Position numbers and translations under genes: made by a program
Assembly: GCA_030747775.1 (NCBI GenBank)
Contig: JASLKB010000005.1
Coordinates: forward strand, 1-33,785
Direction: 5' to 3'
From: Acidimicrobiales bacterium
GTDB lineage: Bacteria > Actinomycetota > Acidimicrobiia > Acidimicrobiales > MedAcidi-G1
Length of the DNA stretch: 33,785 nucleotides
The notes under the pieces: model-generated
Database searches by the model: none
Told to the model about the DNA's origin: nothing
Seen by the model: the letters and a program-made list of their open reading frames with translations, nothing else
Shown: positions 1 through 33,785 of the stretch, in pieces
Numbering within the stretch: the first letter of the stretch is position 1
How the letters are laid out: each line of letters opens with the position of its first letter

Positions 1-282
1 TGAGTCCACATACGAGGTGGCTAAGCCGACAATGGTGTTTACAGAACCAGGCCCGATTGAGGTCACTGTCGCTAGTGGGTTTCCAGAAGCGCGGTAGTAG
101 GCATCGGCGATATGGGCGGCGGATTGTTCATGGCGGGGCTTCACCAAAGAGATTTGATCGGTTCGGTCTTTCAGGGCGTCAAAGAGGCCCATGTCTCCAT
201 GGCCGGGGATTCCGCATACAAATGGAACTTCTTCAGCAATGAGATAGTCGGCGGCGATTTCTCCACCCGTCTTTTTCTGCAT
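1..282 (-). CDS. Thiamine-diphosphate-dependent enzyme, acetolactate synthase-like, N-terminal part (partial)
   Basis: The first 94 codons are present and the 3' part runs off the left edge. The protein starts MQKKTGGEIAADYL and contains the ThDP-enzyme pyrimidine-domain pattern: GIPGHGDMGLFDAL near residues 29-42, then the RHEQ motif whose Glu normally activates the cofactor, then a TSIGPGSVNTIVGLATSYVDS-type turn. This is the N-terminal domain of the acetolactate synthase / benzoylformate decarboxylase superfamily; the reaction cannot be assigned from this part. The ATG at 280-282 is preceded by AAAGGA eight bases upstream, a good Shine-Dalgarno site. It lies 29 bases downstream of the O-methyltransferase gene and is the last visible gene of the region A operon. 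Confidence 0.85.
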   Translation of the reverse strand, partial: MQKKTGGEIAADYLIAEEVPFVCGIPGHGDMGLFDALKDRTDQISLVKPRHEQSAAHIADAYYRASGNPLATVTSIGPGSVNTIVGLATSYVDS

Positions 283-311
283 CTGCAATGTCCTTTGTCT
301 CGTGAGCGTGG

Positions 312-1298
312 TTATGAGTCTTTTTCGGCGATCAAGACTGTGATTGGATCGGGAAAGGGAGACCTGCGGACGTTGCTGAAGCCACTAGCCAGAAGCATTT
401 CGGTCAGTGTCTCAAGACTGTGAGCAGCCCCCCCAGTTTCCACTCGCATCATCAGATCGAAGAGTGCGCCAAAGGCCTCTGGACCGCTGTCGCTAGCGAA
501 GTCGTTGACTACTACGAAGCCTCCGGGTCGGATCGTTGTATTCACAGAAAGAAGTAATTCGGTTCCACTTTCCCTTGGGTAGTCGTGGAGCATGTGGGAT
601 ACGAGAGCCGCATCTACGGATTCTGTCTCGATCCCGCAGGCAGGCTCATTGAAGATGTCGGCTGCGACCAGTTCGATGCTGCCGTTAGGCAAGTCAGCGA
701 GGTGACTTCGTGCCAGGTCGATGACCTCAGGTAAGTCGACCAACACAATGGTGCTGCCTGCCTCCGCGAGCATCCGGGAGTATGTTCCGAGGCCTCCACC
801 AACGTCGAGAATCCGTCCGGGAACGAGTTCGGGTAACTCTGCCAGTGCTGGACCGGTGAAGCGGGCCAGCGCGTCAAGGGCGTAGAGGAACTCTTTGGTC
901 TGATCGGATCGTGTGTGGAGCCGCTCTTTCCATGGAGCGAGAATTGGACGTCCGGACCGGACCACCTCATCGAGTTCTAACCAAGCTTCGGAAAAGAAGG
1001 CCTCTTTCTTGATGACCATGTCCAGGTCGGAATTGCCCCGGAGGTGACTAGAGGTAAAAGGGGTAGCGGCGAAGCCGTCGTCCGAGATCGAGATGAGGCC
1101 TAGTTGGTGCAGCGCTACAAGGAGGGTGTTGAGATTGGAGCTGTCGACGGCAAGTTGATTGGCGATCTCAGATGCGGGCTGAGGTTGGTCGGTTAGCGCA
1201 TCGAATAGTCCCAGTTGGCTAGCGGCGCGTAGTACTGCTGCCGGCTGGTAGCCCACCAGCAGTTGAATTAGCTCTAGTGGCGAGGAGATGACGGTCAT
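312..1298 (-). CDS. SAM-dependent O-methyltransferase (acetylserotonin/CrtF-type, class I)
   Basis: A 328-residue protein with two visible parts. Residues about 10-90 form a winged-helix dimerisation-like region (LFDAL, then LLVALHQLGLI). Residues about 160-325 form the SAM-binding domain with motif I LDVGGG (164-169), an acidic residue at D188 expected to hold the ribose, and SHMLHDY (234-240), where H238-D239 corresponds to the catalytic His-Asp of plant-type O-methyltransferases. Members methylate hydroxyl groups of aromatic or polyene-like small molecules. The start codon overlaps the stop of the upstream FAD gene as ATGA, so the two are probably translated together. The substrate is unknown; context suggests it acts on a product of the same operon. 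Confidence 0.85.
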   Translation of the reverse strand: MTVISSPLELIQLLVGYQPAAVLRAASQLGLFDALTDQPQPASEIANQLAVDSSNLNTLLVALHQLGLISISDDGFAATPFTSSHLRGNSDLDMVIKKEAFFSEAWLELDEVVRSGRPILAPWKERLHTRSDQTKEFLYALDALARFTGPALAELPELVPGRILDVGGGLGTYSRMLAEAGSTIVLVDLPEVIDLARSHLADLPNGSIELVAADIFNEPACGIETESVDAALVSHMLHDYPRESGTELLLSVNTTIRPGGFVVVNDFASDSGPEAFGALFDLMMRVETGGAAHSLETLTEMLLASGFSNVRRSPFPDPITVLIAEKDS

Positions 1299-2893
1299 CG
1301 GGAACTACCGAGTGCGCGATAGAGGCGGATGCCTCGAAGGAGGTTTCGGGGTCCGTCCATGAGCCGACGGATCAGTGGGCCGCGTCTTCCTGAAAGGTCC
1401 TCCAACAGTGCGTTTGCAGCGTTACGACCCGGAATGCCGCTTAGGCCACCCCCAGGGTGGGTGCCTGCTCCGGAGAGGTATAACCATCCAAGTCCTGTGC
1501 GGTGAACGAGTCCTGTCGGCGGGCGCCAGGAAAATAGCTGGTCGATCGTGAGGTCGACATGGTTGGGGTTGCCGGCAGGGTTACCGGTTCGCTCCTCCCA
1601 GTCGGGTGGCGTGGTGACATGGATGGATAGGGCGTTAGAGCGGAGGTCATGGCCGGTGATCTTGGCGAAGCCATCAAGTAGCCAACTGGTGGCCTGCTCG
1701 GTGAATGCAGCATCCCAGCTGCCTTCGTTGGGTCTGGCGGGGACAAAGGCGGATAACCATGTGGTCCCTTGTCCCTCAGGAGACGCGCTGGGATCGTTTG
1801 CCGAGGGGGATGTCCACATCATCGCAGGGCTACTTGGCAACGCCCCGAGATAGATATCTGCAAATGATCGGGCTAGTGAGTTGGTTCGCTCCTGGAGCAT
1901 CCAGAGTGCGGAGTTTGCTTCGGGTTCAAATCCGGTCGAACCCGGCGAAGATAGAGCGAGGTCGACCTTGAGTTCTCCGACATTGAATCGTCCAGCATTC
2001 AAGCCTCGCGCTGCTTCGCATAGATGGTTCGGTGGCGAATCCATTAGCGCGACCGTCCGGCGTAAGTCCACTGTTGAAATGACGTGTCGAGTCGAGACTT
2101 CGTCACAGTTGGCGATGGTGACTAGTGCACCATCGCCTGATCCGGTAATGGCGGTCACGGGCGAACCTAGGCGGACCTCGCCACCGGCGGATTCGAGCGC
2201 CCCCAGAAGGGCCTTGATCAACATGGCTGATCCGCCTACCGGGCGGGCCACCTCGCCCCCGTGGGAGGCAGCTAGGAGTAGCGCGAATAGGCCTGTGCCG
2301 GGCAGATATGGCGCTAGTTGATTGTGGGATCCATACATGGTGACTGCGCTGCGCAGGTATGCATCATCAAGGTAGCGGTCTGCTACGGCCTCGCTTGAGG
2401 AGACAAGAAGTCGCATGAGATCGGTGTCGTTTGGCAGAACCGAAGCGATTTGCGCAAGATCGGAAAACCGTGGAGGTTCACCGAACGAGTCCGTCATATC
2501 GAATAGAGCGGTGCCCAGTTCCGCAAGCATGCGGTAGTTCTCGGTATCGGTCGGTGCGACCTGCCCGAGCGATTCAATAGTTTTGTTGAGATCCTGGTGG
2601 AACACCAAGGATCGCCCGTCTGCAAAGCCGGCGGCAAACGTCTCTTCACGCGAAATGTATTCAAGCCCGAACTCTTCAAGTTCAAGTTCTCTAGCAACAC
2701 TGAGAATCATCGAGTGGTCGATGGCGCCGCGTTCCAAACGGTGACCGGTCTCGAGGGTCTCAGTCCAGATGCAACCACCGGGCTCGCTGGCTGATTCGAG
2801 TACAAGAACGTCCAAGCCCTTTCGGGCCAGAATCGTTGCAGCGACCAGTCCGTTGTGCCCCGCACCGATAACGACTACGTCGTGGACAACCAT
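1295..2893 (-). CDS. FAD-dependent oxidoreductase, CrtI/PYROXD2-like (phytoene desaturase family)
   Basis: The 532-residue protein begins MVVHDVVVIGAGHNGLVAA, a Rossmann FAD motif with GAGHNG at 10-15, Glu33 for the ribose and GG at 39-40. The C-terminus has the second FAD signature (LYLSGAGTHPGGGLSGIPG, then RNAANALL). This is the architecture and length of the phytoene-desaturase-like amine-oxidase-superfamily proteins that include PYROXD2. An in-frame start 20 codons upstream exists, but the chosen ATG places the FAD motif at the usual distance from the N-terminus and has AGAGGG just upstream. It overlaps the end of the amidohydrolase gene by 19 nt. No carotenoid genes are nearby, so desaturation or oxidation of a different substrate is more likely. 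Confidence 0.85.
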   Translation of the reverse strand: MVVHDVVVIGAGHNGLVAATILARKGLDVLVLESASEPGGCIWTETLETGHRLERGAIDHSMILSVARELELEEFGLEYISREETFAAGFADGRSLVFHQDLNKTIESLGQVAPTDTENYRMLAELGTALFDMTDSFGEPPRFSDLAQIASVLPNDTDLMRLLVSSSEAVADRYLDDAYLRSAVTMYGSHNQLAPYLPGTGLFALLLAASHGGEVARPVGGSAMLIKALLGALESAGGEVRLGSPVTAITGSGDGALVTIANCDEVSTRHVISTVDLRRTVALMDSPPNHLCEAARGLNAGRFNVGELKVDLALSSPGSTGFEPEANSALWMLQERTNSLARSFADIYLGALPSSPAMMWTSPSANDPSASPEGQGTTWLSAFVPARPNEGSWDAAFTEQATSWLLDGFAKITGHDLRSNALSIHVTTPPDWEERTGNPAGNPNHVDLTIDQLFSWRPPTGLVHRTGLGWLYLSGAGTHPGGGLSGIPGRNAANALLEDLSGRRGPLIRRLMDGPRNLLRGIRLYRALGSSR

Positions 2894-4275
2894 GACCACC
2901 CTCTTTGCTGCAGACCAGCATCCCGGGTTAGTGATTCGGCAAGAGGTCGGCACCGATCGATCTGTTTGTCCTCGTCGATCGCTACAAGCTCGCAGGCTCT
3001 AAGGACCTGATGGCCGTCAATCCAGACGTCGCTAATAGAGCGTGGGCTAGTGCAGTAAACGATTTGCTGATACGGGTCATGAATTGTCGCGAGCTCTGCT
3101 GTTCCTCCGGCCAGGACTACGTCAGCCCGTTTCCCTAACTCGAGGCTCCCGATCTCATGTTCCAACCCAAGTGCACGAGCGCCGTCGATAGTGGCCATCT
3201 CGAGTGTTTTCTGAGCCGGCAGAATTGCTGGGTTCGTGTGGTGAACCTTCTGCAACAGCGAGGTTGCCTTTACTGCTTCCAGCATGTTTTGCGAGTCGTT
3301 GGACGCGGCACCGTCAGTCCCTATACCCACTGCAAGACCAGCGGCTTGGAGTTGGGTCACTGGACAAACCCCGGAACCTAGGATCATGTTTGCAACTGGA
3401 TTGTGGGCAACGGAGACCGAACGTTCGGCGAGAAGTTCGATATCTGACTCCGTTACCCAGATCACATGAGCGGCTAGAAGCCTGGAGGAAAGAATGCCGA
3501 GCGACTCGGCGTGGTCGATGGTTCGATGGCCCCAACGTTCTCTGGCCTCTAATAGCTCTTCGTTAACTTCAGCCAGATGGGTGTGGATGCCCCAGTCGCG
3601 GTCGTGGCAGAGAGCAGCACCAGCCGCAAGGAGCTCGTCTGACTGACCGAGGAGGGTGCCGATCCCGTAGCGAAAGCCCACTAGAGCATTCGAACTGGCT
3701 ATTTCGAACAGCGCTTCTTGTTCGTCGAGGATTCGAGAGACTCCTAGTCCTTCGGTATCGCAGAGTCCTCCAACGGCGTCCTCTGCTCCAAAACTCACGA
3801 CGCCTCGCATGCCAGTGAGGGCAAGTCCTTCCGCGACTCCTAGCGATGCATAGGAATCTGGATTGCCATGTACAAACATGTCGTTAATGCACGTGACCCC
3901 GCTCCGGATGAGCTCTGCAACCTTGAGGACGCTGCCCTCACGGGCCATCTCGCGTGTCAAATGGCGTCCGGCGGGTGTGATGATCTCTTGTCCCCACGTG
4001 AAAAGTGGCAAATCCGAACCCAATCCCGCCAGAAAGGCTTCAGACAGGTGGGTGTGGGTGTTCACTAGACCAGGTAGGACTATGCCGGTGCCATCACCTA
4101 CAACCTGCACTTGAGGCAGGGCGGCGGAAAGCCTTTCGTAGGATTCGACAGCGGCTATCTCGCCGTCCTTGATATGCACCGCTGCATCACGCAAGGCCCC
4201 TGAAGGGCCCATCGTCAATACCCAGGCTCCTCTTACCAGAGCCTCTCGTGCACCCGTACTTGCTTTGGATTCCAC
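2875..4275 (-). CDS. Amidohydrolase, Atz/Trz (cytosine deaminase-like) family
   Basis: A 466-residue metal-dependent hydrolase. Visible metal-site motifs are HTH (74-76) in LPGLVNTHTHLSEAFLAG, HTHLAE (231-236), the metal or catalytic His at 270 (AAHVIW) and GTDGAASND with Asp321. The N-terminal beta-sandwich strands and the C-terminal LELGKRADVVLAGG strand are present, so it looks complete. The family hydrolyses C-N bonds, typically deamination of purine, pyrimidine, triazine or adenosine-like rings. The start is GTG at 4273-4275, sharing one base with the TAG stop of the permease gene and preceded by GAGGA. Its place right after an ABC importer suggests it acts first on the imported compound. 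TrzA, MtaD and SsnA types cannot be separated with confidence. Confidence 0.88.
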   Translation of the reverse strand: MESKASTGAREALVRGAWVLTMGPSGALRDAAVHIKDGEIAAVESYERLSAALPQVQVVGDGTGIVLPGLVNTHTHLSEAFLAGLGSDLPLFTWGQEIITPAGRHLTREMAREGSVLKVAELIRSGVTCINDMFVHGNPDSYASLGVAEGLALTGMRGVVSFGAEDAVGGLCDTEGLGVSRILDEQEALFEIASSNALVGFRYGIGTLLGQSDELLAAGAALCHDRDWGIHTHLAEVNEELLEARERWGHRTIDHAESLGILSSRLLAAHVIWVTESDIELLAERSVSVAHNPVANMILGSGVCPVTQLQAAGLAVGIGTDGAASNDSQNMLEAVKATSLLQKVHHTNPAILPAQKTLEMATIDGARALGLEHEIGSLELGKRADVVLAGGTAELATIHDPYQQIVYCTSPRSISDVWIDGHQVLRACELVAIDEDKQIDRCRPLAESLTRDAGLQQRGWSWLSTT

Positions 4276-5063
4276 TAGGTGTCCTCGGCGCGATTGTCAA
4301 AGTGCCAAGGTATGACCAGCCGTTCAATGAGGGTAATGAGTCCGAAGAACATCACTCCCAATGTTGCTAGTACGGCAATGATCGCAAAAACGTCATCAGT
4401 ATTGACAGAGCGGTTCTTGATGAGCAGGAGATAGCCCAGTCCTCCTCGGGCTCCAACCCATTCACCGAATACGGCGCCGAGCACGCTGAATGCCGCTGCA
4501 ACTTTCATACCAGTGAAGACATGGGGCAAAGCGTGGGGTATCCGAACCTCCCGAAAGATCTGGACGCGATTGGCTCCGAAAGTCCGCATGAGTTGAATCA
4601 TCTGAGAATCGACGGAAACCAGTCCGTCTGTCGTTGATACTGAAATTGGGAAAAATGCAATAAGGGCCACGACTATCACTTTGGGAAGGATTGAAAAACC
4701 GAACCACGTGACCAGCACGGCCGCTACTGCCGGAATAGGGATGGTTTGGCTGATGACAAGCCAGGGATAGACGGCACGCCGGAGTGGTTTGGAGTAGGTG
4801 ACCAGAAGTCCTAAAGCGATACCTACAACCGCTCCCACACCGAATCCGAGCACCATTTCGATTGCGGTGGTCTTTGCATTGCGGATGTACAGGGAGGGAT
4901 CGTCAATGAAGGCGTTGGCAACGTCGGAGGGTGGTGGGAAAAGCCGAGGATCCGAATTGGTGATTATGGTCCAGAGTTCCCAGAAGGCGATAACGCCGAT
5001 GCCGAAGAGGAGAGGTGGCAGTGTCGCACTAATGCCACCGCGGAGACGAAGCTTCTTGTCCAT
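4275..5063 (-). CDS. ABC transporter permease, NitT/TauT/ThiX family
   Basis: The 262-residue protein shows about six hydrophobic segments and the BPD-permease coupling (EAA) loop around residues 160-190 (LMRTFGANRVQIFREVRIPHALP). The region ALPHVFTGMKVAAAFSVLGAVFGEWVGARGGLGYLL is typical of SsuC/TauC/ThiX permeases. It is expected to form the membrane channel with the neighbouring ATPase and lipoprotein. Only one base separates it from the ATPase gene upstream, and it shares one base with the amidohydrolase gene downstream, so all are on one transcript. The substrate cannot be read from this subunit. Confidence 0.92.
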   Translation of the reverse strand: MDKKLRLRGGISATLPPLLFGIGVIAFWELWTIITNSDPRLFPPPSDVANAFIDDPSLYIRNAKTTAIEMVLGFGVGAVVGIALGLLVTYSKPLRRAVYPWLVISQTIPIPAVAAVLVTWFGFSILPKVIVVALIAFFPISVSTTDGLVSVDSQMIQLMRTFGANRVQIFREVRIPHALPHVFTGMKVAAAFSVLGAVFGEWVGARGGLGYLLLIKNRSVNTDDVFAIIAVLATLGVMFFGLITLIERLVIPWHFDNRAEDT

Positions 5064-5064
5064 C

Positions 5065-5865
5065 TCAGGAATCGGGTTGTTCTGAGCCGAATAGCGCTCC
5101 AGCGCCCGTGTGGAGGTGGTTCAGAGCCTCTGTCTTGTATGAGGCGAACTCTGGAGTCAGCACGATCTCGTAGGGTCGAGGTCTTTCCATGCCTACTTCG
5201 AGTGTCACAGCCACCGTTGCTGGTCGTTCCGTTAAGACGTAGACGCGGTCGGAAAGGCGAATGGCTTCGTCAACGTCGTGAGTAATGAAGAGAATCGAAG
5301 CCTCGCTGTCTTGCCAGACGTCCAGAAGCCAAGATTGCATCCTCAGCCGGGTGAGATTGTCGAGTGCCCCGAATGGCTCATCAAGTAACAGAATTTCTTC
5401 CGCTGCCAGGAAAGTACGGGCAAGGGCAGCTCTTTGACGCATCCCACCAGAGAGTTGGTTCGGGTAGTGGTCCGCGTACTCTCCAAGACCGTATCGGTCA
5501 AGAATCTTCCGAGCAGCGTTCAATGCCTCTGACCGGGGGTACCCCTTCACGATTCGACCGAGGGCGACGTTGGCCGCGACGGTCTTCCAGGGCATGAGAA
5601 GGTCTCGCTGCATCATGTAGCCGCACTGTCCGATACGGCCTGAGTCAGATAGACCGTCGACCGTTACTTTGCCCTCACTCGGCTCGATGAGACCAGCGAT
5701 GATATTGAAGAGGGTCGATTTTCCACAGCCACTTGGCCCCAGAACACTCACGAACTCGTGGTGACCAACGCTGATATTCATGTCTTGCAGAACAGCGGCG
5801 GTTCCCATGGGGGAGGAAAAATTCATTCCTAAGCCCTGGGTTTCGATTCTGGTTTTTCCAGCCAT
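5065..5865 (-). CDS. ABC transporter ATP-binding protein, NitT/TauT/ThiZ family
   Basis: A 266-residue nucleotide-binding subunit with all motifs intact: Walker A GPSGCGKST (43-51), Q-loop Gln86 in YMMQRDLLMPW, signature LSGGMRQR (138-145), Walker B LLLDEP (159-164), the D-loop GALD and H-loop His196 in ITHD. The YMMQRDLLMPWKTV stretch and overall length are usual for SsuB/TauB/ThiZ-like ATPases. It powers uptake through the permease encoded one base downstream. The ATG at 5863-5865 has no strong Shine-Dalgarno site and lies just past a strong hairpin that separates it from the lipoprotein gene, which could lower its expression relative to that gene. Confidence 0.93.
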   Translation of the reverse strand: MAGKTRIETQGLGMNFSSPMGTAAVLQDMNISVGHHEFVSVLGPSGCGKSTLFNIIAGLIEPSEGKVTVDGLSDSGRIGQCGYMMQRDLLMPWKTVAANVALGRIVKGYPRSEALNAARKILDRYGLGEYADHYPNQLSGGMRQRAALARTFLAAEEILLLDEPFGALDNLTRLRMQSWLLDVWQDSEASILFITHDVDEAIRLSDRVYVLTERPATVAVTLEVGMERPRPYEIVLTPEFASYKTEALNHLHTGAGALFGSEQPDS

Positions 5866-5885
5866 GGATTAGCAGTAGAAGCAGC

Positions 5886-5918
5886 CGGGGTGGTGCCACC
5901 TGAAATGGCACCACCCCG
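5886..5918 (-). terminator. Strong intergenic hairpin between substrate-binding protein and ATPase genes
   Basis: GGGGTGGTGCCA (5887-5898) pairs perfectly with TGGCACCACCCC (5906-5917) around a 7-base loop, and 5886/5918 add a thirteenth pair. It sits between the stop of the binding-protein gene and the ATPase start. No run of T follows on either strand. Such hairpins after binding-protein genes commonly act as partial terminators or as 3' stabilisers that keep the binding protein more abundant than the membrane subunits; that role here is inferred. Confidence 0.65.
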
Positions 5919-5950
5919 TGCTGGTTCGTAGGTCTAGGGGAAGTTCTTTC

Positions 5951-6928
5951 TTAAGGGAGGAACTTCGTCGTGATGAAGTCTTCGGGCACCGATGTCAGGA
6001 TCCCTACGCTGGCAGCCCAGTTCAGATAGTCGCGGATAGCTGCATCAGAAATCTCGCCGAATGTGCCGCTAGGGCCAAGGAAGTATGGCTCGACCTTGTC
6101 GAATTCAGCGTTGCTGAAGAAGGTGTCGATACCTTCGGCATTGTCAGCTAGGTGCTGAACGGCAGCCTCCTGATTGGCTAGAGCGAACGCGTATCCCTCG
6201 GCTAGGGAATCGTAGAACCGTTGGACCACGCTAGAACGCTTCTTGATGGTGTCAGTGCTAGCGAAGACCACCAACTCGGGGTACGGGGGCGCGCCGTATT
6301 CATCAGGGCGGAACACGAACGGGGTTTCACCTTCGAGTTCCAGAACCACTGCTTCCGCGCTCCAGAATCCGATTGCCGCATCAACGGTTTGGCCGAGAAG
6401 GTTGCCGACAGCGTCAAAGCCAATGGTGATGAATTCGACACTGTTCGGGTCGACGCCAGAGGCGGCAAGGATTGTCTTGGCTACAGCTTCGTCGGAAGGA
6501 ATCCCGGTCACGCCAATGGTCGCGCCGGTGAGTTGACTCGGATCTGTAACCCCGATGGCCTCGGTAGACATCAGGGCGGCTAGAGGCACCTGTTCGAGTG
6601 CCATAAAGACCTGGATGTCTTCCCCCGCAGCAACCAAATTGGCTACGTCAGCGATTGGCGCAATTCCGAAACTTGCCTGACCGGAGAGCACGAGTCGCAA
6701 AGTGTCGGCAGAGGAAGTTGGCGATTGGATATCAATGTTGATGTTGTTGTTCGCGAAGTAGCCCTCACCTAGTGCGGAGTAGATCCCAGCGTGGATGCCA
6801 CCCGGTAGGTAGTCAAGAACTAGTTCGACATCGGCCTCGCTGTCGCTGGATCCGCATGCGCTAGCGGCCATGCTCACAACGGTGAAAATGCTGGCGACTG
6901 CTACGAGCCACCTAATCCTGGTCTTCAT
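5951..6928 (-). CDS. ABC transporter substrate-binding lipoprotein, NMT1/THI5 (ThiY/SsuA-like)
   Basis: From the ATG at 6926-6928 the protein has 325 residues. It opens with a lipoprotein signal: MKTRIRW, a hydrophobic stretch, then AASAC with the lipid-modified Cys at residue 25. The mature part starts VELVLDYLPGGIHAGIYSALGEGYF and continues with LRLVLSGQASFGIAPIADV and MALEQVPLAALMS. This closely follows the ThiY/THI5-like pattern 'LDW.PN..HAGIY.A...GYF'. ThiY-type proteins bind thiamine-pyrimidine precursors or other nitrogen compounds; the ligand here is unknown. A start nine codons upstream is possible, but AAGGGGG eight bases before the chosen ATG and the position of the signal peptide decide for it. 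It is the first gene of the operon. Confidence 0.9.
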   Translation of the reverse strand: MKTRIRWLVAVASIFTVVSMAASACGSSDSEADVELVLDYLPGGIHAGIYSALGEGYFANNNINIDIQSPTSSADTLRLVLSGQASFGIAPIADVANLVAAGEDIQVFMALEQVPLAALMSTEAIGVTDPSQLTGATIGVTGIPSDEAVAKTILAASGVDPNSVEFITIGFDAVGNLLGQTVDAAIGFWSAEAVVLELEGETPFVFRPDEYGAPPYPELVVFASTDTIKKRSSVVQRFYDSLAEGYAFALANQEAAVQHLADNAEGIDTFFSNAEFDKVEPYFLGPSGTFGEISDAAIRDYLNWAASVGILTSVPEDFITTKFLP

Positions 6929-6997
6929 TGAAGAGTCCCCCTTGTTTTGCTTCATCTAATAGCCAGAAGGCCCTGGCCAGTTGGCATGTCGACAGGA

Positions 6998-7003
6998 CCT
7001 ATA
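6998..7003 (-). promoter_or_regulatory. Candidate extended -10 of the region A operon
   Basis: On the minus strand the sequence TTGCTATAGG lies about 70 bases before the binding-protein start and fits an extended -10 (TG, one base, TATAGG at 6998-7003). No convincing -35 is seen at 17-18 bp. It would give a leader of about 60 nt containing the Shine-Dalgarno site, unlike the leaderless starts elsewhere in the window. This is a pattern match only. Confidence 0.3.
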
Positions 7004-7047
7004 GCAACCGAAATGCATCGCATTCCTCCCGATTGCCTAGACGAATC

Positions 7048-7059
7048 TGTCATCTGACA
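7048..7059. promoter_or_regulatory. Short palindrome TGTCA-N2-TGACA, possible operator
   Basis: A perfect 5-bp inverted repeat with a 2-bp spacer lies 120-131 bases upstream of the binding-protein start and about 45 bases upstream of the candidate -10. The size suits a dimeric regulator half-site pair. Only one copy is visible, so it may be chance. Confidence 0.2.
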
Positions 7060-7399
7060 CCCACAAGTAGACAGTAGCCCACTATCCCCCGATGCGTCAC
7101 CTGGAAGTGGGAGACCAAGCGAGAGCATGCCTTGTGGGGCGCTTTTTGTACCGTCGAGTCCTATTGGACTGAGGTCGGCGGCGACGCTGGGGGATTTGGC
7201 GTTGATGGTGCCGGGTCCATTCCCTGGTGAGATCCGTCTCGATGTTCCTTGGGATTCGTTGGCTGATGAGCAGAGAGCAGCACTTGATGCGGCGAATAAT
7301 TCCCCAAGGGCATTAGATCACCGAGATGACGTGGCTGAGATTGCCGGGCAAGTCGGTGGTGGATGAATCGCTGGTCTTGTGGTCGGTCTTCGAATCGGT

Positions 7400-7978
7400 T
7401 CAGACGAGGGTCGTGTGGGGAAGAGGGAAACGGGAGTCCCTGCTGAATAGGTCCCGCACCATGGGTTCGAACTCCTCAAGCGCCATGGTGTCGTGGTTTC
7501 GCTCGAAGCAGTTCTGGTCGTACTCCTCGCAGAATGCGGCGCAGTCGTCGAACCACTCGTGGCCCCTGAAGGCCTCCCGTGCGTCACGGTCGGCGCCCAG
7601 GTGGTGGAAGTAGTAGTACCCCTGGAAAAGGCCGTGGTGTCGGATGATCCAGTGGGTCCGATCCGACACGTAGGGGCGGAGGATGTCGGCGGCGACCGCG
7701 CTGTGGTTCTCGGGGGCAATGGGGTCTCCCACGTCGTGGAGCAGGGCGGCCACCACCATCTCGTTGTCCTCGCCGTTGCGCAACGCCCGGGTGGCGCTCT
7801 GGAGGCAGTGCTGGAACCTGTCTACCTGGTAGCCGAGCAGTGGCCCAGCCATGGCCTTCAGGGTGCCCAGGATGTGGTCGGTCAGGTGGTTGGCCTTGTG
7901 GTCGGCTAGCTCCCGTCCAATGAGGTCGTAGTCCTCGGGGGTGCCGTCCACCATGTGTTCGAATTTCACGGTCTGCAT
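7400..7978 (-). CDS. HD-domain protein, possibly PhnZ/MIOX-like di-iron oxygenase
   Basis: The protein has 192 residues from the ATG at 7976-7978; a TTG twelve codons upstream is an alternative start. It contains an HD core: FQHCLQSATRA, then AALLHDVGD with the His-Asp pair, then NHSAVAADILRPYV and WIIRHHGLFQGYYYFHHLG. The additional His-rich helix and a Tyr/Asp pair before the first His resemble the HD-fold oxygenases PhnZ and TmpB and myo-inositol oxygenase more than a phosphohydrolase, but this is by eye. If so, it would use O2 and a mixed-valent di-iron centre to cleave a C-C or C-P bond. No phosphonate genes are adjacent. It diverges from the ABC exporter genes. Confidence 0.7.
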   Translation of the reverse strand: MQTVKFEHMVDGTPEDYDLIGRELADHKANHLTDHILGTLKAMAGPLLGYQVDRFQHCLQSATRALRNGEDNEMVVAALLHDVGDPIAPENHSAVAADILRPYVSDRTHWIIRHHGLFQGYYYFHHLGADRDAREAFRGHEWFDDCAAFCEEYDQNCFERNHDTMALEEFEPMVRDLFSRDSRFPLPHTTLV

Positions 7979-8048
7979 GGGAGCGGAGTCTGGCAGGTCG
8001 CCCGTCGCTGACAAAGTGCTCAGATCGGTGGTCCGAACGCCCGGTGGT

Positions 8049-8054
8049 TAGCCT
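8049..8054 (+). promoter_or_regulatory. Leaderless -10 of the ABC exporter operon (TAGCCT)
   Basis: TAGCCT is followed by seven bases and then the GTG at 8062. The same -10-to-start geometry recurs at other genes in this window, so transcription probably begins at or next to the start codon. It also favours GTG 8062 over the upstream in-frame GTG at 8044, which lies before the motif. Confidence 0.5.
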
Positions 8055-8061
8055 CGCCGCC

Positions 8062-9000
8062 GTGTCTGCGTCGCCCGCCCTCACCGTGTCCGGGTTGGGA
8101 AAGTCCTATGGCGACGTCCGGGCTGTCGACGACCTTTCGTTCCACGTCGAGCCCGGCGAGGTGTTCGCCCTACTGGGGCCTAACGGGGCCGGCAAGTCGA
8201 CCACAGTGGAGATCCTCGAGGGACATCGCAGTCGAGACGCGGGCACCGTTGAGGTGCTCGGCCACGATCCGGGTACGGCACCGGGCGGGTTTCGGGATCG
8301 GATCGGGATCGTCCTCCAGGAGGTCGGAGTCGAGCGCGAGCTGACTGTGCGAGAGGCGCTGGTCCACTACGGGGCCTGTTACTCGCGCCGTCGTCCGGTC
8401 GACGAGGTACTGGAACTGGTCGGGCTGGACGGCCTCGGCGACCGACGCACTCACCGGTTGTCGGGGGGTCAGAAACGGCGGATTGATCTGGCGTTGGGGA
8501 TCATCGGCGATCCGGACCTGCTCTTCCTGGACGAGCCAACCACCGGGTTCGACCCATCGGCTCGTCGCCAGGCCTGGGAGATGGTCGACGGCCTGCGGTC
8601 CCTGGGTACCACGATCGTGCTGACAAGCCACTACATGGACGAGGTCCAGGCACTGGCCGACCGAGTGCTGGTCATCGCCAACGGGCGGGCCGTGGCAGCC
8701 GGCACGCCCGACGAGCTGCGGGGTTCGATGGATCGAGAGACGGCTATCCGGGCCCGCTTCCCGATGGACAGAGAAGGCACCGTCACAGGTCTGCTGGAGG
8801 GCCTGGCCGGCCGGTCCACGGTCCGCGACGGGCGACTTGACGTACGGACCGAAGATCCGACCGCCGACCTCCACCGGCTCACCGGGTGGGCTTTGGAGCG
8901 GGGCGTTGCCCTTGACGACCTCGAGGTGGTGAGACCCACGTTGGAGGACGTCTACCTGGATCTCGTGGGCGGCGAGCCGGGGGAGGGGACTGATGGCTGA
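8062..9000 (+). CDS. ABC transporter ATP-binding protein, DrrA/CcmA-type exporter
   Basis: A 312-residue ATPase beginning MSASPALTVSGLGKSYGDV. Walker A GPNGAGKST (39-47), Q-loop Gln86 (IVLQEVGV), signature LSGGQKRR (133-140), Walker B LLFLDEPTTG (153-162) and the H-loop LTSHYMDE are intact. The C-terminal about 80 residues (LRGSMDRETAIRARFPM to LEDVYLDLVGG) are the extension typical of DrrA-like exporters. The next gene, overlapping by 8 nt, encodes the ABC-2 permease. Such pairs export drugs, lipids or polysaccharide precursors; the cargo is not indicated. Confidence 0.92.
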   Translation: MSASPALTVSGLGKSYGDVRAVDDLSFHVEPGEVFALLGPNGAGKSTTVEILEGHRSRDAGTVEVLGHDPGTAPGGFRDRIGIVLQEVGVERELTVREALVHYGACYSRRRPVDEVLELVGLDGLGDRRTHRLSGGQKRRIDLALGIIGDPDLLFLDEPTTGFDPSARRQAWEMVDGLRSLGTTIVLTSHYMDEVQALADRVLVIANGRAVAAGTPDELRGSMDRETAIRARFPMDREGTVTGLLEGLAGRSTVRDGRLDVRTEDPTADLHRLTGWALERGVALDDLEVVRPTLEDVYLDLVGGEPGEGTDG

Positions 9001-9844
9001 TCGACTCCCGTCTCCGCTGCGACTTCTGGTGCACCAGATCGGCTACCAGAACCGCGTGTTCCGGCGGGTTCCCATCGCTGCCTTCTTCACCCTCGCTTTT
9101 CCGCTCATGTTCCTTTTGCTGTTCGCGGCGATCTTCGGCGACGTCGGGATCAGTGGAGGCCACGAGGTGGCCGCCGCCCAGTTCTACGCCCCCGGCCTGG
9201 CCGTGTTCACCGCGGCGTCAGCCACCTACACGAACATCGGGATCTCCACGGCTGTTGCCCGAGACGAGGGGATCCTCCGGCGGGTCCGAAGCACTCCATT
9301 GCCCCGTTGGGTGTACCTGGGCGGTGTAGTGGGCTCGGGCGTCTGCATCGCCGTGTTCGGGGTGGCGCTCATGTTGACCGTGGGCATCGGGATCTACGGA
9401 GTTGACGCCGACGCTGGCCGGCTCCTGCCCGCCGTGGTGGCCTTCGTTGTCGGCACGGCGTCGTTCGCCATGCTCGGCCTCGCCCTGGCAGCCCTGGCGC
9501 CGTCCGGACAGAGTTCGCCAGCGTTGGCCCAGGCCACGATCCTCCCCATGGCTTTCGTGTCCGACGTCTTCATCTCGGTCGGTGACGATCCGGCACGGTG
9601 GTTGGAGGTGGTGGGCGATGTGCTGCCCCTCAAGGCGTTCGTCGAGTCCTTCTTTGCCGCCTTCGATCCCTATCGGACGGGCTCGGCATGGGAGCCGGAA
9701 CTGCTCGTACGCATGGGGCTCTGGGGGGTATTCGGCGCGGTGGTGGCAGCTCGGCGGTTTCGCTGGGAGCCGTCGACCGGATCGAGCAGTGGGCCTCGCG
9801 GCGACCGGTCCCGTCGGCATCAGGGTCGATCAGTCCCTTCATAA
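8993..9844 (+). CDS. ABC-2 type permease, DrrB-like
   Basis: A 283-residue membrane protein with about six hydrophobic segments (first around residues 28-48; others around 105-130, 140-170 and 175-195) and a basic cytoplasmic tail rich in Ser, Arg and Gly. The N-terminal amphipathic helix followed by ARDEGILRRVRSTPLPRWVYL is the ABC-2 family coupling region. The ATG lies eight bases inside the end of the ATPase gene, so the two subunits are coupled. It ends at a hairpin shared with the convergent cofC gene. Confidence 0.9.
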   Translation: MADRLPSPLRLLVHQIGYQNRVFRRVPIAAFFTLAFPLMFLLLFAAIFGDVGISGGHEVAAAQFYAPGLAVFTAASATYTNIGISTAVARDEGILRRVRSTPLPRWVYLGGVVGSGVCIAVFGVALMLTVGIGIYGVDADAGRLLPAVVAFVVGTASFAMLGLALAALAPSGQSSPALAQATILPMAFVSDVFISVGDDPARWLEVVGDVLPLKAFVESFFAAFDPYRTGSAWEPELLVRMGLWGVFGAVVAARRFRWEPSTGSSSGPRGDRSRRHQGRSVPS

Positions 9845-9864
9845 CCAGCCCCGTCGCGGCTGGT
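9844..9864. terminator. Bidirectional hairpin between ABC-2 permease and cofC
   Basis: ACCAGCC (9844-9850) and GGCTGGT (9858-9864) form a perfect 7-bp stem with a 7-base loop, filling the 19-base gap between two convergent genes and touching both stop codons. There is no T-run, so termination would be weak or of the actinobacterial non-canonical kind. Confidence 0.45.
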
Positions 9865-10436
9865 CAGTCGCAGGCGAGCGTGAGCCCTTCGAGATCGGCC
9901 GGATCGTCCACGTCGAAGGACAGGTCTGGGTCATGCAGGCTCCGCCATGGGAGACCTAGTCGTTCGGCCTCGGCCACGTGGGCGGCGTAGGACCCCGGCC
10001 CATAGGCGAACCGGAATCCGGCGTCGGCGGGCACGACGACCACCGGTGTGCCGTCCATGTGCCGGTCGGGCACCAGGGTGACGCCCTCCGTGGTCGCGCA
10101 GTGGTCAAGGCGGCTGGCTCTCGGAAGGTCGGCGTGGGCGACCACAACCTGTTCGATGCCCTCGGCACGCAGGGCGGCCACGCCGACCTCCACGGCCCGG
10201 TTCAGGCCCGGTCCATCGACCTGAACCACCCCGGCTCCTACAGAACGGGCCCAGGAGGCCACCCCCTCGTCGTCGCACACCACGGTCACCGGAAGCGGTG
10301 CCGCCGCGGCGACCACCGTGGTGGCCATGGCTCGGGCCAGGTCTGCCCGGACGCCGGGGCCCACGGCTCCGGCAAGCCGACCTTTGGCGTCGGCGAAAGC
10401 CTTCACCGGGATCAGCACGCCAACGGATCCGAACAT
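9864..10436 (-). CDS. cofC: 2-phospho-L-lactate / phosphoenolpyruvate guanylyltransferase (CofC/FbiD), F420 biosynthesis
   Basis: A 190-residue nucleotidyltransferase that activates phospholactate or phosphoenolpyruvate with GTP in coenzyme F420 assembly. Family features are visible: the N-terminal VLIPVKAFADAKGRLAG, LARAMATTVVAAA, VVAHADLPRAS, VTLVPDRHMDGTPVVVVP and the C-terminal SFDVDDPADL. Length is normal. It diverges from gpsA; cofC/fbiD next to gpsA is also the order in Mycobacterium (Rv2983/Rv2982c), supporting the call. Its ATG lies exactly six bases from a -10 element (TAGGGT on the minus strand), so the mRNA is probably leaderless. An F420/LLM-type oxidoreductase at the right end of the window fits an F420-making cell. 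Confidence 0.92.
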   Translation of the reverse strand: MFGSVGVLIPVKAFADAKGRLAGAVGPGVRADLARAMATTVVAAAAPLPVTVVCDDEGVASWARSVGAGVVQVDGPGLNRAVEVGVAALRAEGIEQVVVAHADLPRASRLDHCATTEGVTLVPDRHMDGTPVVVVPADAGFRFAYGPGSYAAHVAEAERLGLPWRSLHDPDLSFDVDDPADLEGLTLACD

Positions 10437-10442
10437 AGCGAC

Positions 10443-10452
10443 ACCCTAGGGT
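10443..10452. promoter_or_regulatory. Symmetric bidirectional promoter core, shared palindromic -10 (cofC/gpsA)
   Basis: The palindrome ACCCTAGGGT contains a TAGGGT -10 box on each strand: plus 10447-10452 and minus 10443-10448. On each side exactly six bases separate the -10 from an ATG: gpsA at 10459, and cofC starting at 10436 and reading left. The whole 28-base arrangement is therefore mirror-symmetric: ATG, six bases, palindrome, six bases, ATG. Both transcripts would be leaderless, and polymerase could bind in either direction but not both at once. The geometry is read directly; promoter activity is inferred. Confidence 0.7.
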
Positions 10453-10458
10453 GACGTC

Positions 10459-11547
10459 ATGACGACCCTGCCTCTGGCTGATGCATCCGGTTCAGGCCCG
10501 GTGGCCCTATCGGTGGAGCGTGTGGCGGTGGTTGGTGCCGGATCGTGGGGCACGACAGTGGCAGCGCTGTTGGCGCCGGTCGTGCCCACGGTGCTGTGGT
10601 CGCGTCGGCCGGAGGTAGCCGCCGACGTGGCTGCCGGCCGCGGTAATCGGCGGTACCTCGACGGGTACGACCTGCCGGGCGGGTTGGAGGCCACCGACGA
10701 CCTGCTCACAGCAGTGGACGGCGCCGACCTGGTGGTGGCCGGCATACCTACCCACGGGTTTCGGTCCACCCTCGAGGCGGCTGCGTCGGCCATCGGCGTG
10801 GACGTACCAGTGGTTAGCCTGGCCAAGGGCTTCGAGCAGGGGACCGGCCTTCGTATGACCCAGGTCATCGCCGAGGTGCTGCCCGGCCGGCCGGTCGGGG
10901 TGCTCACCGGGCCGAACCTGGCTCGAGAGATCCTTGAGGGGCGCGCAGCGGCCACCGTGGTGGCCACTACCGAGCCGTCGGCCTCCCTGGCGTTCCAGGA
11001 ACTGCTGGCTTCCGATCGATTGCGGGTCTACACCAACGACGACCTGGTGGGTTGCGAGATCGGCGGTGCGATCAAGAATGTGATCGCCCTGGCCGCCGGG
11101 ATGGCCGAGGGCCTCGGTGCCGGGGATAACGCACGGGCCGCCCTCATCACACGGGGTCTCGCCGAGATGACCCGTCTGGGGGTAGCCCTCGGCGCCGACA
11201 TCCCGACGCTCGCCGGACTGGCTGGGCTGGGCGATGCCCTGGCTACCTGCATGAGTCGGCAGAGCCGCAATCGGTGGGTCGGAGAGCAGGTCGGGCTCGG
11301 TATGTCGCCTGACGAGGTGCTGGCAGGCATGGACCAGGTGGCCGAGGGGGTCCGGGCCGCCGGGGTGGCATGCCAACTAGCGAAGGAGGTGGGCGTGGAG
11401 GTCCCCATCGCCGAAGGGGTCCGCAGGGTGTTCGAAGACGGACTTTCGCCGGTCGAGGTGTGGGCTGGTCTAATGGCCCGTAGGCCAGCTGCTGAGGTCC
11501 AGTCGACCGAGCCAGAACTCCAGATTCGGGAGTCTCGGGACGCCTGA
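10459..11547 (+). CDS. gpsA: NAD(P)-dependent glycerol-3-phosphate dehydrogenase
   Basis: A 362-residue enzyme that reduces dihydroxyacetone phosphate to sn-glycerol-3-phosphate for phospholipid synthesis. The Rossmann motif GAGSWG is at 26-31, preceded by a roughly 20-residue N-terminal extension. LAKGFE (Lys123), GPNLAREI (151-158) and the catalytic Lys206 in IGGAIKNVIALAAG are present, as is LAGLGDALATC. The N-terminus is slightly longer than in most GpsA. A start nearer the Rossmann fold is conceivable, but the ATG at 10459 is fixed by the -10 box six bases upstream. The stop shares one base with the next gene's ATG (TGATG). Confidence 0.95.
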   Translation: MTTLPLADASGSGPVALSVERVAVVGAGSWGTTVAALLAPVVPTVLWSRRPEVAADVAAGRGNRRYLDGYDLPGGLEATDDLLTAVDGADLVVAGIPTHGFRSTLEAAASAIGVDVPVVSLAKGFEQGTGLRMTQVIAEVLPGRPVGVLTGPNLAREILEGRAAATVVATTEPSASLAFQELLASDRLRVYTNDDLVGCEIGGAIKNVIALAAGMAEGLGAGDNARAALITRGLAEMTRLGVALGADIPTLAGLAGLGDALATCMSRQSRNRWVGEQVGLGMSPDEVLAGMDQVAEGVRAAGVACQLAKEVGVEVPIAEGVRRVFEDGLSPVEVWAGLMARRPAAEVQSTEPELQIRESRDA

Positions 11548-13085
11548 TGGCTGGTCTGTTCTCCCGTCTGGGGTTCTGGCGCGCCCGGACCGACGGCACC
11601 GCCCGCAGCCCCAGCGGTATGCGGGTCGGCACATGGGACACCCCGCTTGCCGTGGTCGATTCCCGGGGCACGGTTTGGCCCATTCCCGGTGACCGAGAAA
11701 CCGCTTGGCGGGCCGAATGGTGGGTCGGTGCCGACGACCGCTGGTACGCCCCGGCCGTAGAGGCCGCCGTGCGTCAGACGCGACCGGGCGTGGGGCCGGT
11801 GTTGGAGACTCGGATGCGGGTGTCGGGTGGCGACGTGGTGGCCACTACTTGGGCCGGACAGGCTGACGGGTCGGCGGGGCCGGCGGTGGTCGTCGAGTTG
11901 GCCAACGAGACGCCGGTTCCGGTGGCGGTGGCTGTCACCGTCCAGGCTGCCGCTGGTGGTCGGATCCGCCGTCTTGCCGTGGACGGTCGTCGCCTGATCG
12001 CCGATGGGACGCCAGCCGTGGTCGTCGACCGTGATCCAGGGCGTTCAGCCTTGGTGGACGCGAGCGGGGACCTGTGGGACGAGGTGACCGGAGGTCGAGC
12101 CATGGTTGGTTCGCCCGCACCGATTCGCTGTCGGATCGGTGCGGCGGCCGGAGCCCTGATCGTCCCGTTGCCTCATCGCACCGCGTTCCGCTTCGCCGTG
12201 TCCGCAGGTGACCTGGTCGACAACCCGTCCGCCGTGCTGCCGTCGGCCGGGCGGGTCGCCGCTGGTTGGGTGAATCGCCTGGAAGGGGCGGCGACCGTTG
12301 ACCTACCTGACGGGACCGACGCCCATCGCGTTCTAGTGGACCTGGTGCTGGCAGAGCCGTCGGCAGCCGCGGTGGTGGAATTGGCTCGTTGGGGGTTCGC
12401 CGAGGAGGCAGTCCATCGGCTGTTCACCGGCCATTTGGACATCGGCTCCGCCGATGCTGGGGTAAACCGCCTTCAGGCTGCCGCCATGTTGTGGACCCTG
12501 ATCCGTGATCCGGCGCTGTTCGCAGGGGCCGGCACCGACGCGTTGGAAGGCATCGTGCGAGCCGGAGGCGATAACGCGGATGCCCGGCGTGCTGTGGCGG
12601 ACCTCGCCGACCTGTTTGAGGTACTGGGCGACAACACGGCGGCCCATGATGCCAGGGCTCACAGCGGAGCGACTTCCACAAGAAAGGCCGCGGTTGGGGC
12701 CGGGTCGACCGACGATGGGGGGCCGGCCGCCGAGCTATGGAACCTCGCTGACCGGCTGGTCCGCCCTTCGGCCGACGGTCTAGACCTGCTGGTGACCTTG
12801 CCTGATACCTGGCTAGGACAGCCCATCGAGTTGCATGGCCTGGCCACCCCACTGGGTCGCCTGAGCCTGGCCGTTCGGTGGCACGGTGAACGACCGGCAC
12901 TTCTGTGGGAACTCGAGCCTCATCCGTTGCCGCGGTCGGGGGTGGACCCGGTGGTCCTCCGGGTGCCGAGTCTGGATAGGGCTTTTTCGACCACCGAGCC
13001 CTCGGGGGAAGCCCTATTGGCCGCTCCGGCCGGATGGGTGCCATCAGGTGCTACACCGCCGGTCGAGGGCGGTTCGTTCAACTGA
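11547..13085 (+). CDS. Conserved-looking hypothetical protein, 512 aa
   Basis: No family is recognised with confidence. The protein is soluble: no signal peptide and no membrane helix. The N-terminal half (1-270) is rich in beta-strand-like segments with Trp/Tyr (WRAEWWVGADDRWYAPAVEA) and repeated Val/Ala stretches. Residues 270-365 look alpha-helical with RLQAAAMLWTL and YxLGD-like spacing (LFEVLGDNTAAHDARA). The C-terminal part (about 405-490) has LWNLADRLVRPSADGLDLLVTLPDTWLGQPIELHGLATPLGRLSLAVRWHG, a beta-sandwich-like pattern seen at the end of (alpha/alpha)6 glycosidase-fold proteins. A sandwich-helical-sandwich glycoside hydrolase-like fold is possible but not shown; no clear catalytic acids are identified. 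It is translationally coupled to gpsA. Confidence 0.8.
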   Translation: MAGLFSRLGFWRARTDGTARSPSGMRVGTWDTPLAVVDSRGTVWPIPGDRETAWRAEWWVGADDRWYAPAVEAAVRQTRPGVGPVLETRMRVSGGDVVATTWAGQADGSAGPAVVVELANETPVPVAVAVTVQAAAGGRIRRLAVDGRRLIADGTPAVVVDRDPGRSALVDASGDLWDEVTGGRAMVGSPAPIRCRIGAAAGALIVPLPHRTAFRFAVSAGDLVDNPSAVLPSAGRVAAGWVNRLEGAATVDLPDGTDAHRVLVDLVLAEPSAAAVVELARWGFAEEAVHRLFTGHLDIGSADAGVNRLQAAAMLWTLIRDPALFAGAGTDALEGIVRAGGDNADARRAVADLADLFEVLGDNTAAHDARAHSGATSTRKAAVGAGSTDDGGPAAELWNLADRLVRPSADGLDLLVTLPDTWLGQPIELHGLATPLGRLSLAVRWHGERPALLWELEPHPLPRSGVDPVVLRVPSLDRAFSTTEPSGEALLAAPAGWVPSGATPPVEGGSFN

Positions 13086-13107
13086 GCCCTCGGGAGGGTC
13101 GAGATCG

Positions 13108-13113
13108 TAGGGT
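13108..13113 (+). promoter_or_regulatory. Leaderless -10 of rnhB (TAGGGT)
   Basis: TAGGGT is followed by seven bases and the ATG at 13121. It is the same hexamer as the cofC/gpsA promoter and lies between the upstream stop (13085) and the rnhB start. Confidence 0.5.
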
Positions 13114-13120
13114 CGGGGAC

Positions 13121-13813
13121 ATGGTCGGACGGAACCGGATGCGAGCGGCGCTGCGGGGGAGGGCACCTGGGTTGGAGGCCGAGCGGGCGTTGTGGGAAGA
13201 GGGCCACGACGTCGTGGCCGGCATGGACGAGGTAGGTAAGGGGTCTTGGGCCGGCCCGCTGACCGTGGGCGCCGTGGTGGTGAACCGTGAGCGCCGGATC
13301 ACCGGGGTTCGGGACTCCAAGATGCTTACCGAGTTCGAGCGGGAGGCCATCGTCGATCGCATCACGAGGTGGGCCGCCGCCTGGTCGGTGGGGCACGCCA
13401 GCAACGACGAGTGCGACGAACTGGGCATGTCGGCGGCCCAGCGCCTAGCAGCCCGACGGGCATTGGACGGCCTAGGCCTCGAGGTCGACCGAGTGCTCCT
13501 GGACGGCAACTGGGACTTCGTGGGTGGGGGACGAGCCCGCACCATCGTGAGGGGCGACGCTACGAGTCTGTCGATCGCGGCCGCATCGGTCGTGGCCAAG
13601 GTCACACGGGATCGGATCATGCGCGAAGCCGACGATCGTTTCCCCGGGTACGGGTTCGCGTCGTCGAAGGGCTATCCAAGCCCCGTCCACCGACAGGCGT
13701 TGGCCGAACGGGGAGCCACCAGCTACCACCGACGATCCTGGTCGTTCATGGACGGGCTTCCATCGGTCGGCGAACCGCCACGAGAGCGCCCCGGGGTAGC
13801 ACGTCTGTTCTGA
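13121..13813 (+). CDS. rnhB: Ribonuclease HII
   Basis: A 230-residue enzyme that cuts RNA in RNA-DNA hybrids and removes misincorporated ribonucleotides. The active-site acids are visible: D36 and E37 in GMDEVGKGSWAGPL (the usual DEVGRG is DEVGKG here), D128 in LLDGNWDF and D164 in VVAKVTRDRIM. SSKGYPSPVHRQAL and YHRRSW at the C-terminus are typical. An in-frame ATG at 13034 would overlap the previous gene by 52 nt and add 29 residues with no family match; ATG 13121 is chosen because of the -10 element just upstream and the normal length. Confidence 0.95.
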   Translation: MVGRNRMRAALRGRAPGLEAERALWEEGHDVVAGMDEVGKGSWAGPLTVGAVVVNRERRITGVRDSKMLTEFEREAIVDRITRWAAAWSVGHASNDECDELGMSAAQRLAARRALDGLGLEVDRVLLDGNWDFVGGGRARTIVRGDATSLSIAAASVVAKVTRDRIMREADDRFPGYGFASSKGYPSPVHRQALAERGATSYHRRSWSFMDGLPSVGEPPRERPGVARLF

Positions 13814-13820
13814 CCGGCGA

Positions 13821-13826
13821 TACCGT
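13821..13826 (+). promoter_or_regulatory. Leaderless -10 candidate (TACCGT) for the small membrane protein
   Basis: TACCGT followed by eight bases and the ATG at 13835, within the short gap after rnhB. Confidence 0.35.
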
Positions 13827-13834
13827 TTTCGGCT

Positions 13835-14293
13835 ATGCGAGTTCTCGTGCGACTGCTCTGGCTGACCGTGGCATGGACTGCCGTGGTCTGGGTGGGACGG
13901 ATCCGCAACGTGGTCGGGGATGACGAACTCACCGCTGGGGTCAGAACCTGGCGACTCCTAGTGGCCATCGCTTTCCTCGTGCTGGCTGCCCTCCTGGCCA
14001 CCCTGCCGCTCGGGCTCTGGCACCGACGCCCGCTCGGATCGACCCGTCTGGTGGCCGTGTTTTGCCTGTGGACAATCGTGTTCTGGACCGTGCGGGGCGG
14101 TGGCATGTTGTTTGGCGACCACGACGTGGGCTTCAAGGTGGTGCATACCATTCTGGCCCTCGCCTCCATCGGCCTGGCCGGGGCGCTTCACCGCGTGGAC
14201 CGGGAAGTGGCCCGCACCGTGGCTAGCGGATCGGCCAGTGAGGGGGTTAGCGCCCCGTCAGTAGGCGACCTAGCGCTGGACGTCGACGGCTAG
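13835..14293 (+). CDS. Small integral membrane protein, unknown function
   Basis: The 152-residue protein has four hydrophobic segments, at about residues 3-21 (LVRLLWLTVAWTAVVWVG), 40-60 (LLVAIAFLVLAALLATLPLGL), 70-90 (LVAVFCLWTIVFWTV) and 103-120 (VVHTILALASIGLAGAL), and a soluble Ser/Asp-rich tail. The GDHDVGFKVVHT loop carries two His. I recognise no family. Its TAG stop is also the first three bases of the -10 of the next gene, so the two transcription units are packed without a gap. Confidence 0.75.
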   Translation: MRVLVRLLWLTVAWTAVVWVGRIRNVVGDDELTAGVRTWRLLVAIAFLVLAALLATLPLGLWHRRPLGSTRLVAVFCLWTIVFWTVRGGGMLFGDHDVGFKVVHTILALASIGLAGALHRVDREVARTVASGSASEGVSAPSVGDLALDVDG

Positions 14294-14296
14294 TCT
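14291..14296 (+). promoter_or_regulatory. Leaderless -10 candidate (TAGTCT) overlapping a stop codon
   Basis: TAGTCT begins with the TAG stop of the upstream membrane-protein gene. Eight bases later comes the ATG at 14305. Confidence 0.4.
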
Positions 14297-14304
14297 GCCC
14301 AGCC

Positions 14305-14634
14305 ATGGGTCAGCCGATCACAGTCGTCACCAAGCCGTCGTCGCGAGCCGGGGTCGTCCGGTACGAGACCAACCGTGCCCTTACCGGCATGGGCCATGAA
14401 CGCTTCCAGCCCGGTGACGAGATACTGGGTGACACGCCGACCGACGAGCTCGCCCGACGGCTGTTCGCCAGGGGCGGCATTGCCGGCCTGCACGTCAACG
14501 GCAACGTAATCACGGTGGAGTTCTCCGGCACCGAGGTTGACGGTATCGAGGAGATCATCTCCGGGCTCTACCTGTACTGGGTCGAAGGCGTTGAGGTCCC
14601 GAGCGACGACGAGTTGACCGGTGCCGTGGGCTGA
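14305..14634 (+). CDS. Nfu/NifU N-terminal-domain-like small protein
   Basis: The 109 residues fit the Nfu_N pattern: ITVVTKPSSRAGVVRYETNRALT at the start, then DELARRLFARGGIAGLHVNGNVITVEFSG, matching the family motif 'LA..LF...GV..V....N.ITV.K', and ending with EEIISGLYLYWVEG. Nfu_N domains occur in iron-sulfur cluster scaffold proteins, but the C-terminal CxxC NifU domain is absent and there is no Cys at all, so it cannot be a cluster scaffold alone. A partner or regulatory role is possible. Confidence 0.65.
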   Translation: MGQPITVVTKPSSRAGVVRYETNRALTGMGHERFQPGDEILGDTPTDELARRLFARGGIAGLHVNGNVITVEFSGTEVDGIEEIISGLYLYWVEGVEVPSDDELTGAVG

Positions 14635-14658
14635 CCCGGTTCCACAGATCACCTAGTG

Positions 14659-14671
14659 GGGGTATAACCCC
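14659..14671. promoter_or_regulatory. Small palindrome abutting a start codon (GGGGT-ATA-ACCCC)
   Basis: A 5-bp inverted repeat with a 3-base centre ends one base before the ATG at 14672. It includes TATAAC, which is too close to the ATG to be the usual -10 for a leaderless start. It could be an operator or a translation-blocking hairpin; TAGTGG at 14654-14659 is another weak -10 possibility. Confidence 0.25.
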
Positions 14672-15901
14672 ATGACATTTGAGCCCACCGATCCCGGTGA
14701 CGTAGCGGGCTTTGATCCCGATCGCCTGCAGCGGGTGGCCGACTTCAGCCGGGCCCTCGTCGAAGACGGTCATCTAGTCGGCACCGACGTGCTGGTGGCT
14801 CGCCACGGACGGGTGGCCCTGCGGTCCATGGCTGGGATGGCCGACCGTGAACGCGACGTACCAGTGGCCGATGACTCACTGTGGCGTATCTACTCGATGA
14901 CCAAGCCGATCACCTCGGTGGTCGCCATGCAGCTGGTGGAGGAGGGTCGGCTCCGGTTACGAGACCCCCTGTCGCGGTTCCTGCCCGCCTTCGCTGACCC
15001 ACGGGTACTGGTGGGCGGCACGGCAGACGACCCGGAAACGGTGCCCGCCGAGCGGGCCATCACCATCGCCGACCTGCTCACCCACACCGCGGGCATCGGC
15101 TATTCGATCATGGATCGGGGACCGGTAGACGAGCTGCACCGGCGTGCAGGTCTGGACGCTCTCGCCGCCGGGGGCACCCTGGTCGAGCGGATTGACCGAC
15201 TGGCCAACCTTCCGCTGCTTCACCAGCCGGGGACCCGCTGGTCGTACTCCATGGCCACCGACGTGCTCGGAAGAGTCGTCGAACTGGTGGACGGGCGATC
15301 TCTTGGTGAGGCTATGCGGGCCAGGGTTCTGGACCCGTTGGGGATGGTTGACACCGTCTTTCAGGTGGACGACGACCGGCTGGACCGGATGACCTCTTGC
15401 TACCGGTTTGTCCCGGGGGCCGACCCGGCCCTCGATGAGGCGGGAGGGGCCACCGGGTTCCGGTTCCGGTCGTGGGAGAGCGGTGGCGGTGGTCTCGTAT
15501 CGACCATGGACGACTACCACCGGTTCTGTTCGGCGATGGTGGCCGGAGGCGAACTGGACGGTCGGCGGATCCTGGGTGATCGGACGGTGCGCCAAATGAT
15601 GACCAACCATCTGCCCGGTGCCGGTGACCTCGACGACGTGGGCGACCCCCTGTACGCCCCCGGTTTCTTCGTCGGCTGTGGGTTCGGTCTGGGGTTCGCC
15701 ACCGTGGAAGACCCGGCCCGGGGTCGACTCCAGGCCACCCGGGGCGAGGCTTCATGGGGAGGCGCGGCCAGCACCGTCTTCTGGGTCGATCCCGTGGAGG
15801 GGGTTCACTGCATCTTCCTGACCCAGATGGTGCCGTCCTCGGTCTACGCGTCGAGGCGGTGGGATCTGCGGGCGCTGGTCAACCAGGCCCTGGTGGGCTG
15901 A
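14672..15901 (+). CDS. Serine hydrolase, beta-lactamase/EstB (family VIII esterase) type
   Basis: A 409-residue member of the class C beta-lactamase fold (PF00144 type). The nucleophile motif SMTK is at 75-78, the tyrosine motif YSMATDVLG starts at Tyr192 and the third motif is WGGAASTVFWVDP near residue 367. The pattern SxxK, then YS.A.DVLG, then WGG closely matches EstB-like family VIII carboxylesterases rather than true beta-lactamases, which have YxN and KTG. No signal peptide is seen, so it is probably cytoplasmic. Likely substrates are short esters or lactams. The stop overlaps the next ATG by one base (TGATG). Confidence 0.88.
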   Translation: MTFEPTDPGDVAGFDPDRLQRVADFSRALVEDGHLVGTDVLVARHGRVALRSMAGMADRERDVPVADDSLWRIYSMTKPITSVVAMQLVEEGRLRLRDPLSRFLPAFADPRVLVGGTADDPETVPAERAITIADLLTHTAGIGYSIMDRGPVDELHRRAGLDALAAGGTLVERIDRLANLPLLHQPGTRWSYSMATDVLGRVVELVDGRSLGEAMRARVLDPLGMVDTVFQVDDDRLDRMTSCYRFVPGADPALDEAGGATGFRFRSWESGGGGLVSTMDDYHRFCSAMVAGGELDGRRILGDRTVRQMMTNHLPGAGDLDDVGDPLYAPGFFVGCGFGLGFATVEDPARGRLQATRGEASWGGAASTVFWVDPVEGVHCIFLTQMVPSSVYASRRWDLRALVNQALVG

Positions 15902-16575
15902 TGTCCACAGAGGGCCAGATCGACGAGCAGGCCGCTGAACCGGGCGAGGAACCGGCTGGCGCCTCGGAGCGCGTCGGGGTGGGCCCACATCCCGAGCCGT
16001 GGCCCGACGATCCGCGCATGGACCTCCACCTGTTGGCTGAGGGCGACCGGCGCAACGTTGCCGACCGCTATCGCTACTGGACGGTGGGTGCCATCGTCGA
16101 GGACCTCGACGAGCGACGGCACCCCTTCCATGTGGCCATCGAGAACTGGGAGCACGACCTCAACATCGGGACAGTGGTCCGCAATGCCAACGCCTTCCTT
16201 GCTGCCGGAGTGCACGTGGTGGGCCGTCGTCGTTGGAACCGGCGTGGTGCCATGGTCACCGACCGGTACCAGCACCTGTTCCACCACGCCACGGTCGAGG
16301 ACCTGGTGTCGTGGGCGGATGCCGAGGGTCTCCCGCTGGTCGGGATCGACAACCTGCCGGGGGCGGCGCCACTGGAGACGGCAGACCTTCCCGAACGCTG
16401 TGTGCTGGTGTTCGGCCAGGAGGGCCCGGGCCTATCGGCGGCAGTCCGCGAGGCGGCATTGGTCGTCTGCTCCATCGCCCAGTACGGGTCGACCCGGTCG
16501 ATCAACGCTGGGGTGGCATCGGGAATCGCCATGCACGCGTGGATTCGCTGTCACGCCGGGCCCGTTCCCGATTGA
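15901..16575 (+). CDS. TrmH/SpoU-family RNA 2'-O-methyltransferase
   Basis: The protein has 224 residues, with an acidic, poorly conserved first 35 residues. The SpoU motifs are intact: motif 1 NIGTVVRNANAFLAAGV, motif 2 VLVFGQEGPGLS and motif 3 IAQYGSTRSINAGVASGIAMHAW, which together form the SAM-binding trefoil knot. The RYRYWTVGAIVEDLDERRHPFHVAIENWEHDLNIG block before motif 1 resembles actinobacterial TrmH-family proteins annotated as rRNA or tRNA methyltransferases. The target nucleotide cannot be told. The ATG overlaps the hydrolase stop by one base; upstream in-frame starts inside that gene are rejected. Confidence 0.9.
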   Translation: MSTEGQIDEQAAEPGEEPAGASERVGVGPHPEPWPDDPRMDLHLLAEGDRRNVADRYRYWTVGAIVEDLDERRHPFHVAIENWEHDLNIGTVVRNANAFLAAGVHVVGRRRWNRRGAMVTDRYQHLFHHATVEDLVSWADAEGLPLVGIDNLPGAAPLETADLPERCVLVFGQEGPGLSAAVREAALVVCSIAQYGSTRSINAGVASGIAMHAWIRCHAGPVPD

Positions 16576-16596
16576 ATCTGTGCCGGAGTGACCTCG

Positions 16597-16602
16597 TAGC
16601 CT
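16597..16602 (+). promoter_or_regulatory. Leaderless -10 of the lipoprotein/membrane protein pair (TAGCCT)
   Basis: TAGCCT followed by six bases and the GTG at 16609. The same hexamer occurs in front of the ABC exporter at 8049. Confidence 0.5.
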
Positions 16603-16608
16603 GAATCG

Positions 16609-17097
16609 GTGATTGTCCGTCGAGCCGACCCACCTCAGCAACTCCTGTCGTGGCCCCTGCGTCGGGCATCCCTGCGTCGGGCATCCCTGCGTCGGGCATC
16701 CCTGCGTCGGTCGTCCCTGCTGTGGGCGTCGTTGCTGGTGGTGGCCTCGTGCGGGGGGTCGACACCTGTCGGCGATGGGCACGACCACGACCACGACACT
16801 GGGGTGCACGTCGTGGACCCCGTCGAGGTAGCCGTCGACGTCCGGTTCGAGGCCGAGGTTCGGGAAGGAAGGGTGGTGGGGGGCATCCCGAGGTTTGAGG
16901 TGTCGATCGGCGAGGTAGTAGCGGTGAGGATCACCAGCGACGTCTCCGATCAGTTGCATCTGCACGTGTATGACGCCATGGCTGACGTCGGGCCGGGAAT
17001 GGAAGCCGACCTGGTGGTCCGGGCCGACGTCCCGGGCGTGTTCGAGGCCGAACTGCACGGCTCGGGCTTGCGGGTGTTCGAACTCGAAGTCTCGTGA
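16609..17097 (+). CDS. His-rich lipoprotein with cupredoxin-like domain and repeat-expanded signal peptide
   Basis: The 162-residue protein starts with a long basic n-region made of tandem LRRAS units (residues 17-36), a hydrophobic LLWASLLVVAS and a lipobox Cys at 48. The mature protein opens with a GHDHDHD-type histidine cluster (from about residue 58) able to bind metal. The rest (about 70-162) is beta-rich: FEVSIGEVVAVRITSDVSDQLHLHVYDA, PGVFEAELHGSGLRVFELEVS. This resembles one-domain cupredoxin-like proteins but without an obvious complete blue-copper Cys/Met site. It overlaps the next membrane-protein gene by GTGA, so the pair probably works together at the outer face of the membrane. 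The function is not established. Confidence 0.7.
   Translation: MIVRRADPPQQLLSWPLRRASLRRASLRRASLRRSSLLWASLLVVASCGGSTPVGDGHDHDHDTGVHVVDPVEVAVDVRFEAEVREGRVVGGIPRFEVSIGEVVAVRITSDVSDQLHLHVYDAMADVGPGMEADLVVRADVPGVFEAELHGSGLRVFELEVS
16658..16732 (+). repeat. 15-bp in-frame tandem repeat in a signal-peptide coding region
   Basis: The unit TGCGTCGGGCATCCC occurs three times without change (16658-16672, 16673-16687, 16688-16702), a fourth time with changes (16703-16717) and then as a decayed copy to 16732. Each unit adds five residues (LRRAS). Because 15 is a multiple of three, gain or loss of units keeps the frame and changes only the length and charge of the n-region. Confidence 0.9.
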
Positions 17098-18413
17098 CCG
17101 GCCTGTTCACGCTGGCCCACGGGGTGGGAGGACGAACCGACCTGCCGCTGTCGGCCTGGCAGGCCGGATGGTCGGCTGCAGTGGCCCTCGTACTGTCCTT
17201 TGCCGCCCTTGGCCTGGCGTGGCACCAGCCACGTCTCCGGCGGGTGGCCCCTGGTCGCCCTCTGGGTTGGTGGCCGACGTTCCCGGTCAGCCTGGTGGGC
17301 TCGGTGGCTCGGTGGGCTCTGTTAGTAGGGGCCGTGGTTGTGGTGACCGCCGGCCTGGTCGGGGTGGACGACGTGGCTGCCAACGTGGCGCCGGTTGCTG
17401 TGTACGTGGTTTTCTGGGTGGGCGTGCCCCTGCTCGTGGTCCTGACCGGGCCGTGGTGGTCGACAGTGAGTCCCTGGGGGGCGCTGTTCCGGCTCGTGGA
17501 CCGGGTTCGAACTGGTCGTTCAGCCGGGAGTTGGGCGGTACCCGCTCCGGTAGGCGACGGCTGGCTCGCTGTGGTTCCGGTTGCTGCGTTCCTGTGGTTG
17601 GAGCTCGTGTATCACGATGGGGCGCGCCCGCGGGTCCTGGGTTGGGCAGCGTTTGGCTACACGTTGATGCTCCTGGGCGTCGCCCTCCGTTGGGGAACCG
17701 GTGCGGCCCGCTGCTCTGAGGGATTCGGGGTGTTGTTCGGGCTGTTGGCCCGACTCTCGCCGATCGGTCGGGCCCCGGGGACCGGCCGTCCGGTGCTGCG
17801 GCTTCCGCTGGTGGGCGCATCGGCGGACGACCTGCGCCCCTCGGAGGTGACGCTCCTGCTGGTGGTGCTCGGAGGGACGGCCTTCGACGGGGTATCGCGG
17901 ACCCGATTCTGGGCCGACGTCTCGGCTGGGTACGTGGGATGGGGTGGCACCGGGGTGGGTACCCTGGGACTGGTCTGGCTGGTGGCCGTGGTCGGGGTGG
18001 CCTGGCACCTGGCGTCACGGTTGGGCGATCGCCTGACCGGTGGGACGGGTTTCTCGGCGCGTTTCGGGCATTCGCTGCTCCCTATCGTGCTCGGCTACCA
18101 CGTGGCCCACTACTTCTCCTTGCTGGTTCTCGAGGGCCAACTGTTCGGGATCCGAGCTTCGGATCCCTACGGGCGGGGGTGGGACCTGTTCGGCACGGCT
18201 GGCGACTCGGTGGACTGGACCCGGGTCTCTCCGGGCACCGTGGGATGGGTGCAACTCGGAGCGATCGTGGTCGGTCACCTGGGAGGGGTGTTGCTAGCCC
18301 ATGACCGCTCGATCGAGTCGTGGCGGCCATCGGTCGCCCTGCGGAGCCAGTACCCGCTGCTGGTCGTCATGGTCGCCTACACGGTGGCCGGCCTGGTCTT
18401 GATGACGGGTTGA
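17094..18413 (+). CDS. Polytopic membrane protein, 'fenitrothion hydrolase' (FedA-like) family
   Basis: A 439-residue protein with roughly ten hydrophobic segments. It begins TGLFTLAHGVGGRTDLPLSAWQAGWSAAVALVLSFAALGLAW, which I recognise from actinobacterial membrane proteins often annotated as fenitrothion hydrolase. Conserved-looking polar features inside the membrane region are LVYHDGARPR, TAFDGVSRTRFW and LGYHVAHYFSLLVLEGQ, which could be metal or redox ligands. The annotation name comes from one organophosphate-degrading protein and is unlikely to be the native role. It starts at a GTG overlapping the lipoprotein stop by 4 nt, suggesting a lipoprotein-permease-like pair, perhaps for metal handling (inference). 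Confidence 0.7.
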   Translation: MTGLFTLAHGVGGRTDLPLSAWQAGWSAAVALVLSFAALGLAWHQPRLRRVAPGRPLGWWPTFPVSLVGSVARWALLVGAVVVVTAGLVGVDDVAANVAPVAVYVVFWVGVPLLVVLTGPWWSTVSPWGALFRLVDRVRTGRSAGSWAVPAPVGDGWLAVVPVAAFLWLELVYHDGARPRVLGWAAFGYTLMLLGVALRWGTGAARCSEGFGVLFGLLARLSPIGRAPGTGRPVLRLPLVGASADDLRPSEVTLLLVVLGGTAFDGVSRTRFWADVSAGYVGWGGTGVGTLGLVWLVAVVGVAWHLASRLGDRLTGGTGFSARFGHSLLPIVLGYHVAHYFSLLVLEGQLFGIRASDPYGRGWDLFGTAGDSVDWTRVSPGTVGWVQLGAIVVGHLGGVLLAHDRSIESWRPSVALRSQYPLLVVMVAYTVAGLVLMTG

Positions 18414-18426
18414 TCCGGAGGCCTTG

Positions 18427-18454
18427 CCAGTATCGAACAAATGTTCGATACTGG
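18427..18454. promoter_or_regulatory. LexA (SOS) box, 28-bp perfect palindrome, upstream of imuA'
   Basis: The core TCGAAC-AAAT-GTTCGA (18433-18448) matches the actinobacterial LexA consensus TCGAAC-N4-GTTCGA at every fixed position. The symmetry continues outwards to 13-bp perfect arms (18427-18439 and 18442-18454) around a 2-bp centre. It overlaps the predicted -10 (18447-18452) and ends four bases before the imuA' ATG, so bound LexA would block polymerase directly. The downstream genes are a known SOS-induced cassette, which makes the assignment strong. Confidence 0.93.
18447..18452 (+). promoter_or_regulatory. Leaderless -10 of imuA' (GATACT) inside the LexA site
   Basis: GATACT followed by six bases and the ATG at 18459, the same spacing as the other leaderless starts here. 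Its first two bases are the last two of the LexA core. Confidence 0.5.
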
Positions 18455-18458
18455 GGCG

Positions 18459-19262
18459 ATGTCTCGAGCCCTTCCCTCGGCCCTTCCCCGGAGCCTGCTG
18501 GCCGAACCCGACCTCTTCGACGACCTGCCCCCAGAGGAGCACTCACTCCCAACCCATGGGCTTTCGGAGGCTGGCCGACCGGGTCTGCCATTGCGGGTCG
18601 CCCCTACGTTGGCCGAGACAGCCCAACGGATCCGGCCGACCACGCTGGCCGTCGACCGGACCCTCCCCGTGATCGAGGCCCTGGCCGGGCTGTTCCCCGA
18701 CGGCCTCCGGCGGGGTGTCACTGTGGGGGTCTCGGGTGCCGGTGCCCGGTCGATGGCACTGGCCCTGATGGCGCGGGCCACCCAGACCGGTTCGTGGGTG
18801 GCGGTGGTGGGCACCAGTGACATGGGCTTGGCCGCGGCGTTCGAGGTCGGGGTAGCCCTAGAACGCCTCGTCGTGGTGAACGCCCCGCATCCCGACCAGT
18901 GGGCCTCGGTAGTGGCCACCTTCGTGGGGGCCGTGGACCTGGTGCTGGTGTCACCCGGGCACCGTCCGTCGACAGGTGACGCCCGGCGCCTCGCGGCTCG
19001 CTGTCGGGAACGGGGATCCGTGCTGGTCTGCTTGTTCCCAGAGGGCAGGTCTCCGGGTGAGGGATGGCCAGGTCGCATCGACCTGCAGTTCTCGATGGGC
19101 GCCGCGACCTGGTCGGGTCCGGATGCCAGCTCGGCCGGACCATTGGCCCGCCTCCGGTCCCGACGTGTCGAGGTGTCGGTTGGCGGACGGGGAGTGCCCG
19201 ACGACGGTCGTAGTGACGTGCTGCTCCTGCCGGATCCGACGGGTGTTCCAGCTCGCCTGTGA
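18459..19262 (+). CDS. imuA': ImuA', SOS mutagenesis accessory protein (RecA-like)
   Basis: A 267-residue protein from MSRALPSALP. The central part has a RecA/SulA-like fold pattern: LPVIEALAGLFPDGLRRGVTVGVSGAGARSMALALMARATQTGSWVAVVGTSDMGLAAAFEVGVALERLVVV, where the Walker-A-like loop is degenerate (GVSGAGARS, no Lys). In actinomycetes ImuA' bridges the translesion polymerase DnaE2 and ImuB for damage-induced mutagenesis. The next gene, overlapping by GTGA, is imuB, which secures the call. An in-frame ATG at 18441 lies within the LexA site and would put the start upstream of the -10, so ATG 18459 is chosen. dnaE2 is not in this window. Confidence 0.85.
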   Translation: MSRALPSALPRSLLAEPDLFDDLPPEEHSLPTHGLSEAGRPGLPLRVAPTLAETAQRIRPTTLAVDRTLPVIEALAGLFPDGLRRGVTVGVSGAGARSMALALMARATQTGSWVAVVGTSDMGLAAAFEVGVALERLVVVNAPHPDQWASVVATFVGAVDLVLVSPGHRPSTGDARRLAARCRERGSVLVCLFPEGRSPGEGWPGRIDLQFSMGAATWSGPDASSAGPLARLRSRRVEVSVGGRGVPDDGRSDVLLLPDPTGVPARL

Positions 19263-20926
19263 ACGGGGCGCCAGCGGCGACTGACTCCCCGGCCGCCGTC
19301 CGGACTCTGGTGGTGGGTTGTCCCGACTGGCCCCTGACCGCGTTGGGTGTGGATCCGGGTGAGCAGGCCCTGGTACTAGGAGCGGGACGAGTGGTGGCGG
19401 CGACCGGACCGGCCCGGGCGGTGGGGGTGGCACGGGGACAGCACCGACGTGAGGCCCAGTACCTCTGCCCTGAGGTTCGGGTGCTGGCCCGTGACGAGGC
19501 CCGCGAGGCCCGGGAGTTTGAGGTCGTGGCCTCGGCGCTGGGGGCGGTCACCCCGTGGGTGGAGGCTCGGTGCCCCGGCCGGTGTTCGTTCGGGGTGCTG
19601 GGCCCGGTCCGACTGTTCGGCGGGGAGGTAGCCCTGGTTCGCCACACCGCCGAGGTGGTGGGGGCCGCCGTCGACAGGTTGGAACTCGGGGCCGGCTCAC
19701 ATCCGGGGTGTCGAATCGGGGTGGCCGATGGGGCATTCGCCGCCGGTCTAGCGGCACGGGTTGGTGGAGTGGCCCCGGAGGGGGCGGTGGTCGTCCCCCC
19801 CGGGAGGAGCCCGGACTTCCTAGCCCCCCTGCCGGTGGCGGTACTGACGACTCCGCTGGCTGGTCGGGGAGCAGAGTTGGTCGACGTCCTGATTCGTCTA
19901 GGCCTGACCACCCTGGGTGCCTTCGCCGCGATCCCGGTGGCCGATGTGTCGGCCCGGTTCGGCAACGACGGCCTCGACGCCCATCGCCTGGCCTCGGGGG
20001 TCGACAACCGCCCGGTGGGTCACCGTTCGGCCCCGCCGGACCTGGCGGTGTCGGTCCCCTTCGACCCGCCGGTGGACCGCATCGATCGGGCCGCCTTCGC
20101 GGCGCGATCGGCGGCCGAAGCCCTCCACGAACGACTTTCGGCCCGGGGGATGGCATGCACCCGACTACTGGTAGAGGTCGAGACCGAACACGGCGAGCGG
20201 ATGTCCCGGAGGTGGCGTGACGAGGGGGTGCTGGGGCCGGTGGCGGTAGTCGACCGGGTGCGGTGGCAGTTGGAGGGATGGTTGCACGGCCCACCAGCGG
20301 TTCGTCCCACCTCGGGCATCGTTCTGCTGGTGCTGGTTCCTGATGAGGTGGTGCCAGCGGTGGGGCGTCAGCTGGGGTTCTGGGGTGGGGCCTCGGCAGC
20401 TGATGAGCGGGCCGGACGGGCGTGCGACCGGGTGGTCGGACTCCTGGGCCCCGGATCGGTGAGGGTTCCCGAGTGGCGGGGCGGCCGTGACCCCGATGAC
20501 CAGGTGGCCCTTGTGCCGTTTGTCGGGTTGACCGAGTCCCCGACACGGGTTGAACCATTGGAGGGGGCGCCACCCTGGCCGGGTGCCCTCCCGCGGCCGT
20601 CTCCGGCCGCGGTCCACACCGAGCCGGTGGCCATCGACGTGGTGGACGCCGGAGGGGTTCCGGTGACGGTGGACGGGAGGGGTGTGCTCTCGGCGCCGCC
20701 GGCCCGCCTGGTTCTCCCAGAACGTGTTTCATTAGGCGTCGATCCGGATACAGGCTCGGACCAGCGAGTTACGGCCTGGGCCGGCCCGTGGCCGGTCGAC
20801 GAACGCTGGTGGGATCCACTCCGCCGTAGCCGCCGGGCTCGACTCCAGATAGTGACGGCCGATGGCACGGCCCGTCTCGTGGCCTTAGCTGACGGCCAGT
20901 GGACGGTGGTTGCCACCTATGACTGA
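19259..20926 (+). CDS. imuB: ImuB, catalytically inactive Y-family polymerase-like protein
   Basis: A 555-residue protein with Y-family layout: palm/fingers from residue 15 (RTLVVGCPDWPLTALG), the FGVLGPVRLFGGEVALV segment, a helix-hairpin-helix-like LIRLGLTTLGAFAAIPVADVSARFG and a little-finger domain. Positions that hold catalytic acids in DinB are not acidic (LVVGCPDWP replaces the DxD-type motif; LFGG replaces SxDE), as expected for ImuB. A beta-clamp-binding peptide QLGFWG at 371-376 resembles QLPLWG of mycobacterial ImuB. The C-terminus WAGPWPVDERWWDP, then ARLQIVTADG, is the ImuB tail. It acts as the clamp-tethering hub of the DnaE2 mutasome and is co-translated with ImuA'. Confidence 0.9.
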   Translation: MNGAPAATDSPAAVRTLVVGCPDWPLTALGVDPGEQALVLGAGRVVAATGPARAVGVARGQHRREAQYLCPEVRVLARDEAREAREFEVVASALGAVTPWVEARCPGRCSFGVLGPVRLFGGEVALVRHTAEVVGAAVDRLELGAGSHPGCRIGVADGAFAAGLAARVGGVAPEGAVVVPPGRSPDFLAPLPVAVLTTPLAGRGAELVDVLIRLGLTTLGAFAAIPVADVSARFGNDGLDAHRLASGVDNRPVGHRSAPPDLAVSVPFDPPVDRIDRAAFAARSAAEALHERLSARGMACTRLLVEVETEHGERMSRRWRDEGVLGPVAVVDRVRWQLEGWLHGPPAVRPTSGIVLLVLVPDEVVPAVGRQLGFWGGASAADERAGRACDRVVGLLGPGSVRVPEWRGGRDPDDQVALVPFVGLTESPTRVEPLEGAPPWPGALPRPSPAAVHTEPVAIDVVDAGGVPVTVDGRGVLSAPPARLVLPERVSLGVDPDTGSDQRVTAWAGPWPVDERWWDPLRRSRRARLQIVTADGTARLVALADGQWTVVATYD

Positions 20927-20940
20927 TGGGTGGCGACCCA
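20927..20940 (+). terminator. Weak hairpin right after imuB
   Basis: TGGGT-GGCG-ACCCA forms a 5-bp stem with a tetraloop starting at the base after the imuB stop codon. It is short and has no T-run, so terminator activity is doubtful. Confidence 0.25.
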
Positions 20941-21044
20941 CTGGTAGTGACCGGGGTGTGACCGATACACCGGCCGGGTCTAACCGATCCGGGGCTCAGC
21001 AGGTAGGTTTCCCGGCCAAGATCATGGGAGAGGATGGAGCAGGC

Positions 21045-21587
21045 GTGACAGACGAGCCTCAGGGATCGGAGTCCCACCGGGAGGAGCCAGTTAGGGAGGA
21101 AATGGACTGGCCGATCTACGGTGTGGCGGTCCGCGAGCTGGCCCACATGGTGGCCGACGACGGCTACCGGCCCGACATGATCCTGTCCATTGCCCGCGGT
21201 GGTCTGTTCGTGGCCGGTTCGCTGGGCTACGCATTGGCCGTTAAGAACCTCTACGTGATGAACGTGGAGTACTACACCGGGGTGGACGAGCGTCTGGACA
21301 TCCCGGTGATCCTTCCGCCGTATGTCGACTGGGTGGACCTGGGCGACAAGCGGATTCTGATCGTCGACGATGTGGCCGATACCGGCCACACGCTTGCCCT
21401 CGTGCGGGAGACGGCACTGGCTCAGGTGGGCGAGGTCCGTTCGGCCGTGCTGTACCAGAAGCCCCAGTCGGTGGTCGACTGCGAGTACGTGTGGCGCCAC
21501 ACCGACCGTTGGATCAACTTCCCGTGGTCGACCGAACCGCCGGTGGTCGACCTCGAGGGGGCGGGAACCTCGGTTCTCGACGCCTGA
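21045..21587 (+). CDS. Phosphoribosyltransferase (hypoxanthine/xanthine-guanine PRTase-like)
   Basis: A 180-residue protein with the type I PRTase core. MDWPIYGVAVRELAHMVADDGYRPDMILSIARGGLFVAG forms the first strands, ILIVDDVADTGHTL is the 13-residue PRPP-binding loop with its acidic pair, and YQKPQSVVDCEYVWRHTDRWINFPW is the C-terminal part typical of Gpt/Xpt-like enzymes. It probably salvages a purine base using PRPP. The GTG at 21045 is preceded by GGAG five bases upstream; an ATG at 21024 in the same frame is the alternative. The gene converges on the amidase with a shared hairpin terminator. Confidence 0.85.
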   Translation: MTDEPQGSESHREEPVREEMDWPIYGVAVRELAHMVADDGYRPDMILSIARGGLFVAGSLGYALAVKNLYVMNVEYYTGVDERLDIPVILPPYVDWVDLGDKRILIVDDVADTGHTLALVRETALAQVGEVRSAVLYQKPQSVVDCEYVWRHTDRWINFPWSTEPPVVDLEGAGTSVLDA

Positions 21588-21606
21588 CCGACTCGGGGTC
21601 AGGCGT
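21580..21606. terminator. Bidirectional hairpin containing both stop codons of convergent genes
   Basis: ACGCCTGACC (21580-21589) pairs perfectly with GGTCAGGCGT (21597-21606) around a 7-base loop. The TGA of the phosphoribosyltransferase (21585-21587) and the TGA of the amidase (21599-21601, minus strand) lie in opposite arms, so coding ends and terminator are merged. Confidence 0.65.
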
Positions 21607-23059
21607 GGATGGGGGCCCGGTTGGCCGACCAGTCTTCAATCCGCTCCAGTTGGCCGGCCACCGACAGGAGCTGGTCCTCGCGACCGTAGGCGCCCACCAG
21701 TTGGACGCCGACCGGCAGGCCGTCTGACGATCCGATGGGTAGGGAGATGGCCGGCTGGCCGGTGCAGTTGAACGGCGAGGTGTACACCGAATAGGGCAGT
21801 GAACCCTTTGATCCCCGGACCGGGTCGTCGTCGGTTGGGGTGAGTTCGCCGATGTGGGCGGGTGGCTGGGCGGTGGTCGGTGTGAGCAGCAGGTCGAAGT
21901 AGTTCCACCACGAGGCCATGGAGCGGCGCCAGCCGCCGAGGATTCCCTGGGATCTGATGTAGTCGGGGGCCGTGTATCCCCTTCCAAGTTCGGCCATGGC
22001 CCAGGTGCCGGGTTCGACGTCATCAGCGGTGACGGTGCGACCCAACTGCTCGCCCAGCGTCACGAGGCTGACCACAGCAGTGGCTGACCAGTTGACGGTG
22101 AACGCCCAGGCCATCTCCTGCAGCTCACCCAGCTGGAGGAAGGCCTCCGGGCGTGACTCGACCACTTCGTGGCCTAGGCCGGTCAGCAGATCGGCGGTGC
22201 GTCGTGTGGCCGCCTCACAGTCCGGATGGGTCTCGAGTCGGTGGTTGTCGGGCATGAGTCCGATCCGCAGCTGGCCGGGATCGGCATCGACGCACTCCGC
22301 GTAGGGGCGACCGTGGTCCGGTGCCACCACGCCGTCACCGCGGAAGGGGATGGCCGTGGCGTCCAGGATGGCTGCCGTGTCGCGCACGGTGTGGCTAACC
22401 ACGTGCTGGCACGAGAACGACCATTCTTCCTTCGGGCTCTGGGAGATACGACCCCGGGACGGTTTAAGGCCCACCAGACCGCACATGGCGGCCGGGATAC
22501 GGATGGACCCGCCGCCATCGCTGGCGTGGGCCGCCGGGAGCATGCCGGAGGCCACCGAGGCGGCCGCCCCGCCCGACGAGCCACCGGTGCTGTGCTCGAC
22601 GTTCCACGGGTTGCGGGTTGGCCCGTGTGCATGGGGTTCGGTGGTGGCCACCAGCCCCAGCTCGGGGGTGTTGGTCCGGCCGATGATGACGAAGCCGGCC
22701 TCTTTGTACCGGGTGACCAGACCTGAGTCCTCGTCGGCGGTGAAGTCGGCGTCCTTCAGGGCCTGGATGCCGGCGTGGTGGGGCTGGCCGGCCTCGGTGG
22801 CCCACAGGTCCTTGATCAGCATCGGTACGCCGCGGAACGGTCCATCGGGTAGGTCGGGTGAGGCGGCCAGATCGAGGGCCTTTTCGTACTGCTTGTGGAT
22901 GACCGCGTTCAGGTCGCCGTTGAGGCGCTCGATTCGGTTGATGGTGGCTTGTACGGCCTCAACCGGTGAGAGGTGACCTTCGCGGATCAGGCTGGCCAAG
23001 CCAACGGCGTCGGTTCGGGCCAGTTCGGCATCGGACGTGGGAAGGGGGGAGCGACTCAT
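21599..23059 (-). CDS. Amidase, amidase-signature family (NylA/GatA-like)
   Basis: A 486-residue amide hydrolase. The Ser-cisSer-Lys triad is visible as Lys83 (GVPMLIKDL), Ser161 in STGGSSGGAAASVASG and nucleophile Ser185 in SDGGGSIRIPAAMCGLVGLKPSRGR. The C-terminal TGQPAISLPIGSSDGLPVGVQLVGAYGREDQLL is standard. Among family members it most resembles 6-aminohexanoate-cyclic-dimer hydrolase-type amidases rather than GatA, judging by length and the NPWNVEHSTGG context; there are no gatB or gatC genes nearby. It may supply amide hydrolysis to the neighbouring heterocycle cluster. It has its own -10 element 29 bases after the regulator gene. Confidence 0.92.
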   Translation of the reverse strand: MSRSPLPTSDAELARTDAVGLASLIREGHLSPVEAVQATINRIERLNGDLNAVIHKQYEKALDLAASPDLPDGPFRGVPMLIKDLWATEAGQPHHAGIQALKDADFTADEDSGLVTRYKEAGFVIIGRTNTPELGLVATTEPHAHGPTRNPWNVEHSTGGSSGGAAASVASGMLPAAHASDGGGSIRIPAAMCGLVGLKPSRGRISQSPKEEWSFSCQHVVSHTVRDTAAILDATAIPFRGDGVVAPDHGRPYAECVDADPGQLRIGLMPDNHRLETHPDCEAATRRTADLLTGLGHEVVESRPEAFLQLGELQEMAWAFTVNWSATAVVSLVTLGEQLGRTVTADDVEPGTWAMAELGRGYTAPDYIRSQGILGGWRRSMASWWNYFDLLLTPTTAQPPAHIGELTPTDDDPVRGSKGSLPYSVYTSPFNCTGQPAISLPIGSSDGLPVGVQLVGAYGREDQLLSVAGQLERIEDWSANRAPIHA

Positions 23060-23067
23060 ATCCGCGG

Positions 23068-23073
23068 ACCGTA
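23068..23073 (-). promoter_or_regulatory. Leaderless -10 of the amidase gene (TACGGT)
   Basis: On the minus strand TACGGT is followed by eight bases and the ATG at 23057-23059, within the 29-base gap after the regulator gene. Confidence 0.4.
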
Positions 23074-23088
23074 TCGGAGCGACCCGAC

Positions 23089-23487
23089 TTAGTCGGTCTC
23101 GGCGCGCTCCAGGTAGTTGTACACGGTGAAGCGGCTCACTCCGAGTGCCTCGGCCACGTCCTCTACCGATTTACGCAGGGTGAACGCCCCCCGTTCGTTG
23201 AGCAGGGCGACGGCCTCCTGTTTCTGGGACCGGTCCATCTCAGCGCACGGCAGGCCGATGTCGTGCTCCACCTCGGCGATGAGTGTGGGGAGGGCATCGT
23301 GCAGGTCGAGGTGGGGGTCCGGGCGTCGAACGGCGGCCAGCACAGCGCCGTCCCAAACCACCTCGAGGTCGTCGTCGGTGGCCTCGTCGGTGGGAAGAAG
23401 CGTTGCACCGAGAGCGTCGACGATCGGCTGAAGCATGGTCAGGGGCGCGTTCGGCAACTCTTCCGGCGGCGTCTCTGGCGGGGCCAC
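23089..23487 (-). CDS. YheO/DauR-like HTH transcriptional regulator, short form
   Basis: The 132-residue protein has a C-terminal block, MDRSQKQEAVALLNERGAFTLRKSVEDVAEALGVSRFTVYNYLERA (about 84-129), matching the HTH_22 domain of YheO/DauR regulators, including the 'VA..LGVS..TVYNYL' recognition helix. The region before it (LQPIVDALGATLLPTDEATDDDLEVVWDGAVLAAVRRPD) resembles the start of their PAS-like domain, but about 80 residues of that domain are missing compared with the usual 220-240. Longer frames upstream overlap the divergent FAD gene and are rejected; the GTG at 23485-23487 sits six bases from a TATGGT -10. It probably controls the divergent molybdenum hydroxylase operon. Confidence 0.72.
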   Translation of the reverse strand: MAPPETPPEELPNAPLTMLQPIVDALGATLLPTDEATDDDLEVVWDGAVLAAVRRPDPHLDLHDALPTLIAEVEHDIGLPCAEMDRSQKQEAVALLNERGAFTLRKSVEDVAEALGVSRFTVYNYLERAETD

Positions 23488-23493
23488 GGGGGC

Positions 23494-23499
23494 ACCATA
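23494..23499 (-). promoter_or_regulatory. Leaderless -10 of the regulator gene (TATGGT)
   Basis: On the minus strand TATGGT is followed by six bases and then GTG at 23485-23487. This also fixes the regulator start. Confidence 0.5.
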
Positions 23500-23513
23500 G
23501 CCTTGGTCCGATA

Positions 23514-23535
23514 GTTGACAGAATGTTGACGAATG
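23514..23535. promoter_or_regulatory. Direct repeat in the divergent promoter region, candidate regulator operator
   Basis: TTGACAGAATG (23515-23525) is followed immediately by TTGACGAATG (23526-23535); each copy is also preceded by G. The pair sits in the 70-base gap between the HTH regulator and the FAD subunit gene, upstream of the regulator -10 and 22 bases before the FAD start. One copy contains TTGACA, which could also serve as a plus-strand -35. It is likely an operator bound by the adjacent regulator. Confidence 0.5.
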
Positions 23536-23557
23536 TGCCATCGCACGGCAGCATGTC

Positions 23558-24433
23558 GTGGTGACGGTGACCATCGCGACCTCCATCGACGACGCCTGCG
23601 CGGCCCTGGATTCAGATCCTGGGGCTCTCGTGATGGCCGGCGGTACCGATCTCATGGTCGAGGTGAACCGGGGGACCCGTTTGGTCGGCAATGTGGTGGC
23701 CGTTGATCGTGTTCCCGAACTCCGAGGCTGGAGCCTCGAGGGTGACCGTTCCGATGTGCTGCGCCTTGGCGCGGGAACGACGTGTGCCGACCTTGCCGAG
23801 CCCTCCCTGGCCAAGTTGGTGCCCGCCCTCGCCCAGGCAGCTCGCACCGTCGGTTCGCCACAGATCCGCAATGCGGCGACCCTCGGGGGCAACCTGGCTA
23901 CCGCCTCACCGGCCGGCGACACGCTGCCTGTGCTGGCCGCCCTGGACGCCGAGGTCGAGTTGCGATCTTCGGCCGGCACTCGGAGGCTGCCCCTCGACGA
24001 GTTCGTAGTCGGAGTGAAGGTCAACGCCCTGGTTCCAGGTGAGCTCATAACGGCCATCCGGGTACCGGTGCTGAACGGACCTCAGGAGTTCCTCAAGGTC
24101 GGGACCCGCAACGCCATGGTCATCGCCGTCACCTCTCTCGCCCTTGTGGTGGACCGACCCGGGCGCACCGTCCGGGTTGCGCTCGGGTCGGTGGCGCCGG
24201 TTCCAGTCCGGGCCATCGAGGCCGAGGTGCTGGCCGCCGAGCGATGCGACTTCGACGGCATGTCCGTGCCGCCCGATGAGGTGGTGGAACGCTTCGCCAT
24301 CCTGACTGCTGATGCGGCCCGTCCAATCGACGACCATCGCGGTTCCGCGGCCTACCGGCGTCACGCTGTGAGCGTCTTGGCCCGGAGGGCCATCAGGCGG
24401 GCGTTCTCCGGGGTCCCTTCGGTGGCTGCATGA
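23558..24433 (+). CDS. Molybdenum hydroxylase FAD subunit (XdhB/CoxM/PucC-like)
   Basis: A 291-residue flavoprotein that passes electrons from the iron-sulfur subunit to the final acceptor. The FAD pyrophosphate motif AGGTDLM (27-33) and the second motif TLGGNLATASPAGD (108-121) are intact, and the C-terminal domain (RVALGSVAPVPVRAIEAE) is typical. There are three in-frame GTG starts (23558, 23561, 23567); the first is given but any could be right. It overlaps the next gene by ATGA. It is the only FAD subunit for two Mo subunits in this cluster. Confidence 0.9.
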   Translation: MVTVTIATSIDDACAALDSDPGALVMAGGTDLMVEVNRGTRLVGNVVAVDRVPELRGWSLEGDRSDVLRLGAGTTCADLAEPSLAKLVPALAQAARTVGSPQIRNAATLGGNLATASPAGDTLPVLAALDAEVELRSSAGTRRLPLDEFVVGVKVNALVPGELITAIRVPVLNGPQEFLKVGTRNAMVIAVTSLALVVDRPGRTVRVALGSVAPVPVRAIEAEVLAAERCDFDGMSVPPDEVVERFAILTADAARPIDDHRGSAAYRRHAVSVLARRAIRRAFSGVPSVAA

Positions 24434-24924
24434 CCACCTCCGAGGACTTCTCCCTGGTCGTCAACGGCAGTCATCGGTCCGTGGTCGATGCGCTGCCCGG
24501 TGAGAGTCTGTTGTTCGTGCTCCGAGAGCGTCTCGGGCTGATTGGGTCCAAGAACGCATGCGAGGAGGGCGAATGCGGATCATGCACGGTGCGACTCGAC
24601 GGCGAGACCGTGTGCAGTTGCCTCGTGCTGGCCGCGGCCGCCGCCGATCGCGAGGTGGTGACCATCGAGGGCCTGACTTCAGAGGAAGCGGTCCTGTCCG
24701 ATGTGCAGCAGGCGTTCCTGGATGCTGGGGCGGTCCAGTGCGGGTTCTGCACTCCGGGGCTACTCATGGCCGTCGACGCCCTACTCGACGCGGACGACGA
24801 GCCCGATGAACTCACGGTGCGGGAGGCCATCTCGGGCAACCTCTGCCGCTGCACCGGTTACGGACGGATTCTTGACGCCGTGGACCGTGCCGCGTCAGCT
24901 CGGCGCTCGCAGGTGACGCCATGA
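24430..24924 (+). CDS. Molybdenum hydroxylase 2Fe-2S subunit (XdhC/CoxS/PucE-like)
   Basis: The 164 residues carry both clusters of the family: a plant-ferredoxin-type site with C44, C49, C52 and C64 (CEEGECGSC region) and an alpha-helical site with C104, C107, C139 and C141 (CGFCTPG and CRCTGY). It relays electrons from the molybdenum centre to FAD. It overlaps both neighbours by 4 nt, so the three subunits are translated in step. Confidence 0.94.
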   Translation: MTTSEDFSLVVNGSHRSVVDALPGESLLFVLRERLGLIGSKNACEEGECGSCTVRLDGETVCSCLVLAAAAADREVVTIEGLTSEEAVLSDVQQAFLDAGAVQCGFCTPGLLMAVDALLDADDEPDELTVREAISGNLCRCTGYGRILDAVDRAASARRSQVTP

Positions 24925-27248
24925 CTACCCTGGAGGCCGTCAGCCGGACGGCCGCCGGACCGCGGATCGGTGAGAGTGCGCCCCGCCCCGATGGCGTGCC
25001 CAAGGTGACCGGATCCTTCGCTTTTTCCAGCGACTTGCACAATGACCGGATGCTCTGGGGTGGCACCCTTAGGTCGCCGCACGCCGCGGCACGGATCCGG
25101 GGTATCGACGTGGGACCGGCACTGGCTCTTGCCGGTGTGCATGCCGTGCTGACCCACGAGGACGTGCCAGGTAGCCCCACATATGGCCTTATTCATCGGG
25201 ACCAGCCGGTTTTGGCCTCCGACGTCGTCCGCTACGAGGGCGAGCCCGTTGTCGTGGTGGCCGCCGACCATCCCGACATGGTGCGTCGTGCCCTCGCCGT
25301 AATCGAGGTGGACTGGGAACCGACCGAACCTCTGGTGGACCCGGAGTTGGCTGCTGACGCCACCCCGATCCATCCCGACGGAAACGTCATCCGTAGGGTC
25401 CATCTCCGTCACGGTGACCAGACGGTTGCTGACCGACAGGACCTGGTATCGGTGGAGGGGACCTACGAGGTAGGCATGCAGGACCAGGCCTTCCTTGGTC
25501 CGGAGTCCGGGCTGGCGGTCCCCGACGGGGATGGTGGTGTCGACCTTTACGTCGCCACCCAGTGGCTACATGAGGACCGCGACCAGGTAGCGGCCTGTCT
25601 AGGCCTGCCCGACGACAAGGTCCGATTGACGCTGGCCGGCGTTGGTGGCGCGTTCGGTGCCCGTGAGGATCTCAGCCTCCACGTGCATCTGTGCCTACTG
25701 GCCCTGCGAACCGGGCGACCGGTGAAGATGTCCTACGGCCGTGAAGAGAGCTTCCACGGGCACGTGCATCGTCACCCGGCTCGCATGCACTACCGGCACC
25801 TAGCCACCACAGAGGGAGACCTGGTCCGGGTCGAGGCCCGCCTCCTGCTGGACGGCGGGGCCTATGCCTCGTCCAGTAGCGCCGTGATCTCCAACGCCAC
25901 CTGCTTCGCCGTCGGGCCCTACCGCGTGCCGTCGGTTGAGGTCGAGGGCGTGGTGGTACGTACCGACAACCCACCGTGTGGGGCCATGCGGGGCTTCGGC
26001 GCCGTCCAGACCTGCTTCGCCCACGAAGCCCAGATGGACCGGCTGGCTGTCGCCTTGGGCATGGACCCGGTGGACCTCCGCCTCCGCAACGCCCTGGAGC
26101 CAGGTGACCGGCTGCCAACTGGTCAGGTCATCACTGGGACGCTTCCGGTGGCCGAGGTGCTGCGGGCCTGCGCCGGCCATCCATCGGCAGCCGTAGGGCC
26201 GGATGACCCCATGGCCCGTCCAGGTGGGGCTGGCCGTACCGCCGATATCGATGACGTGGTCCGTGGGGAGGCGGTGGCTGTCGGCTTTAAGAACCTGATG
26301 TTTTCCGAGGGATTCGATGACTCCAGCTCCGCACGGTGCGTGCTACACCGCGGGGTGGCCACCATCACCTGCGCGTGCGCCGAGGTCGGGCAGGGCTTCG
26401 TGACCCTGGTGCACCAGATCGTCGGCGAGGTACTGGGTGTAGACGAGGTGGTCCTCGCTCCGGTCGCGACGACGTCCATCGGTTCGGCGGGTTCCACTTC
26501 GGCCAGTCGCCAGACCTGGATGTCCGGTGGGGCCGTGCAGATGGCCTGTGAGTCGGTACGCCGTGAGCTACTCGCTCGGGTGGCGGCCGCCAATGACGTG
26601 TCGGTCCACGACCTCGTCCTCGTCGATGGCCGGATCTTCTCACTTCCCGGTGGTGGGTCGGGCGACGATTACCTGTCGATCGACCTATCCCTGGATGAGG
26701 TGACCGCGGAACCCGTGGAGGCCGACGTGGTGCACCGGCACGCGCCGACCCTTCCCCTTGACGCCGATGGCCAAGGTGACGCGCACGTTTCGTTTTCCGT
26801 GTCGGCCCATCGGGCCATCGTCGACGTGGATCCCGACCTCGGGCTGGTAAAGGTTGTCGAGTTGACTACCGCCCAGGACGTCGGTCGGGTGCTCCACCCG
26901 CTGCAGGTTCTTGGCCAGTTGGAGGGGGGTGCGGCCCAGGGACTCGGTCTAGCCGTCATGGAGGAGGTTCAGGTCACCGACGGCCGCATCCGGAACGCCT
27001 CTTTCACCGACTACCTGATCCCCACCGCATTGGACATGCCGCCCGTCGAGATTGCCGCCCTCATTGAACAGCCCGAACCGGGCGCACCGTTCGGAGCCAA
27101 GGGCATCGGTGAACCTCCAGCTATTTCGTCTACAGCAGCGGTGGCCGGTGCCTTGCGCGACGCAACCGGTCTAGACCTGCCCCGGGTGCCCGTCCGTCCG
27201 GACGACATCTGCTTGGCCAGCGGTTCTGCCTTAGATGAGGCCGATTGA
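24921..27248 (+). CDS. Molybdenum hydroxylase large subunit (xanthine dehydrogenase PucD/XdhA-like)
   Basis: A 775-residue molybdopterin subunit. An N-terminal hammerhead domain (VPKVTGSFAFSSDL, YEGEPVVVVAADHPDMVRRAL) is followed by GVGGAFGAREDLSLHVHLCLLALRTGRPVKM, PPCGAMRGFGAVQTCFAHE, CAEVGQGF and SASRQTWMSGGAVQMAC, and the catalytic Glu731 in GAKGIGEPPA. The overall pattern is closest to PucD-type xanthine dehydrogenase of purine catabolism, although related aldehyde or N-heterocycle hydroxylases share it. It oxidises a C-H bond next to a ring nitrogen using water. The TGA stop overlaps the TTG start of the following hydrolase. Confidence 0.9.
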   Translation: MTTLEAVSRTAAGPRIGESAPRPDGVPKVTGSFAFSSDLHNDRMLWGGTLRSPHAAARIRGIDVGPALALAGVHAVLTHEDVPGSPTYGLIHRDQPVLASDVVRYEGEPVVVVAADHPDMVRRALAVIEVDWEPTEPLVDPELAADATPIHPDGNVIRRVHLRHGDQTVADRQDLVSVEGTYEVGMQDQAFLGPESGLAVPDGDGGVDLYVATQWLHEDRDQVAACLGLPDDKVRLTLAGVGGAFGAREDLSLHVHLCLLALRTGRPVKMSYGREESFHGHVHRHPARMHYRHLATTEGDLVRVEARLLLDGGAYASSSSAVISNATCFAVGPYRVPSVEVEGVVVRTDNPPCGAMRGFGAVQTCFAHEAQMDRLAVALGMDPVDLRLRNALEPGDRLPTGQVITGTLPVAEVLRACAGHPSAAVGPDDPMARPGGAGRTADIDDVVRGEAVAVGFKNLMFSEGFDDSSSARCVLHRGVATITCACAEVGQGFVTLVHQIVGEVLGVDEVVLAPVATTSIGSAGSTSASRQTWMSGGAVQMACESVRRELLARVAAANDVSVHDLVLVDGRIFSLPGGGSGDDYLSIDLSLDEVTAEPVEADVVHRHAPTLPLDADGQGDAHVSFSVSAHRAIVDVDPDLGLVKVVELTTAQDVGRVLHPLQVLGQLEGGAAQGLGLAVMEEVQVTDGRIRNASFTDYLIPTALDMPPVEIAALIEQPEPGAPFGAKGIGEPPAISSTAAVAGALRDATGLDLPRVPVRPDDICLASGSALDEAD

Positions 27249-28516
27249 ACGCCGAGCGGAACACGGCCCTTCGTGTCGACGGTGACCGTCTACTGCGGCG
27301 TATCGAGGACTTGGCGGCCATCGGCCCCATCGACGGCGGAGGGTCATGTCGCCTGGCGCTCACCGACGAGGACCGGGCCGGTCGCGACCTGGTCGTGACC
27401 TGGATGCGCGACCTGGGTCTGGATGTGACGATCGATGGCATCGGCAACGTGGTCGGTGTCCGCTCCGGTCGGATCGACGGGCCACCGACCATGACGGGCA
27501 GCCACATCGACACAGTCCGCACGGGGGGTCGCTACGACGGAAACCTTGGGGTTCTGGCAGGCCTGGAACTGGTCGAGACCCTCGAGCGCGAGGGCATCCA
27601 GACCGAGCACCCAGTGGCAGTGGGCTTTTTCACTGACGAAGAGGGCGCGCGGTTCCCGCCGGACATGCTCGGCAGCCTGGTCTACGTGGGCGGCATGGCC
27701 GTCGAGGAAGCCCTAGACGTCGTGGGCATCGACGGCGCCGTGCTTGGGGTCGAACTGGACCGCATCGGCTACCGGGGGACCTCACCGTGCCCTGGTCCAT
27801 CACCCCGGGCGTTCGTGGAACTCCACGTCGAGCAGGGCCCGGTGCTGGAGGCTGAGGGCGTGACCATCGGAGCGGTGACCGGCGTCCAGGGGATCTCGTG
27901 GACCGAATTGACCATCACGGGCCAGTCCAATCACGCTGGGACCACGCCCATGGACCTGCGACACGACCCTGGCTACGTGGCCGCTGCCGTAGCCACCCAC
28001 GTTCGGGAGCTAGCCCTCCGCATGGGGTCGCGACAGGTGGGAACCGTCGGTCGAGTGGAGTTGCAGCCGAACTTGGTCAACGTGGTAGCCGCATCGGCGA
28101 CGATGACCGTGGACCTGCGCAACACCGATGAGGCCCTCTTGCAGGAGGCCGAGGCCGATCTGGCCCGCTTTGTTGCCGATGCAGCGACGGCCGAGGGCGT
28201 AACGGTGGCTGAACGAATCCTGGCTCGCTTCGAGCCGGTGGACTTCGATGATCGGGTGGTCGATACGGTGGCCGCGGTGGCCTCTGACCTGGGCCACACG
28301 GTGCGTCGCATGCCTTCGGGCGCCGGCCATGACGCACAGATGCTGGCTCGGGTGTGCCCGACGGGCATGGTATTCGTCCCCAGCCATGACGGCATCAGCC
28401 ACAATCCGGCCGAACACACCGACCCCGACGACCTGGTGGCCGGCGCCGACGTGCTCTTGCAGACCATCCTCACTCTTGACCGGATGCTCCTCGACAGCGA
28501 CGAGTTGGACCGATGA
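27245..28516 (+). CDS. M20-family Zn hydrolase: N-carbamoyl-L-amino acid / allantoate amidohydrolase type
   Basis: A 423-residue enzyme with the di-metal site of the hydantoinase/carbamoylase branch of M20: His87 and Asp89 in GSHIDTVRTGGRYDGNLGV, bridging Asp98, and the TDEEGARFPPDMLGS motif (130-144). LHVEQGPVLEAEG and ITGQSNHAGTTPM belong to the dimerisation domain, and PSGAGHDAQ near the C-terminus supplies a metal His. These enzymes release ammonia and CO2 from N-carbamoyl groups, for example L-carbamoyl amino acids, allantoate or ureidoglycine. The next enzyme has the same chemistry with another fold. The start is TTG overlapping TGA (TTGA), which may lower translation. Confidence 0.9.
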   Translation: MNAERNTALRVDGDRLLRRIEDLAAIGPIDGGGSCRLALTDEDRAGRDLVVTWMRDLGLDVTIDGIGNVVGVRSGRIDGPPTMTGSHIDTVRTGGRYDGNLGVLAGLELVETLEREGIQTEHPVAVGFFTDEEGARFPPDMLGSLVYVGGMAVEEALDVVGIDGAVLGVELDRIGYRGTSPCPGPSPRAFVELHVEQGPVLEAEGVTIGAVTGVQGISWTELTITGQSNHAGTTPMDLRHDPGYVAAAVATHVRELALRMGSRQVGTVGRVELQPNLVNVVAASATMTVDLRNTDEALLQEAEADLARFVADAATAEGVTVAERILARFEPVDFDDRVVDTVAAVASDLGHTVRRMPSGAGHDAQMLARVCPTGMVFVPSHDGISHNPAEHTDPDDLVAGADVLLQTILTLDRMLLDSDELDR

Positions 28517-29490
28517 CCCGCACCGTCACCATCGGGGCCGCCCAGGTCGGCCCGATCCAACTGGCCGACACGCGGCCGATGGTCGTCGAACGACTCATCT
28601 CCCTGCTCCGTCAGGGGGCCGACGCGGGATGCGACCTGGTCGTCTTCCCCGAACTGGCCCTGACGACCTTCTTTCCGAGGTGGTGGGTCGACGACCTGGC
28701 CGAGGCCGACCAGTTCTACGAGACAGAAATGCCCGGGCCCGAAACTCAGCCCCTGTTCGACGAGGCCCGACGCCTGGGCGTGGGCTTCCACCTCGGGTAT
28801 GCCGAACTGACCCCCGACGGGCATCGCTACAACACGGCGATCCTCGTGGAGCGCGACGGCTCGGTGGTCGGTCGCTATCGCAAGGTCCACCTGCCCGGCC
28901 ACGAGGACCACGAGCCGTGGCGGGCCTTTCAGCACCTGGAGCGCTACTACTTCGAGCCCGGGGACGGCTTCCAGGTGCACGCCGGCTTTGGCGGGGTGGT
29001 GGGAATGGCAATCTGCAACGACCGACGGTGGCCCGAGACCTACCGCAGTCTCGGTTTGCAGGGCTGCGAGTTGGCCCTCATCGGCTACAACACGCCCATC
29101 CACTACGCCCCCGACCCTGACCAGGATCGCCTGCAGGGCTTCCACAACGGACTGGTGCTGCAGTCGGGCGCCTATCAGAACGGAATGTGGGTGGTCGGCG
29201 TGGCCAAGGCGGGTGCCGAGGAGGGCTGCGACCTGCTAGGTGAGAGCGCGATCATCGCCCCTTCGGGAGAGGTCCGGGCCGTGACGGCCACCGTGGGCGA
29301 CGAGTTGGTGGTGGCCAGCGCCGACCTGGATCTGTGCGCCAGATACAAGGAGACCCTCTTCGACTTCGACCGGTATCGCCGCCCCGAGGTCTACGGCCGG
29401 ATCACCGGCCAACGGGGACCGGAGGTGCCACCCGAGGTGCAGGCCGCCCTGGCCGACCTCGGGGAACGAGACGACAGGGCCGGGGCATGA
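28513..29490 (+). CDS. N-carbamoyl-D-amino acid hydrolase-like (nitrilase superfamily)
   Basis: A 325-residue carbon-nitrogen hydrolase with the Glu-Lys-Cys triad: Glu47 (VVFPELALTTFFPRWW), Lys124 (GRYRKVHLPGHEDHEP) and Cys168 (GMAICNDRRWPETYRSLGLQGCEL). The last block, followed by LIGYNTPIHY, is the characteristic signature of DCase (D-carbamoylase), so this branch is likelier than beta-ureidopropionase. It would convert an N-carbamoyl compound into the free amine plus CO2 and ammonia. No hydantoinase is in the window, so the carbamoyl substrate must come from another ring-opening step. It overlaps both neighbours by ATGA. Confidence 0.9.
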   Translation: MTRTVTIGAAQVGPIQLADTRPMVVERLISLLRQGADAGCDLVVFPELALTTFFPRWWVDDLAEADQFYETEMPGPETQPLFDEARRLGVGFHLGYAELTPDGHRYNTAILVERDGSVVGRYRKVHLPGHEDHEPWRAFQHLERYYFEPGDGFQVHAGFGGVVGMAICNDRRWPETYRSLGLQGCELALIGYNTPIHYAPDPDQDRLQGFHNGLVLQSGAYQNGMWVVGVAKAGAEEGCDLLGESAIIAPSGEVRAVTATVGDELVVASADLDLCARYKETLFDFDRYRRPEVYGRITGQRGPEVPPEVQAALADLGERDDRAGA

Positions 29491-32090
29491 CGACCTTTGA
29501 GCTAAACGGGAGTCTGGTTGAGGTCGCGGCCGGCCACCCGCACCTGCTGGCCGCGTTACGTGACGAGCTGGGCGTGACGTCGCCCAAGGACGGTTGCGCA
29601 CCCTCGGGCCAGTGTGGTTGCTGCACTGTGCTGTTGGACGGCAAGGCCCGGGTGGCCTGCCAGATGTCGATGGAAAAGGTCGAAGGGTCCGCGGTCACCA
29701 CGATGGAGGGTCTCTCCGAAGACGAGCGCGTCCGGTATGCCGAGGTATTCGCCGCCCACGGCGCCTTGCAGTGCGGCTTTTGCATCCCGGGCATCCTCAT
29801 GCGGGCCAAGGCGCTGCTGGACAAGGCGGCCGACCGGGGCAAGGTGCTTGAGCGGGACGACGCGGCCCGCCACTTGGGGGCCCACCTATGCCGGTGTACC
29901 GGCTACGTGAAGATCCTCGACGCCGTGGAGGCCCTAGCCACTGGCGAGGTGGCGGTGGCGCTGCCCCAGGGCGGAATCGGCACCAGCGGGATCAAGGTGG
30001 AGGCCCACCAACTAGCCCTCGGTGACCGCGACTACGTCGACGACCTATTTCCTGATGGGCTCCTCCACGCGGCGTTGCGGCTGGCCGACCACGCCCGTGC
30101 CGACGTGGTTCGGATCGACGCAGCGGCGGCCGAGGCGGTCGACGGAGTCCACCGGGTGCTGACGGCGGCAGACATCCCCGGGGCTCAACGGGTAGGCATC
30201 ATCCACACCGACTGGCCAGTGATGATTCCCGAGGGAGGCCGTACCTCGTATCTGGGCGACGTGGTGGCCGTGGTCGTGGCCGATGACCGGGAGACGGCCC
30301 GCCGGGCCGCAGCCCTGGTGGAACTGGAGTACGTGCCGCTGACCGTCTACAGCGATCCGGTGGTGGCAGTGGCCGCCGACGAGGACGCCGTCTGGGAGCT
30401 AGACGGCAATGTGTTGTCGGTGTCGACCTATGCCCGTGGCGACGCCGAGGGTGCACTGGCCGCTTCGGCCCACGTGGTCGAGGAGGTCTTCCAGACCCAA
30501 CGCATCGAGCACGCCTTCGTGGAACCCGAGTCGACGTTGGCCGTACCAGTCGTCGCCGACGATGGTTCGCTCGCGCTGCACGTCTATTCAGGTGGTCAGG
30601 GCGTGTGGGATGACCGAAACCAGATCGCCGCGGTGCTGGGCGTCGATGCATCGAGGGTCACCGTCGAGTTGGTGTCCAACGGCGGGGCCTTCGGTGGCAA
30701 GGAGGACATGTCGAACCAGGCCCATGCCGCGCTGGCTGCCTGGGTGACCGGCCGACCGGTCAAGTGCACGCTGTCGCGCGAGGAGTCCCTCCTCATGCAC
30801 CCCAAGCGACATCCCATCCGTATGGTCTACCGGGCCGGTTGCGATGACGACGGCCGCCTCACCGCCCTGTGGATCCGGATGATCGGCGACTCGGGGCCCT
30901 ACGCCTCGGTGGGTATGAAGGTCCTGGAGCGGGCTGCCGGCCATGCCAGCGGCCCGTATGTAGTGCCGACCATCGACGTGGAGGCCACCGCGGTTCGTAC
31001 CAACAGCCCCGTCTGTGGTGCGTTCCGGGGTTTCGGGGCCAACCAGGCCCAGTTCGCCATGGAGGGCGTGATGGACCGGCTCGCCGAGCGGGTTGGCATC
31101 TCGGGTTGGGAGATCCGCAGCCGAAACGTCGTTTCTCCGGGTGCGGTGTGGGGCCCGGGGCAGGTCATGGACGACGGCTGTCTGGGTGCCAGGGCCTGCC
31201 TCGACGAGGTGAAGGAGGCTTACGACGAAGCGATGGCTGCCGGACTACCCATCGGGGTAGGCCTTGGTCTGAAGAACTCGGGTCTGGGCAACGGATTCAA
31301 GGAGGTGGCCCGGGCCGTGGTGCACTTCCGTGCCGACGGCCGGCTCGAGGTGCGGCACTGCTGGACCGAGATGGGCCAGGGCATCCACACCGTGGCGGTA
31401 CAGGTAGCCGTCGAGGAACTGGGCGTCGATCCTGACTTGGTCGATGTCATCGTGGACACCACCCGCGAGTTGGGTGCCGGCCAGACAACGGGGAGCCGGG
31501 GCACCCTTATGGGTGCCGGTTCGGTGGCCGACGCCTGCCGCAACGCGGTGGCCGACGGCTGTCGACCTGGCATCGACTACGAGGGTGAGTACCGGGTCGA
31601 CTGGACGAACTCTCTCAGCGACGAAGTGGAGCATCCGATCATCCACTCGACCTTCGGCTACGCCGCTCAACTGGTCGTTCTGGACCCGGACACCGGCGGC
31701 GTGGACCGAGTGGTAGCTGTCCACGACGTGGGTCGGGCCGTGAACCCGATGCTTTGTGAGGGCCAGGTGGAGGGCTCGGTGCACATGGGGCTGGGCTACG
31801 CCCTCACCGAAGGCTTCCCGGTCGACGAGGACGCCCGTCCCCGGAATGACACCCTGCGGAGCCTCGGGATCATCCGACCTAAGGACATGCCCGACGTCGA
31901 GGTGCGTCTCGTCGAATCGCCACAGCCCGATTCTCCGTACGGGATCAAAGGGGTGGGGGAGATCGGGCTGGTGCCGACCGCCGGGGCGGTGGCCGCTGCC
32001 CTGCACGCCTACGACGGCCAGTGGCGGCAGTCCCTGCCCATGGCCGCCCCCGACCAGCAGGAGCACTGGGCCGACTGGGATGGGCGCTGA
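29487..32090 (+). CDS. Fused 2Fe-2S/molybdopterin hydroxylase, XdhD / selenium-dependent xanthine dehydrogenase-like
   Basis: The 867-residue protein joins two parts. Residues 1-165 are a 2Fe-2S domain with C37, C43, C46 and C58 (GCAPSGQCGCC: five residues, not four, between the first two Cys) and a second site CGFCIPG plus CRCTGY. Residues about 170-867 are the Mo subunit with VSNGGAFGGKEDMSNQAHAALAAWVTGRPVKC, PVCGAFRGFGANQAQFAMEG, WTEMGQGIHT and catalytic Glu825 in GIKGVGEIGLVPTAGAVAAALHAYDG. This layout matches E. coli XdhD and related enzymes. It has no FAD domain and so needs a partner; the FAD subunit at the start of the operon is the candidate. ATG 29487 overlaps the previous stop; earlier starts lie within the carbamoylase gene. 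Confidence 0.9.
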   Translation: MTTFELNGSLVEVAAGHPHLLAALRDELGVTSPKDGCAPSGQCGCCTVLLDGKARVACQMSMEKVEGSAVTTMEGLSEDERVRYAEVFAAHGALQCGFCIPGILMRAKALLDKAADRGKVLERDDAARHLGAHLCRCTGYVKILDAVEALATGEVAVALPQGGIGTSGIKVEAHQLALGDRDYVDDLFPDGLLHAALRLADHARADVVRIDAAAAEAVDGVHRVLTAADIPGAQRVGIIHTDWPVMIPEGGRTSYLGDVVAVVVADDRETARRAAALVELEYVPLTVYSDPVVAVAADEDAVWELDGNVLSVSTYARGDAEGALAASAHVVEEVFQTQRIEHAFVEPESTLAVPVVADDGSLALHVYSGGQGVWDDRNQIAAVLGVDASRVTVELVSNGGAFGGKEDMSNQAHAALAAWVTGRPVKCTLSREESLLMHPKRHPIRMVYRAGCDDDGRLTALWIRMIGDSGPYASVGMKVLERAAGHASGPYVVPTIDVEATAVRTNSPVCGAFRGFGANQAQFAMEGVMDRLAERVGISGWEIRSRNVVSPGAVWGPGQVMDDGCLGARACLDEVKEAYDEAMAAGLPIGVGLGLKNSGLGNGFKEVARAVVHFRADGRLEVRHCWTEMGQGIHTVAVQVAVEELGVDPDLVDVIVDTTRELGAGQTTGSRGTLMGAGSVADACRNAVADGCRPGIDYEGEYRVDWTNSLSDEVEHPIIHSTFGYAAQLVVLDPDTGGVDRVVAVHDVGRAVNPMLCEGQVEGSVHMGLGYALTEGFPVDEDARPRNDTLRSLGIIRPKDMPDVEVRLVESPQPDSPYGIKGVGEIGLVPTAGAVAAALHAYDGQWRQSLPMAAPDQQEHWADWDGR

Positions 32091-32095
32091 CCCCG

Positions 32096-33151
32096 ATGGA
32101 CCCCACCGATCCAACCACGCCGGGCCTGGTCTGTGCCCACCACCACCTGTACTCGGCGCTGGCCCGGGGGATGCCAGCACCGCCGCGTACCCCGGCGGGC
32201 TTCACCGACATATTGGAGCTGGTCTGGTGGCGGCTGGACCGGGCACTGGACCTGGAGACCATCCGGTGGTCAGCGATGTTGGGGGCCCTTGAGGCCCTCG
32301 AGCGGGGTTGCACGGCGATCATCGACCACCATGAGTCGCCAGAGGCCATCGAGGGGTCGCTGGACGTCATCGCTGAAGCGTGCGCCACTGTGGGCATACG
32401 GGTCTCGTGCTCCTACGGGATCACCGACCGTCATGGCCCTGACGGTGCCCGACGAGGGCTGGCCGAGAACGAGCGGTTCCTGCGCTCCGGGGGCCGGGGC
32501 ATGGTTGGCGTGCACGCTGCCTTCACCTGCACCGACGACAGCCTCGAGGCGGCGGCCGGCCTAGCCGCTGACCTGGGCGTGGGGGTCCACGTGCACGTGG
32601 CCGAGGGAAAGGCTGATATCGCAGCGGCCGATCGGCTGCGTCCGCTGACCACCGACGACTGGCTGCTCATCCACGGTGTGCACCTCGACGACGACCACGG
32701 GCTGGCCGGCTGCGTCGTGCACAATCCCCGGTCCAACATGAACAATTCGGTGGGCTATGCCCGCCCGACCCGGTTCGCCAACCCGGTGGCCCTGGGTACC
32801 GACGGCATCGGCGCCGACATGCTCGACGAGTTCCGCCTCGCCTACGTCCGACAGCGCGAGGATGACGTGACCGCCTCGCCAGAGGACGCCTGGGGTTGGC
32901 TGGCTGCCGGCTGGGACCTCTTCCCGGAAGCCCAACGGGACCGGGTGGTCTGGAATCCGGTCGCTCCTGTGGAGACACCCATGGATCCGTGGCGACTCGC
33001 CTTCACCACTGGTGTCGCCCCCCGCACCGTGGAGGTCGACGGTGACGTGGTGCTGGCCGACGGTCGAGCTACGCGTGTGGATTCCGACGAGATCCGGGCC
33101 CGGGCCGCTGAACAGGCGGTCCGGTTGCACCGACGCCTGGAAGAGATCTGA
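32096..33151 (+). CDS. SsnA-like amidohydrolase lacking the N-terminal beta-sandwich segment
   Basis: From ATG 32096 the protein has 351 residues against about 440 for SsnA. It begins MDPTDPTTPGLVCAHHHLYSALARGMP, i.e. directly at the first metal motif (H15, H17). IIDHHESPEAIEGSLD, HVHVAEG (165-171), His193, NPRSNMNNSVGYA (210-222) and GTDGIGADM with Asp236 follow and are strongly SsnA-like. The C-terminal strand VEVDGDVVLADGR remains, but the 55-65 residues that normally precede the barrel are absent; a frame extended back to 32021 adds only out-of-family residues from within the previous gene. E. coli ssnA also lies beside xdhD and ygfM, supporting a joint pathway. It may be active, or reduced by truncation. 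Confidence 0.82.
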   Translation: MDPTDPTTPGLVCAHHHLYSALARGMPAPPRTPAGFTDILELVWWRLDRALDLETIRWSAMLGALEALERGCTAIIDHHESPEAIEGSLDVIAEACATVGIRVSCSYGITDRHGPDGARRGLAENERFLRSGGRGMVGVHAAFTCTDDSLEAAAGLAADLGVGVHVHVAEGKADIAAADRLRPLTTDDWLLIHGVHLDDDHGLAGCVVHNPRSNMNNSVGYARPTRFANPVALGTDGIGADMLDEFRLAYVRQREDDVTASPEDAWGWLAAGWDLFPEAQRDRVVWNPVAPVETPMDPWRLAFTTGVAPRTVEVDGDVVLADGRATRVDSDEIRARAAEQAVRLHRRLEEI

Positions 33152-33172
33152 GTCTCGAGGAAGGAAGCGACT

Positions 33173-33785
33173 ATGACCCGACTGGCCATATACCTGCAGG
33201 ACGCCCATTCCATCGGTGAAGCGATGGGGTATGCCACCTACGCCGAACAGCGTGGCTTCGAGGCCGTCTGGCAGGCTGATTCCCGTCTGGTACGCGACGC
33301 CGTCGTGCCCATGGCGGCTTTCGCCACCTGCACGGACACTCTCAAGATCGGTTCGGGGGTGGTCGACTGCTGGACCCGTAACCCGGCCCGCCTTGCGTCC
33401 ACCTTCTCGACTCTGGATGACCTGGCTCCGGGGCGGGTGATTCTGGGCATCGGCGCCTGGTGGGAGCCGTTGGCCTCCAAGGTGGGGGTGCAGCGACACC
33501 GACCTCTGAAAGCCATGCGGGAGATCGTCGAGGCCTGCCGGGCCCTGCTGGCCGACGAGACGGTGACCTACGACGGGGAGTTCGTTCAGCTCGATGGCGT
33601 GGAACTGGACTACGTGTACCAGGAGCGTCGCCCCAAGGAGGTACCCATCTACATCGGCGCCACCGGTGACCGGATGCTGGAGTTGACCGGTGAGATCGCC
33701 GACGGCGTGGTGTTGAACTATCTGGTGTCGCCTGAGTACAACCGTCGGGCCATGGACCGTCTGGCCGACGGTGCGGCACGGGCCG
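33173..33785 (+). CDS. LLM-class F420-dependent oxidoreductase, Mer-like (partial)
   Basis: The first 204 codons are present and the gene runs off the right edge. The start ATG 33173 has GAGGAAGG upstream. The protein reads [46 protein letters not shown], then [41 protein letters not shown] and [33 protein letters not shown]. This is the TIM-barrel luciferase-like family, closest in pattern to methylene-H4MPT reductase-like F420 enzymes. Hydride transfer with F420 is likely; the substrate is unknown. It follows the catabolic genes in the same direction 21 bases after the SsnA-like gene and may belong to the same operon. The cell makes F420, judging by cofC. Confidence 0.88.

Follow-up and report, generated by a model that had tools for sequence, protein, structure and literature searches.

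The short gap in front of imuA' in this Acidimicrobiales genome carries an inverted repeat built around an SOS box, which raises the question of whether this segment is the LexA operator and promoter of a mutagenesis operon, and whether the symmetry that extends beyond the box adds to LexA binding. The window, i.e. the whole stretch of DNA that was analysed, comprises 33,785 nucleotides. The LexA (SOS) box TCGAACAAATGTTCGA (positions 18433–18448, strand not assigned) was located by pattern match, is kept 5' of imuA' in relatives, and agrees with the actinobacterial consensus TCGAAC-N4-GTTCGA without a mismatch, as the initial annotation had claimed for the SOS core. It is the only zero-mismatch occurrence in the window, compared with an expectation from base composition of 0.001 per window and 0.07 per genome.

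The box lies within an extended inverted repeat (18427–18454, strand not assigned) that also contains parts of both promoter hexamers. Its arms (18427–18439 and 18442–18454) are 13 nt each and perfectly complementary, with an unpaired 2-nt AA centre. The earlier description of a perfect 28-bp palindrome thus holds for the two arms and is slightly overstated at the centre, which leaves 26 of the 28 positions paired. The repeat ends four bases before the ATG at 18459, also as previously described. Within the window, arms of at least 10 nt separated by at most 6 nt are unique to this repeat, and arm length never exceeded 11 in 60 first-order Markov simulations of the window; the excess over chance is large. 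Symmetry alone could still be read as a chance or structural repeat without a LexA function; however, the exactness of the consensus, the restriction of exact copies to three sites genome-wide, each at an SOS gene, and the strong conservation of both the position and the sequence of the box make that reading extremely improbable.

The downstream gene imuA' (18459–19262, plus strand) encodes a DnaE2-dependent mutagenesis accessory factor of the Rv3395c family (NF058630, E 1.5e-32, 112.4 bits against a cut-off of 65). Its end overlaps by 4 nt with imuB (19259–20926, plus strand; PF00817, E 4.1e-7), which encodes a Y-family polymerase-like protein, and the two genes presumably form one operon. 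The named relatives of imuB come mostly from Acidimicrobiia metagenome-assembled genomes, the closest being from an Acidimicrobiaceae bacterium. The genome contains two DNA polymerase alpha subunits, and dnaE2 is distinct from the replicative dnaE. It is found on a separate contig (C259) from imuA'B, and its product has the error-prone DNA polymerase PRK05672 as its best match when the first 500 residues are scanned.

The gene upstream of imuA' (17094–18413) runs in the same direction and stops at 18413; therefore, the promoter is confined to a gap of 45 bp. A single match to a sigma-70-type promoter was obtained between 17900 and 19300, with a −35 element TTGCCA (18424–18429, plus strand) and a −10 element GATACT (18447–18452, plus strand) separated by 17 bp. 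The LexA box occupies this spacer and overlaps the −10 element by two bases, the GA of GATACT being part of the right half of the box, so that the initial annotation is borne out on this point. GATACT agrees with TATAAT at only four of six positions. Both elements are conserved among the 26 distinct same-family loci, TTG being present at the −35 position in 25 (and in 39 of 64 loci overall) and the TACT right flank in 24. A divergent, reverse-strand promoter was rejected: a reverse −10 element exists by symmetry, but the matching −35 element would be GCCCCA, and the upstream gene is co-directional with imuA'.

The start codon of imuA' (ATG, 18459–18461, plus strand) lies 6 nt past the −10 element. 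In 40 of 43 loci with a TACT or TAAT flank, the −10 element is followed after 5–7 nt by the ATG or GTG of a reading frame of 200–330 residues. With this spacing, the predicted transcription start falls on or beside the start codon and a Shine-Dalgarno sequence would not fit, which lends support to the earlier prediction of a leaderless mRNA. Leaderless initiation at ATG or GTG is common in mycobacteria, where it accounts for nearly a quarter of transcripts (PMC4633059). A leadered message, transcribed from a promoter further upstream or translated from the in-frame ATG at 18441 inside the box, is quite unlikely. The latter triplet would open a reading frame of 273 residues, but it lies upstream of the −10 element, and in relatives whose gap measures 5 nt the corresponding triplet falls outside the reading frame; it was therefore rejected as the imuA' start. 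The four loci that best match the Rv3395c model (L207–L210) do seem to start farther from the box, with a Shine-Dalgarno-like sequence in between. Here, however, a second promoter match is missing from the 17900–19300 interval, and the conserved gap leaves a ribosome-binding site no space. Taken together, the conserved box, promoter and spacing support a leaderless, LexA-repressed imuA'-imuB mRNA, and the likely start of imuA' is fixed for annotation.

The initial annotation had made its reading depend on the presence of lexA in the genome and on a shared consensus at lexA and recA, and had proposed a scan for TCGAAC-N4-GTTCGA in front of lexA, recA and dnaE2. The genome assembly (2.26 Mb, 266 contigs, 92% complete) encodes RecA and one S24-type LexA (TIGR00498, E 7.8e-66) in which both the DNA-binding HTH domain (PF01726) and the S24 peptidase domain (PF00717) were matched. 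Boxes were counted by pattern search. Only three exact boxes are present genome-wide (0.07 expected), 5' of lexA, imuA' and dnaE2, and the box of recA has one mismatch. The shorter pattern CGAAC-N4-GTTCG occurs nine times compared with two for a control pattern, and five of the nine sites are located at lexA, recA, imuA', dnaE2 and a gene for a DEDD-exonuclease/GIY-YIG protein. The reading thus withstood both of the checks on which it had been made to depend.

The last of these, a DnaQ/UvrC-type gene (G000:C250 1–1371, minus strand; L016), also has a one-mismatch LexA box and is a probable further SOS gene. Its upstream region can be read as TTGCCT-N17-TTAGAT-N6-GTG, in which TTAGAT is a weak −10 element, and its GTG is possibly leaderless as well. 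The region upstream of lexA (L145; G000:C187, approximately 8360–8440) contains, in addition to the exact box, three weaker abutting boxes in 15-bp steps (−63, −48 and −33), and this array is kept in most of 26 relatives. On the reverse strand, the exact box of lexA occupies the spacer (16 bp) of a promoter, TTGACA-N16-TACAAT, that faces a divergent LysM-domain gene. This arrangement resembles the lexA/Rv2719c layout of M. tuberculosis.

Of 81 related genomes, 59 contain imuA'. The box stands just 5' of imuA' with zero mismatches in 26 of 27 same-family loci, the exception being a partial match that starts at residue 74. A wider set of 64 distinct box loci was drawn from Acidimicrobiia and from further actinobacteria, and includes a few second boxes in front of other genes. 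Across this set the core is nearly invariant, partly due to the search pattern, and is usually followed by TACT and preceded by TTGC nine bases upstream. Several further loci of the phylum sample (within L212–L229) show the leaderless layout with the box in the spacer. In distant actinobacteria such as Micromonospora, most of the loci examined have no such box at imuA'. Two other genera of the same family (g2 and g3; G017–G047) show an apparent joint loss of the mutasome: all 17 sampled genomes, several of which are incomplete, lack a match to imuA' and dnaE2 and keep LexA. A survey of the literature on Acidimicrobiia and LexA, judged by titles and abstracts, yielded no report on LexA sites in this class.

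The dnaE2 promoter of this genome reads TTGAGT-N17-TACTGT-N6-GTG, which is the imuA' design shifted by 2 bp. Among dnaE2 relatives, 24 of 28 have a TTG −35 element and 27 of 28 have a TAnnnT −10 element spaced at exactly 17 bp; the start codon mostly lies 6 or 8 nt past the −10 element.

Whether the symmetric flanks contribute to LexA binding was assessed from column conservation, from flank shuffling and from published binding kinetics. The initial annotation took the extra symmetry as a sign of unusually strong binding, which would make the whole 28-bp palindrome, rather than the core of 16–18 bp, the operator and repression unusually tight. This is in line with the arrangement AGTA-box-TACT, which is common to imuA' and dnaE2 of this genome. 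At dnaE2, however, the left AGT is part of the −35 element (TTGAGT), and TACTGT on the right forms the −10 element. Column conservation was measured in a set of 23 non-redundant loci selected to share one promoter register, with TTG to the left of the box and TACT to its right. In these loci the left flank is near random at positions −2 to −5 (0.09–0.18 bits), the only conserved left position being −1 (A in 18 of 23, 0.82 bits). The right-flank TACT does not vary, as it is part of the −10 element and was one of the criteria for choosing the loci. The operator is therefore best described as approximately 18 bp, with the right extension being the −10 element. Of all 64 loci, 41 have TACT to the right of the box and only 18 have AGTA to its left.

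Shuffling of the flanks in 63 loci gave less symmetry than observed (139 versus 167 pairs, P 0.0002) and fewer runs of at least five (3.2 versus 11); this excess is weak support for a longer operator, because the set mixes promoter registers and related species, from which it may stem. A few relatives contain very long palindromes with matched changes. The imuA' promoters of L028 and L057 form a perfect 52-bp palindrome across the box, both hexamers and the start codon, and L214 contains one of 36 bp; templated palindrome correction is one idea for their origin. The published affinities of M. tuberculosis LexA provide a further point of comparison, with a KD of 2.16 nM for the dnaE2 box, which is fully palindromic, and 0.98 nM for the lexA box, whose symmetry is imperfect; association is faster on the palindrome and overall affinity is similar (PMC8607333). 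The proposal that flank symmetry brings stronger binding is thus not supported, given a nearly unconserved left flank and a KD that is no tighter for a palindrome, although the symmetry may have a small effect. It is unlikely that the extended palindrome acts as a stronger operator, and this was rejected as the main reading on the lack of left-flank conservation within one promoter register.

The preferred reading, that the site is a LexA operator fused to the promoter of the imuA'-imuB operon and represses by occupying the spacer and the −10 element, is very probably correct. A LexA dimer on TCGAACAAATGTTCGA would fill the 17-bp spacer between TTGCCA and GATACT and cover part of the −10 element, so that RNA polymerase would be unable to bind. 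Self-cleavage of LexA stimulated by RecA would then free the promoter, and transcription would begin at the start codon to give a leaderless imuA'-imuB message. Release of dnaE2 would occur in parallel and, as dnaE2 has the same promoter design, the three mutasome parts would appear together. LexA binding, repression, induction and the transcription start at imuA' are predicted here from sequence features, and the position of the box suggests that repression may be very tight.

A RecA-independent damage response may exist besides SOS, as two tandem WYL-domain genes resembling pafB-pafC are present (G000:C219 8142–9343). PafBC-dependent promoters have the motif TTGTCRGTG-N8-TAnnnT. Inspection of the imuA' promoter by eye did not reveal this motif: TTGCCAGTA matches 7 of 9 positions, and ATGTTC is found at N8 instead of TAnnnT. 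The mycobacterial mutasome is under the control of both LexA and PafBC (PMC10421592), which together with the tandem WYL genes makes a second input via PafBC possible.

The mycobacterial SOS regulon uses the box TCGAAC-N4-GTTCGA, and its targets include imuA', imuB, dnaE2, lexA and recA (PMC8151990, PMC8607333). The system described here shares with it the consensus, the target genes, the separation of imuA'B from dnaE2 and the clustered boxes 5' of lexA. It differs in that imuA' is predicted to be leaderless, with the box in the promoter spacer, unlike the four loci nearest to the Rv3395c model with their apparent leader. LexA of Streptomyces venezuelae recognizes the motif tCGAAC-N4-GNNCGa and targets dnaE2, recA and lexA (PMC9380542); motif class and these targets are shared, whereas the S. 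venezuelae boxes are less perfect and vary in their distance to the start codon (−162 for recA, −68 for dnaE2; PMC9380542). Caulobacter, a proteobacterium, also has a LexA-controlled mutasome operon, as predicted here, but with imuABC all in one operon; the time to induction there reportedly does not track the properties of the LexA box (PMC12700426).

We slightly favor the view that the mutasome genes of Acidimicrobiia and some other actinobacteria share a rigid module, in which the box fills the promoter spacer and a leaderless start lies 5–8 nt past the −10 element, the registers of imuA' and dnaE2 differing by 2 bp. If so, this module would tie the release of LexA directly to leaderless translation, and would be unlike the layout with a leader that the loci nearest to mycobacterial imuA' suggest. 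The imuA' site is thus predicted to be part of the SOS regulon known from actinobacteria, and its predicted leaderless architecture is tidy and recurs across the lineage. The finding is clear but largely expected, and leaves the accepted view of SOS control unchanged. It indicates that the parts of a LexA-controlled mutagenesis pathway are retained in an uncultured lineage of Acidimicrobiia, and offers a sharp, testable promoter architecture, a box in the spacer followed by a predicted leaderless start, that is common to imuA'B and dnaE2.
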